A DNA stretch of 64,000 nucleotides from NCBI GenBank assembly GCA_029225065.1, contig JAQXVT010000037.1, positions 82,592 to 146,591 of the forward strand, given 5' to 3'. The notes under the pieces were generated by a model. The model was not told the origin of the DNA and did no database searches. It worked only from the letters and a program-made list of their open reading frames with translations. The DNA is from Lachnospiraceae bacterium (GTDB taxonomy: Bacteria; Bacillota; Clostridia; Lachnospirales; Lachnospiraceae). How positions within the stretch are numbered: the stretch's first letter is position 1; every line of letters begins with the position of its first letter. Shown here in pieces: positions 1 to 64,000 of the stretch. The translations under genes were made by a program, and so were the position numbers.

Positions 1-894
1 CATGTAGAGCAGAAGGGCTCTTTAGTGACACCGGATCGTCTGCGTTTTGACTTTGCGCATTTCCAGGCAATGACTCCGGAGGAGATTGAGAAGGTTGAGA
101 AGATTGTCAACGAGGAGATCGCAGCAGCACTTCCGGTTGAGACGAAGATCATGAGCATTGAGGATGCAAAGAAGACCGGTGCAATGGCACTGTTCGGCGA
201 GAAATACGGCGACGAGGTGCGTGTGGTATGCATGGGCGACTTCTCCAAGGAGCTCTGCGGCGGTACGCACGTTGCGAATACTTCTGAGATTGCAACGTTC
301 AAGATCGTTTCTGAGACAGGCGTTGCAGCAGGTGTAAGACGAATTGAGGCACTGACCGGTGACGGCGTGTTTGCATACTATAAGACAGCAGAGAAAGAAC
401 TGGCAGAGGCAGCGAAGCTGCTTAAGACGGTTCCGGCCGGTGTGCTGGAGAAGATCACAGCACTGCAGAGCGAGCTGAAGGCAGTGATGAGCGAGAATGA
501 GTCCCTGAAGAGTAAGCTTGCAAAGGATGCGCTTGGTGACGTTATGAACCAGGTCTGCGAGATCGGCGGCGTGAAGTTCCTTCCGGCGAAGGTAGAGGGC
601 GTTGACATGAACGGACTGCGTGATCTGGGAGACCAGCTCCGCGAGAAGATCGGTGAGGGCGTCGTACTGATCGCATCCGTAAACGACGGAAAGGTCAGCT
701 TGATGGCAGCGGTAACCGACGGCGCAATGAAGAAGGGCGCACATGCCGGCAATCTGATCAAGGGAATTGCAGCCCTTGTAGGTGGCGGCGGCGGCGGACG
801 TCCGAATATGGCACAGGCCGGCGGAAAGAATCCGGCAGGCATCGATGCCGCACTGGAGAAAGCAAAAGAAGTACTGGCTGGGCAGCTTTCGTAA
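1..894 (+). CDS. alaS: Alanyl-tRNA synthetase, C-terminal part (5' end outside window)
   Basis: Cytoplasmic enzyme that charges tRNA-Ala; this is the C-terminal third. The frame is open from base 1 (reading HVEQKGSLV), so the gene starts upstream of the window and the ATG at 25 in the ORF track is not its start. The editing-domain motif LRFDF is followed by the zinc-binding CGGTHV motif, then a coiled-coil stretch and the Gly-rich C-Ala domain ending in GGGGGGRPNMAQAGG. The stop is TAA at 892-894. A separate promoter for rpsU lies just downstream, so alaS is probably the last gene of its unit. Identification is secure. Confidence 0.97.
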   Translation, partial: HVEQKGSLVTPDRLRFDFAHFQAMTPEEIEKVEKIVNEEIAAALPVETKIMSIEDAKKTGAMALFGEKYGDEVRVVCMGDFSKELCGGTHVANTSEIATFKIVSETGVAAGVRRIEALTGDGVFAYYKTAEKELAEAAKLLKTVPAGVLEKITALQSELKAVMSENESLKSKLAKDALGDVMNQVCEIGGVKFLPAKVEGVDMNGLRDLGDQLREKIGEGVVLIASVNDGKVSLMAAVTDGAMKKGAHAGNLIKGIAALVGGGGGGRPNMAQAGGKNPAGIDAALEKAKEVLAGQLS

Positions 895-926
895 AAAAGT
901 TTCTTGAAAAATTTTAAGAAAATGTG

Positions 927-954
927 TTGACGAAAGTAAAAAATCTGGTATAAT
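927..954 (+). promoter_or_regulatory. Promoter of rpsU
   Basis: TTGACG (927-932), 16 bp, TATAAT (949-954) preceded by TGG. It lies between the alaS stop and the rpsU leader. Confidence 0.75.
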
Positions 955-981
955 ACTTGTTAGTGCAATAAAATACCCAGA

Positions 982-1009
982 CAGTTGTATTCTGCACAAT
1001 CTACAACTG
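982..1009 (+). promoter_or_regulatory. Inverted repeat in the rpsU leader
   Basis: CAGTTGTA (982-989) and TACAACTG (1002-1009) form a perfect 8-bp stem with a 12-nt loop, directly followed by the GGAGGGAGG stretch. It lies within the predicted transcript and could shape access to the ribosome binding site. Autogenous control by S21 is inference only. Confidence 0.5.
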
Positions 1010-1031
1010 GAGGGAGGTTAGGTGTGAGACA

Positions 1032-1208
1032 ATGTCAAATGTTATCGTAAAAGAAAACGAGACTCTGGACAGTGCTTTACGTCGTTTCAAAAGAAACTGC
1101 GCAAAGGCAGGTATCCAGCAGGAGATTCGTAAAAGAGAGCATTACGAGAAGCCGAGCGTAAGACGTAAGAAAAAGTCTGAAGCAGCTCGCAAGCGTAAAT
1201 ACAATTAA
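1032..1208 (+). CDS. rpsU: 30S ribosomal protein S21
   Basis: Small basic protein of the 30S subunit, close to the 3' end of 16S rRNA. The 58-residue frame ([20 protein letters not shown] to KRKYN) is missing from the ORF track because of its length. It has the expected N-terminal KENE segment, the RRFKR helix and a Lys/Arg-rich C-terminus ([15 protein letters not shown]). The start was chosen by homology of the N-terminus; the GGAGGGAGG stretch is somewhat distant, and GGTGTGAG just before the ATG may serve instead. Own promoter, leader hairpin and terminator make it a monocistronic unit. Confidence 0.95.
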
Positions 1209-1218
1209 TGTGCAATAA

Positions 1219-1256
1219 AATTCCCGGTCAGGTTTATGCCAGACCGGGAATTTTTT
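1219..1256 (+). terminator. Terminator of rpsU
   Basis: AATTCCCGGTC (1219-1229) pairs perfectly with GACCGGGAATT (1242-1252), followed by a run of T. Confidence 0.9.
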
Positions 1257-1283
1257 GTTGCTGTTCAGAACACAATTTTTGAA

Positions 1284-1700
1284 GGGATCAAACATACTCG
1301 AGGAAAAATACGGAAACAGCATTGGAGACTGCATGATCGTCGGCAACTTTGCGGAATCATTTGCACTGGCGGCAGCCGCAGCGTTCGGCGCGCAGAGGTA
1401 CGGAAAATTAAAACAGCTGATTATGATATCGATGCTGTTCTGTGTATTTTCCCGTTTTATTTTCTGTGTGCGATCAACCAGGTATACACGGGCACATTAA
1501 AAGGGTTGGGACATACTACGTTTCCGATGATGTGCTGCCTGATCTGTTATTGTATGTTCCGGGTCATCTGGTGCCAGGTGCTGCTGCCGCATATCTGGGA
1601 TATCCGCGTGATTTATTTCAGCTATGACGCAAGCTGGATTCTGATGCTTGTGCTTCTGGCGTTCTGGTATCACCGGGTGATGAGAGGGGGCGAAGGGTAG
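1284..1700 (+). pseudogene. Frameshifted, 5'-truncated remnant of a MATE-family multidrug transporter
   Basis: Two overlapping frames together resemble the C-terminal half of a MATE transporter. Frame 1 gives GNSIGDCMIVGNFAESFALA followed by AAAAFGAQRYGKLKQL. From about 1440 the similarity moves to frame 3: INQVYTGTLKGLGHTTFPMM and several hydrophobic segments, ending at a stop near 1700. No start with a ribosome binding site is seen and the N-terminal half is absent, since the rpsU terminator lies immediately upstream. I read it as a decayed fragment. The MATE assignment rests on remembered family patterns (the polar VTGxxRGxGxT-like loop and FGAQxYG), so it is moderately sure. Confidence 0.6.
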
Positions 1701-1757
1701 AATGAAGCGAAGGGAGACTGAATATAGATAGAGTAAAAGTCATTCTGGACGGTAATC

Positions 1758-2945
1758 ATGAAAAGAGTGATAGAAAGAATCACGAAAAAAAGAAGGCGAG
1801 CCTGGTTTTTTACAGTGCTGATGGTGGCCGTATCTGTGGTGTTGCCTGCGGCAAAGGCGGCGGAGCCGGAAATACAGACACCGCATGCCTGTGTGATGGA
1901 GGTGTCCACCGGGGAGATCCTGTATGAAAAAAATGCCGATGAGCGGCTTCATCCGGCAAGTGTGACGAAGGTGATGACGGTTCTGCTGATTTTTGAGGCA
2001 CTGGATGAGGGAAAACTGAAGCTGGACGAAGAAGTGACAACGAGTGCGCACGCGAAATCCATGGGCGGTTCACAGGTTTTCCTGGAAGTGGGAGAAAAGC
2101 AGACCGTCGAGACTCTGCTGAAATGCATTATCATCGCCTCCGGGAACGACGCGGCGGTCGCGATGGCAGAGCATATCGCAGGGAGCGAGGAAGCGTTTGT
2201 GGAATTGATGAATCAAAGAGCGGCGGAGCTTGGCATGGAGCAGACACATTTTATGGACTGCTGCGGATTGACGGAGTCGAAGGAGCATTATACCTCCGCG
2301 CGGGATGTGGCGCTTGTGTCGAGGGAGCTGCTGCGAAACTATCCGAACTGCGTGGAATATTCAGATATCTGGATGGAAGATATCACACATGTGACGGCAA
2401 AGGGCAGCAGTTTATTTACGCTTACGAATACGAATAAACTGCTGCGCAGCTACGACGGCTGTGACGGGCTGAAGACGGGAAGCACCAGCTATGCGAAATA
2501 CTGTCTCAGTGCGACGGCGCGGCGGGACGGAATCCGGATCATCAGTGTGGTGATGACGGCACCGGACTCCAAAACCAGATTTGCGGAGGCTGGAAAGTTG
2601 CTGAACTATGGATTTTCCAGATGTTCGATTTATTATGATGAAGAAATGCCGGAGCTTTCGCCGGTGCCGGTAAAGGGCGCGATCCAGACAGAGGTGGGAG
2701 TGCGTTACCCGGATGAATTTTCGTATCTGAGCACGACCGGGGAGGATTTCACGCAGATTACAAGGGAAGCAGAATTTTTGGAAGAGATAAAAGCGCCGCT
2801 GGAAGAAGGGCAGGAAGTGGGAAGCCTTGTATACAGAATCGGAGAAAAGGAAATCGGAAGAATGCCGATTGTGGCGGCAGAGGCCGTCGAGAAGGCGGGA
2901 TACTTTGACTGGGTGAATGCAGCGTGGGGCGCATGGATGATTTGA
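1758..2945 (+). CDS. D-alanyl-D-alanine carboxypeptidase (DacF/PBP5-like), secreted
   Basis: Low-molecular-weight penicillin-binding protein that trims the terminal D-Ala from peptidoglycan stem peptides outside the membrane. 395 residues. Residues 1-35 are a basic N-terminus plus hydrophobic segment ending at AKA-AEPE, a likely signal peptide. The three active-site motifs are present: SVTK at 68-71, SGN at 128-130 and KTG at 239-241. The C-terminal 120 residues match the usual beta-rich PBP5 C domain, ending in a hydrophobic/amphipathic helix that could anchor to the membrane. The ribosome binding site is weak. A second, only distantly similar gene of the same family sits at 5496-6758, on the other side of scpAB. 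Confidence 0.93.
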   Translation: MKRVIERITKKRRRAWFFTVLMVAVSVVLPAAKAAEPEIQTPHACVMEVSTGEILYEKNADERLHPASVTKVMTVLLIFEALDEGKLKLDEEVTTSAHAKSMGGSQVFLEVGEKQTVETLLKCIIIASGNDAAVAMAEHIAGSEEAFVELMNQRAAELGMEQTHFMDCCGLTESKEHYTSARDVALVSRELLRNYPNCVEYSDIWMEDITHVTAKGSSLFTLTNTNKLLRSYDGCDGLKTGSTSYAKYCLSATARRDGIRIISVVMTAPDSKTRFAEAGKLLNYGFSRCSIYYDEEMPELSPVPVKGAIQTEVGVRYPDEFSYLSTTGEDFTQITREAEFLEEIKAPLEEGQEVGSLVYRIGEKEIGRMPIVAAEAVEKAGYFDWVNAAWGAWMI

Positions 2946-3013
2946 GGAGATATAAGCCTTATCATGCAAGCATGAACGGTTTTTTGATCTTTTGACCCTG
3001 CTACCTAAACAAT

Positions 3014-3042
3014 TTGCCACAGCCGATAAAATATGTTACAAT
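3014..3042 (+). promoter_or_regulatory. Promoter of the metallophosphoesterase gene
   Basis: TTGCCA (3014-3019), 17 bp, TACAAT (3037-3042). It probably also drives scpA and scpB, which follow with short gaps. Confidence 0.75.
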
Positions 3043-3082
3043 ATAAAAATGGCTATATCGTAACAGGAAAGGACAGAACCAT

Positions 3083-3880
3083 ATGTCAGGATTTAAAGTG
3101 ACGCGGTATAAACTGCGGACAGGTGTGCGGACGAGAGGAACGGACCACCCGTTTTCCGTGGTTTTTCTGAGCGATCTTCATAATATGAGCTATGGCGAAG
3201 ACAACAGTGCGCTGCTTCTGGAAATTCGCAACCAGAATCCGGAGGCAGTGTTTGCAGCGGGAGACATGCTGGTGGGCAGCACGGATCCGCAGATGGATGC
3301 GGCGATGTCTCTGATGGATGAGCTGACAAAAAAATATCCGGTCTACTGTGTAAACGGCAATCATGAGCAGCGGTTGAAGGCATTCCCGGACCGCTACGGG
3401 GAGCAGTATCAGAAGTACTCTGACGCGATCAAGAGCTTTGGTGTGCATCTTCTGGAAAATTCGTGCGAACGCCTGGAGATTAATCGCATGCCAATCACAG
3501 TCTGGGGCTATGAGCTTCCGATCGAGTACTATAAAAGAGGCAGGAAAGCGGAGCTGCTGGAGATGCAGATCACAGAGACGCTTGGAACGCCGGATGAAAA
3601 TTCTTTTAATTTACTGCTGGCGCACAATCCGATCTATTTTCCGACGTATGCGGCGTGGGGGGCAGATCTTACGCTGTCCGGGCATTTGCACGGCGGAATC
3701 GTCCGGCTTCCGTTTGTCGGCGGGGTGATCAGTCCGCAGATCAGGCTGTTTCCAAAGTATACGCACGGAATGTACACGGAGAACGGCAGAAAGCTGATCA
3801 CAAGCGCGGGCCTTGGCAGCCACACGATCAACCTTCGGATCAACAATCCGCCGGAGCTTGTTGTGATTGATTTTATGTAG
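3083..3880 (+). CDS. Metallophosphoesterase (calcineurin-like)
   Basis: Binuclear-metal phosphoesterase, 265 residues. Metal-ligand motifs appear in order: SDLH (30-33), AGD (59-61), GNHE (92-95), then LLAHNP and SGHLHGG near the C-terminus. This matches the YkuE-type subgroup often called phosphoesterase. No clear N-terminal signal or membrane segment is visible, so it is probably cytoplasmic. The natural substrate is not known; phosphodiesters or lipid intermediates are possible. An AGGAAAGGA ribosome binding site precedes the ATG. The scpA start follows 12 bases after the stop. Confidence 0.9.
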   Translation: MSGFKVTRYKLRTGVRTRGTDHPFSVVFLSDLHNMSYGEDNSALLLEIRNQNPEAVFAAGDMLVGSTDPQMDAAMSLMDELTKKYPVYCVNGNHEQRLKAFPDRYGEQYQKYSDAIKSFGVHLLENSCERLEINRMPITVWGYELPIEYYKRGRKAELLEMQITETLGTPDENSFNLLLAHNPIYFPTYAAWGADLTLSGHLHGGIVRLPFVGGVISPQIRLFPKYTHGMYTENGRKLITSAGLGSHTINLRINNPPELVVIDFM

Positions 3881-3892
3881 ACGGGAGCTGCC

Positions 3893-4681
3893 ATGGGAAT
3901 ACCGGTAAAACTGGAAGCGTTTGAGGGACCGCTGGACCTGCTGCTTCATCTGATAGAGAAAAATAAGATCAATATTTATGATATTCCGATTGTCGAGATT
4001 ACGGATCAGTATATGGAGTATATCCGTCAGATGAAGACGGAAAGCCTCGATGTGATGAGCGAGTTCCTTGTGATGGCAGCGACGCTTCTCGACATCAAAT
4101 CCAGAATGCTGCTTCCTCCGGAGGTGACGGAGGAGGGCGAGGAGATCGACCCGCGCGAGGAGCTGGTTGAGAAGCTTCTGGAATACAAAATGTACAAATA
4201 TATGTCATTTGAGCTTCGGGACCGGCAGGAGGAGGCAGAGTTTGTCCTTTACAAGCAGCCGACGATTCCGGACGAAGTGAAGGCGTACCGCGAGCCGGTG
4301 AATATTGATGATCTGCTTGGGGATATGACGCTTGCAAAGCTGCATGCGATCTTTCAGGATATCATGAAACGCCAGGAAAATCGCATGGACCCGATCCGCA
4401 GCAAATTTGGAAATCTCAAAAAAGAGGAGATTGACTTAAGCGGTACGATGCAGGAAGTGGAGCGCTATATTTCCGAGAAGAAGCACTGCATGTTCCGTGA
4501 AATTCTGACGCGCAGGCGCGGAAAGCTTTATAAGATCGTGACCTTTCTGACGCTCCTGGAGCTGATGAAAGAGGGAAAGGTCGAGGTAGAGCAGGAGGAG
4601 ACGTTTGCGGATATCAGCATCGAATGGACGGGAAAAGAAGGCATGGAGCCGGTGTCGGATGCGGGGAACGATTATGACTGA
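3893..4681 (+). CDS. scpA: Segregation and condensation protein A
   Basis: Kleisin subunit that closes the SMC ring in bacterial condensin, needed for chromosome compaction and origin segregation. 262 residues, the usual length. The N-terminus carries the family hallmark FEGPLDLLLHLIEKNKINIYDIP, broken here at FEGPLDLLLHLI and NIYDIP; the SMC-head binding winged helix lies at the C-terminus (about 190-245). It sits 12 bases after the phosphoesterase gene and just before scpB, the classical ScpAB arrangement. Confidence 0.96.
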   Translation: MGIPVKLEAFEGPLDLLLHLIEKNKINIYDIPIVEITDQYMEYIRQMKTESLDVMSEFLVMAATLLDIKSRMLLPPEVTEEGEEIDPREELVEKLLEYKMYKYMSFELRDRQEEAEFVLYKQPTIPDEVKAYREPVNIDDLLGDMTLAKLHAIFQDIMKRQENRMDPIRSKFGNLKKEEIDLSGTMQEVERYISEKKHCMFREILTRRRGKLYKIVTFLTLLELMKEGKVEVEQEETFADISIEWTGKEGMEPVSDAGNDYD

Positions 4682-4698
4682 GGGACAGGAGAAGAACC

Positions 4699-5274
4699 GT
4701 GGGAATAAAAGAGGCAGAAGCCGCCATTGAGGCGATTTTGTTTGCGATGGGGGATTCCGTGGAGCTGGAGAAAATCGCGAAGGCGATCGACCAGGACGCG
4801 GCGACCACCAGAAAAATTATAGAGGGAATGATGGATCATTACCGCGCGAAAAACCGCGGCATTCAGATCGTGGAGTTGGACGGCGCATTTCAGCTGTGCA
4901 CGAAGAGCAGTCTGTATGAGTATCTGATTCGCGTGGCAAAGCAGCCGAAAAAGATTACGTTGTCGGACGTGGTGATGGAGACGCTCTCGATCATTGCCTA
5001 CAAGCAGCCGATCACGAAGCTGGAGATTGAGAAGATCCGCGGCGTCAAGTGCGATCATGCGGTGAACAAGCTGGTGGAATACGATCTCGTAAAGGAGCTC
5101 GGAAGGCTGGACGCGCCGGGCCGTCCGCTGCTGTTTGGCACGACAGAAGAATTTCTGCGCCATTTCGGACTGCAGTCGCTGGAGGATCTTCCGATGATCA
5201 ATCCGGTACAGCTGGAGGACTTCAAGGCGGAGGCAGAGGAAGAGGTACAGCAGAAGCTGGATGTGGAGGTGTGA
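4699..5274 (+). CDS. scpB: Segregation and condensation protein B
   Basis: Dimeric winged-helix partner of ScpA in the SMC-ScpAB condensin. 191 residues with two winged-helix domains; SIIAYKQPITKLEIEKIRGV is the typical core motif in the second. The start is GTG at 4699, preceded by AGGGACAGGAG. It follows scpA by 17 bases and is evidently co-transcribed. Confidence 0.96.
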   Translation: MGIKEAEAAIEAILFAMGDSVELEKIAKAIDQDAATTRKIIEGMMDHYRAKNRGIQIVELDGAFQLCTKSSLYEYLIRVAKQPKKITLSDVVMETLSIIAYKQPITKLEIEKIRGVKCDHAVNKLVEYDLVKELGRLDAPGRPLLFGTTEEFLRHFGLQSLEDLPMINPVQLEDFKAEAEEEVQQKLDVEV

Positions 5275-5334
5275 GAATATGATTTCACCGAATCCGATGA
5301 GATGTCTGCGTAGATGAAGCAATAAAAGCGGATC

Positions 5335-5385
5335 CACTGTTTATTGTTCTGCGCAATTGAAGCAGGGGCCTTGCTTGACTCGGTA
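5335..5385 (-). repeat. Dispersed intergenic repeat A, reverse copy
   Basis: Read on the minus strand this begins TTTTACCGAGTCAAGCAAGG and continues with a segment close to ATTGCGCAGAACAATAAACAGTGG. It matches the plus-strand copies at 35879 and 36823 over about 50 bases. It is intergenic, between scpB and the next gene. Confidence 0.7.
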
Positions 5386-5495
5386 AAATCTGGAATTGCA
5401 TTTGAAATTTGCCAGGCATGAAAAGTTCTCATACGTACAGCTAAAGCATATAAAAGAAAAAGAGGACAAGTGATATTGCGGAGGCACCTGAATCT

Positions 5496-6758
5496 ATGCA
5501 TACAGTGCAGAGAAAGAAACAGAATTCTGCAAAAGATAATGAGTCGCGAAGCATAGACGAAAGAAGAAAATGGAAGCAGAGGCAGAAGCAAAACGGTAAT
5601 ATTTTTGTAATATTGCTGGTCGTTTGTTTCCTGTTAGGAGTATATCCGGCGAAAGCAGAAGAGGAACTGAAACTATACGCCAGCAGCGCCGTATTGATGG
5701 ACGGCAGCAGCGGGCGTATTCTTTATGGAAAAGAAGTCGCGGAGCCGCTTCCGATGGCGAGCACGACAAAGATCATGACGTGCATTGTGGCGCTGGAGGA
5801 GGCGGGAGATGAGCTGGATGGGATGGTCTGCACCGCATCGGAGCAGGCATCGCGCCAGCCGCAGGTAAAGCTTGGTATGCAGACGGGCGAAGAATTTTAT
5901 CTGAAGGACCTTCTGTATTCGCTGATGCTGGAATCGCACAACGATACGGCGGTCTGCGTTGCGGAAACGATTGCCGGGAGTGTGGAAGAATTTGCGGGAA
6001 AAATGAATGTGAAGGCGCGGGAGATCGGCTGTGAGGATACATATTACATTACTCCGAACGGACTTGACGGGGAGGATGAGGGAGGAAGCCATCATACGAC
6101 AGCGGCGGATCTGGCGCGTGTACTGCGCTACTGTATCACGCAGTCACCGCAGGCAGAAACGTTTCTGGAAATCACCGGAACACCGCAGTATGCGTTTAAT
6201 GATGTGGGAGGAAAACACAGCTACAGCTGCGTCAACCACAATGCATTTCTTCAGATGATGGACGGGGCACTGACCGGCAAGACCGGTTTTACCGCAAAGG
6301 CGGGCTACTGTTATGTGGGCGCATTGCAGAGAGATGACAGACTGCTGGTTGTTTCGCTGCTCGCATGCGGCTGGCCGGGCCACAAATCATGGAAGTGGGC
6401 GGATACGAGAGTCCTGATGAATTACGGAATGGATCACTACAGCCTTTCTGTGCTGGAGAGCGGAAAGACGCGCATCGCTCCGGCGGCGGTGAAAAATGGT
6501 GTGCAAACTCAGGTGGGGCTTACAGAGGGGTACGAGAGGTGCCAGCTGCTGCTGGGGGAAAATGAAAAGGTGACATGTGAGATCAAAGTGCCGAAGGAGC
6601 TGCAGGCGCCGGTGAAGGAAGGTACGGCAGTCGGAGCGGTTCAGTATCGGGTGGGAGAGACGGTGATACTGACTGCCCCGGTGCGGACGGCGGAGCGTGT
6701 GGAAGTGAAAGATTTCTGGTATGGACTGGGAGTTACATTTGATCAACTGCTTCTGTAA
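5496..6758 (+). CDS. D-alanyl-D-alanine carboxypeptidase (second copy, DacB-like)
   Basis: Peptidoglycan DD-carboxypeptidase of the S11 family, 420 residues. A 33-residue charged cytoplasmic extension precedes a hydrophobic segment (35-49) ending at AKA-EEEL, a signal peptide or anchor. Active-site motifs: STTK at 89-92, SHN at 147-149 in place of the common SGN, and KTG at 262-264. A C-terminal beta domain follows. CGGAGG at 5479-5484 supports the start at 5496. The His in the second motif also occurs in sporulation-type members of this family, so a role in spore cortex or septal wall maturation is possible but unproven. Confidence 0.92.
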   Translation: MHTVQRKKQNSAKDNESRSIDERRKWKQRQKQNGNIFVILLVVCFLLGVYPAKAEEELKLYASSAVLMDGSSGRILYGKEVAEPLPMASTTKIMTCIVALEEAGDELDGMVCTASEQASRQPQVKLGMQTGEEFYLKDLLYSLMLESHNDTAVCVAETIAGSVEEFAGKMNVKAREIGCEDTYYITPNGLDGEDEGGSHHTTAADLARVLRYCITQSPQAETFLEITGTPQYAFNDVGGKHSYSCVNHNAFLQMMDGALTGKTGFTAKAGYCYVGALQRDDRLLVVSLLACGWPGHKSWKWADTRVLMNYGMDHYSLSVLESGKTRIAPAAVKNGVQTQVGLTEGYERCQLLLGENEKVTCEIKVPKELQAPVKEGTAVGAVQYRVGETVILTAPVRTAERVEVKDFWYGLGVTFDQLLL

Positions 6759-7046
6759 AAAAGCAAGATATATAAACAACGGAAGAGAACAATGCTTGTA
6801 AGATAATGGAGAATATTTTATAATGATACTGAAAATCGAAAGCAAGAATACGAAAAAATGGAATATAAAAAAGTCAGGCTATACATGCAGATAAAAACGC
6901 GTGGCAGGCAAAGAAGAATGAAAAACAGACAAAAATAAAAATGTGATGTAAAAGTCATAAAAGAATCTGAAAAAGTAGAAGCAAATGGCAGAAACAGAGT
7001 CGGATGGGAAACAGACCGAAAAACCAGACAAAAGAAAGGCAGATAC

Positions 7047-8003
7047 ATGGCACGGAAAAAAGACAATCTTGAATTTCGTTATTATGACATTCCGCACGGG
7101 GAACCGCTTTTGGCGCTGTATGGCGACGACTGGATCCGCCCGTACGGATACGATAAAAATTTAAAGCCGATCGTGGATCTGCATTTTCACAATCTGATGG
7201 AGGTCGGCTGGTGCTGCTACGGCGCGGGCGAGATTGTTCTGGAAGGGAGGAGCGTACCGTATCACGACGGGACGCTGACAGTCATTCCAAAAAATTATCC
7301 GCATACGACGAATGCGGCGCAGGCAAAATTGAACAAATGGCAGTATCTTTTTCTGGACATGGATAAGACGGTGCAGGAACTGTACCCGGACAACCGCCGT
7401 CTGGCGGAGCGGCTGCTTTATCGGACAAATAAAAACGCGTGCTGTACATCAAAGGAGGAGCAGCCGGTGCTTTTTGTGCTGATGAGTCAGATCTTTCGGG
7501 AAATGCAGGAACATGGTGAACTGTATCGGGAGTCTGTGAACGGGCTGTTAAAAGCACTTGTGATCGAGATTGCACGGCTCAATCAGGAACTGATTCCGGA
7601 GGAGAAAACGCAGGGAAAGGCAAAAAAATCAGAACTTGCACAGATCGCCAGATCCCTAGAATACGTCGGGGATTTCTGTGACCGGCCGCTGAAAATCAGT
7701 GAGCTGGCGGAAGTCTGCCATATGAGCGAGACACATTTTCGCAGGCTGTTTGTGTCATGCATGGGAATTCACCCAAACGATTATATCAATCAGATGCGGA
7801 TTAAAAAGGCATGTGAACTGCTGAAAAAGACGAACCAGTCGGTGGCGGAGATTTCAATGAAATGCGGGTTTTGCAGTTCGGCCACTTTTAACAGGAATTT
7901 TCGCAAATTTATGGGCACTACGCCTAATGAATGGAAGAAACTTCCAGAGAATTATGAACGAAGATTAAGCGAAAACACAATTGCATACCATGACGGATGG
8001 TGA
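7047..8003 (+). CDS. AraC-family transcriptional regulator with N-terminal cupin domain
   Basis: 318 residues. The N-terminal 150 residues form a cupin-like sensor domain (HFHNLMEVGWCCYGAGEI, then HTTN around PKNYPHTTN). The C-terminal 100 residues carry two helix-turn-helix motifs: LKISELAEVCHMSETHFRRL and VAEISMKCGFCSSATFNRNF, the AraC/XylS signature. It lies directly upstream of the sugar ABC importer in the same direction, so it probably activates that operon when it binds the sugar. About 290 AT-rich bases separate it from the preceding gene. Confidence 0.9.
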   Translation: MARKKDNLEFRYYDIPHGEPLLALYGDDWIRPYGYDKNLKPIVDLHFHNLMEVGWCCYGAGEIVLEGRSVPYHDGTLTVIPKNYPHTTNAAQAKLNKWQYLFLDMDKTVQELYPDNRRLAERLLYRTNKNACCTSKEEQPVLFVLMSQIFREMQEHGELYRESVNGLLKALVIEIARLNQELIPEEKTQGKAKKSELAQIARSLEYVGDFCDRPLKISELAEVCHMSETHFRRLFVSCMGIHPNDYINQMRIKKACELLKKTNQSVAEISMKCGFCSSATFNRNFRKFMGTTPNEWKKLPENYERRLSENTIAYHDGW

Positions 8004-8084
8004 GAAAATAGTTAAAATGACATAAAATGGTCGAAAATGAAAATCATACAATCGGATTTGATGAAAAAACAGCAGGAGACGTGG

Positions 8085-8090
8085 TATAAT
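8085..8090 (+). promoter_or_regulatory. -10 element of the sugar ABC operon
   Basis: TGG-TATAAT at 8082-8090 without a good -35 at the right spacing (TGAAAA at 8062-8067). A weak -35 fits an activator-dependent promoter, and the AraC gene ends just upstream. Confidence 0.55.
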
Positions 8091-8204
8091 ATGCACAAGA
8101 AAGCAAAAAAAACGGCTGAAAAATGTGCAGTTTAACCAAAAAACACAGGGCGTGAATGATTGCTGAACAGACTGTACATGGCCGAATATAAGGAGGAATT
8201 TCAT

Positions 8205-9494
8205 ATGAAACTGAAAAAGGTATTGGCATTTGTACTGGCTGGAACGATGGTAGTGTCTATGGCATCCGTACTTACGGCAGGTGCAGCAAGTGACGAAGAC
8301 AACAAGCTCACCGTCTGGACCTGGGACCCGAACTTCAATATTTACGCAATCAATAAGGCAGCAGAGATCTATGCACAGGATCATGAAGGCTTTACCGTAG
8401 AGGTAACCGAGATCCAGTCAGACGATATCGAGTCCAAGATCACGACCGCTGTAAATGCAGGCGATCTGAGCACACTTCCGGATATCTTCCTGATGCAGGA
8501 TAACTCTTTCCAAAAGTACGTAACATTCTATCCGGACGTATTTGTAGATCTGACTGACTCCGGCGTTGACTTCTCACAGTTCTCCGCAGCAAAGGTTGCA
8601 TATTCTTCTCTTGACGGAAAGAATTACGGTATTCCGTTTGATAACGGCGCAGTTGTAAACTGCCTCCGCATTGACCTGATCGAGCAGGCTGGCTATACCG
8701 TAGATGATTTTACGGACATTACCTGGTCTGATTACATGGAGAAAGCAAAAGTTGTTCTTGAGAAGACCGGTCTTCCGATGCTGACTGCACAGGCAGGTTC
8801 TCCGGACGTGATCATGATGATGCTTCAGTCCTGCGGCGCTTCCCTGTTCAATGAGGATGGCACGGGCAATATCGCAGACAATGACGTTCTGAAGAAGTGC
8901 GTAGAGGTTTATGCACAGATGGTAGCAGACGGAACACTCGTAGAGGTAACCGACTGGGATCAGTACATTTCTTCCCTGAACAGCTCAACCGTAGCAAGTA
9001 CCTTCAACGGATGCTGGATCATGGCTTCCATTCAGGCAGCAGAAGATCAGTCCGGAAAATGGGCAGTTACCAACATGCCGAAGCTTGACGATGTAGACGG
9101 CGCAACCAACTATTCCAACAACGGCGGATCATCCTGGGCAATCTCTTCCAACACAAGCCATCAGGATCTTGCAGTTGACTTCCTGAATTCCACATTTGCA
9201 GGAAGTACAGAGCTGTACGATGACATCATCTCCAAGGGCGCTCTTGCTACATGGGCATCGGCAGGCGAGTCTGACGCATACAACGTACCGGTTGATTTCT
9301 ACGGCGGCGACACTGTTTACGCTAAGATCGTTGATTTCGCAACCAAGACTCCGTCCAACACAACTGGCGCATTCTACTATGACGCACGTGATGCGGTAGG
9401 TGTTGCACTTTCCAACATTACACAGACTGGTGCTGATGTAGCTTCCGAACTTCAGACCGCACAGGAAACGCTTGATTTCAGCATGGGCATGTAA
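8205..9494 (+). CDS. Sugar ABC transporter substrate-binding protein
   Basis: Extracellular binding protein of the MalE-type carbohydrate importers (family 1), 429 residues. The track start (TTG 8160) is too early; ATG 8205 is preceded by AAGGAGGAATTTCAT. Residues 1-28 are a signal peptide (KLKK, a hydrophobic core, then TAGAASDED). Unlike most Gram-positive binding proteins it has no Cys in this region and so no lipobox. The mature part starts LTVWTWDPNF, typical of family 1. It is followed by two permeases. The substrate cannot be read from the sequence; no glycosidase gene is adjacent. Confidence 0.92.
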   Translation: MKLKKVLAFVLAGTMVVSMASVLTAGAASDEDNKLTVWTWDPNFNIYAINKAAEIYAQDHEGFTVEVTEIQSDDIESKITTAVNAGDLSTLPDIFLMQDNSFQKYVTFYPDVFVDLTDSGVDFSQFSAAKVAYSSLDGKNYGIPFDNGAVVNCLRIDLIEQAGYTVDDFTDITWSDYMEKAKVVLEKTGLPMLTAQAGSPDVIMMMLQSCGASLFNEDGTGNIADNDVLKKCVEVYAQMVADGTLVEVTDWDQYISSLNSSTVASTFNGCWIMASIQAAEDQSGKWAVTNMPKLDDVDGATNYSNNGGSSWAISSNTSHQDLAVDFLNSTFAGSTELYDDIISKGALATWASAGESDAYNVPVDFYGGDTVYAKIVDFATKTPSNTTGAFYYDARDAVGVALSNITQTGADVASELQTAQETLDFSMGM

Positions 9495-9591
9495 TTCTCT
9501 CTGAAAACAGGTGAAAATAAAAGCGGTGCAGTTTCCTGAAGCTCCTGGCATGGATCTTCCGGTAAACGCATCACAGTAAAAAGAAAGACAG

Positions 9592-9634
9592 AGGGTCTGC
9601 CGCTGCCGGCGGTTTGAGGCAGCAGTCAGACCCT
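9592..9634 (+). promoter_or_regulatory. Intercistronic hairpin between binding protein and permease
   Basis: AGGGTCTGCCGCTGCC (9592-9607) pairs with GGCAGCAGTCAGACCCT (9618-9634) with one bulge, followed by a short T/C tract. It probably attenuates or protects the message so that more binding protein than permease is made. Confidence 0.7.
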
Positions 9635-9660
9635 TTCCTTTGAAAAGGGGGATGTGCCGG

Positions 9661-10539
9661 ATGGGCAAGAAAAAACTGACGATGGATAAACGTCACAACC
9701 TGATTGGATGGCTGTTTCTGTCAGTCGGAGTAATCCTGATCTGCTGGACCAGCTTTTACCCGATGATTCAGGCGTTTATTCTTTCCATGAAAAACGGACT
9801 TGGTGTAAACCTGAAATTTGCCGGATTTTCCAACTATGCGCGTATTTTAAAGGATCCGACATTCAAGGGAACGCTGTTCAACACGTTCTTTTATCTGATC
9901 ATTCAGGTGCCGATCATGCTGACACTGGCGCTGATTCTGGCATCGATCTTAAACAACAAGGATCTGAAATTCAAGGGGCTGTGGCGTACTTGCATTTTCC
10001 TGCCGTGTGCGACCTCCCTTGTTTCTTATTCCATGATTTTCCGTTCTCTGTTTGCAAACGATGGATTTGTCAACACCGTGCTTCGCGGACTTGGCATGAC
10101 TCCGGTGATGTGGTTCGCAAATGCATGGACGGCACGTTTTGTTATCATCATCGCGCTGATCTGGAGATGGACCGGATACAACATGGTATTTTACCTTTCC
10201 GGACTGCAGAATATCGACTATTCTGTTTACGAGGCGGCACGAATCGACGGAGCAAGCGCAAGACAGACACTTTTTAAGATTACGATCCCGCTGTTAAAAC
10301 CGACCATCCTGCTGACGACGATCACCTCCACAAACGGTACGCTGCAGCTGTTCGATGAGTCACTGAACCTGACAAACGGCGGACCTGGAAAGTCTACAAT
10401 GACGATGTCTCACTACATATACAATACGTCATTCGTGCAGAGCCCGAACTTCGGTTATGCGGCGGCAATGTCGATCGTGATTCTGGTAATGGTTGCGATC
10501 CTTGCAGTGATTCAGATGAAAGTAGGTGATGAGCGATGA
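9661..10539 (+). CDS. Sugar ABC transporter permease 1 (MalF/UgpA type)
   Basis: Inner-membrane permease, 292 residues from the chosen ATG at 9661, which sits 9 bases after GGGGG; the in-frame ATG at 9652 is too close to that site. Six membrane segments are apparent. The cytoplasmic EAA loop that contacts the ATPase reads EAARIDGASARQTLFKITIP. It overlaps the next permease by 4 bases (ATGA), the usual coupling. No ATPase gene is in the operon, so a shared MsmK-type ATPase elsewhere is expected. Confidence 0.93.
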   Translation: MGKKKLTMDKRHNLIGWLFLSVGVILICWTSFYPMIQAFILSMKNGLGVNLKFAGFSNYARILKDPTFKGTLFNTFFYLIIQVPIMLTLALILASILNNKDLKFKGLWRTCIFLPCATSLVSYSMIFRSLFANDGFVNTVLRGLGMTPVMWFANAWTARFVIIIALIWRWTGYNMVFYLSGLQNIDYSVYEAARIDGASARQTLFKITIPLLKPTILLTTITSTNGTLQLFDESLNLTNGGPGKSTMTMSHYIYNTSFVQSPNFGYAAAMSIVILVMVAILAVIQMKVGDER

Positions 10540-11342
10540 GTAAGGGCAAAAAAATTGGCATGTATCTGTTTCTGATCATTTTTTCGCTGCTGTCGATTTT
10601 CCCGCTCTACTACATGGCATGTGCAGCGACAAATATGAGCGTTGACGTATCGAGAGGAAAACTGATTCCGGGTACTTATCTGGTGGAGAATTTCAAGGCG
10701 CTGATCACGAACCAGAATCTGGCGCGCGCACTGTGGAATTCTTTCCGCAACTCGGCGGTGCTCACGATTCTCTGCCTGCTGATCTGTTCCCTCGCAGGAT
10801 ACGGATTTGAGGTTTATCACGACAAGGCAAAGGATATCGTCTTTACGATCCTGCTCACGGCGATGATGGTTCCGTTTGCAGCGATCATGATTCCGATGTT
10901 CCGTATGTTCTCCCAGCTGAAAATGGTCAACACAATGGCAGCGTTCATGCTTCCTTCGATCTCGACACCATTTATGATCATGATGTTCCGCCAGGCGTCG
11001 CGTTCCTTCCCGAAGGACATCATCGAGGCTGCCCGGATGGACGGACTGAGTGAGATCGGAATTTTCTTCCGTATGTTTGTGCCGACGATGAAATCCACGT
11101 ATTCTGCAGCGCTCATCATCACCTTTATGAACGCATGGAACAACTATATGTGGCCGAAGATCATCCTTCAGACGAACGACACGATCACGATGCCGATGCT
11201 GGTATCGAACCTGCTCAGCGGTTACACCGTAGATTACGGCATGCTGATGCTTGGTGTTTTGATCTGTACACTCCCGACCGCAATCGTGTTCTTCTTCTTC
11301 CAGAAGAGCTTCACGGAAGGTATCACAGGAGCAGTGAAGTAA
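10536..11342 (+). CDS. Sugar ABC transporter permease 2 (MalG type)
   Basis: Second permease of the importer, 268 residues with six hydrophobic segments. The EAA loop reads EAARMDGLSEIGIFFRMFVP. The start ATG overlaps the stop of permease 1. It forms the heterodimeric channel with the product of the upstream gene. A terminator follows at 11448. Confidence 0.93.
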   Translation: MSKGKKIGMYLFLIIFSLLSIFPLYYMACAATNMSVDVSRGKLIPGTYLVENFKALITNQNLARALWNSFRNSAVLTILCLLICSLAGYGFEVYHDKAKDIVFTILLTAMMVPFAAIMIPMFRMFSQLKMVNTMAAFMLPSISTPFMIMMFRQASRSFPKDIIEAARMDGLSEIGIFFRMFVPTMKSTYSAALIITFMNAWNNYMWPKIILQTNDTITMPMLVSNLLSGYTVDYGMLMLGVLICTLPTAIVFFFFQKSFTEGITGAVK

Positions 11343-11447
11343 ATCTGAGCATGCTGCCTGATACGCAGAACCAGATCAACAGAAAGTTTTTATTTTGGTT
11401 GAAACAAAAAGCAAAGCGTTTTATAAAAATTCATTTGATGGAAAACG

Positions 11448-11496
11448 AAAACTCTCCCGCAGCACGGTATGCAGTGCCTGTCGGGGGAGTTTTTTA
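11448..11496 (+). terminator. Terminator of the sugar ABC operon
   Basis: AACTCTCCCG (11450-11459) pairs with CGGGGGAGTT through one wobble pair, enclosing GCAGCAC...AGTGCCT, followed by six T. Confidence 0.8.
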
Positions 11497-11866
11497 CTGC
11501 TGGTCATTTGGCAGTGAAATATCTGCTGTTTTGCTGCGTAAGAAAGTGATTCATGTGTGAGCCGCTTTCAGACATGGATTCATTATGATACTGCAAATGG
11601 AGAATGCCAAAGATACTGCTGGAAAATATCAAACGGTTTATAACAGAAAGTGTGTGCTTATAAATGTGATGATAAGTGTGTGCTTTATAACGGTGGAGCA
11701 GTTGGCAGGGGAGGCATGATAGGAGGATTATATAATAGAAGAAAAGCAGAAATAAGAATGCGGAGGAAGAGAAAAACAGGTCGAAAAGGTAGTTGCGACT
11801 GACTTAAAGTAGAGAAATCTGAGCATGACAGAAAGAGGAAATTGTCAAAAATGATTGTATTTTTGC

Positions 11867-11895
11867 TTGCAATTTTGAAACAAAAAGGGTACTAT
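11867..11895 (+). promoter_or_regulatory. Promoter of the decarboxylase operon
   Basis: TTGCAA (11867-11872), 17 bp, TACTAT (11890-11895). Confidence 0.7.
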
Positions 11896-11948
11896 AGACT
11901 AGGCAGAAATTGGATAAACATTTTAATATAACATGGAGGGCTGAGAGA

Positions 11949-13385
11949 ATGAGTAATACAGCACAAAACTTGGCAAGTACAAGAATTGCTTCTTTACTTG
12001 ATGAGAACAGTTTTGTTGAAATCGGCGGATATGTAACTGCCAGAAATACTGATTTCAACATGCAGCAGACAGAAACACCGGGTGACGGCGTTGTGACCGG
12101 ATACGGCGTGATCGACGGACATCTGGTATATGTTTACAGCCAGGATGCATCCGTTCTGGGCGGTACCATTGGAGAAATGCATGCAAAGAAGATCGCAGGT
12201 CTTTATGACATGGCTATGAAAATGGGCGCTCCGGTGATTGGATTATTGGATTGTGCAGGTCTCAGACTTCAGGAAGCTACCGATGCGCTGAACGCATTTG
12301 GCGAGATCTATCTGAAGCAGACTATGGCATCCGGTGTCATTCCGCAGATTACTGCCATCTTCGGAAGATGCGGAGGCGGACTTGCGCTTGTACCGGCATT
12401 AACAGACTTCACCTTTATGGAAGGCAAAAAAGCAGAGCTTTTTGTAAATTCTCCGAACGCACTTGACGGAAACAGCAAGGACAAATGTGATACCGCATCT
12501 GCAAAATTCCAGAGCGAAGAGGCTGGTCTTGTAGATTTCATCGGTACACAGGATGAGATCCTCGCAGGTATCCGTGAGCTGGTTGCAATGCTTCCGGCAA
12601 ACAACGAGGATGACATGTCCTACGAGGAGTGCTCCGACGATCTGAACCGTGCATGCAAGGATCTTGAGAATGCAGCAGGCGATCCGGCAGTTCTTCTTTC
12701 CAATATCGCAGATGACAACAACTTCGTAGAAGTAAAAGCTGCTTATGCAAAGGATATGGTAACCGGTTTCGTTCGCCTGAACGGTACCACGGTAGGTGTG
12801 GTAGCAAACCGCAGCGAAGTTTACGGTGAGGACGGCGAAGTGACAGAGACCTTTGACGGTACGCTCAGCGGAAGAGGCGCTCAGAAGGCAGCAGATTTCG
12901 TAAACTTCTGTGATGCATTTGAGATTCCGGTACTTTCTCTGACGAACGTATCCGGCTTCAAGGCATGTAAATGCTCCGAGCGTATGATCGCAAAGGCAGC
13001 CGCAAAGCTTACCTATGCATTTGCAAATGCAACAGTTCCGAAGGTAAATGTTATCACAGGAAAGGCATTCGGAAGCGCATACGTGGCAATGAACAGCAAG
13101 GCAATCGGCGCAGACATGACATTTGCATGGGAGAACGCACAGATTGGCATGATGGATGCACAGCTGGCAGCAAAGATTATGTATGCAGGTCAGGATGTGA
13201 AGGTTATCAATGAGAAAGCAGCTGAGTACGCAGCACTTCAGTCAAGTGCAGTGGCAGCAGCAAAGAGAGGATATGTAGATAACATTATCGCAGCAGAAGA
13301 CACCAGAAAGTATGTCATTGGTGCATTTGAGATGTTGTTCACAAAGAGAGACGATCGCCCGGCCAAAAAGCACGGAACAGTCTAA
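11949..13385 (+). CDS. Biotin-dependent carboxyltransferase, MmdA/12S type (acyl-CoA specific)
   Basis: Crotonase-fold carboxyltransferase that moves CO2 between an acyl-CoA (methylmalonyl-, glutaconyl- or similar) and the biotin carrier. The track start (TTG 11910) lacks a ribosome site; ATG 11949 follows GGAGGGCTGAGAGA, giving 478 residues. The N half has GDGVVTGYGVIDG and the oxyanion-hole region GRCGGGLALVPALTDFTFM; the C half has VTGKAFGSAYVAMNSKAIGA. This is the first of five genes encoding a membrane decarboxylase: carboxyltransferase, OadG-like, biotin carrier, beta pump and OadA-like. The acyl-CoA substrate cannot be told from sequence by eye. Confidence 0.88.
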   Translation: MSNTAQNLASTRIASLLDENSFVEIGGYVTARNTDFNMQQTETPGDGVVTGYGVIDGHLVYVYSQDASVLGGTIGEMHAKKIAGLYDMAMKMGAPVIGLLDCAGLRLQEATDALNAFGEIYLKQTMASGVIPQITAIFGRCGGGLALVPALTDFTFMEGKKAELFVNSPNALDGNSKDKCDTASAKFQSEEAGLVDFIGTQDEILAGIRELVAMLPANNEDDMSYEECSDDLNRACKDLENAAGDPAVLLSNIADDNNFVEVKAAYAKDMVTGFVRLNGTTVGVVANRSEVYGEDGEVTETFDGTLSGRGAQKAADFVNFCDAFEIPVLSLTNVSGFKACKCSERMIAKAAAKLTYAFANATVPKVNVITGKAFGSAYVAMNSKAIGADMTFAWENAQIGMMDAQLAAKIMYAGQDVKVINEKAAEYAALQSSAVAAAKRGYVDNIIAAEDTRKYVIGAFEMLFTKRDDRPAKKHGTV

Positions 13386-13399
13386 GCGAGGTGAATCAC

Positions 13400-14347
13400 A
13401 TGAAACGTAGATTAAGCGCAGTATTGCTTGCTCTTGGCCTGACCGTATCCGCACTTTCCACGGGCGTATATGCGGCAGAGACGGAGACAACGGCAGCGAC
13501 CGAGCAGGTAACAGAGGAAGCACAGACCGAAGCATCTACTGAAGCGGCAACGGAAAAAGCGACAGAGGCACAGACCGAAGCAGCTGAAGCAGCAGCGGAG
13601 GAAGAGCTGACAGAGCTGGCTTCAGAAGTAGCAGAGGCAGAATCCGAAGCAGCTGAAGCAGAGTCAGAGTCTGAGACAGAAGCACTTTCGCAGGAAGAAC
13701 AGCAGAAGCAGTCGATGGCACAGATGCTGGAGCAGTTCAATTCCTGTACGGATGAGCAGCTGGCACAGATGATGGAGAGCGACGATGCATCCACAAAGCT
13801 GATTGCAGCTAACTGGAGTTCTATAAAAGAAGAAGTCGGTAATTTTGTAGAAGTAACAAGACTGGAGAGCAGTATGTCTGAGGACGGCGCTGCTTATATC
13901 GTTACCTGCCATACCAAGTATGACAAGACAGGCGACACTGATGTTATTGTTACATATGAGTATAACATAAAAGATCAGACTACTTCACTTGCATGGGATG
14001 TTCAGTATTCCATGGGCAAACTGATTGAGCGTGCAGGACTGAACACACTGATGGGAATCGGTATTGTGTTCCTTGCGCTTCTTTTCCTGAGCTTCCTGAT
14101 CGGAAGACTTCATATCATTCCGGATCTGATCGAGAAGAAAGCAAAAGAAAATGCACCGGTTGCACCGGCAGCTCCGGCTGTTGCAGCACCGGCACCGGTT
14201 GTTGAGGAAGAGGAAGACCTGATGGACGACCTTGAACTGGTAGCTGTAATTACAGCAGCGATTGCTGCATCAGAGACAACATCCGGTGATGGATTTGTCG
14301 TTCGTTCTATCAAAAAAGCAAACAGAAGAAACTGGCAGAGAGCCTAA
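13400..14347 (+). CDS. OadG-family small membrane subunit with signal peptide and Glu/Thr/Ala-rich ectodomain
   Basis: Anchor/assembly subunit (gamma/delta) of sodium-pump decarboxylases, 315 residues from ATG 13400, preceded by GAGGTG (13387-13392); the track's GTG at 13391 overlaps that site. Order: signal peptide (1-25), an Ala/Glu/Thr-rich low-complexity stretch (26-100), a folded part of about 110 residues, one membrane helix (LMGIGIVFLALLFLSFLIG, about 214-232), a Pro/Ala linker, then the characteristic OadG tail DDLELVAVITAAIAA...RNWQRA. Typical OadG proteins are only the helix and tail, so the large extracellular N-terminal part is unusual. Stop to next start is 18 bases. Confidence 0.85.
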   Translation: MKRRLSAVLLALGLTVSALSTGVYAAETETTAATEQVTEEAQTEASTEAATEKATEAQTEAAEAAAEEELTELASEVAEAESEAAEAESESETEALSQEEQQKQSMAQMLEQFNSCTDEQLAQMMESDDASTKLIAANWSSIKEEVGNFVEVTRLESSMSEDGAAYIVTCHTKYDKTGDTDVIVTYEYNIKDQTTSLAWDVQYSMGKLIERAGLNTLMGIGIVFLALLFLSFLIGRLHIIPDLIEKKAKENAPVAPAAPAVAAPAPVVEEEEDLMDDLELVAVITAAIAASETTSGDGFVVRSIKKANRRNWQRA

Positions 14348-14365
14348 AGACAGGAGGACATCGAA

Positions 14366-14737
14366 ATGAAAAGCTATACAATCACAGTTAATGGAACTGC
14401 ATATGACGTAACAGTAGAAGAGGGAACAGGAGCAGCAGCTCCGGCAGCAGCACCGAAGGCGGCTCCGAAAGCAGCACCGAAGGCAGCTCCGAAAGCAGCA
14501 GCACCGACAGCAGGCGGCGCAGGATCTGTAAAGGTAACTGCTTCTGTACCGGGCAAAGTATTCAAGGTAGAGGCAAGCGTTGGACAGGCTGTAAAGAAGG
14601 GCGACAGCATCGTAATTCTTGAGGCAATGAAGATGGAAATCCCGGTTGTAGCTCCGCAGGATGGTACAGTAGCAAGCATTGATGTTGCAGTTGGCGCTGC
14701 AGTAGAGAACGGTGACGTTCTGGCTACTCTGAACTAA
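14366..14737 (+). CDS. Biotin carboxyl carrier subunit of the decarboxylase
   Basis: 123-residue biotinyl protein (MmdC/GcdC or 1.3S type). Residues 22-50 are an Ala/Pro/Lys linker built from KAAP repeats; the lipoyl/biotinyl domain occupies 52-123. The biotin attachment motif is EAMKM at 86-90 with biotinyl-Lys 89. It ferries carboxyl groups from the carboxyltransferase to the membrane beta subunit. It is the only biotin domain in the operon, so both carboxyltransferases presumably use it. Confidence 0.95.
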   Translation: MKSYTITVNGTAYDVTVEEGTGAAAPAAAPKAAPKAAPKAAPKAAAPTAGGAGSVKVTASVPGKVFKVEASVGQAVKKGDSIVILEAMKMEIPVVAPQDGTVASIDVAVGAAVENGDVLATLN

Positions 14738-14748
14738 TGATTTTGTGC

Positions 14749-14780
14749 GTCATGCCGGTGAAGGTTTGATCCGGCAGACG
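14749..14780 (+). promoter_or_regulatory. Intercistronic hairpin
   Basis: GCGTC-A-TGCCGG (14748-14758) pairs with CCGGCA-GACG (14771-14780) with one bulge, between the biotin carrier and beta subunit genes. No T-run follows, so it is more likely an mRNA processing or stability element than a terminator. Confidence 0.5.
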
Positions 14781-14806
14781 AAAAGTACAAACTGGGAGGT
14801 AAAAGA

Positions 14807-15964
14807 ATGTCTTACGTAACAAATACGTTGGCGAATTTATGGGGACAGACTGCATTCTGCAACCTTGAAATCGGAAACTATGTCATGATTCTGGTTGCAT
14901 GTGTGTTCCTGTATCTGGCAATCAAGCATGGTTTTGAGCCTCTGCTTCTTGTACCGATCGCATTTGGTATGCTGCTTGTTAATATCTATCCGGATATTAT
15001 GGCTGAGCCGTACACCGATGCTGCAGGTATTGAGCATGCAGGTGGTTTGCTTCATTATTTCTATATCATGGATGAGTGGTCAATTCTGCCGTCCCTGATC
15101 TTCATGGGCGTTGGTGCGATGACGGACTTTGGTCCGCTGATTGCAAATCCGATCAGCTTCCTGCTCGGTGCAGCAGCACAGATCGGTATTTACGTTGCAT
15201 ACTTCCTTGCAATTGCGCTTGGATTCAACGGCAAGGCAGCAGCAGCAATCTCCATCATCGGTGGTGCAGACGGCCCGACTTCTATTTTCCTTGCAGGTAA
15301 GCTTGGACAGACGGCGCTTATGGGACCGATCGCAGTAGCAGCATATTCCTATATGTCCCTCGTTCCGATTATTCAGCCGCCTATTATGAAACTTCTTACA
15401 ACAAAGGAAGAACGCGAGATCAAGATGGAGCAGCTTCGTCCGGTATCCAAGCTGGAGAAGATCCTGTTCCCGATCATTATCACGATCGTTGTCTGCCTGC
15501 TTCTTCCGTCTACTGCTCCGCTGGTAGGTATGCTGATGCTCGGTAACCTCTTCCGTGAGAGTGGTGTGGTAAAACAGCTGACAGAGACTGCTTCCAATGC
15601 AATGATGTACATCGTTGTTATTCTGCTTGGTACTTCCGTAGGTGCAACAACATCTGCAGCAGCATTCCTGAACATGAACACGATCAAGATCGTTATTCTG
15701 GGTCTGTGTGCATTCGCATTTGGTACTGCTGGTGGAGTCCTGCTTGGAAAACTGATGTGCAAGCTTTCTGGCGGCAAGATCAATCCGCTGATCGGTTCTG
15801 CAGGTGTATCTGCCGTTCCGATGGCAGCCCGTGTATCTCAGAAGGTCGGTGCAGAGGCAGATCCGACGAACTTCCTTCTGATGCATGCAATGGGACCGAA
15901 CGTAGCAGGAGTTATCGGTACTGCAGTAGCAGCTGGTACTTTCATGGCAATTTTCGGAGTATAA
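14807..15964 (+). CDS. Sodium-translocating decarboxylase beta subunit (OadB/GcdB/MmdB)
   Basis: Integral membrane pump subunit, 385 residues with about ten hydrophobic segments. It decarboxylates carboxybiotin and exports Na+. The conserved ion-site segment SIIGGADGPTSIF lies near residue 145-157, where the Asp binds Na+ in OadB. It also has the family segment LGNLFRESGVV and a Gly/Asn-rich C-terminus (MGPNVAGVIGTAVAAG). GGGAGG precedes the ATG. Identification of the family is secure; whether Na+ or H+ is pumped is inferred from the family. Confidence 0.94.
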   Translation: MSYVTNTLANLWGQTAFCNLEIGNYVMILVACVFLYLAIKHGFEPLLLVPIAFGMLLVNIYPDIMAEPYTDAAGIEHAGGLLHYFYIMDEWSILPSLIFMGVGAMTDFGPLIANPISFLLGAAAQIGIYVAYFLAIALGFNGKAAAAISIIGGADGPTSIFLAGKLGQTALMGPIAVAAYSYMSLVPIIQPPIMKLLTTKEEREIKMEQLRPVSKLEKILFPIIITIVVCLLLPSTAPLVGMLMLGNLFRESGVVKQLTETASNAMMYIVVILLGTSVGATTSAAAFLNMNTIKIVILGLCAFAFGTAGGVLLGKLMCKLSGGKINPLIGSAGVSAVPMAARVSQKVGAEADPTNFLLMHAMGPNVAGVIGTAVAAGTFMAIFGV

Positions 15965-15990
15965 CGAAATCGCTGCGAAGCAGTTGTTTG

Positions 15991-16027
15991 GTTATGAGAG
16001 CGGATTGCTGAGATCCGCTTTGACAGT
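15991..16027 (+). repeat. Dispersed intergenic repeat C
   Basis: GTTATGAGAGCGGATTGCTG then AGATCCGCTTTGACAGT. The core stem is GCGGAT/ATCCGC. It closely matches the copy at 35971-36017. Confidence 0.65.
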
Positions 16028-16036
16028 GAACAGTTT

Positions 16037-16059
16037 ATGGCGCCGTCTGGCGGCGCCAT
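16037..16059 (+). promoter_or_regulatory. Strong hairpin before the oadA-like gene
   Basis: ATGGCGCCG-TCTGG-CGGCGCCAT: a perfect 9-bp stem with a 5-nt loop, about 8 bases before the AGGAGG of the next gene. There is no T-run, so attenuation, processing or translational effects are all possible. Confidence 0.65.
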
Positions 16060-16078
16060 TCTATACAGGAGGAACAAA

Positions 16079-17491
16079 ATGGCTGAACAGGCAAAAAAAC
16101 CAATTAAGATTACTGAGACCATCCTTCGTGATGCGCATCAGTCTCTGATTGCAACTCGTATGACGACAGAGCAGATGCTCCCGATCGTTGAAAAGCTGGA
16201 CAAAGTTGGCTATCATTCCGTAGAGTGCTGGGGTGGTGCAACATTTGACGCATCTCTTCGTTTCCTGCATGAGGATCCGTGGGAGAGACTTCGTAAATTA
16301 AGAGCAGGCTTCAAGAATACAAAGCTTCAGATGCTGTTCCGTGGACAGAATATCCTTGGATATCGTCCGTATGCAGATGATGTAGTAGAGTACTTCGTAC
16401 AGAAGTCCATCGCAAATGGTATCGATATCATCCGTATCTTTGACTGTATGAATGATATGCGTAACCTTCAGACTGCAGTATCTGCTGCAAACAAGGAGAA
16501 GGGTCATGCGCAGGTAGCAATGTCTTACACACTGGGCGATGCTTACACCATGGAGTACTGGGTAAGCCTTGCAAAGCGTATTGAGGAAATGGGAGCAAAC
16601 TCCATCTGTATCAAGGATATGGCTGGTCTGCTTCTTCCGTATAAGGCAACTGAGCTGGTAAAAGCACTGAAAGAGAACGTAAAGATCCCGATTCAGCTGC
16701 ATACACATTATACTTCCGGTGTTGCTTCCATGACTTACATGAAAGCAGTAGAGGCTGGCGTGGACGTTATCGACTGCGCAATGTCTCCGTTCGCACTTGG
16801 TACTTCTCAGCCGGCTACTGAGGTTATGGTTGAGACCTTCAAGGGTACACCGTATGATACCGGATTTGATTCCAAGCTTCTGGATGAAATCGCTGATTAC
16901 TTCCGTCCGATGCGTGACGAGGCACTCAAGAGCGGTCTGCTGAATCCGAAGAACCTTGGTGTAAACATTAAGACGCTGCTGTACCAGGTACCGGGCGGAA
17001 TGCTTTCCAACCTGACCTCACAGCTGAAGGATCTGCATGCAGAGGATAAGTACTATGAGGTACTGGAAGAGGTTCCGCGCGTACGTAAGGACCTTGGTGA
17101 GTGCCCGCTGGTTACTCCGTCTTCTCAGATCGTAGGTACACAGGCCGTTATGAACGTCATCAACGGAGAGCGTTACAAGATGGTTCCGCAGCAGACGAAA
17201 GATGTTCTGTGTGGAAAGTACGGCGCTACTGTAAAACCGTTCAACAAAGAAGTGCAGAAGAAGTGCATCGGCGATGCAGAAGTAATTACCTGCCGTCCGG
17301 CTGACCTGATCCCGGATGAGCTGGATACACTGCGTGGCGAGATGGCTCAGTGGTCTGAGCAGGATGAGGACGTACTGTCCTACGCACTGTTCCCGCAGGT
17401 AGCTACTGACTTCTTTAAATACAGAGAAGCACAGCAGAAAAAGGTAGATCCGACCGTAGCGGATGAAAAAAATAAGGCTTATCCGGTTTAA
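16079..17491 (+). CDS. Oxaloacetate decarboxylase alpha / pyruvate carboxylase-type carboxyltransferase (5S type)
   Basis: TIM-barrel carboxyltransferase that moves CO2 between oxaloacetate/pyruvate and carboxybiotin. The track start is upstream inside a hairpin; ATG 16079 with AGGAGG at 16067-16072 gives MAEQAKKPIK and 470 residues. Motifs: RDAHQSL at 17-23, the Lys of CIKDMAGLL (Lys 179) and metal ligands in HTH (208-210). It stops before any biotinyl domain, as in the 5S subunit of Propionibacterium transcarboxylase, so it must use the separate biotin carrier gene. It is the last gene of the operon; a terminator follows. Confidence 0.92.
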   Translation: MAEQAKKPIKITETILRDAHQSLIATRMTTEQMLPIVEKLDKVGYHSVECWGGATFDASLRFLHEDPWERLRKLRAGFKNTKLQMLFRGQNILGYRPYADDVVEYFVQKSIANGIDIIRIFDCMNDMRNLQTAVSAANKEKGHAQVAMSYTLGDAYTMEYWVSLAKRIEEMGANSICIKDMAGLLLPYKATELVKALKENVKIPIQLHTHYTSGVASMTYMKAVEAGVDVIDCAMSPFALGTSQPATEVMVETFKGTPYDTGFDSKLLDEIADYFRPMRDEALKSGLLNPKNLGVNIKTLLYQVPGGMLSNLTSQLKDLHAEDKYYEVLEEVPRVRKDLGECPLVTPSSQIVGTQAVMNVINGERYKMVPQQTKDVLCGKYGATVKPFNKEVQKKCIGDAEVITCRPADLIPDELDTLRGEMAQWSEQDEDVLSYALFPQVATDFFKYREAQQKKVDPTVADEKNKAYPV

Positions 17492-17520
17492 TATTACAGA
17501 TAGGCAGAAATAAGACAGAG

Positions 17521-17549
17521 GGGCTGCCGCGTTATGCGGCGGCCTTTTT
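17521..17549 (+). terminator. Terminator of the decarboxylase operon
   Basis: GGCTGCCGC (17522-17530) pairs with GCGGCGGCC (17536-17544) through one wobble, then TTTTT. Confidence 0.85.
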
Positions 17550-17721
17550 GCAAATTCCCATTTTGTCTATGATGAAGGAAAATGAAGCGATAAAAAAGAA
17601 AATAAAAAGAATGAAAAAGGAAATAACCTTCGGGGAAATCTGATATGAGGCAAATATTCGTTTTGCGGCACAGAAGAAACGAAGGATAAGATAGAAAAAC
17701 AGAGAAAAGGAAGAGCTCATC

Positions 17722-18609
17722 ATGCAAAAAGAGAGACAGGAAAGGACAGTGGGGACGGAAAAGATGGATCCTCAAATTTCAGAAAAAGCGTGCTACATTG
17801 TGGGTGCCGGAAGCTTTGAAAAACTGGATCGCATGCCGCAGAAGGGAGATTTGATTATTGCTGCGGATGGTGGCTACGCGTATCTGAAACGGCTTGGTAT
17901 CCAGCCGGATGTGCTGCTCGGTGATTTTGATTCCCTGGAGTATGTGCCGGAGCATGACCATATCCTGCGCCATTCGCCGATCAAGGACGATACAGATATG
18001 GCACTGGCGGCTTTTTATGCGCAGGAAAAAGGATACCGCCTGTTTTATTTATATGGAGGGCTTGGCGGAAAGCGGCTGGATCATACGATGGCAAATTTTC
18101 AGCTGCTGACCGGCCTGTCGCGCGCAGGAATGAAGGCCTATCTGATTGGAGAAAATAATATTGTGACTGCAATCACCGGGGAACGGATCTCGTTTGCGAA
18201 AGAGGCCGAAGGGATGATTTCCGTGTTCAGCATGACGGATGTATCGACGGGAATCTGGGAAAAAGGCCTGAAATACACGCTGAACGATGCCACGCTTAAA
18301 AATGATAAGGTGCTTGGTGTCAGCAATGAGTTTATCGGCGGGGAGAGCAGCATTTCCGTACAGGAAGGCACGCTTCTCGTGATGTGGGAAGAGCGAAACG
18401 GGCTGCCGGTACAAAGAGAAATATTAAAAAAAACGACGAACTCTGAATCGGCGAAGACGAAAAATGAAACGCTGGAAGAAGCAGAAGTATTACAGAAAAC
18501 AGAACCATTTGAAAAAGCGGAAGTAGAACCGTCACCATACGGGACAGAAGTATTCGAAAAAACAGAAGTGGAATTGTCAGTACAGAATGCACATGGAGAA
18601 GAGGAGTAA
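17722..18609 (+). CDS. thiN: Thiamine diphosphokinase with acidic C-terminal tail
   Basis: Transfers pyrophosphate from ATP to thiamine to make thiamine diphosphate in the cytoplasm. The catalytic part (about residues 20-225) has GDFDS (67-71), KDDTD (88-92) and GGLGGKRLDH (112-121), all family hallmarks, and ends in the usual C-terminal beta domain. Residues 226-295 are an extra Glu/Thr/Lys-rich tail with repeated EKTE/EKAE units not found in typical enzymes of about 210 residues. ATG 17722 follows GGAAGAG; ATG 17764 is a possible alternative. ThDP is used by pyruvate-linked enzymes, but no such gene is adjacent. Confidence 0.9.
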   Translation: MQKERQERTVGTEKMDPQISEKACYIVGAGSFEKLDRMPQKGDLIIAADGGYAYLKRLGIQPDVLLGDFDSLEYVPEHDHILRHSPIKDDTDMALAAFYAQEKGYRLFYLYGGLGGKRLDHTMANFQLLTGLSRAGMKAYLIGENNIVTAITGERISFAKEAEGMISVFSMTDVSTGIWEKGLKYTLNDATLKNDKVLGVSNEFIGGESSISVQEGTLLVMWEERNGLPVQREILKKTTNSESAKTKNETLEEAEVLQKTEPFEKAEVEPSPYGTEVFEKTEVELSVQNAHGEEE

Positions 18610-18612
18610 GAA

Positions 18613-19011
18613 ATGGCGGGTAAAACCAGAAAATGGACGGATGTTTTTTTGATGCTGTGGCTGATTCTTGCAGGGGGAGCGATTGTTTTTCTTTCTGTGC
18701 GCACACTACCGGTGGCTATTTTCGGGAAATCAAAGGATTTCGGGCTGGTGTGCCTTGGTTTGCTTGACGTGCTTGGCATTTTGATGCTGCTGACCGGGCG
18801 GAGTGACTGGGCCGGAATGAGCGGAAAAAAGAAACGGGGACGTGCGGAAGCAGTTCGATTTTTGGTTTGCTTTTTACTTGGAACGGCAGTTTATGCAATT
18901 TACTGCATTGCTGACAGAAGGTATTTTTTCTGGGGAAACGATATCCGAAACGCGCTGGTATCCGGTGCAGTCATCTGCATTTCCTTCTTTTTTGGCAGAA
19001 AACAGGGATAA
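18613..19011 (+). CDS. Small membrane protein of unknown function
   Basis: 132 residues, start 3 bases after the thiN stop, so translationally linked. Four hydrophobic segments: about 10-28, 42-60, 78-95 and 112-128, with a basic cytoplasmic loop (GKKKRGRAE) between the second and third. No motif was recognised. The topology looks like a small multi-pass protein. Co-expression with thiN may be coincidental. Confidence 0.7.
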   Translation: MAGKTRKWTDVFLMLWLILAGGAIVFLSVRTLPVAIFGKSKDFGLVCLGLLDVLGILMLLTGRSDWAGMSGKKKRGRAEAVRFLVCFLLGTAVYAIYCIADRRYFFWGNDIRNALVSGAVICISFFFGRKQG

Positions 19012-19037
19012 AAGAGGAGAAAGACGTTCTTTTCCAC

Positions 19038-19065
19038 TTGCATAATTAAAAAAATAGGCTATAAT
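19038..19065 (+). promoter_or_regulatory. Promoter of the amino-acid ABC operon
   Basis: TTGCAT (19038-19043), 16 bp, TATAAT (19060-19065). Confidence 0.75.
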
Positions 19066-19122
19066 AGAACAAGTTCATTCAAATTTTATAAATATGCATA
19101 GATATGCAGGGAGGAAAAAATC

Positions 19123-20019
19123 ATGAAAAAAAGATTATTTGCACTTGCACTGGTTGGATGCATGGCATTTTCAATGACTGCATTCGCAGAAGAAAGCACA
19201 GAATCAGCAACAGAAGGCAGTGTTGATCTGTCAGCAGTAGAGACCGTTACAGACGGAAAACTGACTGTGGCGACAAGCCCGGATTTCGCTCCGTATGAAT
19301 TTTATGCAATCGATGAGGATGGTACACCGTCACTGGCAGGTTTTGATATGGCACTGGCTCAGTATATCGCAGATTATCTGGGGCTTGAACTTGAGGTTGT
19401 CACAGTAGATTTTGACGGAGTACTGACCGAGCTGCAGACAAAGTCCGTAGACCTTGGCATGGCAGGCCTGTCACCGGATCCGGTACGTGAGGCTGCTATG
19501 GACTTCTCCGATATTTATTACGAAGGCGGACAGTCGCTCGTTACGGTAAAGGACAACGCAGATACCTATAATTCAACAGATGCAATCAACGATCCGTCTG
19601 TATCTGTAGGTGCGCAGACTGGTTCTATCCAGCTTGACCTTGCACAGAAGAATTCTCCGGATGCAGATATCGTATCCCTTCCGAAGGTAACAGATATCAT
19701 CTCCGAGCTGCTTGCAGGCAAACTGGACGCAGCTTACATCGAGACGGCTGTAGCAGAGAGCTACCAGAAGAATTATCCGGATCTGGAGATCGTAGCAGAT
19801 GTACCGTATGAAGTAGAGGGTTCTTCCATTGGTGTATCCAAGGGCAATGCAGAACTGCTTGCAGCAGTCAATGAAGCAATCGCAGCTGCAAAAGCAGACG
19901 GCTCTCTGGAGGAGTTCATCGCAGAGGCAAATGCGCAGGCGTCCGGCGAGAAGTACGAAGGACTTCTGGACGAGAACGGCGAAGCTGCAGCAGATGAGAC
20001 AGAGGCTGTAACAGAGTAA
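19123..20019 (+). CDS. Amino-acid ABC transporter substrate-binding protein (family 3)
   Basis: Secreted binding protein of polar amino-acid importers, 298 residues. Signal peptide 1-22; two possible processing sites exist: a short LVGC at 10-13 that resembles a lipobox, and AFA-EES at 20-25 for signal peptidase I. The mature part has the family 3 pattern KLTVATSPDFAPYEF, then FDMALAQYIADYLGLELEVV. A Glu/Ala/Thr-rich tail ends the protein (EAAADETEAVTE). AGGGAGG precedes the ATG. The permease and ATPase genes follow. Confidence 0.93.
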   Translation: MKKRLFALALVGCMAFSMTAFAEESTESATEGSVDLSAVETVTDGKLTVATSPDFAPYEFYAIDEDGTPSLAGFDMALAQYIADYLGLELEVVTVDFDGVLTELQTKSVDLGMAGLSPDPVREAAMDFSDIYYEGGQSLVTVKDNADTYNSTDAINDPSVSVGAQTGSIQLDLAQKNSPDADIVSLPKVTDIISELLAGKLDAAYIETAVAESYQKNYPDLEIVADVPYEVEGSSIGVSKGNAELLAAVNEAIAAAKADGSLEEFIAEANAQASGEKYEGLLDENGEAAADETEAVTE

Positions 20020-20080
20020 GCAAGAAATGTTCCGGCAAGCATGTAAGATAAAATTGCCGAAAAACAGATAAAAACTGCGG

Positions 20081-20125
20081 AAAAGCTGCTGCACGATGCG
20101 AACCAGACAGAATGCAGCAGCTTTT
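20081..20125 (+). promoter_or_regulatory. Intercistronic hairpin/attenuator after the binding-protein gene
   Basis: AAAAGCTGCTGCA (20081-20093) pairs perfectly with TGCAGCAGCTTTT (20113-20125), followed by TTG. It lies 38 bases before the permease start, so it probably acts as a partial terminator that lowers permease and ATPase expression relative to the binding protein. Confidence 0.8.
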
Positions 20126-20163
20126 TGTGACACACAATTTTCCGAACAGAGAAAGGATTTAAA

Positions 20164-20949
20164 ATGGACAGTTTTATCAAATTGAGTAATTTTTCATTGA
20201 TTGCGCCGTACGCGGAGCTGTTCCGGCAGGGCATGCTGGTCACGGTACTGCTGTCTTTATTTACGGTTGCGATCGGTTTTTGTATTGCACTTTTACTGGC
20301 GCTGATGAGGCTGTCCAATTTCCGGCCTCTTCGTTTTCTGGGACTTGATAAGGACGGACACCAGAGAGAGGGAGGCGCGCTGGCGGTGATCAGCCGTTTC
20401 AATCCGCTCAGCTTTCTGGCAACCGCGTATGTAGAGGTTCTGCGTTCTACGCCGGTTATTGTTCAGATTTTTATCATCTATTATGGCGTGTTCAGCATGA
20501 TTCAGCTTCCGTCGTTTCGGATGTTCGGATTCATCAAGTTTGACCGCTTTTTCCCGGGCGTTGTTGCGCTCGGTATGAATTCCGGTGCGTATCTTTGTGA
20601 GATTATCCGTTCCGGTATTCAGTCCATCGACGGCGGACAGACGGAGGCGGCGAGATCGCTCGGCCTTTCCCAGGCGCAGAACCTGCGCTACATCATCCTG
20701 CCGCAGGCGCTGAAAAATATTCTTCCGGCGATTGCGAATGAATTCGTGGTTATCATCAAGGAATCCGCGATCACCTACACAATCGGCGTGCAGGATATCA
20801 TGTCGGCAGTAAACGCAGTCAAGGGCGCGACCTTCGTTATTATCGAGCCACTGCTGGTGGCAACGGCAATCTATTTCTGCCTGTGCTTCCCGACCTCGAA
20901 GCTGATTGCATACTTTGAAAGGAGAATGAGCCGTGGCGACAAGAGATAG
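20164..20949 (+). CDS. Amino-acid ABC transporter permease
   Basis: HisM/GlnP-type permease, 261 residues, five membrane segments. The EAA loop reads [20 protein letters not shown]. An insertion of about 25 residues after the first two helices ([20 protein letters not shown]) is charged and likely cytoplasmic. The C-terminal end overlaps the ATPase gene by 17 bases. The protein probably works as a homodimer because only one permease gene is present. Confidence 0.94.
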
Positions 20950-21709
20950 TCTGATTCAGGTGACAGACCTGAAAAAACATTACAAAATGGGCACGATCAA
21001 GGCATTGGACGGAGTGACAGCGACGATCAACAGGGGAGATGTCATGGTGGTCATCGGACCGTCCGGTTCCGGAAAGTCCACATTTCTGCGCAGCCTCAAT
21101 CTTCTGGAGGAGCCGACCGGAGGCTCGATCGTATTTGAGGGCGTGGACATCACAAAGAAAAAGTATAAAAATGAACAGGGAAAGACGGTAAAGCTCGATA
21201 TCGATGCGCTTCGCCAGAAGATGGGCATGGTATTTCAGCACTTCAATCTTTTCCCGCATATGACGATTCTGGAAAATATGGTGCTGGCGCCGATGAAGGT
21301 GCGCGGCGCAAGCCGTGAGGAAGCAGAGAAGAAGGCACGTGCACTGCTGGAGCGCGTCGGACTTGCAGACCGTGCGGACACCTATCCGATTCAGCTTTCC
21401 GGCGGACAGAAGCAGCGTGTGGCGATCGTGCGTGCGCTGGCGATGGAGCCGGAGGTCATGCTGTTTGACGAGCCGACCTCGGCCCTGGACCCGGAGATGG
21501 TCGGAGAGGTACTCGACGTTATGAAGGAGCTTGCAAAAGAGGGCATGACGATGGTCTGTGTGACCCACGAGATGGGCTTCGCACGGGAGGTCGGAAACCG
21601 TGTTCTGTTTATGGCAGATGGAAAGCTGCTTGAAGAGGGCACACCGGAGCAGATCTTTGAGCATCCGCAGAACTCGAGATTGCAGGATTTTCTCTCGAAA
21701 GTGTTGTAA
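20933..21709 (+). CDS. Amino-acid ABC transporter ATP-binding protein (GlnQ type)
   Basis: Cytoplasmic ATPase of the importer, 258 residues, GTG start overlapping the permease gene. Walker [10 protein letters not shown] (42-50), signature LSGGQKQRV (155-163), Walker B VMLFDE (175-180) and the H-loop in VTHEMGF are intact. A loop of about 12 extra residues ([13 protein letters not shown]) lies after the Walker A helix. Confidence 0.96.
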
Positions 21710-21733
21710 AAACTGGAAGAATCAGGTAAGATA

Positions 21734-21761
21734 AAGGCTGTCGGAGCGATCCGGCAGCCTT
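21734..21761 (+). terminator. Possible terminator of the amino-acid ABC operon
   Basis: AAGGCTGTCGG (21734-21744) pairs with CCGGCAGCCTT (21751-21761), one wobble. The stem is strong but followed by A rather than T, so termination is uncertain. Confidence 0.4.
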
Positions 21762-21947
21762 AAAAAATGGTGGGAACAGCCCCCGGCATGGCGTGAAACG
21801 ACAGCGCAATAGCGGGGTTAAGGGCTTAAAAAGGTGTTCATGCCTGCGTGATAAGGCAAAGGGGAAGCAATGCTGCGGGCATGGAACAAGACCTGGAAAA
21901 ACGGAAGTAAAGCAGGCAACAGCAGGAAAAGGAGAAAGAAGAAAAAG

Positions 21948-23390
21948 ATGGAGCAGGAAAAAAAGACAGCGATTGATGCGATCGAGCAGAAAGCTTCTCT
22001 TATCTGTGAGGTGGCAGATCGTATCTGGGATTATGCAGAACTGTCTCTTCAGGAAGTGCGCTCGGCAGCATTGTATTGCGAGGTGATGGAAAAAGAGGGA
22101 TTTCATGTGGAAAAGGGAATCTGCGGGATTGAGACGGCGTTTTCGGCATCGTATGGAAGCGGCCGCCCACTGATCGGGATTCTGGCGGAATACGATGCAC
22201 TTTCCGGTCTGTCACAGGAAGCGGGAAGCCTGAGACGGAAAGAGCGGACACCGGGCGGAAGTGGTCACGGGTGTGGTCACAACCTGCTCGGTGCAGGAGC
22301 ATTTGCGGCGGCGCTCGGCGTAAAAGCGTTTTTAGAGAAGAGCGGCTGCCCTGGCACGGTGGTATTATACGGCTGTCCGGGCGAAGAGGGCGGAGCGGCC
22401 AAGGCATTTATGGCGCGTGACGGCGTATGGCGTGATCTGGACGCAGCGCTGACTTGGCATCCGGAGGATGTCAACGAGGTGGAGACCGGTTCGTCGAACT
22501 CCTGCATTCAGGTGCAGTACAAATTTACCGGAGTGGCCTCCCATGCATCGGGAGCACCGGAAAAGGGAAGGAGCGCGCTCGATGCAGTGGAGCTGATGAA
22601 TATCGGTGTGCAGTTTCTGCGGGAACATATGAGCGACCGCGCGCGGGTCCATTATGCGATCACAGACGCAGGCGGATGCAGTCCGAATGTCGTGCAGCCG
22701 CGGGCGAGTGTTCTGTATATGGTTCGCTCCAACCATGTCTCAGAGGCGGTAGAGCTTCAGGAGCGGGTTGACCGGATTGCGGAGGGTGCGGCTCTGATGA
22801 CGGACACGACGTTTGAACGAAAATTCATCGACGGGCTGGCCGATACTGTGACGAACCACACACTGGAGCGGGTGCTGTATGACAATTTCAAAGCGCTTGG
22901 CGTGCCGCAGTATACGAAGGAGGAGCTGGAGTATGCGGATGAACTGGCAAAGACGTATCCGGGAAGCGGCGGACTTCCGGGCGTGGCAGCGGAAAATGAC
23001 GAGGCGCTGCGGGATGAGGTAGCTGCGCTCCGGGAGGAGTGCGGTCATGCAATGAATGCATTTCTGGCGCCGCTGTATCAGGGCGAGGCGTTTGATCCGG
23101 GATCTACCGATGTGGGGGATGTCAGCTGGCTGACACCGACGGCGCAGATCCACGTGGCTGCCTGGCCGAATGGCTGTCCGGGCCACAGCTGGCAGAATGT
23201 TTCCTGTGACCGCACTGAGATCGGCCACAAGGCGGCAGTACACGCGGGTAAGGTGCTGGCTGCATCGGCGGTGGAGCTTTTCCTGCATCCGGAGATTCTG
23301 GCCGAGGCAAGAAAAGAGTTTGAAAAACGCACGGCGGAAGGCTATACCTGCCCGATTCCGGCGGATGCAGTTCCGGTGATTCCGGACTGA
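21948..23390 (+). CDS. M20-family amidohydrolase (AbgB-like)
   Basis: Metallopeptidase-fold amidohydrolase; the closest family I recognise is AbgB, a subunit of p-aminobenzoyl-glutamate hydrolase. I start at ATG 21948 (MEQEKKTAIDAIEQKA), which gives 480 residues, the AbgB length; the track start 21870 adds a Lys/Arg-rich leader typical of non-coding purine-rich DNA. Metal-site motifs: EYDALSGL, GHGCGHNLLGAG, GCPGEEGG, then WHPED and GHSWQN. Adjacent to an amino-acid importer, so it may cleave an imported N-acyl or aminobenzoyl amino acid; that is inference. Confidence 0.88.
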   Translation: MEQEKKTAIDAIEQKASLICEVADRIWDYAELSLQEVRSAALYCEVMEKEGFHVEKGICGIETAFSASYGSGRPLIGILAEYDALSGLSQEAGSLRRKERTPGGSGHGCGHNLLGAGAFAAALGVKAFLEKSGCPGTVVLYGCPGEEGGAAKAFMARDGVWRDLDAALTWHPEDVNEVETGSSNSCIQVQYKFTGVASHASGAPEKGRSALDAVELMNIGVQFLREHMSDRARVHYAITDAGGCSPNVVQPRASVLYMVRSNHVSEAVELQERVDRIAEGAALMTDTTFERKFIDGLADTVTNHTLERVLYDNFKALGVPQYTKEELEYADELAKTYPGSGGLPGVAAENDEALRDEVAALREECGHAMNAFLAPLYQGEAFDPGSTDVGDVSWLTPTAQIHVAAWPNGCPGHSWQNVSCDRTEIGHKAAVHAGKVLAASAVELFLHPEILAEARKEFEKRTAEGYTCPIPADAVPVIPD

Positions 23391-23435
23391 TGCAGCTGAC
23401 ATGGGGAGACTTTTTACAGAAGAGCGAATAAACTG

Positions 23436-23451
23436 TGAAACAGCTGTTTCA
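23436..23451. promoter_or_regulatory. Perfect 16-bp palindrome, candidate operator
   Basis: TGAAACAGCTGTTTCA is perfectly self-complementary. It lies about 40 bp upstream of the -35 of the lysozyme gene. No regulator is identified. Confidence 0.4.
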
Positions 23452-23468
23452 TGCAGGATTATGGGGCG

Positions 23469-23493
23469 AAACGGATCGTTTCAGTCCGTTTTG
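23469..23493 (+). terminator. Probable weak terminator after the amidohydrolase gene
   Basis: AAACGGA (23469-23475) pairs with TCCGTTT (23485-23491), 9-nt loop, short T-run. Confidence 0.45.
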
Positions 23494-23518
23494 ACTCCGG
23501 GGCATGTTGAGATATGTT
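23491..23518 (+). promoter_or_regulatory. Promoter of the GH25 lysozyme gene
   Basis: TTGACT (23491-23496), 16 bp, TATGTT (23513-23518). Confidence 0.6.
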
Positions 23519-23551
23519 CCGGGGTGAATAAAGAGAAAAAGGAGAGAAAAA

Positions 23552-24901
23552 ATGAAAAAGGTAAGACAGAGATTTGTGCGTTTTTGTTCCGTACTGTTTT
23601 TACTGGCAGTGATCTGCATTCTGCCATCCGGGCATGCAGATGCGGCGACGCGAATCAAAGGAATTGACGTGTCGCGGTATCAGGGAACAATCAACTGGAA
23701 GGCAGTAAAACAGGATGGAATCAAATTTACAATGATCGGTGTTGGATACGTCATTAACGGAAAAGAGCAGAGCGATCCGAAATTTGAGTACAACATCCGT
23801 AATGCAATCAAAAACAATGTAAATGTCGGCGTTTATATTTATTCCCATGCACACAATGTGAAGGAGGCAGAAAAAGAGGCCGCATTTGTGTTAAAGCAGA
23901 TCAAAGGGTACAAAATTTCTTATCCTGTGGCGTTTGATATCGAGGATGAAATCCATACAAAACTGACAACGAAGCAGCGCACGGATATCACACTGGCATT
24001 TCTACGCAAGATTGAGGCGGCAGGCTATTATCCGATGATTTATGCGAGCCAGAACTGGCTGTATGAGCGGATGGATTTAAGCCGCCTGACAAAATATGAT
24101 AAGTGGGTGGCAAGATGGGCATCATCCTATTCATTCAGCCCGACTTCCATGTGGCAGCACAGCAGTACAGGAAGAGTAAAAGGCATCAGTACAGCGGTGG
24201 ATCTCGACTATGACCTGAGAGATTATACGAAGATTATCCGGCCGCGCACACAGCCGGGCACAGCTGAAAAAGAGACACCAGGCTGGCATAGCGACAAGTA
24301 TGGTACCTGGTACGTAAAAACAGACGGAAGCCGTGTGACAAATACAAGGATGACAATCAGCGGAAAGACATACTATTTTGATTCCCTGGGTTATCGTGCC
24401 AGCGGCTGGCAGAAACTTGGAAAGAATTATTATTATTTCAGCCGTCAGACCGGCGCGATGCGCAAGACACCTGGCTGGTTTGAACTGAATGGAAAAACGT
24501 ATTATCTGGATGCAAACGGCGCGAGAAAGACAGGATGGATCAAAGTCGGAGGAGATACATATTATCTGAATTCAAACGGCGTAAAACAGACGGGCTGGCT
24601 GAAACTGAACGGCAAAAAATATTTCTTAAAGCTGAAGACCGGAAAGATGCAAAAGGGCTGGCTGAAATATCAGGGCAAGACATTTTACTTTGCACAGCAG
24701 GACGGACGGATGCGCACCGGCTGGCTGACGTTCGGCACGAAAAAGTATTACATTGCAAAAGACGGCAACCGTGCGGAGGGATGGACACAGATCAAAGGAA
24801 AATGGTATTACTTCAATAAAAAGGACGGCGTGATGAAGCGCAGCTGCAAGGTTGGAAAATACATCTTTGACGCGAACGGTGTATGCCGGAATTATAAGTA
24901 G
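23552..24901 (+). CDS. Secreted GH25 lysozyme with C-terminal cell-wall-binding repeats
   Basis: Muramidase that cleaves peptidoglycan between MurNAc and GlcNAc, outside the cell. 449 residues: signal peptide 1-32 (basic N-terminus, hydrophobic core, HADA-ATR); GH25 catalytic domain about 35-230, with KGIDVSRYQG at its start and the acidic catalytic motif FDIEDE; then about nine repeats of roughly 20 residues with the pattern GW..(I/L)G(K)..YY(F/L)...G, a choline-binding-like (CW_binding) array. An AAAGGAGAGAAAAA site precedes the ATG. Likely roles are wall turnover or autolysis. Confidence 0.93.
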   Translation: MKKVRQRFVRFCSVLFLLAVICILPSGHADAATRIKGIDVSRYQGTINWKAVKQDGIKFTMIGVGYVINGKEQSDPKFEYNIRNAIKNNVNVGVYIYSHAHNVKEAEKEAAFVLKQIKGYKISYPVAFDIEDEIHTKLTTKQRTDITLAFLRKIEAAGYYPMIYASQNWLYERMDLSRLTKYDKWVARWASSYSFSPTSMWQHSSTGRVKGISTAVDLDYDLRDYTKIIRPRTQPGTAEKETPGWHSDKYGTWYVKTDGSRVTNTRMTISGKTYYFDSLGYRASGWQKLGKNYYYFSRQTGAMRKTPGWFELNGKTYYLDANGARKTGWIKVGGDTYYLNSNGVKQTGWLKLNGKKYFLKLKTGKMQKGWLKYQGKTFYFAQQDGRMRTGWLTFGTKKYYIAKDGNRAEGWTQIKGKWYYFNKKDGVMKRSCKVGKYIFDANGVCRNYK

Positions 24902-24907
24902 TACCCG

Positions 24908-24936
24908 TTGCGTTTCAAAACAGCGCGTGCTATAAT
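24908..24936 (+). promoter_or_regulatory. Promoter of gpmI
   Basis: TTGCGT (24908-24913), 17 bp, TATAAT (24931-24936). The leader is about 160 bases long. Confidence 0.7.
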
Positions 24937-24940
24937 ACAT

Positions 24941-24992
24941 TGCCGGGAAGCAGAAAATGTGAGACGAAAGCGTTGAGGCATGTTTCCCGGCA
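24941..24992 (+). promoter_or_regulatory. Leader hairpin of gpmI
   Basis: TGCCGGGAA (24941-24949) pairs perfectly with TTCCCGGCA (24984-24992). It starts right at the expected transcription start, which would place a base-paired 5' end on the message. Confidence 0.55.
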
Positions 24993-25103
24993 GTAAAAAG
25001 AAAAATTCACAACCAGACTCACAGGCGGGCGGTTGGCTGGCCCTAGGGTCAATAAGTAAAGACGGCGTGCAGCCAGATTACAGGAAAGATAAGGAGAAGA
25101 AAG

Positions 25104-26645
25104 ATGAGTAAAATTCCAGTAGTTTTAATGATTCTTGATGGATATGGACTGAACGAAAAGACAGAGGGCAATGCAATCGCGCTTGCAAAGACTCCGGTGA
25201 TGGATGGGCTGATGGCAGATTATCCGTTTGTAAAAGGCTATGCGAGCGGACTTGCAGTAGGTCTTCCGGACGGACAGATGGGAAACTCTGAGGTAGGACA
25301 TCTGAACATGGGCGCAGGCCGCATCGTATACCAGGATCTGACCAGAATCACAAAAGAGATCGAGGACGGAGATTTCTTTGAGAACGCAGAGTTGAAGCGT
25401 GCAATGGAAAATGCAAAGGAGAATAATACGGCACTTCATATGTACGGTCTGCTCTCTGACGGTGGTGTACACAGCCACATTACACACGTTTATGCACTGC
25501 TTGAGATGGCAAAGCGCTACGGCCTGACGAAGGTGTATGTACACTGCTTCCTTGACGGAAGAGATACACCGCCGGCATCCGGAAAAGATTATGTACAGCA
25601 GCTTTCTGACAAAATGCAGGAGATTGGTGTTGGTGAGATTGCAACCGTTATGGGACGTTACTATGCAATGGATCGTGACAATCGCTGGGATCGTGTTGAA
25701 AAGGCATACCGCGCAATTGCATACGGCGAGGGTGATCAGGCAGCTTCCGGCGTAGAGGCAGTCGCACAGTCCTACGCAAAAGAGGTAACGGATGAGTTTG
25801 TGGTTCCGACCGTTGTCATGAAAGACGGAAAGCCGGTTGCAACTGTTCAGGACGGCGATTCCATCATCTTCTTCAACTTCCGTCCGGACCGTGCAAGAGA
25901 GATCACCCGTACCTTCTGCTGCGATGAGTTTGACGGATTTGACCGCGGTGCACGCAGAAATGTCGTATACGTATGCTTCACCGAGTATGATGTGACGATC
26001 CCGAATAAAACAGTTGCATTCAACAAGATTTCTCTGACCAATACTTTTGGAGAGTATCTGGCAGCACACAACATGACACAGGCAAGAATTGCCGAGACGG
26101 AGAAATACGCACATGTAACGTTCTTCTTCAACGGCGGTGTGGAGGCTCCGAACGAGGGTGAGGACCGTATTCTCGTAAAATCCCCAAAGGTAGCGACCTA
26201 CGACCTGCAGCCGGAGATGAGCGTTTATGAGGTTTGCGACAAAGTGACGACCGCAATTACCTCCGGAAAATACGATGTGATCATCACAAACTTTGCAAAC
26301 CCGGATATGGTAGGTCATACCGGTGTGATCCCGGCAGCTGTTAAGGCCATCGAGGCAGTCGATGAGTGTGTCGGCAAGGTAGTCGCAGCAGTCAAGGAGA
26401 CCGGCGCGAAGCTCTTCATCTGCGCAGACCACGGAAATGCAGAGCAGATGATCGATTATGAGACAGGCGCACCGTTTACCGCACATACGACGAATCCGGT
26501 TCCGTTTATCCTTGTAAACTGCGATCCGAAGTATACCCTGCGTGAGGGCGGACGTCTGGCAGATATCATCCCGACGCTGATCGAGCTGATGGGCATGGAG
26601 AAACCGGCTGAGATGACCGGAGAGTCTCTGCTCGTAGAAAAATAA
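25104..26645 (+). CDS. gpmI: 2,3-bisphosphoglycerate-independent phosphoglycerate mutase
   Basis: Mn-dependent glycolytic enzyme that interconverts 3- and 2-phosphoglycerate. 513 residues, the standard length. N-terminal metal site MILDGYGL, the catalytic Ser in [14 protein letters not shown] (about residue 61-74), substrate-contact segment LDGRDTPP, and C-terminal ADHGNAEQM and THTTNPVP-type metal ligands (AHTTNPVPF). AGGAGAAAG precedes the ATG. Enolase, which acts next in glycolysis, is encoded 2 kb downstream with an HtrA gene between. Confidence 0.97.
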
Positions 26646-26739
26646 AAAACACAGATTTCCTATATTCTTTTCACATTTCCGTCACAAAGATTGCGTATAG
26701 TGGAAGAAACCAAACGAGAACAGGAAAGGGGATTTTTCC

Positions 26740-28248
26740 ATGACAGACCATAAAGAGAATCGTGAAAAGAAATTCGATAAGAAAAATAGAAAGCTGAATG
26801 CATGGAAGCGGTATGGCGCGCTTATGATGGCGGGCGTACTGCTTGCAGGCACTTCTGCAGTATCGGCATCCATATATGCAGGAAATGTGCAGGCGGAGGA
26901 AGAGACCGAGGCTGAGACCGAAAAGCGCGTCACCTTAAATATTGCAGGCGATAAAAAGGATGACGCCACAACAGAAGAAGCTGATGCTGAGACGGAAACA
27001 GAGACGGAAACCGAGACTGAAACAGAAACGGAGACCGAAACGGAGACCGAGACAAAAGAAACATACGAGCCGATCGAGGAGGCTGCATCTTCCGTTGGCA
27101 GCGGAATCGTGACGACCGATGTCTCAGAAGTCGTAGAAAATGCGATGCCGTCGATCGTCGCAATTACCCGCAAATCCATGCAGGAGATCGAGACCTACTA
27201 TTATGGTACACAGGAATATGAGGTCAGCGGTGCGGCATCCGGTATCATCATCGCACAGAATGACGAAGAACTTCTAATTGCGACCAACAGCCATGTGGTG
27301 AAAGATTCGACCGAATTAAATGTCTGCTTTTCTGTAGATGCGGAAGACGCGGATGATCTTGTTGCCCCGGCAAAGATAAAAGGAATGGATACGGGAAATG
27401 AACTGGCAGTTGTAGCCGTTCAGCTTTCTGACATTCCGGAGGAAGTGAGATCGCAGCTGCGGATTGCAAAGCTTGGCAGCTCTGATAATCTGAAAGTCGG
27501 ACAGGCAGCTGTTGCGATCGGAAATGCACTTGGATATGGTCAGAATGTAACCAGCGGCATTATCAGCGCATTGAACCGCCCGATTACGATCGACGATTTC
27601 TCAAAAGAGGTTATTGTAACGGATGCAGCAATTAACTTTGGCAACAGCGGCGGAGCACTGCTCAATGCCAAGGGAGAAGTGATTGGTATCAATGTAGCAA
27701 AAGAAGCTGGTGAGGGCAGCGACAGCATGGGCTATGCAATCCCGATTGATACGGCCATTCCGATTCTCAATGAACTGGTCAACCGTGAGACGAGAGATCA
27801 GCTTTCCAATAGTGACAGAGGCTACATGGGTGCTACCGTAGTCAATGTCTCCGATGATGCAAAGGATCTTTACAATATGCCGGAGGGAGCATTCGTGTAT
27901 GAAGTAGCAGAAGGTTCTGCAGCCGAGGCGGCAGGCATCAAGAAGGGTGACATCATTACGAAGTTTGACGGCATGAGTGTTTCCAGTTCTTCCGATCTGA
28001 TTGATAAGATGAGTTATTACAAGGTCGGCGAGACTGTCACAGTAGAAGTGCAGACTGCAAACGGCGGCGACTATGAAGCCCGTGAAGTGGAAATCACATT
28101 GCAGGAAGGCGGAAGTGCAGTGGAGGATGATGCCGATGCGCAGGAAGCACCGTCAGACGGTCAGGATGACGAGTTTGGAACAGATGGAAATATGTTTCAG
28201 ATGATTCCGGACTGGGGTTCATCGGATGAGGACAATGGGTCGTTCTAA
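26740..28248 (+). CDS. HtrA/DegP-like serine protease, membrane-anchored, with PDZ domain
   Basis: Surface quality-control protease, 502 residues. A basic cytoplasmic N-terminus, one membrane segment (about 27-46), a Glu-Thr repeat linker (11 ET units in a row, about 84-105), the trypsin-like domain (about 125-330), one PDZ domain (about 365-460), and an acidic tail. The triad His is H185 (NSHVV) and the nucleophile S303 (GNSGGAL). The position of the catalytic Asp, normally in a (T/S)DLAV motif, is Glu here (E221, GNELAVV). Activity may therefore be reduced or altered. It lies between two glycolytic genes without an evident functional link. Confidence 0.9.
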   Translation: MTDHKENREKKFDKKNRKLNAWKRYGALMMAGVLLAGTSAVSASIYAGNVQAEEETEAETEKRVTLNIAGDKKDDATTEEADAETETETETETETETETETETETKETYEPIEEAASSVGSGIVTTDVSEVVENAMPSIVAITRKSMQEIETYYYGTQEYEVSGAASGIIIAQNDEELLIATNSHVVKDSTELNVCFSVDAEDADDLVAPAKIKGMDTGNELAVVAVQLSDIPEEVRSQLRIAKLGSSDNLKVGQAAVAIGNALGYGQNVTSGIISALNRPITIDDFSKEVIVTDAAINFGNSGGALLNAKGEVIGINVAKEAGEGSDSMGYAIPIDTAIPILNELVNRETRDQLSNSDRGYMGATVVNVSDDAKDLYNMPEGAFVYEVAEGSAAEAAGIKKGDIITKFDGMSVSSSSDLIDKMSYYKVGETVTVEVQTANGGDYEAREVEITLQEGGSAVEDDADAQEAPSDGQDDEFGTDGNMFQMIPDWGSSDEDNGSF

Positions 28249-28731
28249 CCGAGCTTGGCATGTCACGGACTGAATATATATCTCGTAAAATATTATTGTA
28301 AGATTAAAGCAATCATGATATTGTTGCGCATAACAGGACACGGGCGGGGATTGTCTTAGTTGTCCACAAGTCTGCGACAGTTGTCTGATTCAGGGAGGAT
28401 GTAATCCGAACTGAGCGGACAGCTGCCGGAAAGACTAGGTGGTACAACGAAGCAGTCATCCGTCCGTGTTTGTTTTGAATACAAATTTAACACCAAATAT
28501 AATGTGAAAATAAGGAATTTAAACACAGACAGAGTGAAAAAACTCCTGTGGGACATACTGTTCATAGAGAACTGATCGATCATTGCGAAATAACGATAGT
28601 ATACCAGAAGGAATGGAAAATTTTTTCTGATAAGGGATGGAGCAGTTATTTGATTATGAGAATGAGAATAGCTGTTTTAAATTATCGTTACCTAAGGAAT
28701 GGAAGATGGGATATGACGCAGGAGGTTTTTT
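28249..28731. other. 483-base intergenic region upstream of eno
   Basis: The region has no coding potential that I trust. It contains a stretch (about 28381-28475) resembling the 3' part of a T-box leader: AGGTGGTACAACGA at 28437-28450, followed by TCCGTCCGTGTTTGTTTTG. The rest is AT-rich, with AGGAGGT at 28720-28726 for eno. Confidence 0.4.
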
Positions 28732-30036
28732 ATGTGTAATTATATGGCGATTACGGATGTGTTTGCGCGGGAGATTCTGGATTCGCGTGGAAATCCTACA
28801 GTGGAAGTAGAACTTATGACAGAGGATGGCAGTGTCGGGAGGGCTGCGGTACCGTCCGGGGCTTCGACAGGGGAGCATGAGGCAGTGGAACTGCGGGACG
28901 GGGAGCAGCGGTACGGAGGTCTTGGTGTAGAGCAGGCATGCCATTACGTCAATACGCAGCTTGCGGATGCGGTGATCGGAGAAAATGTATACGCACAGCG
29001 GACGATCGACCGGATCCTTTGCAGAGAGGATGGAACACGGACAAAGGAAAGACTTGGCGCGAATGGGATACTCGGTGTGTCGATGGCAACGGCAGCAGCT
29101 GCAGCACAGTCATTGGACCTTCCACTGTTTCGTTATCTTGGCGGAGCCTGCGCGAACCGTCTGCCTGTGCCCATGATGAATATTTTAAACGGGGGCTGCC
29201 ATGCGGACAACACCGTAGATCTGCAGGAGTTTATGATTATGCCGGTCGGATCAGCCGGATATGCGGATGGGCTGCGGATGGGAGCGGAAATTTATCATGC
29301 GCTGAAGAGCTTGCTGAAAGAGCGAGGTCTTGCGACGGGAGTCGGGGACGAGGGAGGATTTGCGCCGGATCTTCCGGACGCGGATGCGGTGCTTACCTTA
29401 ATCTGCGAGGCAGTGCAGCGGGCCGGATATGACATGGAAAAGGATGTCGTGTTTGCGCTTGACGTGGCGGCGAGTGAGCTGTATCAGAAAGAGAGAGGGC
29501 GCTACTGTTTTCCTGGAGAGAGCAGACTGAAAGGGCAGGAGGTAAGCAGAGATACCGAGCAGATGATCACTTACCTGGAGCAGCTCTGCAGCCGTTTCCC
29601 GATCCGGTCGATCGAGGACGGGCTGGATGAAAATGACTGGGAGGGCTGGACGGAACTGACGAATCGGATCGGAGCGCGTGTGCAGCTGGTGGGCGATGAC
29701 CTGTTTGTGACAAACAAGGAGCGGCTGGCAGAGGGGATCGCAAGGAGGGCTGCAAATGCGGTGCTGGTCAAGGTAAACCAGATCGGTACGCTGACGGAGG
29801 CATTTGATACGATGGATCTGGCGAGACAGAATGGTTACCGCTGTATCGTTTCACACCGTTCAGGAGAGACAGAGGATACGGCAATCGCGGATATCGCGGT
29901 GGCAGTCGGTGCCGGTCAGATCAAGACAGGAGCGCCGTGCCGTACGGAGCGTGTGGCAAAATATAATCAGCTGCTGCGGATTGAGGATGCGATCGGGTAC
30001 GGAGCGGTGTACGAGTCACCGTTTGAACGCAAATAG
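28732..30036 (+). CDS. eno: Enolase
   Basis: Converts 2-phosphoglycerate to phosphoenolpyruvate; also a common degradosome partner. 434 residues. Start supported by AGGAGGT six bases upstream. Hallmarks: [37 protein letters not shown] (catalytic Glu), the Mg ligands in [20 protein letters not shown] and GDDLFVTN, the catalytic Lys in [10 protein letters not shown], and [10 protein letters not shown]. The His loop reads GGCHADN where GGSHADN or GGKHADN is commoner. It is followed by secG, rnr, smpB and ssrA, an order known from other Firmicutes. Confidence 0.97.
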
Positions 30037-30070
30037 ACATTTTCTCATTTCAAGTGTGCGAAGTGACTGC

Positions 30071-30112
30071 GCTTATGAGTAAGTGGTGAAGCAGATTGTA
30101 AATACCTGTTCT
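30071..30112 (+). repeat. Degenerate copy of intergenic repeat C
   Basis: GCTTATGAGTAAGTGGTGAA followed by GCAGATTGTAAATACCTGTTC. It keeps the TTATGAG...GAAGC.GATTG framework of the 35971 copy, but the stem is weak. Confidence 0.4.
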
Positions 30113-30212
30113 GGCCGAGCAGATTTGGATGCTAATTCATAGAAAAAACAGTTGAAATATTAAATGTCCTGTGATACACTGAACATGTTTGACGTAGGAG
30201 GTGTAGTGTACC

Positions 30213-30440
30213 GTGAGAACTTTTATTACCATTATTTTTGTGCTGGTATGCATTGCATTGACGGTGGTTGTTCTGGCTCAGCAGGGAAAAGACGCAGGAC
30301 TGGGCGCGATCGGTGGTATCGGAGATACTTACTGGAGCAAGAATAAATCACGTTCCATGGAAGGAAAGCTGGTTCAGTTTACGACGATTCTGGCCGTATT
30401 ATTTATCGTGCTTGCCGTTATTCTGAATTTGAATTTCTAA
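30213..30440 (+). CDS. secG: Protein translocase subunit SecG
   Basis: Small membrane subunit of the SecYEG channel, 75 residues. GTG start at 30213 with GGAGGTG at 30197-30203. Two membrane helices: 3-23 (TIIFVLVCIALTVVVL) and about 54-74, separated by the conserved QQGKDAGLGAIGG loop. Position between eno and rnr matches the Bacillus and Clostridium order. Confidence 0.95.
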   Translation: MRTFITIIFVLVCIALTVVVLAQQGKDAGLGAIGGIGDTYWSKNKSRSMEGKLVQFTTILAVLFIVLAVILNLNF

Positions 30441-30517
30441 ATCACAGGTTGGATTGATTCGGCTGCGAGGCAGAGCATTTTTGTTTGGCCGGCAGGAACC
30501 TGTGTTTCCAAAGAGGC

Positions 30518-30555
30518 GGAGGACTGATGCAGATGCACCGGTCCTTTTCTTTTTA
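30518..30555 (+). terminator. Terminator of secG
   Basis: AGGACTG (30520-30526) pairs with CGGTCCT (30539-30545), followed by TTTTCTTTTT. A longer pairing, CACAGGTT (30443-30450) with AACCTGTG (30497-30504), lies just upstream. Confidence 0.7.
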
Positions 30556-30562
30556 ACCTCTC

Positions 30563-30601
30563 TCATAAGGAGGGACCCGCTTGCGGGAGGATTCCTTATG
30601 A
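30563..30601 (+). repeat. Dispersed intergenic repeat B (hairpin)
   Basis: TCATAAGGA (30563-30571) and TCCTTATGA (30593-30601) flank GGGACCCGCTTGCGGGAGGAT. It is nearly the same as the element just after ssrA at 34019. Confidence 0.7.
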
Positions 30602-30642
30602 GCCTGTGAGCAGCGAAGCGGACCCGGAATATCTATTTGATT
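30596..30642 (+). repeat. Degenerate copy of intergenic repeat C next to repeat B
   Basis: TTATGAGCCTGTGAGCAGCG followed by AAGCGGACCCGGAATATC and TATTTGA. It keeps the TTATGAG, AGCGAAGCGGA, ATATC and TTTGA blocks of the family. Confidence 0.4.
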
Positions 30643-30686
30643 TGAATCAGAAACAAAGAGTAGGACAGAAAAGCAGAGAGAAAAAT

Positions 30687-32831
30687 ATGAAACAGACAGA
30701 AGAACAGTTTGAACGCCGCAAAAAGGTGATTCATGATATGTTATGTGATAAGCAGTATGTGCCGATGAAATTAAAAGAGATGGCGATGCTGCTTCAGATA
30801 CCGAAGGAAAACCGCCAGGAATTAAAAGATGTATTGGATGCATTGATTCTGGAGGGAAAGGCGGAGGTATCCGTAAAAGGAAAATACCGCAAATCCACCG
30901 CAAAATATGTGGTGGGCCGTTTTATTGCACATCCGCGAGGATTTGGGTTTGTGGAAGTCGAAGACCGAGAGGAAGATATTTTTATTGCGGAGGAGCATAT
31001 CGGCGGTGCACTGCATGAAGATACGGTGCGGGTGCTGCTGCTTCCGCCGTCTTCCGGAAAACGGCAGGAAGGCGCGGTTGTGCAGATCCTGGAGCATGGT
31101 ATCCGTGAACTGATCGGTACGTACCAGAAGGGGCGCGGCGGCTATGGTTTCGTAATTCCGGACAATCAGCGCATCACAACGGATGTCTTTGTGGCGGAAG
31201 AACGAAGCAAGGGCGCCGTGAGCGGTCATAAAGTGAAGGTGGAGATTCTTTCGTACGGAGATAAGGATCACAAGCCGGAGGGAAAGGTGACAGAGATCAT
31301 TGGTCATATTCAGGATCCGGGTACGGATATCTTATCGGTTGTATATGCATATGATCTTCCGAATGAATTTTCGGAAAAGGCGATGCGTCAGGCAGAGCGC
31401 GTGCCGGAGAAAGTGCAGGAAAGCGATCTGGAGGGAAGAACGGATCTGCGCGGCGTGCAGATGGTGACGATTGACGGGGAGGATGCGAAGGACCTCGATG
31501 ATGCGGTTTCCCTTACATTTGATGGGACGCATTATCATCTTGGTGTGCACATCGCAGATGTGGCAAATTATGTGCAGGAGAAGAGTGTACTGGACCGGGA
31601 GGCATTTGCACGCGGAACGAGCGTATATCTTGCAGACCGCGTGATTCCGATGCTGCCGCAGCGGCTCTCAAACGGCATCTGCTCGTTAAATGCGGGTGAG
31701 GATCGTCTTGCAATGAGCGTGCTCATGGAGATCGACGAAAAAGGCACCATTCTTTCTCACGAAATCGTGGAATCCGTGATCCGTGTTGACCGAAGGATGT
31801 CGTACACGGAAGTGAAAAAGATTCTGGAGGATCATGATGCGCAGCTGTGCGAAATGTGCGCACCGCTTGTACCGATGTTTGAGCAGATGGCAGTCCTTTC
31901 CGGAATTTTGCGTGAGAAGCGGAGAAAACGCGGGGCCATCGATTTTGATTTCCCGGAGGCGAAGATCATTCTTGACGAAAAAGGGATTCCGGTTGAAATC
32001 CGCGCTTATGACCGGAATACTGCCACAAAGATGATCGAAGATTTTATGCTGGCGGCAAATGAGACGGTTGCAGAAGATTTTTACTGGCAGCAGATTCCAT
32101 TTCTTTACCGGACCCACGATATGCCGGAACCGGATCGAATCCGGCAGCTTTCATCCTTTACTGCCGGTTTTGGCTACGGATTAAAAGGAATTTCAGATGA
32201 GGTGCATCCAAAGGAGATCCAGAAGCTGCTTGAAAAGATTGCAGATACGCCGGAAGAGCGGATGGTCAGCAGGCTTGTGCTGCGCTCGATGAAGCAGGCA
32301 CAGTATACACCGGAGTGCAGCTGGCATTTTGGCCTTGCAGCGAAATATTACTGTCATTTTACCTCTCCGATCCGCCGTTATCCGGATCTGCAGATCCACC
32401 GCATTATTAAAGAGGTGCTGCGCGGACGGATGAAAGAGGAGCGGATCACGCATTACGCGGAACTTCTGCCGTCAGTCGCGGAGCACTGCAGTCAGACGGA
32501 GCGCCGTGCGGATGAGGCGGAGCGCGAGACAGTGAAAATGAAGAAGGCCGAGTACATGGAGCGTCACATTGGCGAGGAGTTTGATGCGGTTGTTTCAGGA
32601 ATTACATCCTATGGCATCTATGCAGAGCTTCCGAATACGGTGGAGGGACTGATTCATGTAAGCAAAATGTACGATGACCGGTATTATTATAAAGAAGAAA
32701 CGTATGAAATGTATGGAATTGACACCGGGCGTGTCTTCCGGCTCGGAGATCCGGTTCATGTGCGTGTGATCGACGCGAATAAGGCGCAGAAAACTGTGGA
32801 TTTTGAACTGGCGGAGCATTCGGAAATATAA
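30687..32831 (+). CDS. rnr: Ribonuclease R
   Basis: Processive 3'-5' exoribonuclease that degrades structured RNA and works with tmRNA-SmpB in quality control. I start at ATG 30687 (714 residues) because the longer track frame runs back into intergenic repeat elements. Order: N-terminal helix-turn-helix-like region, two cold-shock domains (GRFIAHPRGFGFVEV and YQKGRGGYGFVIPDN), the RNB catalytic domain with DGEDAKDLDDAVSL acidic ligands and HFTSPIRRYPDLQIHR, then an S1 domain (FDAVVSGITSYGIYAEL). It lacks the long basic tail of E. coli RNase R. Confidence 0.95.
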   Translation: MKQTEEQFERRKKVIHDMLCDKQYVPMKLKEMAMLLQIPKENRQELKDVLDALILEGKAEVSVKGKYRKSTAKYVVGRFIAHPRGFGFVEVEDREEDIFIAEEHIGGALHEDTVRVLLLPPSSGKRQEGAVVQILEHGIRELIGTYQKGRGGYGFVIPDNQRITTDVFVAEERSKGAVSGHKVKVEILSYGDKDHKPEGKVTEIIGHIQDPGTDILSVVYAYDLPNEFSEKAMRQAERVPEKVQESDLEGRTDLRGVQMVTIDGEDAKDLDDAVSLTFDGTHYHLGVHIADVANYVQEKSVLDREAFARGTSVYLADRVIPMLPQRLSNGICSLNAGEDRLAMSVLMEIDEKGTILSHEIVESVIRVDRRMSYTEVKKILEDHDAQLCEMCAPLVPMFEQMAVLSGILREKRRKRGAIDFDFPEAKIILDEKGIPVEIRAYDRNTATKMIEDFMLAANETVAEDFYWQQIPFLYRTHDMPEPDRIRQLSSFTAGFGYGLKGISDEVHPKEIQKLLEKIADTPEERMVSRLVLRSMKQAQYTPECSWHFGLAAKYYCHFTSPIRRYPDLQIHRIIKEVLRGRMKEERITHYAELLPSVAEHCSQTERRADEAERETVKMKKAEYMERHIGEEFDAVVSGITSYGIYAELPNTVEGLIHVSKMYDDRYYYKEETYEMYGIDTGRVFRLGDPVHVRVIDANKAQKTVDFELAEHSEI

Positions 32832-32865
32832 ATATGAATGCAGATAAGCATTCTCCTGCTTCAAG

Positions 32866-32896
32866 TGCGCGGATTGTGGATAATCCGCTTTACTGC
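32866..32896 (+). repeat. Dispersed intergenic repeat C
   Basis: Core GCGGATTGTGGATAATCCGC at 32869-32888 followed by TTTACTGCAG. It forms a stem of GCGGATT with AATCCGC. It lies between rnr and smpB. Confidence 0.6.
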
Positions 32897-32969
32897 AGGC
32901 TTTACACATTCGCAAGTGATAAAGGAATGGCAAGGCGGAAAGCAGATCCGCCTGAGAGGGGGAATCGAC

Positions 32970-33431
32970 ATGGCAGATGCAGGCAAACTGATTGCGAACA
33001 ATAAAAAGGCATACCATGATTATTTTATCGAAGAAAAATATGAGGCAGGCATCTCACTTCACGGCACGGAGGTAAAATCCCTGCGTATGGGAAAATGCAG
33101 TATCAAAGAGTCTTTTATCCGAATTGAAAACGGAGAGGTGCTGATTTATGGCATGCACATCAGCCCGTATGAAAAGGGCAATATTTTCAACAAGGATCCG
33201 CTGCGTGTGAAAAAACTGTTGCTTCATAAGCAGGAAATTAATAAAATGCTCGGAAAGATTGCGGAGAAGGGCTATACCCTTGTGCCGCTGCGTGTTTATT
33301 TCAAGGGCAGTCTCGCTAAAGTGGAAATCGGGCTGGCAAAAGGAAAGAAGCTCTATGATAAGCGGCAGGATATCGCAAAGAAGGATCAGAGACGCGAGGC
33401 GGAGAAGGAATTTAAGGTGCGGAATCTGTAG
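32970..33431 (+). CDS. smpB: SsrA-binding protein SmpB
   Basis: Binds tmRNA and delivers it to stalled ribosomes. The true start is ATG 32970 with GAGAGGGGG upstream ([18 protein letters not shown], 153 residues); the track frame runs back into a repeat. Family motifs: [34 protein letters not shown] and the basic tail [16 protein letters not shown]. ssrA follows within 250 bases, the standard arrangement. Confidence 0.96.
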
Positions 33432-33460
33432 TATTGTTCAGAGCCAAGAAAAAATTCATA

Positions 33461-33498
33461 AAACAAGCGTAAAATGCTTATATTTTATGCTTGTTTTT
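33461..33498 (+). terminator. Terminator of smpB
   Basis: AAACAAGCGTAAAAT pairs with ATTTTATGCTTGTTT over 15 bp (one wobble), followed by TTT. Confidence 0.85.
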
Positions 33499-33679
33499 GA
33501 AATTTTATTTGTTGGATATACTGCACCGACGAAATGCGCAGCATTTTAGAGATTGGCTCCGGACAGAAACAAAAGATACCGGAAAACAGAAAAAATCGAT
33601 TGACAATCGGATACGAAGTCTATATACTGAAAAACAGGCGAAAGAACCGGGAGCAAAATTTGCTCTGTCAGGTCCCCGG

Positions 33680-34016
33680 GGGCTAGTAAAGGTTTCGACG
33701 GGGGTTATGAAGCTGGAGAAGCTATCCGCAGGTTGATGCGTCAAATCACAAATTAAAATTAAACGCTGAAGATAATTTAGCATACGCTGCCTAATGGCAG
33801 CTGTCTGACACAGAGCACCTGCACTTTGTGACCCAGGCATCGACGATGCAGGAAACGACATATGTTAAGCTTTGCGCATATGGGCGTATTATGAAGCTAC
33901 TGAAAGCAGAAGGCTGTCTGTTGTCGCCTGCCGGAGGGAATGTCAAATAACCGACTATGATAGTAGAAGGACAGTGGACTGGCTTTCGGACACGGGTTCG
34001 ACTCCCGTCTAGTCCA
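33680..34016 (+). ncRNA. ssrA: Transfer-messenger RNA
   Basis: Rescues stalled ribosomes together with SmpB. The acceptor stem pairs GGGCTAG (33680-33686) with CTAGTCC (34009-34015), then discriminator A; CCA is not encoded. The conserved 5' GGTTTCGACGGG and 3' T-arm GGGTTCGACTCCC are present. The tag frame ends at TAA 33792-33794 and reads ASNHKLKLNAEDNLAYAA if counted from GCG 33738; the exact resume codon cannot be fixed by eye. The AYAA end is the proteolysis signal. Length about 337 bases. Confidence 0.95.
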
Positions 34017-34018
34017 AT

Positions 34019-34064
34019 ATCATAAGGAGGGACCCACTCGCAGAGTGGGAGGATCCCTTATGAT
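34019..34064 (+). repeat. Dispersed intergenic repeat B directly after ssrA
   Basis: ATCATAAGG (34019-34027) and CCTTATGAT (34056-34064) flank AGGGACCCACTCGCAGAGTGGGAGGATC without the outer bases. It begins three bases after the tmRNA end and is nearly identical to the 30563 element in its outer arms. Confidence 0.7.
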
Positions 34065-34067
34065 TTG

Positions 34068-34108
34068 CAGACGCGAACGAACGCAGTTCGTTTTTCAAAT
34101 GCGTCTGC
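34068..34108 (+). terminator. Probable terminator of ssrA (nested hairpin)
   Basis: An outer stem GCAGACGC (34068-34075) with GCGTCTGC (34101-34108) encloses AACGAA-CGCAG-TTCGTT followed by TTTTT (34091-34095). Confidence 0.7.
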
Positions 34109-34137
34109 TCCCGTAATGTATATTTTACGTAAAAACA

Positions 34138-34198
34138 GTGGCATTGTATATGATGCAATATACGGTGCCGTTATTTTTTGCGCGGTTGCGCAGTTTTT
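34138..34198 (+). promoter_or_regulatory. Tandem hairpins with T-runs upstream of the purine permease
   Basis: GGCATTGTAT...ATACGGTGCC followed by GTTATTTTTT, then TGCGC-GGTT-GCGCA followed by GTTTTTT. Each looks like an intrinsic terminator, so the leader of the permease gene may be controlled by attenuation. Confidence 0.5.
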
Positions 34199-34223
34199 TC
34201 GCGCGGCCCAAACCAGATAATTC

Positions 34224-34326
34224 TTCCGGGAAGCGTATAAGACCGGCCGTTTCCCGGAATGATTATAAAAATGTACTCTCGGAGTCTTTCCTGCACTTGA
34301 TTTTGTGAGAAGATTTCGAGAGTACA
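34224..34326 (+). promoter_or_regulatory. Structured leader of the purine permease gene
   Basis: Two long perfect stems: TTCCGGGAA (34224-34232) with TTCCCGGAA (34251-34259), and TGTACTCTCG (34272-34281) with CGAGAGTACA (34317-34326). The second ends 28 bases before the ATG. I could not match the conserved loops of the purine riboswitch, so the class is unknown. Confidence 0.5.
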
Positions 34327-34353
34327 TAAGAACCACAAGGGAGGAAAATCAAG

Positions 34354-35739
34354 ATGAGTCTTGAAAAATTTTTTCATCTGAAAGAGAATCACACAGATGC
34401 AAAAACAGAGATCATGGCAGGAATCACGTCGTTTATGACGATGGCGTATATTCTTGCAGTAAATCCGAATATTCTGGCTGCAGCCGGAATGGATCACGGT
34501 GCGGTATTTACCGCGACGGCAGTGGCTGCATTTATCGGTACCCTCTGCATGGCATTGTTTGCAAACTATCCGTTTGCACTGGCTCCGGGCATGGGATTAA
34601 ACGCATACTTTGCGTATACCGTTGTGCTTGGCATGGGATATTCCTGGCAGATAGCACTTGCGGCTGTATTGGCAGAGGGCATCATTTTTATCCTGCTCTC
34701 ACTTTTTAACGTGCGTGAGGCAATCTTCAATGCGATTCCGTTCAATCTGAAGAAGGCAGTCAGCGTCGGTATCGGACTTTTTATTACATTCATCGGTCTG
34801 CAGAATGCAAAAATCGTCATCGGAAGCTCGACACTGTTAAGCCTGTTTTCTCTGGACGGCTATAATGCAACCTTGACAGGCGACGTACAGGCGACCTGGA
34901 ATGACGCCGGCATCACCGTGCTTCTGGCGATTATCGGCGTTATTATTACCGCAATTCTGGTAGCAAAAAATGTAAAGGGAAATATTCTCTGGGGCATCCT
35001 GATTACCTGGCTGCTCGGCATTATCTGCCAGCTGACCGGAGTATACGTACCGAGTGCAGAGCTTGGCTTCTACAGCCTGCTTCCGGATTTCTCCTCAGGA
35101 ATTTCGATCCCGAGCATCGCACCGATCTTTGCAAAATTCAGTCTGCAGCGTATTTCTGTTCTGGAATTTATCGTCATCGTGTTCGCATTCTTGTTCGTCG
35201 ATATTTTTGATACACTGGGAACGCTGATCGGTGTGGCATCCAAGGCAGATATGCTGGATAAGGACGGAAAGCTTCCGCGAATCAAGGGTGCGCTGATGGC
35301 AGATGCGATCGGTACGACAGCAGGTGCAGTGCTTGGTACTTCTACCGTTACGACCTTTGTTGAGAGTGCTTCAGGAGTAACGGAGGGCGGCCGCACCGGT
35401 CTGACATCTCTGACGACCGGTATCCTTTTCCTGCTCTCTTTGTTCCTGTCCCCGATCTTCCTGGCAATCCCGTCATTCGCGACGGCTCCGGCACTGATTA
35501 TCGTGGGCTTCTACATGCTGGGTGCAGTGACTGAGATCGACTTTAAGGACGCGGCAGAGGGCATTCCGGCATTTATCTGCATTATCGCAATGCCGTTCTT
35601 CTACAGCATTTCCGAGGGAATCGCAATGGGCGTTATCTCTTACGTTGTGATCAACCTTGTAACCGGAAAGAAGAAAAAAGTCGGACCGGTGATGGCAGTG
35701 CTTGCTGTACTGTTTATTCTGAAGTATATTCTGATGTAA
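34354..35739 (+). CDS. Purine permease, AzgA/PbuG type (NCS2 family)
   Basis: Proton-coupled uptake of hypoxanthine, guanine or adenine across the membrane. 461 residues with about 12-14 hydrophobic segments. Family hallmarks: the N-terminal TEIMAGITSFMTMAYILAVNP, APGMGLNAYFAY, FVDIFDTLGTLIGVASKA, and GTSTVTTFVESASGVTEGGRTGL at the substrate site. AAGGGAGGAAAATCAAG precedes the ATG. A strong terminator follows at 35819. Confidence 0.94.
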   Translation: MSLEKFFHLKENHTDAKTEIMAGITSFMTMAYILAVNPNILAAAGMDHGAVFTATAVAAFIGTLCMALFANYPFALAPGMGLNAYFAYTVVLGMGYSWQIALAAVLAEGIIFILLSLFNVREAIFNAIPFNLKKAVSVGIGLFITFIGLQNAKIVIGSSTLLSLFSLDGYNATLTGDVQATWNDAGITVLLAIIGVIITAILVAKNVKGNILWGILITWLLGIICQLTGVYVPSAELGFYSLLPDFSSGISIPSIAPIFAKFSLQRISVLEFIVIVFAFLFVDIFDTLGTLIGVASKADMLDKDGKLPRIKGALMADAIGTTAGAVLGTSTVTTFVESASGVTEGGRTGLTSLTTGILFLLSLFLSPIFLAIPSFATAPALIIVGFYMLGAVTEIDFKDAAEGIPAFICIIAMPFFYSISEGIAMGVISYVVINLVTGKKKKVGPVMAVLAVLFILKYILM

Positions 35740-35818
35740 CTGTGGCTGTGAAGAGAGAAGCAACGCGTTGAATTCGCTATATCATAAGCTGCGAAAGTGA
35801 TTGTAAATATGGAATTGC

Positions 35819-35871
35819 GAAAGGATCGTTTTTTCTGGCAGTTTGGGCCGGAAAAAGGCGGTCCTTTTTTT
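35819..35871 (+). terminator. Terminator of the purine permease gene
   Basis: AAAGGATCG (from 35820) pairs with CGGTCCTTT (35859-35867), enclosing CTGGCAGTTTGGGCCGG, then a T-run. Confidence 0.75.
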
Positions 35872-35878
35872 ACCGGGT

Positions 35879-35936
35879 CAAGCAAGTCCCCTGCGAGGTT
35901 GCGCGGAGCAATAAGCAGTGGGTAGGGACTTGCTTG
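35879..35936 (+). repeat. Dispersed intergenic repeat A with 12-bp terminal inverted repeats
   Basis: CAAGCAAGTCCC (35879-35890) and GGGACTTGCTTG (35925-35936) bound a 34-base interior containing TGCGAGGTTGCGCGGAGCAA. Further copies are at 36823 (plus) and 5335 (minus). Confidence 0.75.
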
Positions 35937-35970
35937 TATCATAAGTGAGATAAACTCACTCATGATGGTG

Positions 35971-36017
35971 GTTATGAGCAAGTAGCGAAGCGGATTGCGA
36001 ATATCCGCTTTGACAGC
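35971..36017 (+). repeat. Dispersed intergenic repeat C, best copy
   Basis: GTTATGAGCAAGTAGCGAAG then CGGATTGCGAATATCCGC and TTTGACAGC. The core stem GCGGAT/ATCCGC spans 35990-36008. It is used here as the reference copy. Confidence 0.7.
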
Positions 36018-36121
36018 GCTCGGCAGAGCCGGAAAAGGGCTGGACAGAGAAGAAGGAGAATGATAGAATAGCGGTTGATGTAAAGCCTGCGGAAATACAA
36101 AAGTGAAAGAGGGGAATCTTC

Positions 36122-36808
36122 ATGAAAACGGAGAAAAAAACAAAACATTTCCGCCTGACTTCTCAGGAACATTATTCGGAGGCGTTCTGCACGAGCGCGT
36201 TTCTTGCGATCTCAGGAGGCTTTCAGGATGCCTATACGTATAACTGCAGAGATGGCGTTTTCTCAAATGCGCAGACGGGAAATATCGTGCTGATGAGCCA
36301 GCATCTGATGCAGGGGGAGTGGGGCAAGTGCCTGCACTATCTTGTACCGGTAATCGCATTTGCGCTTGGCGTCTTGATTTCCGAGCAGATTCAGCATCGT
36401 TACAAGTATGCAAAAAAACTGCACTGGAGACAGGGAATTCTGCTTGCGGAGATCGCGATCTTATTTGCGGTCGGCTTCATTCCGTCCTCCTTTAACATGG
36501 CAGCGACCGTGCTCGTTTCGCTGGCCTGTGCGATGCAGGTACAGACATTCCGAAAGGTTGGAGGTTATTCTTATGCAAGTACGATGTGCATCGGAAACCT
36601 GCGCGGTGGCACGGAGGCGCTGTCCGTGTATTTGAGAGAACATAAAAAAGGACAGCTGCGGCAGGCTGCGTACTATTTTGGTGTAATTTTTCTGTTTGCA
36701 GTTGGAGCGGGTATCGGCGGCATTCTGTCTGTAAATTATGGAATTCGTGTGATCTGGGTTTCCTGTGTGCTGCTGCTTGTAAGCTTTGGTCTGATGGCGC
36801 TGGAATGA
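36122..36808 (+). CDS. YoaK-family membrane protein (DUF1275)
   Basis: 228 residues, six hydrophobic segments. The family signature is the N-terminal AFLAISGGFQDAYTY and SNAQTGNIVLMS, together with SYASTMCIGNLRGGTEAL in the middle. Function of the family is not established. AGAGGGGAATC precedes the ATG. Repeat A follows 14 bases after the stop. Confidence 0.88.
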   Translation: MKTEKKTKHFRLTSQEHYSEAFCTSAFLAISGGFQDAYTYNCRDGVFSNAQTGNIVLMSQHLMQGEWGKCLHYLVPVIAFALGVLISEQIQHRYKYAKKLHWRQGILLAEIAILFAVGFIPSSFNMAATVLVSLACAMQVQTFRKVGGYSYASTMCIGNLRGGTEALSVYLREHKKGQLRQAAYYFGVIFLFAVGAGIGGILSVNYGIRVIWVSCVLLLVSFGLMALE

Positions 36809-36822
36809 TTTTTTAACCGAGT

Positions 36823-36873
36823 CAAGCAAGTTCCCTGCGAGGTTGCGAGGAGCGATAAGCAGTGTGGGACTTG
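36823..36873 (+). repeat. Dispersed intergenic repeat A, second plus-strand copy
   Basis: CAAGCAAGTTCCC (36823-36835) and GGGACTTG (36866-36873), with interior TGCGAGGTTGCGAGGAGCGA, near-identical to the copy 950 bases upstream. Confidence 0.75.
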
Positions 36874-36967
36874 TGAAAATATTAAGTGCGGAATACAGGG
36901 AAATACCGCATAAAAGACACAAAATGGACAAAAAAACAGGGTATGATAAAGGCAGAAAGCGAGAAAA

Positions 36968-36991
36968 CAGCGGATTGCGATATCTGCTTTG
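36968..36991 (+). repeat. Dispersed intergenic repeat C
   Basis: CAGCGGATTGCGATATCTGC followed by TTTGATG. It sits just before the ribosome binding site of the response regulator gene. Confidence 0.55.
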
Positions 36992-37016
36992 ATGAAAATG
37001 AGCGGAGGAAATGAGT

Positions 37017-37697
37017 ATGGAACGACTGAAGATTCTTGTGGTAGACGATGAGAGCAGAATGCGCAAGCTGGTGCGCGACTTCCTGGTAAAGAAGGATTTT
37101 GAGGTACTGGAAGCCGGAGACGGAGCAGAGGCGGTGGATGTTTTTTTTGACACAAAGGACATCGCGCTGGTGATTCTGGACGTGATGATGCCGAAGATGG
37201 ACGGCTGGCAGGTATGCCGCGAGATCCGTGCCTACTCTAAGGTGCCGATTATTATGCTGACTGCAAAGAGTGATGAGCGGGACGAGTTGCTCGGCTTTGA
37301 ACTTGGTGTGGATGAATATATTTCCAAACCGTTCAGCCCGAAGATTCTGGTGGCCCGCGTGGAGGCGATTCTGCGCAGAACAAGTGGACTGGCGACAGAT
37401 GATGTGCTGCGGGCAGGCGGAATTGAGATGAATAAGGCAGCACATGAGGTGACGATCGACGGAAAGGCAATCGATTTAAGCTACAAAGAATTTGAGCTTC
37501 TGACTTATTTTATGGAAAATCAGGGTATTGCACTTTCCAGAGAGAAAATTTTAAACAGCGTCTGGAATTACGACTACTTCGGAGATGCGCGCACAATCGA
37601 TACGCATGTCAAGAAGCTGCGCAGTAAGCTTGGAGACAAAGGCGATTACATTAAGACGATCTGGGGCATGGGCTATAAATTCGAAGTGGAAGGATGA
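37017..37697 (+). CDS. OmpR/PhoB-family response regulator
   Basis: Two-component transcription regulator, 226 residues from ATG 37017. GGAGGA lies 9 bases upstream; the in-frame ATG at 37011 is too close to it. Receiver domain: Asp 10 and 11, phospho-acceptor Asp 55 (LVILDVMMPKMDGW) and the conserved Lys in SKPFSP. The C-terminal winged-helix domain ends with DARTIDTHVKKLRSKLGDKG and the usual TIWGMGYKF. Its sensor kinase follows after 6 bases. The stimulus and targets are unknown. Confidence 0.95.
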   Translation: MERLKILVVDDESRMRKLVRDFLVKKDFEVLEAGDGAEAVDVFFDTKDIALVILDVMMPKMDGWQVCREIRAYSKVPIIMLTAKSDERDELLGFELGVDEYISKPFSPKILVARVEAILRRTSGLATDDVLRAGGIEMNKAAHEVTIDGKAIDLSYKEFELLTYFMENQGIALSREKILNSVWNYDYFGDARTIDTHVKKLRSKLGDKGDYIKTIWGMGYKFEVEG

Positions 37698-37703
37698 CAG
37701 AAG

Positions 37704-39449
37704 ATGAATATGTCTCTGCGAAGGCAGCTGACTTTGTGCTTTACGGCACTGATTGGTGCGCTGTTTCTGATTAATTACTTTGTTACCTCCTTTTTTCTGG
37801 AGAGCTATTATTATATGTGCAAGCAGCAGGTGCTTGTGGACGCCTATGATATGCTGAATGAAAATATCACAGATGAGGGCGGTCTGAACGAAGAACCGAT
37901 GCGGGAACTGACTACAGTCTGCGTAACGAACGGTATTTCGCTTGTTGTAGTGGATCACAACAACAAGATTCTGCTTCGGACGATGTGGACCGGAAGTGAT
38001 CTGATCAACCTGATGCTTGCAAGACTAAACGGCTATCAGATCGGAGTCGACGAGGGAAATGTACTGGAGCACAACGATTCTTACACAATTCAGCGAAAAG
38101 AGGATTCCGAGGTTGGACTTGAGTACCTCGAGATGTGGGGGAGCCTGGATAAAGACTTCTACTTTATGATGCGCTTCAACGTAGAAGGCGTGGCGGAGAA
38201 TGTGCGCGTCTGCTCGGAATTTATCAAATACATCTGTCTTGTCGGAATTGTGCTTGCTGTTGTGATTGTATGGCTGATCTCACGGCGTGTTACGAAACCT
38301 CTTCATGAGTTGACGGAGCTGTCAAAACGGATGGCAGAGCTTGACTTCGATGTGAAGTATACGAGTGGCGGAAGCAATGAGATCGGGCAGCTTGGGGAGC
38401 ATTTCAACCGGATGTCGGAGAATCTGGAAAAGGCATATTCGGAGCTTCTGACAGCGAATAACGAATTGCAGCAGGACATCCAGAAGAAACAGAAGATTGA
38501 TGACATGCGAAAAGAGTTCCTCTCAAACGTTTCCCATGAGCTTAAGACGCCGATTGCGTTGATTCAGGGCTATGCAGAAGGTCTTGCTGAGTGCATTAAT
38601 GACGATGCAGAGAGCCGTGACTTTTACTGTGAGGTCATCATGGATGAGGCATCTAAAATGAATACGATGGTTCAGAAGCTGCTGACTTTAAATCAGCTGG
38701 AATTTGGTAATGACAAGATTGTGATGGAGCGGTTTGATCTTGCGATGCTTTTGAAAAACAAGATTCAGTCGATCTCGATTCTGGCACAGCAGAAAGAAGC
38801 GGAAATTTCTTACAGAGGAAGAGACTGTGTATATGCGTGGGGAGACGAATTTAAGATCGAAGAGGTCATCACGAATTATCTGAGCAATGCGCTGAATCAC
38901 GTAAGTGGAGCGAAAAAGATCGAGGTGCGCGTGGAGCAGGACGGAGAGCAGGTGCGCGTATCGGTATTCAATACCGGAGAGCAGATTCCGGAAGCAGATA
39001 TCGGACAGATCTGGGATAAATTTTATAAGGTGGATAAGGCGAGAACCCGTGAATACGGCGGAAGCGGCGTTGGATTGTCTATTGTAAAGGCAATCATGGA
39101 ATCATTGAATCAGAAATACGGCGTGGAAAACCGTCCGGACGGCGTGGAGTTCTGGTTTACGTTAAAGAGCGGAAGTACGCAGAAAGAAGAAAATGAGGAA
39201 TGCATTTCTGATACTTCAAATGGCAGTGCAAAAAAGGAAAAAAATGAGATCTGTGATGGCGTATGGCGGAAGGTAGAGCCGAGTGAAGCGCAGGAAAACA
39301 GGTCACAGAAGCATGTGTCAGAAGAGGCGGCGATGAAATCGGGAAAAACGGAAGATTCTGAAGAAGCGGAAGTGAACCAAGGCGGATCGCAGAGTTCTGA
39401 GGATACAGTGTCAGAGGCCGAAAATGCGGAAGAGCAGGACAGCGAATAA
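37704..39449 (+). CDS. Sensor histidine kinase with long acidic C-terminal tail
   Basis: Membrane partner of the upstream regulator, 581 residues. Membrane helices about 10-31 and 174-193 bracket an extracellular sensor domain of about 140 residues; HAMP about 192-245; HisKA with phospho-acceptor His 278 (SNVSHELKTPIALIQG); HATPase with N-box NYLSNALNHV and G-box GGSGVGLSIVKAIM, ending near residue 490. The last 90 residues are a Glu/Ser-rich low-complexity tail, unusual for this class. The overall order resembles VanS/PhoR-type kinases. Confidence 0.94.
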   Translation: MNMSLRRQLTLCFTALIGALFLINYFVTSFFLESYYYMCKQQVLVDAYDMLNENITDEGGLNEEPMRELTTVCVTNGISLVVVDHNNKILLRTMWTGSDLINLMLARLNGYQIGVDEGNVLEHNDSYTIQRKEDSEVGLEYLEMWGSLDKDFYFMMRFNVEGVAENVRVCSEFIKYICLVGIVLAVVIVWLISRRVTKPLHELTELSKRMAELDFDVKYTSGGSNEIGQLGEHFNRMSENLEKAYSELLTANNELQQDIQKKQKIDDMRKEFLSNVSHELKTPIALIQGYAEGLAECINDDAESRDFYCEVIMDEASKMNTMVQKLLTLNQLEFGNDKIVMERFDLAMLLKNKIQSISILAQQKEAEISYRGRDCVYAWGDEFKIEEVITNYLSNALNHVSGAKKIEVRVEQDGEQVRVSVFNTGEQIPEADIGQIWDKFYKVDKARTREYGGSGVGLSIVKAIMESLNQKYGVENRPDGVEFWFTLKSGSTQKEENEECISDTSNGSAKKEKNEICDGVWRKVEPSEAQENRSQKHVSEEAAMKSGKTEDSEEAEVNQGGSQSSEDTVSEAENAEEQDSE

Positions 39450-39490
39450 AGGCTGCCAAAAGAAAAGAAGAGAAAAAAGGACAGAAGAAA

Positions 39491-40744
39491 ATGAGCAAAG
39501 TAATCGTAATCGGAGGCGGCGCAGCCGGCATGATGGCGGCCATCTCGGCAGCAGAGGACGGACATCACGTCACCTTGCTGGAAAAAAATGAGAAGCTTGG
39601 GAAAAAAATTTATATTACCGGAAAGGGCCGCTGCAACCTGACGAACAACTGCGAGGTGGAAGACCTGCTGCAGGCGACGTGCGTCAATCGAAAATTTCTG
39701 TACAGCGCGTTTTATGGCTTTACCAGCCAGGATACCATCGAGTTTTTTGAAGATGCCGGGATGAAGACGAAGACGGAGCGCGGCAACCGTGTATTTCCGG
39801 TTTCTGACCACTCGTCGGATGTCATCCAGGCGCTGAACCGGAAGCTGCGGGAATGCGGCGTGCGCGTCTGCCTGCACACGGAAGCTGCAGGGATTCTGAC
39901 AAAGGAGACTTCCAGTGAGGATGGAGAAAAGGTATGTGTCTGTGGCGTAAAGAAGAAGGATGGCACACATCTTGAGGCAGATGCGGTCGTTGTGGCGACC
40001 GGTGGACTGTCTTACGCATCGACCGGTTCGACGGGGGACGGATACCGCTTTGCGAAAGAGCTGGGGCACAGTGTGACAGAATGCTCTCCGTCCCTGGTGC
40101 CGATTGAGACGGCGGAGGACTGGGCAGGACGGCTGCAGGGGCTGTCGCTTCGAAATGTGGAGGTGACAATCCTCGATGGAAAGAAAGAACTGTACCGGGA
40201 ATTTGGAGAGATGCTCTTTACGCATTACGGCGTGACCGGACCGCTGATTCTGACCGCGAGCAGCGTGATCCAGAAAAAGCTTGCGGCTCATCCGCTTGCG
40301 ATGCGGATTAATTTAAAACCGGCGCTGAGTGAAGAACAGCTCGATGCGCGGATTCTGCGTGAATTTGAGGCGGCAAAAAACAAGCAGTTTAAAAATGTGA
40401 TCGGTGCGCTGTATCCGGCGAAGCTGATTCCGGTGATCATAGAACTCAGCGAAATTCCGGAGGAGAAGCCGGTGCATGATATCTCAAAGGAAGAGCGGAA
40501 GCGCCTGATTGAAGTAACGCGTCACTTCCCATTGACGCTGACGAGACTTCGCGGTTATAATGAAGCTGTTGTGACACGCGGAGGCGTCAGCGTAAAGGAG
40601 ATTGATCCGGGCACGATGGAATCGAAAAAGATTTCCGGGCTGTATTTTGCCGGTGAAGTGCTCGACCTGGACGCATTGACCGGCGGATTTAATCTGCAGA
40701 TCGCATGGGCCACGGGCCATGCGGCCGGGAGAGGAATCCGGTGA
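39491..40744 (+). CDS. BaiN/HI0933-family NAD(P)/FAD-dependent oxidoreductase
   Basis: Flavoprotein of about 417 residues. N-terminal FAD-binding GGGAAGMMAA (8-17), then the family motif GKGRCNLTN, a second nucleotide loop VVATGGLSYASTGSTGDGY, and the C-terminal GEVLDLDALTGGFNLQIAWATG. Members are annotated as YhiN or BaiN, the latter linked to bile-acid dehydroxylation in gut Clostridia; the assignment of BaiN function to all members is not safe. It precedes cmk in the same direction by 90 bases, a neighbour order seen in related genomes. Confidence 0.9.
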   Translation: MSKVIVIGGGAAGMMAAISAAEDGHHVTLLEKNEKLGKKIYITGKGRCNLTNNCEVEDLLQATCVNRKFLYSAFYGFTSQDTIEFFEDAGMKTKTERGNRVFPVSDHSSDVIQALNRKLRECGVRVCLHTEAAGILTKETSSEDGEKVCVCGVKKKDGTHLEADAVVVATGGLSYASTGSTGDGYRFAKELGHSVTECSPSLVPIETAEDWAGRLQGLSLRNVEVTILDGKKELYREFGEMLFTHYGVTGPLILTASSVIQKKLAAHPLAMRINLKPALSEEQLDARILREFEAAKNKQFKNVIGALYPAKLIPVIIELSEIPEEKPVHDISKEERKRLIEVTRHFPLTLTRLRGYNEAVVTRGGVSVKEIDPGTMESKKISGLYFAGEVLDLDALTGGFNLQIAWATGHAAGRGIR

Positions 40745-40780
40745 GCGGATCGCACTAAATAAGAAAACGATAATTCTGCG

Positions 40781-40814
40781 AGCGGTAAAACAGATGAAGT
40801 AACCGCTTTGCTTA
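40781..40814 (+). repeat. Possible diverged copy of intergenic repeat C
   Basis: GCGGT (40782-40786) and ACCGC (40802-40806) followed by TTTGCTTAG. The stem is kept while its bases differ from the other copies. Confidence 0.3.
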
Positions 40815-40833
40815 GAAAAAGAGGGAGAAATGT

Positions 40834-41502
40834 ATGAGCTTTAATATTGCAATCGATGGACCGGCGGGGGCCGGAAAAAGTACGATCGCGAAGCTTGCGG
40901 CGGAAAAGCTTTCATTTATTTATGTGGATACGGGAGCAATGTACCGGGCGATTGCGCTCGGACTTCTGCGCAGTCATACCGATATTGCAGATGAAGCGGC
41001 GTTGAATGCAAGACTTGCGGAGATTTCTGTAGAGATCAGCTATGAGGATGGCCTGCAGCAGGTTTACTTAAATGGAGAAAATGTATCCGGTCTGATTCGG
41101 ACTGAGGAGGTCAGTGATATGACGAGCCGCAGCTCCGCGATTGCACAGGTACGGGCGAAGCTGACGGATCTGCAAAGAGATCTTGCAGCAAAGGAAAATG
41201 TGCTGATGGATGGACGCGATATCGGAACGACGATTCTGCCGAATGCGCAGCTGAAGATTTATCTGACCGCCAGCGTACAGGTGCGCGCACTGCGCCGCTA
41301 CAAAGAGTATCTGGCAAAAGGACAGAAAGAGCAGACACTTGCAGAAGTGGAAAAGGATGTAGAAAGCCGTGATTACCGTGACATGCACAGGGATGTATCG
41401 CCGCTTTGCCAGGCAGAGGATGCAGTTTATCTCGATTCATCGGAAATGACGATTGAGCAGGTGGTTGATCGCATTGTGGATCTGGCGAGGGAGCGGATGT
41501 GA
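40834..41502 (+). CDS. cmk: Cytidylate kinase
   Basis: Phosphorylates CMP and dCMP with ATP. 222 residues. P-loop GPAGAGKST (9-17), YVDTGAMYRA substrate segment, DGRDIGTT, and the LID region (RDYRDMHRDVSPLCQAEDAV). AGAGGGAGAAATGT precedes the ATG. It is followed one base after its stop by ispH, then rpsA, a conserved Clostridia gene string. Confidence 0.96.
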   Translation: MSFNIAIDGPAGAGKSTIAKLAAEKLSFIYVDTGAMYRAIALGLLRSHTDIADEAALNARLAEISVEISYEDGLQQVYLNGENVSGLIRTEEVSDMTSRSSAIAQVRAKLTDLQRDLAAKENVLMDGRDIGTTILPNAQLKIYLTASVQVRALRRYKEYLAKGQKEQTLAEVEKDVESRDYRDMHRDVSPLCQAEDAVYLDSSEMTIEQVVDRIVDLARERM

Positions 41503-41503
41503 G

Positions 41504-42352
41504 ATGAAGGTCATCGTAGCAAAGACGGCAGGATTCTGTTTTGGTGTGAAGCGCGCAGTCGATCAGGTATACCGTCAGATCGAAGAAGGAAAGAAGCCGA
41601 TTTACACGTATGGACCGATCATCCACAACGAGGAGGTTGTACGGGAGCTTTCGGAAAAGGGCGTGCAGATCGTAGAGACAGAGGAAGAGCTTCAGCAGCT
41701 GAAGGAGGGAACGGTGATTATCCGCTCACATGGTGTACCGGAAAAAATTTACCGGCTGATCGAAGCACAGGGGCTTGAGATGGTGGATGCAACCTGCCCG
41801 TTCGTAAAAAAAATTCATCGGATTGTACAGAGCCACAGTGCCGAGGGGCGGGAGATCGTGATTATCGGAAATGATGGCCATCCGGAGGTAGAGGGCATCA
41901 AAGGCTGGTGCAGCACCCCGGTGACAGTGATCGGAGAGGAAGCAGAAGCAGAAGCGTTTATCCGCGATCCTCATCCGGCAATCTGCGTTGTATCGCAAAC
42001 GACATTTAATTACAAGAAATTTGATAAATTGGTTGAAATTATCTCCAAAATGCGGTATGATAAATTAGATATTTTGAATACGATATGTAGTGCTACTGAA
42101 GAGCGGCAGTCTGAGGCCCGGCAGATCGCAGGTCAGGTCGACAGTATGATCGTGATCGGAGGCAGCCACAGCTCGAATACGAGAAAGCTATTCGAAATAT
42201 GCAAGAAAGAATGTGCAAATACTTACTATATACAAACACTGAAAGATTTGGATATTCGGCGATTGCCATCCAGGGGTTGCGTAGGTATTACAGCAGGGGC
42301 ATCGACCCCAAATAATTTAATTGAGGAGGTTTCAAAACAATGTCAGATTTAA
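41504..42352 (+). CDS. ispH: 4-hydroxy-3-methylbut-2-enyl diphosphate reductase
   Basis: [4Fe-4S] enzyme, last step of the MEP isoprenoid pathway. The track start lies inside cmk; ATG 41504 gives MKVIVAKTAGFCFGVKRAV and 282 residues. Cluster ligands Cys 12, Cys 98 (DATCPFV) and Cys 195 (NTICSAT) are present, as are RSHGVPE and GGSHSSNT. The stop lies 13 bases inside rpsA. In several Clostridia ispH and the S1 gene are fused; here they overlap in different frames. Confidence 0.95.
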   Translation: MKVIVAKTAGFCFGVKRAVDQVYRQIEEGKKPIYTYGPIIHNEEVVRELSEKGVQIVETEEELQQLKEGTVIIRSHGVPEKIYRLIEAQGLEMVDATCPFVKKIHRIVQSHSAEGREIVIIGNDGHPEVEGIKGWCSTPVTVIGEEAEAEAFIRDPHPAICVVSQTTFNYKKFDKLVEIISKMRYDKLDILNTICSATEERQSEARQIAGQVDSMIVIGGSHSSNTRKLFEICKKECANTYYIQTLKDLDIRRLPSRGCVGITAGASTPNNLIEEVSKQCQI

Positions 42353-43416
42353 GTTTTGAACAAATGCTGGAAGAATCATTCAAAACAATTCATAATGGAG
42401 AGGTAGTCGAAGGCACTGTTATTGATGTCAAAGAAGATGAAATCATCTTGAACATTGGATATAAGGCTGACGGTATCATTACCAGAAGCGAATATACGAA
42501 TGATTCTAATGCAGACCTTCGCGAGCTTGTCCACACTGGTGACAAGATGGAAGCAAAGGTTTTAAAGGTAAATGACGGAGATGGTCAGGTGCTTCTTACC
42601 TACAAGCGTCTTGCTGCTGAGAAGGGCAATAAGAGACTGGAAGAAGCATTCAACACACAGGAAGTTCTGAAAGCACCGGTTGTACAGGTTCTGACAGGCG
42701 GCCTGAGCGTTGTTGTTGACGAGGCAAGAGTATTCATCCCGGCAAGCCTTGTTTCTGATACTTACGAGAAGAATCTTGAGAAGTATGCAGGACAGGAGAT
42801 CGAATTCGTAATCACAGAGTTCAATCCGCGCAGAAGAAGAATCATCGGCGACCGCAAGCAGCTTCTTGTAGCAAAGAAGGCTGAGATGCAGAAAGAGCTC
42901 TTTGAGAGAATTCACGTTGGTGATGTAGTAGAAGGCGTTGTAAAGAACGTTACCGATTTCGGTGCATTCATCGACCTTGGCGGAGCAGACGGACTGCTTC
43001 ACATCTCTGAGATGTCCTGGGGCCATGTTGAGAACCCGAAGAAGGTGTTTAAGGTAGGCGAGAAGCTGAATGTCCTGATCAAGGATATCAACGGCGACAA
43101 GATCGCGCTGAGCCTGAAGTTTGAGGATCAGAATCCGTGGCTTACCGCAGCAGACAAGTATGCAGCAGGCAGTGTAGTAGAAGGCCGTGTAGCAAGAATG
43201 ACCGATTTCGGTGCATTTGTTGAGCTTGAGCCGGGCGTAGATGCTCTGCTTCATGTATCCCAGATCTCCCGTGAGCACGTTGAGAAGCCGTCCGACATCC
43301 TGAAGGTTGGCCAGGTAATCACTGCTAAGGTAGTAGATTTCAACGGCGAGGACAAGAAGATCAGCCTGAGCATGAAGGCTCTTGAGAACCAGGCTCCGGC
43401 AGAGGACGAGGAGTAA
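42340..43416 (+). CDS. rpsA: 30S ribosomal protein S1 homologue
   Basis: RNA-binding protein with four S1 domains (about 17-90, 105-170, 188-258 and 273-345), 358 residues, shorter than the six-domain E. coli protein but usual for Firmicutes. The third and fourth domains carry the clear VTDFGAFIDLGGADGLLHIS and MTDFGAFVELEPGVDALLHV pattern. TTGAGGAGG lies upstream, inside the ispH coding region. An extended perfect terminator follows. Confidence 0.95.
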   Translation: MSDLSFEQMLEESFKTIHNGEVVEGTVIDVKEDEIILNIGYKADGIITRSEYTNDSNADLRELVHTGDKMEAKVLKVNDGDGQVLLTYKRLAAEKGNKRLEEAFNTQEVLKAPVVQVLTGGLSVVVDEARVFIPASLVSDTYEKNLEKYAGQEIEFVITEFNPRRRRIIGDRKQLLVAKKAEMQKELFERIHVGDVVEGVVKNVTDFGAFIDLGGADGLLHISEMSWGHVENPKKVFKVGEKLNVLIKDINGDKIALSLKFEDQNPWLTAADKYAAGSVVEGRVARMTDFGAFVELEPGVDALLHVSQISREHVEKPSDILKVGQVITAKVVDFNGEDKKISLSMKALENQAPAEDEE

Positions 43417-43463
43417 TTCTTCCTCCGGGATCAGATCCGAGAAATAAATAGTCAGAACATACA

Positions 43464-43497
43464 GAAAGGCTTCCGGAAATTTCCGGAAGCCTTTTTC
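43464..43497 (+). terminator. Terminator of cmk-ispH-rpsA
   Basis: AAAGGCTTCCGGAAA and TTTCCGGAAGCCTTT form a perfect 15-bp inverted repeat, then TTTT. Confidence 0.9.
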
Positions 43498-43595
43498 TGA
43501 CGATGCAAACTGACTGCTGGATCAAAGCAAATTCACATATGCTCTACAATATTTCATAAAAATACCATGAGTAAGCGTCTTTCATTTATGATGCG

Positions 43596-43629
43596 AACAG
43601 GTCCTCTGCAGCTTTACAAAGGACCTGTT
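43596..43629. terminator. Hairpin between convergent rpsA and rnfB
   Basis: AACAGGTCC (43596-43604) and GGACCTGTT (43621-43629), a perfect 9-bp stem. T-runs are weak on both strands, so it may serve the rnf operon or be a back-up for rpsA. Confidence 0.45.
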
Positions 43630-43643
43630 TGTGTTTAAAGGAA

Positions 43644-44441
43644 TCAGCTCACATCTTTCTTCCGGATAACGCCCGCCGGGCATTTCTCCGCACATTTTCC
43701 GCATTTTGTACACTTCTCATAATCGATATGAGCCACGTTGTTTTCAACGGTGATAGCGCCGGATTCGCACTGTTTCTCACACAGCTTGCAGGCAAGACAG
43801 CCGGCCTTGCAGACCTTCTTGACTGCGGCACCGCGGTCATGGCTGGAGCAGCGGACTGCGTAAACCGCAGATTCCGGAACAAGCTCAATCAGATGCCGCG
43901 GACAGGCTGCCACACATTTTCCGCAGGCCTTGCATTTGGAACGGTCCACACTTGCAACGCCATGATTGACGCTGATTGCACCGAACGGGCAGGCAGAAGC
44001 GCAGGTACCAAAGCCGATACAGCCATAATCACAGGTCCACGGGGAGAGTCCGCTGCTGACAGCGGAAGCGCAATCATGAATGCCGACGTAATGGCATCTG
44101 GCCGCTGCATTTTCACAGTCACCGGAGCATTTGACGTAAGCGGCGACTTTCTCTGTCTTTTCCATCTGAAGACCGAGCATCCGGCTGATCTTTTCTGCGA
44201 CGGGATCTCCGCCGACCGGACAGGCGTTTATCGGTGCCTCCTGATTGGCGATAGCCGATGCAAGTGCATCGCATCCGGCATAACCGCAGCCGCCGCAGTT
44301 GTTGCCGGGCAGGCATTCGCGAATCGCAATCTGTTTTTCATCTACTTCTACTTTGAATTTTTTATCGACTGTGACCAGCAGGATGCCGATCAGCATGCCG
44401 ATGACAGCCACAGCAAGCGTGGCAATAATGATCGATGACAT
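43644..44441 (-). CDS. rnfB: Rnf complex subunit B (iron-sulfur)
   Basis: Electron-entry subunit for reduced ferredoxin in the Rnf membrane complex, which couples ferredoxin:NAD+ oxidoreduction to Na+ or H+ export. 265 residues: one N-terminal membrane helix (4-24), the Fe-S binding segment with Cys 43, 49, 52 and 57 (CLPGNNCGGCGYAGC), then several [4Fe-4S] motifs of the CxxCxxxCP type, including CKACGKCVAACP and CTKCGKCAEKCP. Last gene of the operon; 71 bases after rnfA. Confidence 0.96.
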   Translation of the reverse strand: MSSIIIATLAVAVIGMLIGILLVTVDKKFKVEVDEKQIAIRECLPGNNCGGCGYAGCDALASAIANQEAPINACPVGGDPVAEKISRMLGLQMEKTEKVAAYVKCSGDCENAAARCHYVGIHDCASAVSSGLSPWTCDYGCIGFGTCASACPFGAISVNHGVASVDRSKCKACGKCVAACPRHLIELVPESAVYAVRCSSHDRGAAVKKVCKAGCLACKLCEKQCESGAITVENNVAHIDYEKCTKCGKCAEKCPAGVIRKKDVS

Positions 44442-44512
44442 AAGTACCTCCTATCCTGGATTTTGCGTGGAATAACGAAATGCATTTCCGCGCTTCCGCG
44501 CAAACCATTCGC

Positions 44513-45094
44513 TTACAGTGATAGTCCGGCAAAGCCCATGAATGCGATTGACATCAGAGCTGCGGACAGAAGTACAACGGGTGCGCCGCGGAACGGAAGC
44601 GGAACGCTTGCTTCATCGATGCGTTCGCGGATACCGGCGAGCAGGACGATTGAGATTGTGTAGCCGATTGCCGTACCGAAGCCTGCGGTCACGCTCTGGA
44701 TGAAATTGTAACCGTCCTGTACATTGGTCAGTGCGACACCGAGTACGGCACAGTTGGTGGTGATCAGAGGCAGGTAGATGCCGAGTGCGTTGTAGATCGC
44801 CGGGGAAGTCTTTTTCAGGAACATCTCAACGATCTGTACAAGCGCCGCGATGACAAGAATGAAGACGATGGTTTCCAGGTACTCCAGATGCAGCGGAACC
44901 AGCAGGAAATCATACAGCAGGCTGGCTACGCCGGAGGAGAGTGTAATAACGAAGATAACGGCTACTCCAAGGCTTAAAGAAGTCTTGATTTGTTTGGAAA
45001 CGCCGAGAAACGAGCAGATTCCAAGGAACTGGCTCAGCACGACGTTGTTGACGAGAGCCGTGGTAATGATGATCAGGATTAATGATGTATTCAT
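44513..45094 (-). CDS. rnfA: Rnf complex subunit A
   Basis: Integral membrane subunit, 193 residues with six helices; homologous to RnfE and to NqrE. Family segments: NNVVLSQFLGICSFLGVSKQ near the N-terminus and TNCAVLGVAL in the middle, which carry the Cys residues that hold an intramembrane Fe-S cluster with RnfE. Starts 5 bases after rnfE. Confidence 0.95.
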   Translation of the reverse strand: MNTSLILIIITTALVNNVVLSQFLGICSFLGVSKQIKTSLSLGVAVIFVITLSSGVASLLYDFLLVPLHLEYLETIVFILVIAALVQIVEMFLKKTSPAIYNALGIYLPLITTNCAVLGVALTNVQDGYNFIQSVTAGFGTAIGYTISIVLLAGIRERIDEASVPLPFRGAPVVLLSAALMSIAFMGFAGLSL

Positions 45095-45099
45095 ATGGC

Positions 45100-45777
45100 T
45101 CAGCCCTCCTTATTTTCATTCTGACAGCCGGATTTGCTGCAGTGGTTGCAGCAGCCGTCACAGCCCTTGACAAGGTCTGCGGAATTGTTTTTGATATGTA
45201 AGGCGTTCATGACCGCAATAATCAGTGCGATGACGAGAAATGCACCGGGAGCCTTTACAAAGATTGCAATCGGGGATACCGAATCCGGAAGTACGGCAAA
45301 TCCGAAGAGCTTGCCGGAGCCGAGCAGTTCACGGATCATACCGATCAGAGTCAGTGCGATTGTAAAGCCAAGTCCCATTCCAAGTCCGTCAAAGAGTGCG
45401 AGTCCCGGGCCGACCTTGTTCGCGTAGGCTTCCGCACGGCCGAGGATGATGCAGTTTACAACGATCAGTGGAATGTAGATACCAAGCGAAGCGTAAAGTC
45501 CCGGAGCGTATGCCTGAAGCAGCAGGTCAACAACCGTAACAAGAGATGCTACGATGACGATGTAGGCCGGAAGGCGTACCTGATCCGGAATAATTTTCCG
45601 CATCAGGGAGATAATCAGGTTGGAAAAGATCAGAACCGCAAGGGTGGAAAGCCCCATGCCGATTCCGTTGATGGCGGAGGTGGTGACAGCCAGAGTCGGA
45701 CACATGCCGAGCATCAGGACAAGGCTGGGATTTTCTTTCACCACGCCGTTGTAAATTCGTTCTGTGTATTTGTTCAT
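45100..45777 (-). CDS. rnfE: Rnf complex subunit E
   Basis: Integral membrane subunit paired with RnfA, 225 residues with six helices. Family segments: NPSLVLMLGMCPTLAVTTSA and VNCIILGRAEA. The C-terminus has an extra Cys-rich cytoplasmic tail (CDGCCNHCSKSGC), which is beyond the usual NqrD/RnfE end. Confidence 0.95.
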   Translation of the reverse strand: MNKYTERIYNGVVKENPSLVLMLGMCPTLAVTTSAINGIGMGLSTLAVLIFSNLIISLMRKIIPDQVRLPAYIVIVASLVTVVDLLLQAYAPGLYASLGIYIPLIVVNCIILGRAEAYANKVGPGLALFDGLGMGLGFTIALTLIGMIRELLGSGKLFGFAVLPDSVSPIAIFVKAPGAFLVIALIIAVMNALHIKNNSADLVKGCDGCCNHCSKSGCQNENKEG

Positions 45778-45792
45778 AGTCAGTCTCCCTCC

Positions 45793-47331
45793 TTACTGGA
45801 TCGACGATGCATAGAAAGCAAGCGCGGTGTTGACTGCATTTACAACAGCACCGGACGAGGTCGATGCACCGGAAACGGAATCGATCTCATTGTCTGCGGT
45901 GGAACCGCCGGCTTTGTTTAGGGTAAATGCATCGGTATTGACTCCTGCGAACTGACTGCGGAAAGCATCCTCGCCGCAGAGCATACCCATACCTGCCGTC
46001 TCGTGCAGCTCAGTGAAGGAGATGCCAAGTACGGTGCCTTCTGTGTCAAGTCCGACAGAGAGTGTGATTGTTCCGTCGTATCCGTCGCCGCTGGAAACAC
46101 TGATGACGTATCCGACGGTGGTGTCTGCGGCATCTTTTCCGACCATGACGCTGTTGATATAGGTCTTGCCGAATTTCTCGTCGTAAATGTCGCCGCCGAG
46201 GGCTTCTACCTTTGCATTGATTGCGTCGTCGGTTACAAAGGTCTCTGCATCCGGACAGACTTCTTTGTAGGAGGCTGCGTTTGCAGCGAGCTTCTGCTCG
46301 TCGATTTTATCCTTCGTCAGGAAATAAACACTGCTGAGTGCAAGTCCGGCACACAGGGTGATGATTGTCAGATTGATGGCAGCCTTTGGAAACTGCGGTT
46401 TGCCGGAGGTGCTGCGGTAGCCGAGCGGTTTCGGCACGGAAATCTTATCGATAAACGGAACAACCATGTTTGCGATGATGATCGCATAGCTGACCGAATC
46501 GGCAGAGCTTCCGTAGACACGGAAGAGACCGGCGAGAATACCGGTAAGAGCACCGTAGAGCAGCTGGCCGCGGGAAGTGACCGGGCTGGTGACCGGATCG
46601 GTTGCCATAAAGAAAGCGCCCATCAGCACACCACCGCCGCAGATGTGGATCAGCAGATAATTCGGATCAAAGCCCTGTCCGCCAAAGAGTCCCATAAATA
46701 CAGCAAAAGCAGCTACAAATGCAGCCGGAATCTCGAATGTGATACCGCCGGTGATCAAAAGGAAGATACCGCCGATCAGAAGGGCAATGGCGCTTCCGCC
46801 GATGACACCTGTCGTGTAGCCAAATGCAGTCTGGGAAAGGCTTACGGCTTCGCCGGCACGCAGTGCGGCAAGCGGAGTCGCGGAACTCATGCCGTCCACG
46901 GAAAAGTTTGTCATGGCGCTTCCGAAGGAGATCAGCAAAAAGCAGCGTCCGGTCAGGGCCGGGTTCATGAAGTTTTTGCCGAGTCCGCCGAAAAAGCATT
47001 TTACAAACAGAATTGCAAAGACGGAACCAAGACACGGAAGGTAGAGCGGTACGGTCGGGGAGAGCGAGAGTCCCAGAAGCAGACCGGTGACAACGGCACT
47101 GCCGTCCTTGATGGTCATTGGTTTTTTCGCGGCCCTGTCGTAGAGGAACTCCGTAGCGACCGCGGAAGCGACGCTGATCAGCAGGATCAGAAACGCGTGG
47201 ATGCCGTAGCGGTAAATGCCGAACACGGTAGCCGGAAGCAAAGCCAGCGCCACATCGGTCATCACAGCGCCGGTGGTCAGGCGATGACGGATGTGAGGAC
47301 TGGAAGACATATTCAGTAGTTTTTCATTCAT
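45793..47331 (-). CDS. rnfDG: Fused RnfD-RnfG subunit of the Rnf complex
   Basis: One 512-residue polypeptide joins two subunits that are normally separate. Residues 1 to about 310 are RnfD: membrane helices, KNFMNPALTGRCFLL and the FMN attachment site DGMSSATPLA (Thr 152). After GYRSTSGKPQFP, residues 318-512 are RnfG: a membrane helix (about 321-338), then the periplasmic-side FMN domain with THE-like ELHETAGMG and the ApbE target DSVSGAS (484-490). ATG 47331 has GAGGGA upstream; GTG 47346 overlapping the rnfC stop is an alternative. No stop or frameshift separates the halves. Confidence 0.92.
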   Translation of the reverse strand: MNEKLLNMSSSPHIRHRLTTGAVMTDVALALLPATVFGIYRYGIHAFLILLISVASAVATEFLYDRAAKKPMTIKDGSAVVTGLLLGLSLSPTVPLYLPCLGSVFAILFVKCFFGGLGKNFMNPALTGRCFLLISFGSAMTNFSVDGMSSATPLAALRAGEAVSLSQTAFGYTTGVIGGSAIALLIGGIFLLITGGITFEIPAAFVAAFAVFMGLFGGQGFDPNYLLIHICGGGVLMGAFFMATDPVTSPVTSRGQLLYGALTGILAGLFRVYGSSADSVSYAIIIANMVVPFIDKISVPKPLGYRSTSGKPQFPKAAINLTIITLCAGLALSSVYFLTKDKIDEQKLAANAASYKEVCPDAETFVTDDAINAKVEALGGDIYDEKFGKTYINSVMVGKDAADTTVGYVISVSSGDGYDGTITLSVGLDTEGTVLGISFTELHETAGMGMLCGEDAFRSQFAGVNTDAFTLNKAGGSTADNEIDSVSGASTSSGAVVNAVNTALAFYASSIQ

Positions 47332-47342
47332 TTTCCGTTCCC

Positions 47343-48677
47343 TCACTTTCTTTTAGCGGCCATGATTGCACCCTTTGTCTGTTTGAAGAGCTGCATCAGC
47401 GGGCGCTTGGCCGGACAGATGTAGGTACAGGAACCGCAGGCGATGCAGTCCAGTCCGTACAGCTTTTTCTCATAGCGCTCATAATCCTTTCGTTCGGCAG
47501 CCTCTGCCATCATCTGCGGCACAAGGCCGATCGGACAGACGTGACCGCAGCGGCCGCAGCGCAGACAGGCGGTCATCTGCTCTTCAGCGAGTTCGACTTC
47601 ATCCTGTGCGAGAACGGTCAGTGCATTGTTGTTTTTGGCGATCGGGACATCGAGTGTTGACATGGCGATTCCCATCATCGGACCGCCGCAGAGAATCTTT
47701 TTTGCGATGCATTCCGGCTTGATGCCTCCGGCTGCCTCGAGCAGTTCGCGGCAGGAGGTACCGATCCGTACCTCCATCGTGTGCGGCTTTACAACCGCAT
47801 CACCGGAAACCGTAAAGAGACGTGACATCAGCGGTTCTGATTTACAGACTGCGCGGTAGATGGCGTTTAATGAGCTGACGTTGCAGACAACACAGCCCAG
47901 ATCTGCCGGGAGCTGTCCGAAGCGCAGCTGTCTTCCGGTGACAACACCGATCAGGTTTCGCTCGCCGCCCTCCGGATACTTTGCTTTTACTTCAAGTACG
48001 GAAATATTGGAATCGGAAGCGCAGGCTTTTGTCATGGCTGCGATTGCCTCCGGTTTGTTGTCTTCGATAGCGATTACACCATTTGCATTCGGGAAGAGCC
48101 GGAGCACGAGACGCATGCCTTCGACGATTCCGTCGCTTCTGGAGCGCATCAGCTGATCGTCGCAGGTGATGTAAGGTTCGCATTCCGAACCGTTTGCGAT
48201 GACGTAATCAATCTGCTCCGGATTGCGCGGAGCAAGCTTTACGTGAGTCGGGAATCCGGCTCCGCCAAGACCGACGATACCGGCTGCCTTGATTGCATCC
48301 AGAATCTGCGGCCCACTCATCGAGGTGTCATCACGTTCCGTTCCGACCCCGGGGGCAAGTGTAAACAATCCGTCGTTTTCAACAACGATGCAGGTGGCTC
48401 TTCCGCCGTTTACCGTGTGGCGTTCCTCGATGGCTTTTACCTTACCGGAGCAGGAACAGATGATGTTTGCGGATACGAAGCCGTCGGCTTCCGCAATCAG
48501 CTGACCGGCAAGAACGGGATCTCCTTTTTTTACAACTGGTTTTGCTGGTTTTCCGATGTGCTGATTGACCGGAAAGACAAGTTCTCCTTTGGGGAGAAAT
48601 TCTTCGATCGGACAATCTTTGGAGAGGTCTTTGTGTCCGTCTGGATGGACACCTCCCCGAAATGTTTTGTGACTCAT
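47343..48677 (-). CDS. rnfC: Rnf complex subunit C (NADH-binding, iron-sulfur)
   Basis: Peripheral cytoplasmic subunit that passes electrons to NAD+. 444 residues. GIVGLGGAGFPTHVK (134-147) is the NADH/FMN-binding glycine loop; two [4Fe-4S] motifs follow, Cys 371/374/377/381 (CLRCGRCGHVCP) and Cys 411/414/417/421 (CIACGSCTYICP). N-terminal GGVHPDGHK is the usual RnfC opening. First gene of the operon; AGGAGGT precedes the ATG. Confidence 0.96.
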   Translation of the reverse strand: MSHKTFRGGVHPDGHKDLSKDCPIEEFLPKGELVFPVNQHIGKPAKPVVKKGDPVLAGQLIAEADGFVSANIICSCSGKVKAIEERHTVNGGRATCIVVENDGLFTLAPGVGTERDDTSMSGPQILDAIKAAGIVGLGGAGFPTHVKLAPRNPEQIDYVIANGSECEPYITCDDQLMRSRSDGIVEGMRLVLRLFPNANGVIAIEDNKPEAIAAMTKACASDSNISVLEVKAKYPEGGERNLIGVVTGRQLRFGQLPADLGCVVCNVSSLNAIYRAVCKSEPLMSRLFTVSGDAVVKPHTMEVRIGTSCRELLEAAGGIKPECIAKKILCGGPMMGIAMSTLDVPIAKNNNALTVLAQDEVELAEEQMTACLRCGRCGHVCPIGLVPQMMAEAAERKDYERYEKKLYGLDCIACGSCTYICPAKRPLMQLFKQTKGAIMAAKRK

Positions 48678-48697
48678 ACGATACCTCCTGTTTGATT

Positions 48698-48726
48698 GTT
48701 ATATCTCTAAAAACACACAAAATGAA
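48698..48726 (-). promoter_or_regulatory. Candidate promoter of the rnf operon
   Basis: On the minus strand TTCATT (48726-48721), 17 bp, TATAAC (48703-48698), about 10 bases before the ribosome binding site region. The -35 is imperfect. Confidence 0.5.
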
Positions 48727-48885
48727 ATAAATAATCGATTAAGAAAATCATATCAGATATGAATCTGAAAATCCAGCTTTTTTCACAAAGAAATACGTTA
48801 AAAAATTAGCTCCTTTGTTAAAAAATACACATAAAAAGAGAAAGGAGAGAAATGACGATATCGGAAATACAATAAAAAAGAGATA

Positions 48886-50112
48886 TTATGAAAAAAATCT
48901 CCGAAAACAGCACTGGATAAGCAAAGCAAGAAGATTCGGATGCTGAGAAAATTCCTCATTGTATGCGAAAAAGTGAGCTTTTGCATCAAAGGAAGCACGA
49001 AAATCAGGCGAGAGAAAGGGCTGCGGCTGCCAGTAAAAAGTGCCGGATTTCCGCGTATAGCAGGTCGCTGCTTTTGCAGGAACGCGGTATTCCTTATCAA
49101 TATAGGAAGCAACGCTTTTGTGGATGGCCTGATCCTCGAGCGGAAGATAGCAGTAATTTTTGTAATCCGGGAAAAAATACTTCAGTTCGCAGGAGATACC
49201 GGGAAAACGCAGTCTGGCTGTAGAATTTTTAACAATAATGTCGCATACAGGAGCGCCGGAAACCGGAAATTCATCACAGGACAGCGAAAAAGAAAGCGGA
49301 GCAGGAAGAGGAAGACGAAGCTGAATCTCTGCTTCCAGATGGGGTGCGGCCTCTGTTTCATCAATGCAGAGCGAACAGGAGCGCACGCAGTCAAAATCTC
49401 CGTCTGCAAGTATGCGGTAGGCTGCAAGCGGAAGGAGCCTAGTCATGCCCACCAGATCGTCATGGTTGTGGAGCAGCATCAGCCGCAGCAGCTCCGGGTC
49501 CTGCGTTTTGTCAAAGGAGTGGAACATGGCGACCATATGCTTTCCAGTCAGAGTATCGGTGCGCTGCCATCCGGCCAGCTTTTCGAGTGCGGACTGTTTC
49601 AGGCTTTCCTGTCCTGGCAGATGCCGCAGGACGGAGAGGGTGCGGTAGAGGTCTAGGGAGTTTTTTTCTGCTGCTGCAAAGGGATGTGTGGAAAACGGAA
49701 CATCCGCTGCATCAGAAGTTTGGCAGGCGGATTTCTCAGAGGATTGCTGCCCGGAAGATTTGCCGGAGACACCATGCAGAGAAATCCCAGTCAGTTCATA
49801 GGCGTTTGCTTTTGCATTTAAAAATGGCACATCAAAGGTAGAACCATTAAAATGAATGAGTGTGTCATATGGCAGGGTATCTGTAAAAAAGGTCTCAAGC
49901 AGCTGTTTTTCCTCGGAGGAGTGCTCGGCGAGATACTGGGTGAGCTGCCAGGTGCCGTTTTCAAGATGAATCGTCCCGATCAGAAAAACGCAGGCGGATT
50001 TGTGAGAGAGGCCTGTTGTCTCGATATCAAAAAAGAGTGCGTTTTCCGGCGTGTAGCCGTAAAATTCATGAAAGTCCGGGAAGTCCGGAATGGGAGAGGT
50101 TGTTTTTATCAT
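48886..50112 (-). CDS. YprB-like RNase H-fold exonuclease
   Basis: Predicted 3'-5' exonuclease of the DEDD superfamily, 408 residues. FFDIETTGL at 27-35 gives the first acidic motif; HFNGSTFDVPFL the second; LLHNHDDLVGM (about 215-225) the third. The C-terminal 150 residues are of unknown structure. B. subtilis YprB is the family name; substrate not known. Same strand and just upstream of rnfC, but with separate regulation likely because 200 AT-rich bases lie between. Confidence 0.85.
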   Translation of the reverse strand: MIKTTSPIPDFPDFHEFYGYTPENALFFDIETTGLSHKSACVFLIGTIHLENGTWQLTQYLAEHSSEEKQLLETFFTDTLPYDTLIHFNGSTFDVPFLNAKANAYELTGISLHGVSGKSSGQQSSEKSACQTSDAADVPFSTHPFAAAEKNSLDLYRTLSVLRHLPGQESLKQSALEKLAGWQRTDTLTGKHMVAMFHSFDKTQDPELLRLMLLHNHDDLVGMTRLLPLAAYRILADGDFDCVRSCSLCIDETEAAPHLEAEIQLRLPLPAPLSFSLSCDEFPVSGAPVCDIIVKNSTARLRFPGISCELKYFFPDYKNYCYLPLEDQAIHKSVASYIDKEYRVPAKAATCYTRKSGTFYWQPQPFLSPDFRASFDAKAHFFAYNEEFSQHPNLLALLIQCCFRRFFS

Positions 50113-50349
50113 AAGAAATCCTTTCTGCCTGTTTTTGGTATCATCGCCCGTTTAGTATAATGGAAAAAATAGAAAAAATCCAGCCGTTGCAATCTAAATC
50201 TGAAACCTAAATCATTTATCACACAAGAAAGATGATAAAATTACAAAAAGGGATATTTCCGATTTTACAAACTTAAGGTTTTCTTCCGTTGTGCCCAGGT
50301 AAAAGGCAGTGTAAAATAACAGGCAGAATATGTTTTTGAACGCGGTCGC

Positions 50350-50378
50350 GAAAGCGAATTGCAAAGGTTCGCTTTACT
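50350..50378 (+). repeat. Dispersed intergenic repeat C, compensated stem
   Basis: GCGAATTGCAAAGGTTCGC followed by TTTACTATG. Arms GCGAA/TTCGC replace GCGGAT/ATCCGC, so pairing is kept though bases changed. It ends just before the ABC ATPase ribosome binding site. Confidence 0.5.
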
Positions 50379-50400
50379 ATGTGCCAGGAAAGGAAGGAAC

Positions 50401-51096
50401 ATGCAGATGCTGCTTGAGTGCAGAAATTTAAAAAAGAATTATGGAAAGAAACAGGCGGTCCGGAATATCACGCTTGATCTGGAACGTGGGAAAATTTATG
50501 GTCTGCTTGGACCGAACGGAAGCGGAAAGACAACGTGGATGAAAATGACGGCCGGGCTGGTAAAAGGCTGGGAGGGATCGATTTCCTTTGAGGGGCATCC
50601 GCTTTCCTTTCATGATAAGGCGGAGATTGCCTATATGTCAACAGAGCCGTTCTTCTATTCTTATATGAAGGTATCGGACGTCGGAAAGTATTACCGGGAC
50701 TTTTTTAAGGATTTCAATGAAGATCGCTTTGGGGAACTGCTGGAGCGGATGGACTTAAGCCCGTCGGATAAGGCACGGACGCTTTCCTCCGGTATGGCGG
50801 CGAAACTGAAGCTCGCGGCCACTCTGGCGCGCGATGCAAAGCTGTATCTTCTGGATGAACCGCTCAATGGAATCGATCTGGTTGCAAGAGATCACGTGAT
50901 GCAGACCATCATGGAGACCAGAGGGGAAGAAAATGCGATCGTGATGTCCACCCATCTGGTAGATGAGATTGATCAGGTGATTGACGATGCGATCTTTGTG
51001 CGTGAAGGCCAGATTGAGCTGCAGGGGAATGCAAAGCAGCTTTGCACGGATTATGGCATGTCAATTCCGGATCTGTACCGCAAAATATATGGATAA
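50401..51096 (+). CDS. ABC exporter ATP-binding protein
   Basis: Cytoplasmic ATPase of an ABC-2 type exporter, 231 residues from ATG 50401 (AAGGAAGG upstream). Walker A GPNGSGKTT, Walker B LYLLDEPLNGID and H-loop MSTHLVDE are intact; the signature motif reads LSSGMAAKL where LSGGQ is usual, as in the YtrB/YhcG-type subgroup next to GntR regulators. The permease gene follows 180 bases on. No regulator gene is adjacent. The cargo is unknown. Confidence 0.9.
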   Translation: MQMLLECRNLKKNYGKKQAVRNITLDLERGKIYGLLGPNGSGKTTWMKMTAGLVKGWEGSISFEGHPLSFHDKAEIAYMSTEPFFYSYMKVSDVGKYYRDFFKDFNEDRFGELLERMDLSPSDKARTLSSGMAAKLKLAATLARDAKLYLLDEPLNGIDLVARDHVMQTIMETRGEENAIVMSTHLVDEIDQVIDDAIFVREGQIELQGNAKQLCTDYGMSIPDLYRKIYG

Positions 51097-51140
51097 ATGT
51101 ACAAAAGAAATGCCAAGCCTTAACAGAGTCAGCCAAGTTG

Positions 51141-51166
51141 TGAGGAGAATTGCGAATATCTGCTTG
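51141..51166 (+). repeat. Diverged copy of intergenic repeat C
   Basis: GTGAGGAGAATTGCGAATAT then CTGCTTGA. The preceding GAGTCAGCCAAGTTGTGAGG also resembles repeat A. Confidence 0.4.
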
Positions 51167-51278
51167 AATGGCAGATACTATATAACGGAAAACCGAATAA
51201 TAGAGACGTAAATAAGCTGCGCAGGCGGCGGGTACCGCAGAAAACAGATAGGAATGTGCTGCGGAGAATCGAGGAAAA

Positions 51279-52031
51279 ATGGGAAAGATATTAAAATATG
51301 AATGGAAGAAACAACTATTTTCAAAACTGGTAATCGGCGGAATCCTGATTGTTCTGACGGCGGCTTTTGTTGTCGGAACACTGCTGGAAAAGGATCGCTG
51401 GCAGACGACGGCGATAGTGCTCCTTGTGTTTGCAGGACTTTTCGGTTCTTTATACGTCGGGATTGAGAGCCTTCTGGTGCTGAACCGAGATTTGCGGACG
51501 AAGGAGAGTCATATGCTTTTTATGGTTCCATATTCGGCATGGAGCATTCTTGGAGCGAAGGTTCTGGCGGCGTTTCTGCAGATCGTGCTGACCTCCGTGC
51601 TGTTTGCGGCTTCGTTTTTTCTCTGTTTTACCGCTTACGTTGGAGCAAGTCAGGGATTTGCGCAGTTCTTCCCGATGCTGCAGCGACTTCTGCGGGAGTG
51701 GTTTGACTTCCAGTTTGACTGGAAATGGGTCGTGCTGATTCTCTGTGAGGTGCTGATCAGCTGGATGAATATGATCGGGGCCGGGTATGCGTCGATTATC
51801 GCCTCCCGTACGGTGCTGGTAAAGAGCAAGCTTGCAACGCCTTTGGCAATCATTTTGTTTTTATTTTTGAATTGGGGGATGAACCAGATCATCCACCTGG
51901 TGGCGAAGGCACTTCAGCTGTCAAATGAAACTTACGCGTATGCACTGACGGATCTTGGAATCTCGGCAGTATTTGCGATTATTCTGCTCTTTGCGTCTGG
52001 GTGGATGGCAGAGAAGAAGCTGAGCGTATAA
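51279..52031 (+). CDS. ABC-2 type exporter permease
   Basis: Integral membrane partner of the ATPase, 250 residues, six hydrophobic segments. N-terminus MGKILKYEWKKQLFSK is typical of this group, where a short cytoplasmic helix precedes the first membrane segment. GAGG lies directly before the ATG. Function unknown; related pairs export antimicrobial peptides, lipids or cell-wall precursors. Confidence 0.85.
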   Translation: MGKILKYEWKKQLFSKLVIGGILIVLTAAFVVGTLLEKDRWQTTAIVLLVFAGLFGSLYVGIESLLVLNRDLRTKESHMLFMVPYSAWSILGAKVLAAFLQIVLTSVLFAASFFLCFTAYVGASQGFAQFFPMLQRLLREWFDFQFDWKWVVLILCEVLISWMNMIGAGYASIIASRTVLVKSKLATPLAIILFLFLNWGMNQIIHLVAKALQLSNETYAYALTDLGISAVFAIILLFASGWMAEKKLSV

Positions 52032-52069
52032 AAACGGCACATATACTTCTTTTGGTCAAATCTTTTGGG

Positions 52070-52091
52070 TTTGTATCATTTCCGATACAAA
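52070..52091. terminator. Hairpin between convergent ABC permease and apbE
   Basis: TTTGTATC (52070-52077) pairs with GATACAAA (52084-52091). No strong T-run. Confidence 0.4.
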
Positions 52092-52155
52092 TAAGGTCAC
52101 TGCTTATTATTCTTCATAATAGAATAGAGGCAGGGAATGTACTCGATTTTGGTCA

Positions 52156-52182
52156 AATCGGATGTTTGCAATCCGCTTTGCT
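52156..52182 (+). repeat. Diverged copy of intergenic repeat C
   Basis: ATCGGATGTTTGCAATCCGC followed by TTTGCTG; stem CGGAT/ATCCG. Confidence 0.4.
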
Positions 52183-52209
52183 GCTCGAGGTTAAACCTAT
52201 ATATCACGG

Positions 52210-53244
52210 TCATTTTGTGGCATCCGGCCACCCGGATGACGCAGTCATCTCCAGATCATCCGTCACAAACAGTGCCTCGATGCCGTCCAGAGATTCGATG
52301 AGTGCCATTCCTTTTTCGGGGCCGAGTACAAAACAGGTGGTGCTTAAGGCATCGCCGTCGACGGAGTGCTCCGAGAGGATTGTGACGCTGGCGAGTCCGT
52401 TTTCGACGGGATATCCGTCGACGGGACTTAAAATATGGTGGTAGCGTTTGCCGTTTTCTGTGAAGTAGCGCTCGTAAGTGCCTGAGGTGACGATGGAAGC
52501 GTCGCGGCAGGAAATTGTGGTGAGTGGCTCTGTAGCATCCGGCTCGGGACGGCGGATTCCGATGCGGAAATCCTGATTCTGCGATTTGCCTCCGATCGTG
52601 AGGATATTCCCACCAAGGTCGATGAGAGCGCTTGCGTATCCGGCAGAGACGAGATCTTCCTTTAACAGATCGGCAATATAGCCCTTTGCGATTCCGCCAA
52701 GATCGATCGAAGTGTCAGGATCCAGGAGCGTTACGGTCGTACCGTCGAGCTGTACGTTTTCGTAGCCAACGTGAGAAAGCGCATTGGAGAGATCATTCTC
52801 ATCCGGCACCGTTCCGGTTTTCTGGTCGGCATCAAAGTTCCACAGAGCGATTACCGGCGCGATTGTGATGTCGAAGGCACCGTCTGAGAGGCGGCAGTAG
52901 GAAAGCGCTTTTTCAAGCAGATCGGCTGTTTCTGATGAGACTTCGACCGGCTTTCCGCCGCTGTGATTGATGTTCCACACATCGCTGCCCTCCTGCGTGC
53001 GGGAGAGCAGTTTTTCATAGGAGGCAAGACGGGAAAAGCACTCCTCAAGGGGTGCTTTATTTTCGGTGTCATAGAGCGTGATCGAGACAACGGTATCAAG
53101 AAAAAATCCGGTTTTGGACACGGAGACCGTCTTTTTTTCACAGCCGGAGAGCGTTCCGGCAGCAATGAGAAGCAGGAAAACCAGTGCAGCTGACGTGGCT
53201 TTGCACCTGCGATAACTATTTTGGGAAATTCTGGAAAAAAGCAT
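52210..53244 (-). CDS. apbE: FAD:protein FMN transferase (ApbE lipoprotein)
   Basis: Covalently attaches FMN to Thr or Ser in D-x3-GA(S/T) motifs of proteins such as RnfD, RnfG and NqrB/C, on the outer side of the membrane. The start at ATG 53244 has AAAGGA six bases upstream (344 residues); the track's start adds 25 residues without a ribosome site. Lipobox LSGC with Cys 35. Family segments: FFLDTVVSITLYD, ALWNFD, SIDLGGIAKGYI and the C-terminal YHHILSPVDGYPVENGL and VDGDALSTTCFVLGPEKG. The rnf operon with its fused RnfDG lies 4 kb away on the same strand. Confidence 0.95.
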   Translation of the reverse strand: MLFSRISQNSYRRCKATSAALVFLLLIAAGTLSGCEKKTVSVSKTGFFLDTVVSITLYDTENKAPLEECFSRLASYEKLLSRTQEGSDVWNINHSGGKPVEVSSETADLLEKALSYCRLSDGAFDITIAPVIALWNFDADQKTGTVPDENDLSNALSHVGYENVQLDGTTVTLLDPDTSIDLGGIAKGYIADLLKEDLVSAGYASALIDLGGNILTIGGKSQNQDFRIGIRRPEPDATEPLTTISCRDASIVTSGTYERYFTENGKRYHHILSPVDGYPVENGLASVTILSEHSVDGDALSTTCFVLGPEKGMALIESLDGIEALFVTDDLEMTASSGWPDATK

Positions 53245-53480
53245 AGAGTTCCTTTCTACTGTTTTTATAGTAATCGCTGATATTTGCTTTGGATAAAAAA
53301 CGTTTGGAATTGAAATCATGACAGCGCGGAAATGCTGCCTTTCATCGGATAGATTTCGAATTTCACTGTAACATATTTCGAACTTCGCCGCAAGTAAGGA
53401 AAGTGAAAATGCGCTCTTACCAGAAATGATAGCACGTTTGCCTGAACTGTGGAATGAATGATGAAAATTTCAAGACTTTC

Positions 53481-53509
53481 TTTACAAAATCAGCCTTTCT
53501 TCGTATAAT
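53481..53509 (+). promoter_or_regulatory. Promoter of galE
   Basis: TTTACA (53481-53486), 17 bp, TATAAT (53504-53509). Confidence 0.8.
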
Positions 53510-53514
53510 GAACA

Positions 53515-53537
53515 TGGCGCAAAATGACTTTGCGCCA
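53515..53537 (+). promoter_or_regulatory. 5' end hairpin of the galE transcript
   Basis: TGGCGCAAA (53515-53523) pairs perfectly with TTTGCGCCA (53529-53537). It begins about 6 bases after the -10, at the expected start of the message, so it may protect the 5' end from degradation. Confidence 0.6.
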
Positions 53538-53571
53538 GAAGCGCATAAACAGATGCATAGGAGGACTTGAC

Positions 53572-54588
53572 ATGGCAATTTTAGTTACGGGCGGTGCCGG
53601 ATATATCGGCAGCCATACGTGCGTTGAGCTGTTAAACAGCGGTTATGATGTAGTCGTAATGGACAATCTCTATAATGCCAGCGAGAAAGCACTGGAGAGG
53701 GTAGAGCAGATCACAGGAAAGAAAGTTACCTTTTATAATGTAGATATGCTGGACAAAGAGGCGATGAATCAGATTTTTGAAAAGGAAAAGATCGATTCCG
53801 TCATTCATTTTGCCGGATACAAGGCAGTAGGCGAGTCTGTACAGAAGCCGCTGGAATATTATCACAATAATATTACCGGTACCTTAAACCTCTGCGATGT
53901 AATGCGCAATCACGGTGTAAAGAACATTATTTTCAGTTCCTCCGCGACGGTATACGGCGATCCGGCGTTTATTCCGATCACCGAGGAGTGTCCGAAGGGA
54001 AAGATTACGAACCCGTATGGCCAGACAAAGGGCATGCTGGAGCAGATCCTGACAGATTTAAACGTTTCAGATCCAGAGTGGAATGTCGTGCTTCTTCGCT
54101 ATTTCAATCCGATCGGTGCGCACAAATCCGGTCTGATCGGTGAGGACCCGAAGGGAATTCCGAACAACCTGCTTCCGTACATTGCACAGGTGGCAGTCGG
54201 AAAGCTGGAAAAGCTCGGCGTGTTCGGTGATGATTATGATACACCGGATGGAACGGGTGTACGTGATTATATCCATGTTGTAGATCTTGCAAGAGGTCAT
54301 GTAAAGGCAATTCAGAAGCTGGAGGAGGAGCCGAAGGTACACATCTACAACCTGGGTACCGGACACGGCTACAGCGTACTGCAGGTACTGCACGCATTTG
54401 AGAAGGCCTGCGGCAAGACACTTCCGTATGAGATCAAGCCGCGCCGCGCAGGCGATATCGCGACTTGCTACTGCGCACCGGAGAAAGCAAAGAGAGAGCT
54501 TGGCTGGGAAGCAGAGTACGGCATTGATGAGATGTGCGCAGATTCCTGGAGATGGCAGTCGATGAACCCGAACGGATATAACGACTGA
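53572..54588 (+). CDS. galE: UDP-glucose 4-epimerase
   Basis: NAD-dependent epimerase of UDP-galactose and UDP-glucose (Leloir pathway, wall polysaccharide precursors). The start at ATG 53572 follows AGGAGGACTTGAC and gives 338 residues, the same as E. coli GalE. Motifs: GGAGYIG (7-13) for [11 protein letters not shown] and the catalytic Tyr-x3-Lys in NPYGQTKG. No other gal gene is adjacent. Confidence 0.97.
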
Positions 54589-54619
54589 TCTTGGGACTAT
54601 AATTATCTTTGTCTATAAG

Positions 54620-54648
54620 TTGACAGACTCGTCCAAAACAGATATTAT
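54620..54648 (+). promoter_or_regulatory. Near-consensus promoter of the NifU-like/GGGtGRT operon
   Basis: TTGACA (54620-54625), 17 bp, TATTAT (54643-54648). One of the strongest promoters in the window by consensus match. Confidence 0.85.
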
Positions 54649-54687
54649 TACATAGGTTTTCGAAATAAATCTGGACGAATCTGTCGA
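54620..54687. promoter_or_regulatory. Long inverted repeat bracketing that promoter
   Basis: TTGACAGACTCGTCCA (54620-54635) and TGGACGAATCTGTCGA (54672-54687) are inverted copies with 14 of 16 positions complementary plus a wobble. The left arm overlaps the -35 and the right arm lies past the likely start site, so they look like paired operator half-sites rather than an RNA hairpin. Confidence 0.6.
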
Positions 54688-54738
54688 TTTATGAGAAAAT
54701 ATAGAGTAAACAAATTTACTACTGAAAGGAGTTTTAAC

Positions 54739-55431
54739 ATGATTTATTCACGCGAAGTAGAAGAAATGTGCCCGGTAGCACAGGGCGTTCACCATGGCGC
54801 GGCTCCGATTCCGGAGGAGGCAAAATGGGTTCAGGCAAAAGAAGTGAAGGATATTTCCGGATTCACACACGGTGTAGGCTGGTGTGCACCGCAGCAGGGA
54901 GCCTGTAAGCTGTCCCTCAACGTAAAAGAGGGAATTATCCAGGAAGCACTTGTTGAGACGATCGGATGCTCCGGAATGACACATTCTGCAGCAATGGCAG
55001 CAGAGATTCTTCCGGGTCTTACTGTTATGGAAGCTCTGAATACAGACCTTGTCTGTGATGCGATCAACACCGCTATGAGAGAGCTCTTCTTGCAGATCGT
55101 ATACGGCAGAAGCCAGTCCGCATTCTCAGAGGACGGCCTTGCAGTAGGTGCAGGTCTTGAGGACCTTGGAAAAGGACTTCGTTCTCAGGTAGGTACTATG
55201 TACGGTACACTGAAGAAGGGACCGCGTTATCTGGAGATGGCAGAAGGCTATGTTACCGGAATCGCTCTTGATGCAGATGATCAGATCATCGGTTATCAGT
55301 TCGTATCCCTTGGAAAGATGACAGACTTCATCAAGAAGGGTGACGATCCGAACACTGCATGGGAAAAGGCTAAAGGACAGTACGGCCGTGTGGCAGATGC
55401 TGTTAAGATTATTGACCCGAGAAAAGAATGA
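54739..55431 (+). CDS. NifU/IscU-like iron-sulfur scaffold homologue
   Basis: 230 residues from ATG 54739 (AAAGGAG upstream). Residues about 40-110 look like an IscU/NifU N-terminal fold: GVGWCAPQQGACKLSLNV and ETIGCSGMTHSAAMAAEIL. Cysteines 49, 56, 77 and 106 are candidate ligands; their spacing differs from standard IscU (C-x25-GCG-x-C-type). Residues 130-230 are an extra domain of unknown kind. The next gene encodes the GGGtGRT protein 18 bases on, a pairing I know from Lachnospiraceae annotations. Its role as a genuine Fe-S scaffold is not shown. Confidence 0.7.
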   Translation: MIYSREVEEMCPVAQGVHHGAAPIPEEAKWVQAKEVKDISGFTHGVGWCAPQQGACKLSLNVKEGIIQEALVETIGCSGMTHSAAMAAEILPGLTVMEALNTDLVCDAINTAMRELFLQIVYGRSQSAFSEDGLAVGAGLEDLGKGLRSQVGTMYGTLKKGPRYLEMAEGYVTGIALDADDQIIGYQFVSLGKMTDFIKKGDDPNTAWEKAKGQYGRVADAVKIIDPRKE

Positions 55432-55449
55432 TTGAGGAGGTAACGGAAA

Positions 55450-56460
55450 ATGGCTTTATTTGAATCATATGAAAGACGTATTGACCAGATCAATGCTGTC
55501 CTGAACAGCTATGGAATTGCTTCTCTGGAAGAGGCAGAGAAGATCACAAAAGATGCTGGTCTTGATGTATACAATCAGATCAAGGGAATTCAGCCGATCT
55601 GCTTTGAGAACGCTTGCTGGGCATACATCACAGGTGCTGCAATCGCAATCAAGAAGAACTGCAGAAAAGCATCAGAGGCAGCAGCAGCAATCGGTGAGGG
55701 ACTTCAGGCATTCTGTATCCCGGGTTCTGTAGCTGACACCCGTAAGGTAGGTCTTGGCCATGGAAACCTTGGCAAGATGCTTCTTGAGGAAGAGACTGAG
55801 TGCTTCGCATTCCTGGCAGGCCATGAGTCCTTTGCAGCAGCAGAGGGTGCAATCGGTATCGCAGAGAAGGCAAACAAAGTACGTACAAAGCCGCTTCGCG
55901 TTATCCTGAACGGTCTTGGAAAAGACGCTGCACAGATCATCTCCCGTATCAACGGCTTCACCTTCGTTGAGACAGAGTACGATCCGTACACCAACACCGT
56001 AAAAGAAATCAGCAGAAAATCCTACTCTGAGGGACTTCGTGCAAAAGTAAACTGCTACGGCGCAAACAGCGTTCCGGAAGGTGTTGCAATCATGTGGAAA
56101 GAGAACGTAGACGTTTCTATCACAGGAAACTCCACGAACCCGACACGTTTCCAGCATCCGGTAGCAGGTACTTACAAGAAAGAGCGTCTTGAGGCTGGTA
56201 AGAAGTACTTCTCCGTAGCATCCGGCGGTGGTACAGGACGTACGCTTCATCCGGATAACATGGCAGCAGGCCCGGCTTCCTATGGTATGACCGATACCCT
56301 TGGCCGTATGCATTCCGATGCTCAGTTTGCAGGATCTTCTTCCGTACCGGCTCACGTAGAGATGATGGGTCTGATCGGTGCAGGAAACAACCCGATGGTT
56401 GGTATGACTGTATCCGTAGCTGTTTCCATCGAGGAAGCTGCAACAGCAGGAAAATTCTAA
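55450..56460 (+). CDS. GGGtGRT protein (function unknown)
   Basis: 336 residues, named for the motif SGGGTGRTLHPD about 255-266. Other features: GHGNLGKMLLEEETE, AGHESFAAAEGAIG and the Gly-rich C-terminus MMGLIGAGNNPMVGMTVSVA. No membrane segment or signal peptide, so cytoplasmic. TTGAGGAGG precedes the ATG by 9 bases. It is co-transcribed with the NifU-like gene; a strong terminator follows. The family is conserved in anaerobes but has no assigned reaction that I know of. Confidence 0.85.
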   Translation: MALFESYERRIDQINAVLNSYGIASLEEAEKITKDAGLDVYNQIKGIQPICFENACWAYITGAAIAIKKNCRKASEAAAAIGEGLQAFCIPGSVADTRKVGLGHGNLGKMLLEEETECFAFLAGHESFAAAEGAIGIAEKANKVRTKPLRVILNGLGKDAAQIISRINGFTFVETEYDPYTNTVKEISRKSYSEGLRAKVNCYGANSVPEGVAIMWKENVDVSITGNSTNPTRFQHPVAGTYKKERLEAGKKYFSVASGGGTGRTLHPDNMAAGPASYGMTDTLGRMHSDAQFAGSSSVPAHVEMMGLIGAGNNPMVGMTVSVAVSIEEAATAGKF

Positions 56461-56548
56461 AAAATCCGGCGTTTACGCAGATCTTTAAAAATTTAAAAAA
56501 TAAAAAGCAGCCAGAGACATACAGTCTGGCAATGTCCAAGCGAGAAAA

Positions 56549-56581
56549 TGGGAACCGTCTTTTGCGACGGTTCCTTTTTTG
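56549..56581 (+). terminator. Terminator of the NifU-like/GGGtGRT operon
   Basis: GGAACCGTC (56551-56559) pairs with GACGGTTCC (56566-56574), then TTTTTT. Confidence 0.9.
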
Positions 56582-56693
56582 CTGTATTTTTCTTTTGGCG
56601 AGTCTTTTTCAATAACGAGCTGTCTTTCTGCCTGAATGCGTTTCTTCTATAATAATGTGTTATTGGAAAGTTGATAATCTAAATGACAAAAAA

Positions 56694-56706
56694 TGACTAA
56701 CAGTCA
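56694..56706. promoter_or_regulatory. Candidate operator 1 for the MMPL operon
   Basis: TGACTAACAGTCA, a 13-bp palindrome (TGACT-N3-AGTCA), 65 bp upstream of a second, related site. TetR-family operators often have this form. Confidence 0.55.
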
Positions 56707-56757
56707 ATTATTACAAAAAAAACCAGATTCCGGTAAGAATCTTGTGCTTATTTAATA

Positions 56758-56785
56758 TTGACCAAAAGTCATTTTTGGATATAAT
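56758..56785 (+). promoter_or_regulatory. Promoter of the MMPL/heptad-repeat operon
   Basis: TTGACC (56758-56763), 16 bp, TATAAT (56780-56785). Confidence 0.8.
56759..56771. promoter_or_regulatory. Candidate operator 2, overlapping the -35
   Basis: TGACCAAAAGTCA (TGAC-N5-GTCA). A protein bound here would block the -35 element, as expected for a repressor. Confidence 0.6.
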
Positions 56786-56818
56786 GAGATTTAGAAAAAA
56801 ACTAGGAGATGGTATGCG

Positions 56819-58915
56819 ATGGTTAGTTTAGGAAAATGGATCGCGAAGCATAAGTATCTGATTCTTCTGATCGGATTTCTTCTGCTGATCCCGGCCTTTT
56901 ACGGGATGATCAAAACAAGAACAAATTATGATATACTGAGCTATCTGCCGGACACACTGGAAACAGTGAAAGGTCAGGATATTATGGTAGATGAGTTTGG
57001 TATGGGTGCTTTCTCGATGGTTGTCGTGGAGGGCATGGAACTGAAGGATGTACAGAAGCTGGAGGATCAGTTCAGCGAGGTAGAGCATGTGAAGGATGTG
57101 CTCTGGTATGATGATGTGGCTGATCTGAGCCTTCCGGTTGACATGATTCCGAAGGATCTCAGGGAAGCATTCTTCAGGGGCGATGCGACAATGATGCTAG
57201 TGCTCTTTGACAACACGACTTCCTCTGATGATGCAATGGGAGCTGTTGAGGAGATGCGAAAGCTGGTAGATGACCAGACCTTTATCAGCGGTATGACAGG
57301 TATCGTTACCGATATCAAGAATATTGCACTGGAAGAGTTACCGGCTTACGTTGTGATTGCCGCAGCACTTTGCTTCGTCATTCTGCTGCTTACAACAGAT
57401 TCGTTCCTTGTTCCGGTATTCTTTCTGATGAGTATCGGACTTGCAATTGTCTACAATCTGGGCAGCAATATTTTCCTCGGCGAGATTTCTTATATCACTA
57501 AGGCGCTGACCGCGGTATTGCAGCTCGGCGTTACAATGGACTATTCGATCTTCCTGCTGGACAGCTTTGAGGAGAACAAAAAGCATTACCCGGATGACCG
57601 TGAACTGGCGATGGGGCATGCGATTGCGGCGACGTTCAAATCCATTATCGGAAGCTCAATCACAACGGTCGCAGGTTTCCTGGCACTTTGCAGTATGACA
57701 TTTGCACTCGGGCGTGACATCGGAATCGTCATGTCGAAGGGCGTTATCATGGGCGTTATTTGCTGTGTTACCTTCCTTCCGTCCATCATTCTGGTGTTTG
57801 ATAAGGGGATCGAGAAGACGAAACACAGACCGCTGATTAAGAACACGAATCGTGCATCTGCATTTATTGTAAAGCATCACAAGATCTGGATGGTTCTGTT
57901 CCTCGTGCTTCTGTATCCGGCATTTTACGGAAACAATCACACTGGAATTTATTACAACATTGCGCGGTCACTTCCGTCCACACTGGATTCCAATGTTGCG
58001 AATACGAAGCTGACCGAGGACTTTGACATGAGTACGATCCATATGGTTATGATGGATAAAAATATGGATGCAAAGACAAAGCGCAATATGGTTTCTGATA
58101 TTGATGAGGTAGAAGGAGTCAAATGGACGATCAGCATGAGTTCTCTGCTTGGACCGACCATTCCGGATTCCATGATCCCGGATGATATCAAGTCGATGCT
58201 TCAGGGCAGTGATTATGAGCTTGCGTTTGTCTGCTCACAGTATGAGTCAGCTACCCCGGAGGTCAATACTCAGATCGGAAAGATCGATGAGATTGTGAAA
58301 TCCTATGATCCAAATGCGCTGGTCATCGGTGAGGCGCCTATGATGAAGGACCTGGAGGATGTTACGAATATTGACCTTGTAAATGTAAATACGCTTTCCG
58401 TTGCAGCTATTTTTGTTATCATCATGCTTACGTTTAAATCGATTTCACTGCCGATTATTCTGGTAGCAGTTATCGAATTTGCAATCATGGTCAACATGGC
58501 GGTGCCGTATTATCAGGGCGTTGAGCTTCCGTTTGTTGCAAGCATTGTGGTAGGTACGATTCAGCTGGGCGCAACGGTAGACTATGCGATTCTGATGACG
58601 AGCCGGTATCAGAAGGAGCGCCGGAGCGGCAAGAATAAAAAAGAAGCGGTACTGGCAACGCATAAGGCCTGCATGCTCTCGATTATCACGAGCGGTATCA
58701 GTTTCTTCGCAGCGACGTTCGGCGTAGCAGCTTACTCGAAGGTAGATATGATTGGTGCGATTTGTACATTGCTGTCAAGAGGCGCACTGATCAGTATGGT
58801 TGTTGTGCTTGGCGTGCTGCCGGCAATGTTCCTGCTTTTTGATAAGGTGATCTGTGTGACGACGATCGATTTTCTTGGCAAGAAGGAAAAGAAGAAAAAG
58901 CAGACGGCACAATAA
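56819..58915 (+). CDS. MMPL/RND-superfamily transporter
   Basis: 698-residue membrane protein with the RND duplicated plan: one helix (about 12-30), an extracellular loop, five to six helices, then the same again from about 345. Motifs: VTMDYSIFLLDSFEENK and GATVDYAILMTSRYQKERR, the paired helix-4-like segments with the Asp-Tyr pair of MMPL proteins. It is shorter than mycobacterial MmpL. AGGAG precedes the ATG. The next gene, 142 bases downstream, encodes a giant secreted coiled-coil protein, so the two probably form one export or wall-associated system. Regulated by the palindromes upstream, by inference. Confidence 0.9.
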   Translation: MVSLGKWIAKHKYLILLIGFLLLIPAFYGMIKTRTNYDILSYLPDTLETVKGQDIMVDEFGMGAFSMVVVEGMELKDVQKLEDQFSEVEHVKDVLWYDDVADLSLPVDMIPKDLREAFFRGDATMMLVLFDNTTSSDDAMGAVEEMRKLVDDQTFISGMTGIVTDIKNIALEELPAYVVIAAALCFVILLLTTDSFLVPVFFLMSIGLAIVYNLGSNIFLGEISYITKALTAVLQLGVTMDYSIFLLDSFEENKKHYPDDRELAMGHAIAATFKSIIGSSITTVAGFLALCSMTFALGRDIGIVMSKGVIMGVICCVTFLPSIILVFDKGIEKTKHRPLIKNTNRASAFIVKHHKIWMVLFLVLLYPAFYGNNHTGIYYNIARSLPSTLDSNVANTKLTEDFDMSTIHMVMMDKNMDAKTKRNMVSDIDEVEGVKWTISMSSLLGPTIPDSMIPDDIKSMLQGSDYELAFVCSQYESATPEVNTQIGKIDEIVKSYDPNALVIGEAPMMKDLEDVTNIDLVNVNTLSVAAIFVIIMLTFKSISLPIILVAVIEFAIMVNMAVPYYQGVELPFVASIVVGTIQLGATVDYAILMTSRYQKERRSGKNKKEAVLATHKACMLSIITSGISFFAATFGVAAYSKVDMIGAICTLLSRGALISMVVVLGVLPAMFLLFDKVICVTTIDFLGKKEKKKKQTAQ

Positions 58916-58933
58916 GCTGGAAATAAAGAAATA

Positions 58934-58955
58934 CGGCTCATAAAAAGGTGAGCCG
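58934..58955 (+). promoter_or_regulatory. Hairpin after the MMPL gene
   Basis: CGGCTCA (58934-58940) pairs with TGAGCCG (58949-58955). Confidence 0.5.
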
Positions 58956-58978
58956 ATGGGTGATGGGACTGAAAACAA

Positions 58979-59022
58979 ATTCCCCGTTTGGGCGGATGAA
59001 AATGGTCTGGCAAACGGGGAAT
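58979..59022 (+). promoter_or_regulatory. Intercistronic 12-bp stem before the giant heptad gene
   Basis: ATTCCCCGTTTG (58979-58990) pairs perfectly with CAAACGGGGAAT (59011-59022), ending about 20 bases before the ribosome binding site. It may set the ratio of the two proteins. Confidence 0.55.
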
Positions 59023-59057
59023 CAGAACATGGCGAACAGAGTTTGGAGGAAACAGTC

Positions 59058-62000
59058 ATGAACAGAAACAGAAAGTGCAGTAAAAAAGTAGCTGCGGGAA
59101 TTGCGGTTGGAATGGCAGCAGTTATGAGTGCAACACCGGTATGGGCCGCAGAGGAGAGTGCATCCGTATCAAAAGAAGAGACCGTTTACGTCAATGCGGA
59201 TGCTTCTGGAAATAAAGAAAGTGTTACCGTTTCAAGCTGGCTGAAAAATGCCGGTTCCGAAAAGGAGCTGAAGGATTCCAGCGAACTGCAGGATATCGTA
59301 AATGTAAAAGGTGATGAGACATTCTCACAGGACGGTGAGGGACTGACCTGGAGTACCGATGACGAGGACATCTATTATCAGGGAACAACTGACAAGGAGC
59401 TTCCGGTCAATGTAAAGCTGACGTATTACCTGGATGGCCAGGAGATGGCACCGGAAGAGCTGAAAGGAAAGAGCGGCCACCTGGAGATTCATGTAGAATA
59501 TGAAAATAAAGAAAAACAGACCGTGACAATCAACGGAAAAGAGCAGACGATCTACAGCCCGTTTGTGATGGTAACAGGAATGATTCTCCCAGGCGATACG
59601 TTTAAGAATGTCACGATCGACAACGGAAAGGTCGTTTCGGACGGAAGCCGCGAGATCGTCATCGGTGTCGGCATGCCGGGCATGCAGGAAAGTCTGAATC
59701 TTGATCAGCTGCAGGATATGATTGATGATCTGAAGGAAACAGAGGACGAAACAGATACCGAGTCTGAGACAGACACGAAAGAAAAGGCAGAAACCGAGAC
59801 AGAAACGGAAACCGAGACGGAAACGGAAACCGAGACGGAAACTGAAACGGCAGCTGAGACCGAGACAGACGCTGAGGATGACGATGATGAGCTGAATCTG
59901 CCGGAGAGCTTTACAGTATCTGCAGATGTGGAAAACTTTTCCATGAGTTCTACGTTTACGATCGCACTGACTGATATCCTGAAACAGCTCGATACCGATA
60001 AGATCACAAACATTGATGACCTTAAAGACGCCCTGAATGATCTGGAGGACGCTGCGCTGAAGCTGGTAGACGGTACTTCTGATCTCTATGACGGTGTCGA
60101 GGAGCTGGATGACAAGTACGGAGAGTTCGATGACGGCGTCAAAGAATTAAAAGAGGGAATTGGAGAGCTGCTGGACGGCAGTACGGAACTGAAAGACGGA
60201 GCCGGAGACCTGAAGGACGGAGCAGGTGAGCTGGTTGATGGTGTCGGCACATTAAAAGACGGAAGCTCACAGCTGGTAAGCGGAGCTGCTTCCTTGAAAA
60301 ATGGTACGGCAAGTGCGAAAAGCGGAGTGGATCAGCTGAAAAATGGAAGCAGTAGTCTTGTAAACGGAGCTTCTTCGCTGAAGGATGGAACGTCAAGCCT
60401 GAAAAACGGAGCAGGCCAGCTTAAAGATGGCAGCAGCAGTCTGGTAAGCGGAGCCGCTTCATTAAAGGATGGCACGACGAGTCTGAAAGATGGAGCGGAT
60501 CGGCTGAAAGACGGCAGCAGCAGCCTGGTAAGCGGAGCTTCCTCTCTGAAAGACGGAACCTCTTCCGTTGCAAGCGGAGCAAAACAGGTGGATGCTGGTA
60601 CTGCTTCTCTTGCAGCCGGCGCAAGCCAGCTGGTAAGCGGAAGCACTTCTCTGAAAACAGGTATTGATCAGTATACGAGCGGAGTAGATAAATTAAACGC
60701 AAGCATTCAGAAGTATCTCGGAAAGAAGGGACAGCTTTCCGGTAAGATCGGTACGTTCCAGGAAGGAATCACGTCGCTGTCAAGCGGTGTGAAAGCATAT
60801 ACGAAGGGAACGGAAGCATTGGCGGATGGTGTGACGTCCTATGTGGCCGGTGAACAGCAGCTGTCAGCGGGAGCACAGAACCTGAAGCCGCTTGTGAACG
60901 GACTTCCGACCGTTTACAGTACAATTGGAAAACTGAAGCAGAGCGTAGAAGGAGATCTGCTTACCGGAGCGAAAAAGCTGGCAGCGGGAACAGAAGAGCT
61001 GGAGCAGAAGGTAAGCGCAACAGACGTAACCGGTCTGGTAGGCATTGTTGACAGTATGCTTGCTTCCGGAGAGGAACTGGTTGGTCAGGCAGGTACGATC
61101 TCATCGGTACTGGACAGCCAGATCAGTGCACCGATGACGGAAATGATGACGACAGGCGGGCAGCTTGCACAGATCGCACAGGACTTCTCAGGTAAACTTA
61201 GCGATGCAAAGAGCCAGGTTGCGACGCTGACACAGAATGTAAATGCTTCACTGGAAAAGCAGATTCAGGCTCAGAAAGATAAGATCAGTGCAGCACAAAG
61301 CGCGATGAATGGTGCAGGTGAGGCGCTGGCAGGTAAGGTTCAGAGTGTGAACAACCAGATCAATGAGGCAAATGCAAAGATTGATGCATTCAATCAGGCG
61401 GCAGCGGCGCAGAATGCAGCGGCTCAGCAGGCAGTTGATACGGCAAATCAGGTAGCGGCAGACAGCGCAGCTCAGGCAAGTGCAGCGTCCGGTACGGCAG
61501 GATCGGCGGCCGGTACGGCTTCATCCGCAAGCGGAAGTGCAAGTGACGCGGCAAATGCAGCTTCGACAGCGGCAAATGATGCGGCGAATGCGTCCGGCGT
61601 AGCTGGAAATGCCTCATCTCTGGCAAGTCAGGCGGCAAGTGCGGCACAGCAGGCGGCGGATGCAGCACAGGCACTGGAGGAGACCAACCCGGGTCTTGCA
61701 GCGCAGCTGAGCAGCTATGCAGCAAGCCTGAATGACTGTGCGTCACAGCTTGGCGGTGTGCAGGGCTCTCTTGGCAGCGCGTCAGGCACACTGAGTAATG
61801 ACGCAGGTTCCCTGAGCGGTGCAGCACAGACCTTGTCCGGAAATGCAGGAGATTTAAGCGCATCGGCAGACAGTCTTTCCTCATCCGCGGGTGCAACCGG
61901 AAATACAGCGGCAGCATTATCCACAGTAGGTGCGGAAGCAGCGCAGCGGATTGATGAGATTTCGGTTGATACAGATTTGGGAACACTTCCGGCACTGGAT

Positions 62001-63353
62001 GAAATCAAGCTTGGAGACGACCTGCAGCAGGCGCTGGCAGGAATCAGTCTTCCGGATACATCAGCACTGGAGCAGGGTCTTGCACTGATTCAGAAAGACT
62101 ATAAGAGCGTACAGGGTACCGTTACAAATACATTGACGCCGGCTCTTCAGGATGTTCAGCAGAAACTTGCCGGAATTAAAAGCATGGAGTCTCAGATTCC
62201 GACAGAGAATCCGTTGAAAGAGCTTCTGTCGGGCGTGAAACAGCTTAATGAAGGTGCACAGGCGCTGAGCAGCGGTATCAGTACTCTCTCTGCGAGTCTT
62301 GCAAAATTCTATGAGAGTACGGGAAATCTTCCGGAAGCAGGAAAAGGTATTCAGGCACTGCTGGATGGTTTTGCGGCGCTTGATGGCTACAACGAACAGC
62401 TGACCAGTGGCGCGGCAACATTGAAGGAAAACAGAAGCGCTCTGGACGAAGGCGCTGATAAGCTGGAGAGCGGAGCAGAGACACTTTCGGATGGTCTGAG
62501 CAAACTGAGCACACAGCTTTCTGCCGGTGCGAGCCAGCTTGCGGCAAACAGCAAGACACTCAGAAAGGGAGCAAGCGATCTGGTATCCGGAGTATCAAGC
62601 TTAAAGAGCGGAGCAGATACATTGAAGAACGGTACAGGCAGCCTTTACAGCGGTTCAAAGACGCTGGACTCCGGAGCTGAAACACTGTACAACGGTACAA
62701 AGACCCTGGATTCCGGAGTATCAAGCTTAAAGAGCGGAGCCGAGACGCTGGAGAGCGGAGCAGGCACGCTGTATGATGGCACAAAGAGTCTGGACTCTGG
62801 TGTATCAAACTTAAAGAGTGGAGCAGATGCGCTGAATAATGGAGCAGATACGCTGTATAATGGTACAAAGACACTGGATTCCGGTGTATCAACCTTAAGA
62901 AGCGGAGCAGAAGCACTGGACAACGGAGCAGGCACGCTGTATGACGGTACAAAGACCCTGGATTCGGGAGTATCCACATTAAAGAGCGGAGCAGAGACAC
63001 TGGAAAGCGGAGCCGGAGCACTTTATGATGGAGCAGAGACACTGGAGAGTGGTGTAAATGAACTGAATGACGGAGCTGAGACACTGGAGAGCGGCAGCAC
63101 CGAAGTCAAGGATGGTATCTCTGAACTGAAAGACGGCGCAGAAGAGCTGCGTGACGGCATGAAGGAGTTTGATGAGGAAGGCACCAGCAAGCTGAAGAAA
63201 GCAGTTGATGAGGATCTTTCCGATATTCTCGAGCGGATTCGCGTGCTGAGTTCTGCGGATTACACATACAGCACATACAGTGGACGTGTAGACGGTATGG
63301 ATGGAAATGTAAAATTCATTATCGAGACTGCACCGATCGAAAACGACGACTGA
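59058..63353 (+). CDS. Giant secreted heptad-repeat (YhgE/Pip-like) coiled-coil protein
   Basis: 1431 residues from ATG 59058 (GGAGG upstream). Signal peptide 1-30 (MAAVMSATPVWA-AEE); N-terminal domain of about 200 residues rich in beta patterns; Glu-Thr repeat linker (about 244-269); a first heptad array (about 334-537) of LKDG, LVSG and LKNG units; an Ala/Ser-rich stretch (about 777-877); a second array (about 1114-1374) of LxSG/LYDG units built from 28-residue blocks; and a short C-terminal domain. No membrane anchor or LPXTG at the end. The heptads resemble the extracellular part of YhgE/Pip proteins, which work with MMPL/RND partners. Probably a long fibre outside the membrane; exact role unknown. 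Confidence 0.85.
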   Translation: MNRNRKCSKKVAAGIAVGMAAVMSATPVWAAEESASVSKEETVYVNADASGNKESVTVSSWLKNAGSEKELKDSSELQDIVNVKGDETFSQDGEGLTWSTDDEDIYYQGTTDKELPVNVKLTYYLDGQEMAPEELKGKSGHLEIHVEYENKEKQTVTINGKEQTIYSPFVMVTGMILPGDTFKNVTIDNGKVVSDGSREIVIGVGMPGMQESLNLDQLQDMIDDLKETEDETDTESETDTKEKAETETETETETETETETETETAAETETDAEDDDDELNLPESFTVSADVENFSMSSTFTIALTDILKQLDTDKITNIDDLKDALNDLEDAALKLVDGTSDLYDGVEELDDKYGEFDDGVKELKEGIGELLDGSTELKDGAGDLKDGAGELVDGVGTLKDGSSQLVSGAASLKNGTASAKSGVDQLKNGSSSLVNGASSLKDGTSSLKNGAGQLKDGSSSLVSGAASLKDGTTSLKDGADRLKDGSSSLVSGASSLKDGTSSVASGAKQVDAGTASLAAGASQLVSGSTSLKTGIDQYTSGVDKLNASIQKYLGKKGQLSGKIGTFQEGITSLSSGVKAYTKGTEALADGVTSYVAGEQQLSAGAQNLKPLVNGLPTVYSTIGKLKQSVEGDLLTGAKKLAAGTEELEQKVSATDVTGLVGIVDSMLASGEELVGQAGTISSVLDSQISAPMTEMMTTGGQLAQIAQDFSGKLSDAKSQVATLTQNVNASLEKQIQAQKDKISAAQSAMNGAGEALAGKVQSVNNQINEANAKIDAFNQAAAAQNAAAQQAVDTANQVAADSAAQASAASGTAGSAAGTASSASGSASDAANAASTAANDAANASGVAGNASSLASQAASAAQQAADAAQALEETNPGLAAQLSSYAASLNDCASQLGGVQGSLGSASGTLSNDAGSLSGAAQTLSGNAGDLSASADSLSSSAGATGNTAAALSTVGAEAAQRIDEISVDTDLGTLPALDEIKLGDDLQQALAGISLPDTSALEQGLALIQKDYKSVQGTVTNTLTPALQDVQQKLAGIKSMESQIPTENPLKELLSGVKQLNEGAQALSSGISTLSASLAKFYESTGNLPEAGKGIQALLDGFAALDGYNEQLTSGAATLKENRSALDEGADKLESGAETLSDGLSKLSTQLSAGASQLAANSKTLRKGASDLVSGVSSLKSGADTLKNGTGSLYSGSKTLDSGAETLYNGTKTLDSGVSSLKSGAETLESGAGTLYDGTKSLDSGVSNLKSGADALNNGADTLYNGTKTLDSGVSTLRSGAEALDNGAGTLYDGTKTLDSGVSTLKSGAETLESGAGALYDGAETLESGVNELNDGAETLESGSTEVKDGISELKDGAEELRDGMKEFDEEGTSKLKKAVDEDLSDILERIRVLSSADYTYSTYSGRVDGMDGNVKFIIETAPIENDD
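62589..63050 (+). repeat. Tandem 84-bp coding repeats
   Basis: Five full units of 28 residues, each beginning GVS(S/N/T)L(K/R)SGA, plus one inserted half unit of 14 residues between the first and second. The unit holds four heptads. The nucleotide sequence is conserved enough between units for slippage or recombination. Confidence 0.75.
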
Positions 63354-63394
63354 TCCGGGTTACGGAAGCCGAAAAACTAAAAGATGACGTTATG

Positions 63395-63440
63395 GAACGC
63401 CGCAAAATCATTTGACAGATGGTTTTGCGGCGTTCTGCTT
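63395..63440 (+). terminator. Terminator of the MMPL/heptad operon
   Basis: GAACGCCGCAAAA (63395-63407) pairs perfectly with TTTTGCGGCGTTC (63423-63435), then TGCTTTA, a poor T-run. Confidence 0.65.
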
Positions 63441-63493
63441 TATATAGTAACGTTATGTCCTCTGGGCTTCTTGTACAGAAGTATTGCGGAGGC

Positions 63494-63522
63494 TTGCGGT
63501 AGCTGGATATCTGTGTTATAGT
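63494..63522 (+). promoter_or_regulatory. Promoter of the GtrA-family gene
   Basis: TTGCGG (63494-63499), 17 bp, TATAGT (63517-63522). Confidence 0.55.
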
Positions 63523-63632
63523 ATATAAAATAAGGAATAGAATTGTTTAGCGATAGAAAAAACAGTACAGAAACGCCTGCAGAACCGAAGAACTGCGGCT
63601 GTAAAGAAAAAAGAATCGAGAAAGAATGAAAC

Positions 63633-64000
63633 ATGGAAAAAGAAAAAGGATTTCTGTCTTTTATCCGGAATTTTCGAAAAAAGTTTCTGGATATTACAAC
63701 ATTGAAATTTTTGGCGGTTGGCGTGATCAATACGTTGGTCGGAACAGGACTTATGTTTGTCCTTTATAATATTTTTTCTGTAAATTACTGGATTTCATCA
63801 GCCTCCAACTATGTTGCAGGCAGTATTGTCAGTTATTTTCTGAACAAATATTTCACGTTTCAAAACAAAGAACGTTCTGCCAGTCAGATCCTGCGTTTCG
63901 TTATCAATATTACCCTGTGCTATCTTATCGCATATGGACTGGCCAGGCCGGCGGTCTCGTTTGTGCTTTCTGGAATGAATGAAAAAGTACAGGGGAATTG
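63633..64000 (+). CDS. GtrA-family membrane protein (3' end outside window)
   Basis: Open to the right edge, so absent from the ORF track; 122 codons are visible from ATG 63633 (AATGAAAC before it, weak ribosome site). Four hydrophobic segments in the visible part, with the GtrA pattern LKFLAVGVINTLVGTGLMFV, then SASNYVAGSIVSYFLNKYFTF. The family is thought to help flip undecaprenyl-linked sugars for wall or O-antigen glycosylation. Partner glycosyltransferases, if any, lie beyond the window. Confidence 0.88.
   Translation, partial: MEKEKGFLSFIRNFRKKFLDITTLKFLAVGVINTLVGTGLMFVLYNIFSVNYWISSASNYVAGSIVSYFLNKYFTFQNKERSASQILRFVINITLCYLIAYGLARPAVSFVLSGMNEKVQGN

Follow-up and report, generated by a model that had tools for sequence, protein, structure and literature searches.

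The window analysed here, a stretch of 64,000 nucleotides from a Lachnospiraceae bacterium, carries a contiguous Rnf operon in the order rnfC-rnfDG-rnfE-rnfA-rnfB, in which the genes lie on one strand and all six Rnf subunits are encoded. The genes, the parts of the fused gene and an apbE-like gene upstream are as follows.

52210–53319, minus strand: apbE-like gene for an FAD:protein FMN transferase (PF02424, E 4e-91) with a lipobox-like N-terminus (LSGC)
47343–48677, minus strand: rnfC (TIGR01945, 499.8 bits)
45796–47331, minus strand: rnfDG, a fused RnfD-RnfG of 512 aa (ORF, Pfam, NCBIfam)
46438–47331, minus strand: RnfD module, residues 1–298, membrane helices, the riboflavin/FMN-binding subunit (PF03116, structure matches, model)
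46876–46878, minus strand: Thr152, the residue of the RnfD module predicted to bind FMN covalently, in the motif DGMSSATPL
46393–46437, minus strand: putative cytoplasmic linker, residues 299–313, basic and of low pLDDT (model, composition)
45796–46392, minus strand: RnfG module, residues 314–512, with a stalk/TM helix (314–358) and the FMN_bind domain (417–504) (PF04205, structure matches, model)
45862–45864, minus strand: Ser490, the residue of the RnfG module predicted to bind FMN covalently, in the motif DSVSGAS(T); this position is Thr in classical RnfG
45100–45777, minus strand: rnfE (TIGR01948)
44513–45094, minus strand: rnfA (TIGR01943)
43644–44441, minus strand: rnfB, with multiple 4Fe-4S domains (TIGR01944, Pfam)

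The rnfDG gene is a single uninterrupted frame of 512 codons that, read from the ATG at 47331, encodes a protein of 53.1 kDa and ends at a stop codon at 45793–45795; a GTG at 47346 is an alternative start that would add five residues (ORF 45793–47346). The initial annotation had described RnfD as running unbroken into RnfG, and Pfam indeed places both domains in one frame, with neither a stop nor a frameshift at the junction in the window's frame. Its coordinates, 45793–47331, agree with the ATG reading, to which we add the strand (minus) that had been missing. The plus-strand frame of this interval is unrelated and contains a stop. RnfD and RnfG had also been said to be separate in classical operons, and the same is seen in characterised Rnf operons.

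The RnfD module matches PF03116 over residues 8–304 (E 5e-100, 335 bits, cut-off 27.7) and the NCBIfam rnfD model TIGR01946 from residue 11 to 304 with 253.6 bits, above the cut-off of 207. The RnfG module matches PF04205 (FMN_bind) over residues 417–504 (E 1e-15, 58.6 bits, cut-off 22). Its top-scoring RnfG model is the NCBIfam rnfG model TIGR01947, and this match spans positions 2–185 of 187 with a score of 91.1 bits (cut-off 102). Sequence searches of solved structures gave RnfD of C. tetanomorphum and A. woodii as the nearest to residues 1–304, and RnfG of the same two organisms as the nearest to residues 317–510. Membership of the Na+-NQR family was considered and rejected, as the nqrB and nqrC models score 130 and 31.8 bits against cut-offs of 349.9 and 144, respectively, and the operon has rnfC and rnfB. 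No second PF03116 or PF04205 protein was found in the rest of the same genome, a draft of 88 contigs, and the fusion is thus the only source of both subunits.

We modelled the fusion with AlphaFold2 using 60 fused homologues (mean pLDDT 78, pTM 0.59). In the model, the RnfD helices stop at residue 298 and are followed by a low-confidence segment (residues 299–313), a long helix (residues 314–358), the RnfG α/β domain and, finally, a C-terminal helix. A hydropathy peak lies at residues 314–339, before the flavin domain of the RnfG module. Foldseek searches with the model matched RnfD chains (9eri_D and 7zc6_D, TM-score on target up to 0.86) and, as separate hits, RnfG chains (9eri_G and 7zc6_G, up to 0.79). 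The DNA encoding the linker overlaps the end of the interval 46330–46420 that had initially been marked as the junction. Residues 295–316 carry five Lys or Arg versus one Asp or Glu, and this basic character fits a cytoplasmic loop. In the known Rnf topology RnfG is anchored via its N-terminal helix and has its head outside, and the linker is for this reason assigned to the cytoplasmic side. In known Rnf structures, RnfA, RnfE and RnfB are the packing partners of the RnfG helix, and contacts between RnfG and RnfD are only minor (PMC9588780), which leaves the linker with a gap to cross. The fused proteins have at least 42 residues between the end of RnfD and the conserved T[KE]xxI motif that closes the RnfG helix (42–64 in the window's clade, 43–92 in other fusions), and this floor of 42 residues may mirror the gap that needs bridging.

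Both flavinylation motifs are intact in the fused protein. Thr152 is, by motif, the counterpart of Thr153 in C. tetanomorphum RnfD (PMC9588780), and the RnfG module satisfies the acceptor motif definition D-x-x-[S/T]-G-A-[S/T] (PMC12052999). That the RnfG acceptor is a Ser is a detail absent from the initial annotation. With the proteins aligned at the flavinylation motif, all 38 separate RnfG proteins have Thr as the acceptor, as do 9 of the 10 fusions that fall outside the window's clade. Within the window's clade, 72 of 86 members, the window included, have Ser and the other 14 keep Thr; the clade holds close relatives and these counts are not independent events. The tree described below requires four changes of the acceptor residue. 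A strict coupling of Ser to fusion is contradicted by the Thr of the 14 clade members and of the nine other fusions. Ser is accepted by ApbE, although Thr is preferred (PMC12052999, PMC8238504). The earlier proposal of two covalent flavins on one chain stands as far as the motifs are concerned, but the attachment is predicted only and the RnfG acceptor is not the usual Thr.

The apbE-like gene lies 3.5 kb upstream of rnfC, with an exonuclease-like ORF and two ABC-transporter ORFs on the other strand in between, and its product is likely to attach the covalent flavins of the fusion. About nine of the 80 relatives have ApbE right beside their rnf operon. The C-DG-E-A-B order itself is shared by nearly all fused relatives, 80 in total, that have enough flanking sequence, and incomplete sets fit short contigs. 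Genes for cmk, ispH and an S1-domain protein stand in a row at 40834–43416 (plus strand), convergent with the rnf operon, and convergent ispH/S1 neighbours recur in eight or nine fused relatives. The window also holds a tmRNA gene at 33680–34019 (plus strand), with the tag AEDNLAYAA.

A scan of genome contigs identified 80 relatives, all but a few of them end-to-end matches, at 55–80% identity. Together with loci from whole genomes, the scan gave 94 non-redundant complete loci with both modules in a single open frame. The hunt for the same fusion in related genomes, which the initial annotation had proposed, returned about 90 open-frame homologues from independent assemblies. Of 397 sampled genomes from the window's family, 21 show a stop-free full-length match, among them a second species of the window's genus, and most others have separate genes. 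One genome of the family (G858) contains two full-length fused rnfDG genes, on contigs C31 and C96, which may be two operons or may come from mixed strains in the assembly. The order sample adds seven fused genomes from a second family (f8), one more genome (G786), from a third family, appears fused in the class sample (391 genomes), and the phylum sample (300 genomes) contained only two fusions, both from the window's own family. Three candidates from the order sample (G213, G312 and G294) are in fact separate same-frame genes with a stop between them.

We placed these proteins on a tree of 77 rows built from the concatenated D and G modules, a quick tree with open forks, which requires five changes between the fused and the separate state, at least three of them forced by well-supported branches. 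The window's fused clade (support 100, stem of 0.46 changes per column) is nested in a wider all-fused set (support 98). A single ancestral fusion was rejected, as a tree with the fusions forced into one clade is worse by 72 log units (p-AU 0.015, for a group named after the tree had been seen). That the fusion arose more than once is well supported, while the exact number of events is not fixed by the tree. In several unfused relatives, the rnfD stop abuts an in-frame rnfG ATG, for example GGAGGAGAGAAATAGATGAAC; the Shine-Dalgarno-like sequence then lies within the end of rnfD and the ATG comes straight after the stop, as in the unfused junction GGGAAAGGAGGAGAGAAATAGATGAAC. In such relatives one stop-codon substitution would therefore fuse rnfD and rnfG, and loss of the rnfD stop codon is the most likely route to the fusion. 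At the window's junction there is neither an ATG nor a start accompanied by a Shine-Dalgarno-like site, only one GTG that lacks such a site, and the fusion thus looks fixed. Four other fused loci (L072, L107, L109 and L139) have retained, close to the junction, an ATG that is in frame and accompanied by a Shine-Dalgarno-like site, and might make RnfG alone besides the fusion.

We consider it highly probable that the window encodes a genuine, lineage-fixed rnfD-rnfG fusion in an ordinary rnfCDGEAB operon, and hence an Rnf pump in which D and G are tethered. In characterised Rnf complexes, electrons pass from the RnfA/E iron-sulfur centre to the FMN of RnfG, then to the FMN and riboflavin of RnfD and on to RnfC, and the RnfG head shuttles between RnfA/E and RnfD (PMC9588780, PMC12174285, PMC11889175). 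One chain would thus bear the extracytoplasmic half of the Rnf path, the RnfG-domain FMN followed by the RnfD FMN and riboflavin. The RnfD C-terminus and the RnfG N-terminus would both lie on the cytoplasmic side, where the short basic linker would keep the topology, and with a tether at this side only the RnfG head would still be free to swing between the RnfA/E cluster and RnfD. In the complex, ferredoxin:NAD+ electron transfer is predicted to remain coupled to ion pumping. We infer that the fused protein assembles, receives its flavins and has its linker in the cytoplasm. Function is expected to be normal, with the fusion adding at most co-folding and a fixed stoichiometry of subunits that are already 1:1. 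The fixed 1:1 ratio claimed initially is no gain in itself, as Rnf structures already contain one D and one G. Fixation was presumably neutral or due to a mild assembly advantage.

The genome is a draft of 88 contigs and in some relatives a single stop codon is all that lies between rnfD and rnfG, so a missed stop or an indel could in principle have joined two genes. The chance of such an assembly or sequencing error is nonetheless negligible, given the approximately 90 full-length fused homologues with an open junction, most 55–80% identical and from independent assemblies, the second fused genome of the same genus, and a window junction that lacks an ATG or a Shine-Dalgarno-like start signal. 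The chain might instead be cut after synthesis, or RnfG might also be made from an internal start, to yield the two usual subunits. The model shows an exposed linker of low confidence, and near the junction of 9 of the 99 fused loci there is still a start codon accompanied by a Shine-Dalgarno-like site. For the window we regard this as quite improbable, because it has no ATG near the junction, just the one GTG without a Shine-Dalgarno-like site, and a cytoplasmic linker would be away from signal or sortase-type proteases.

Also unlikely, in our judgement, is an altered Rnf subtype in which the tether and the Thr-to-Ser acceptor tune the rate, direction or coupling ion of the RnfG shuttle. The other subunits and motifs are all conventional, Ser acceptors are known ApbE substrates (PMC8238504, PMC12052999), and the Thr found in 14 of 86 clade members and in 9 of 10 other fusions indicates that the traits are not strictly linked. 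In favour of such a subtype are the long, fully supported stem of the fused clade (0.46 changes per column) and a Ser acceptor that is rare elsewhere. A tethered but otherwise ordinary Rnf pump remains the preferred reading. The fusion is a lineage-level variant in the architecture of a known complex, one that has arisen repeatedly, and it looks like an ordinary Rnf repackaged, not a new machine.

In Rnf/Nqr pumps, the RnfG head has been proposed to act as a swinging shuttle, and the repeated tethering of this shuttle to its acceptor on the cytoplasmic side offers a natural experiment on how much freedom the shuttle needs. The fusion would also be a handy single-chain construct with both predicted covalent flavins. 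As its rnfG score falls under the NCBIfam cut-off, best-model annotation would label the fusion RnfD, and name-based surveys of rnfG may miscount Rnf as incomplete. The finding should be useful for annotation and of moderate interest to Rnf specialists. We found no description of an RnfD-RnfG fusion in the open-access papers searched; one may exist in subscription papers.

The Rnf complexes of C. tetanomorphum (PDB 7ZC6) and A. woodii (PDB 9ERI–9ERL) have the same subunits, their chains D and G match the fusion by sequence and fold, and both flavinylation motifs are in place in the fusion too. In these complexes, however, D and G are made separately and RnfG has Thr as its acceptor (Thr164, Thr185), whereas the window has one chain and Ser490. 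Na+-NQR resembles the window's complex in its homologous D/B and G/C subunits (NqrB/NqrC), covalent FMN and mobile shuttle domain, but has NqrA/NqrF where the window has RnfC and RnfB. The Nqr/Rnf-like two-subunit systems of Meheust et al. 2021 (PMC8238504) also carry a fusion on the NqrB/RnfD membrane domain, but they join it to a cytosolic NAD-binding domain (PF00175), keep the RnfG-like protein separate and have only two apparent subunits per gene cluster. Finally, multi-flavinylated RnfG proteins (PMC8238504) likewise place more than one covalent flavin on a single chain of the Rnf complex; in these the extra FMN domains are on RnfG, whereas in the window the second flavin would be RnfD's own.
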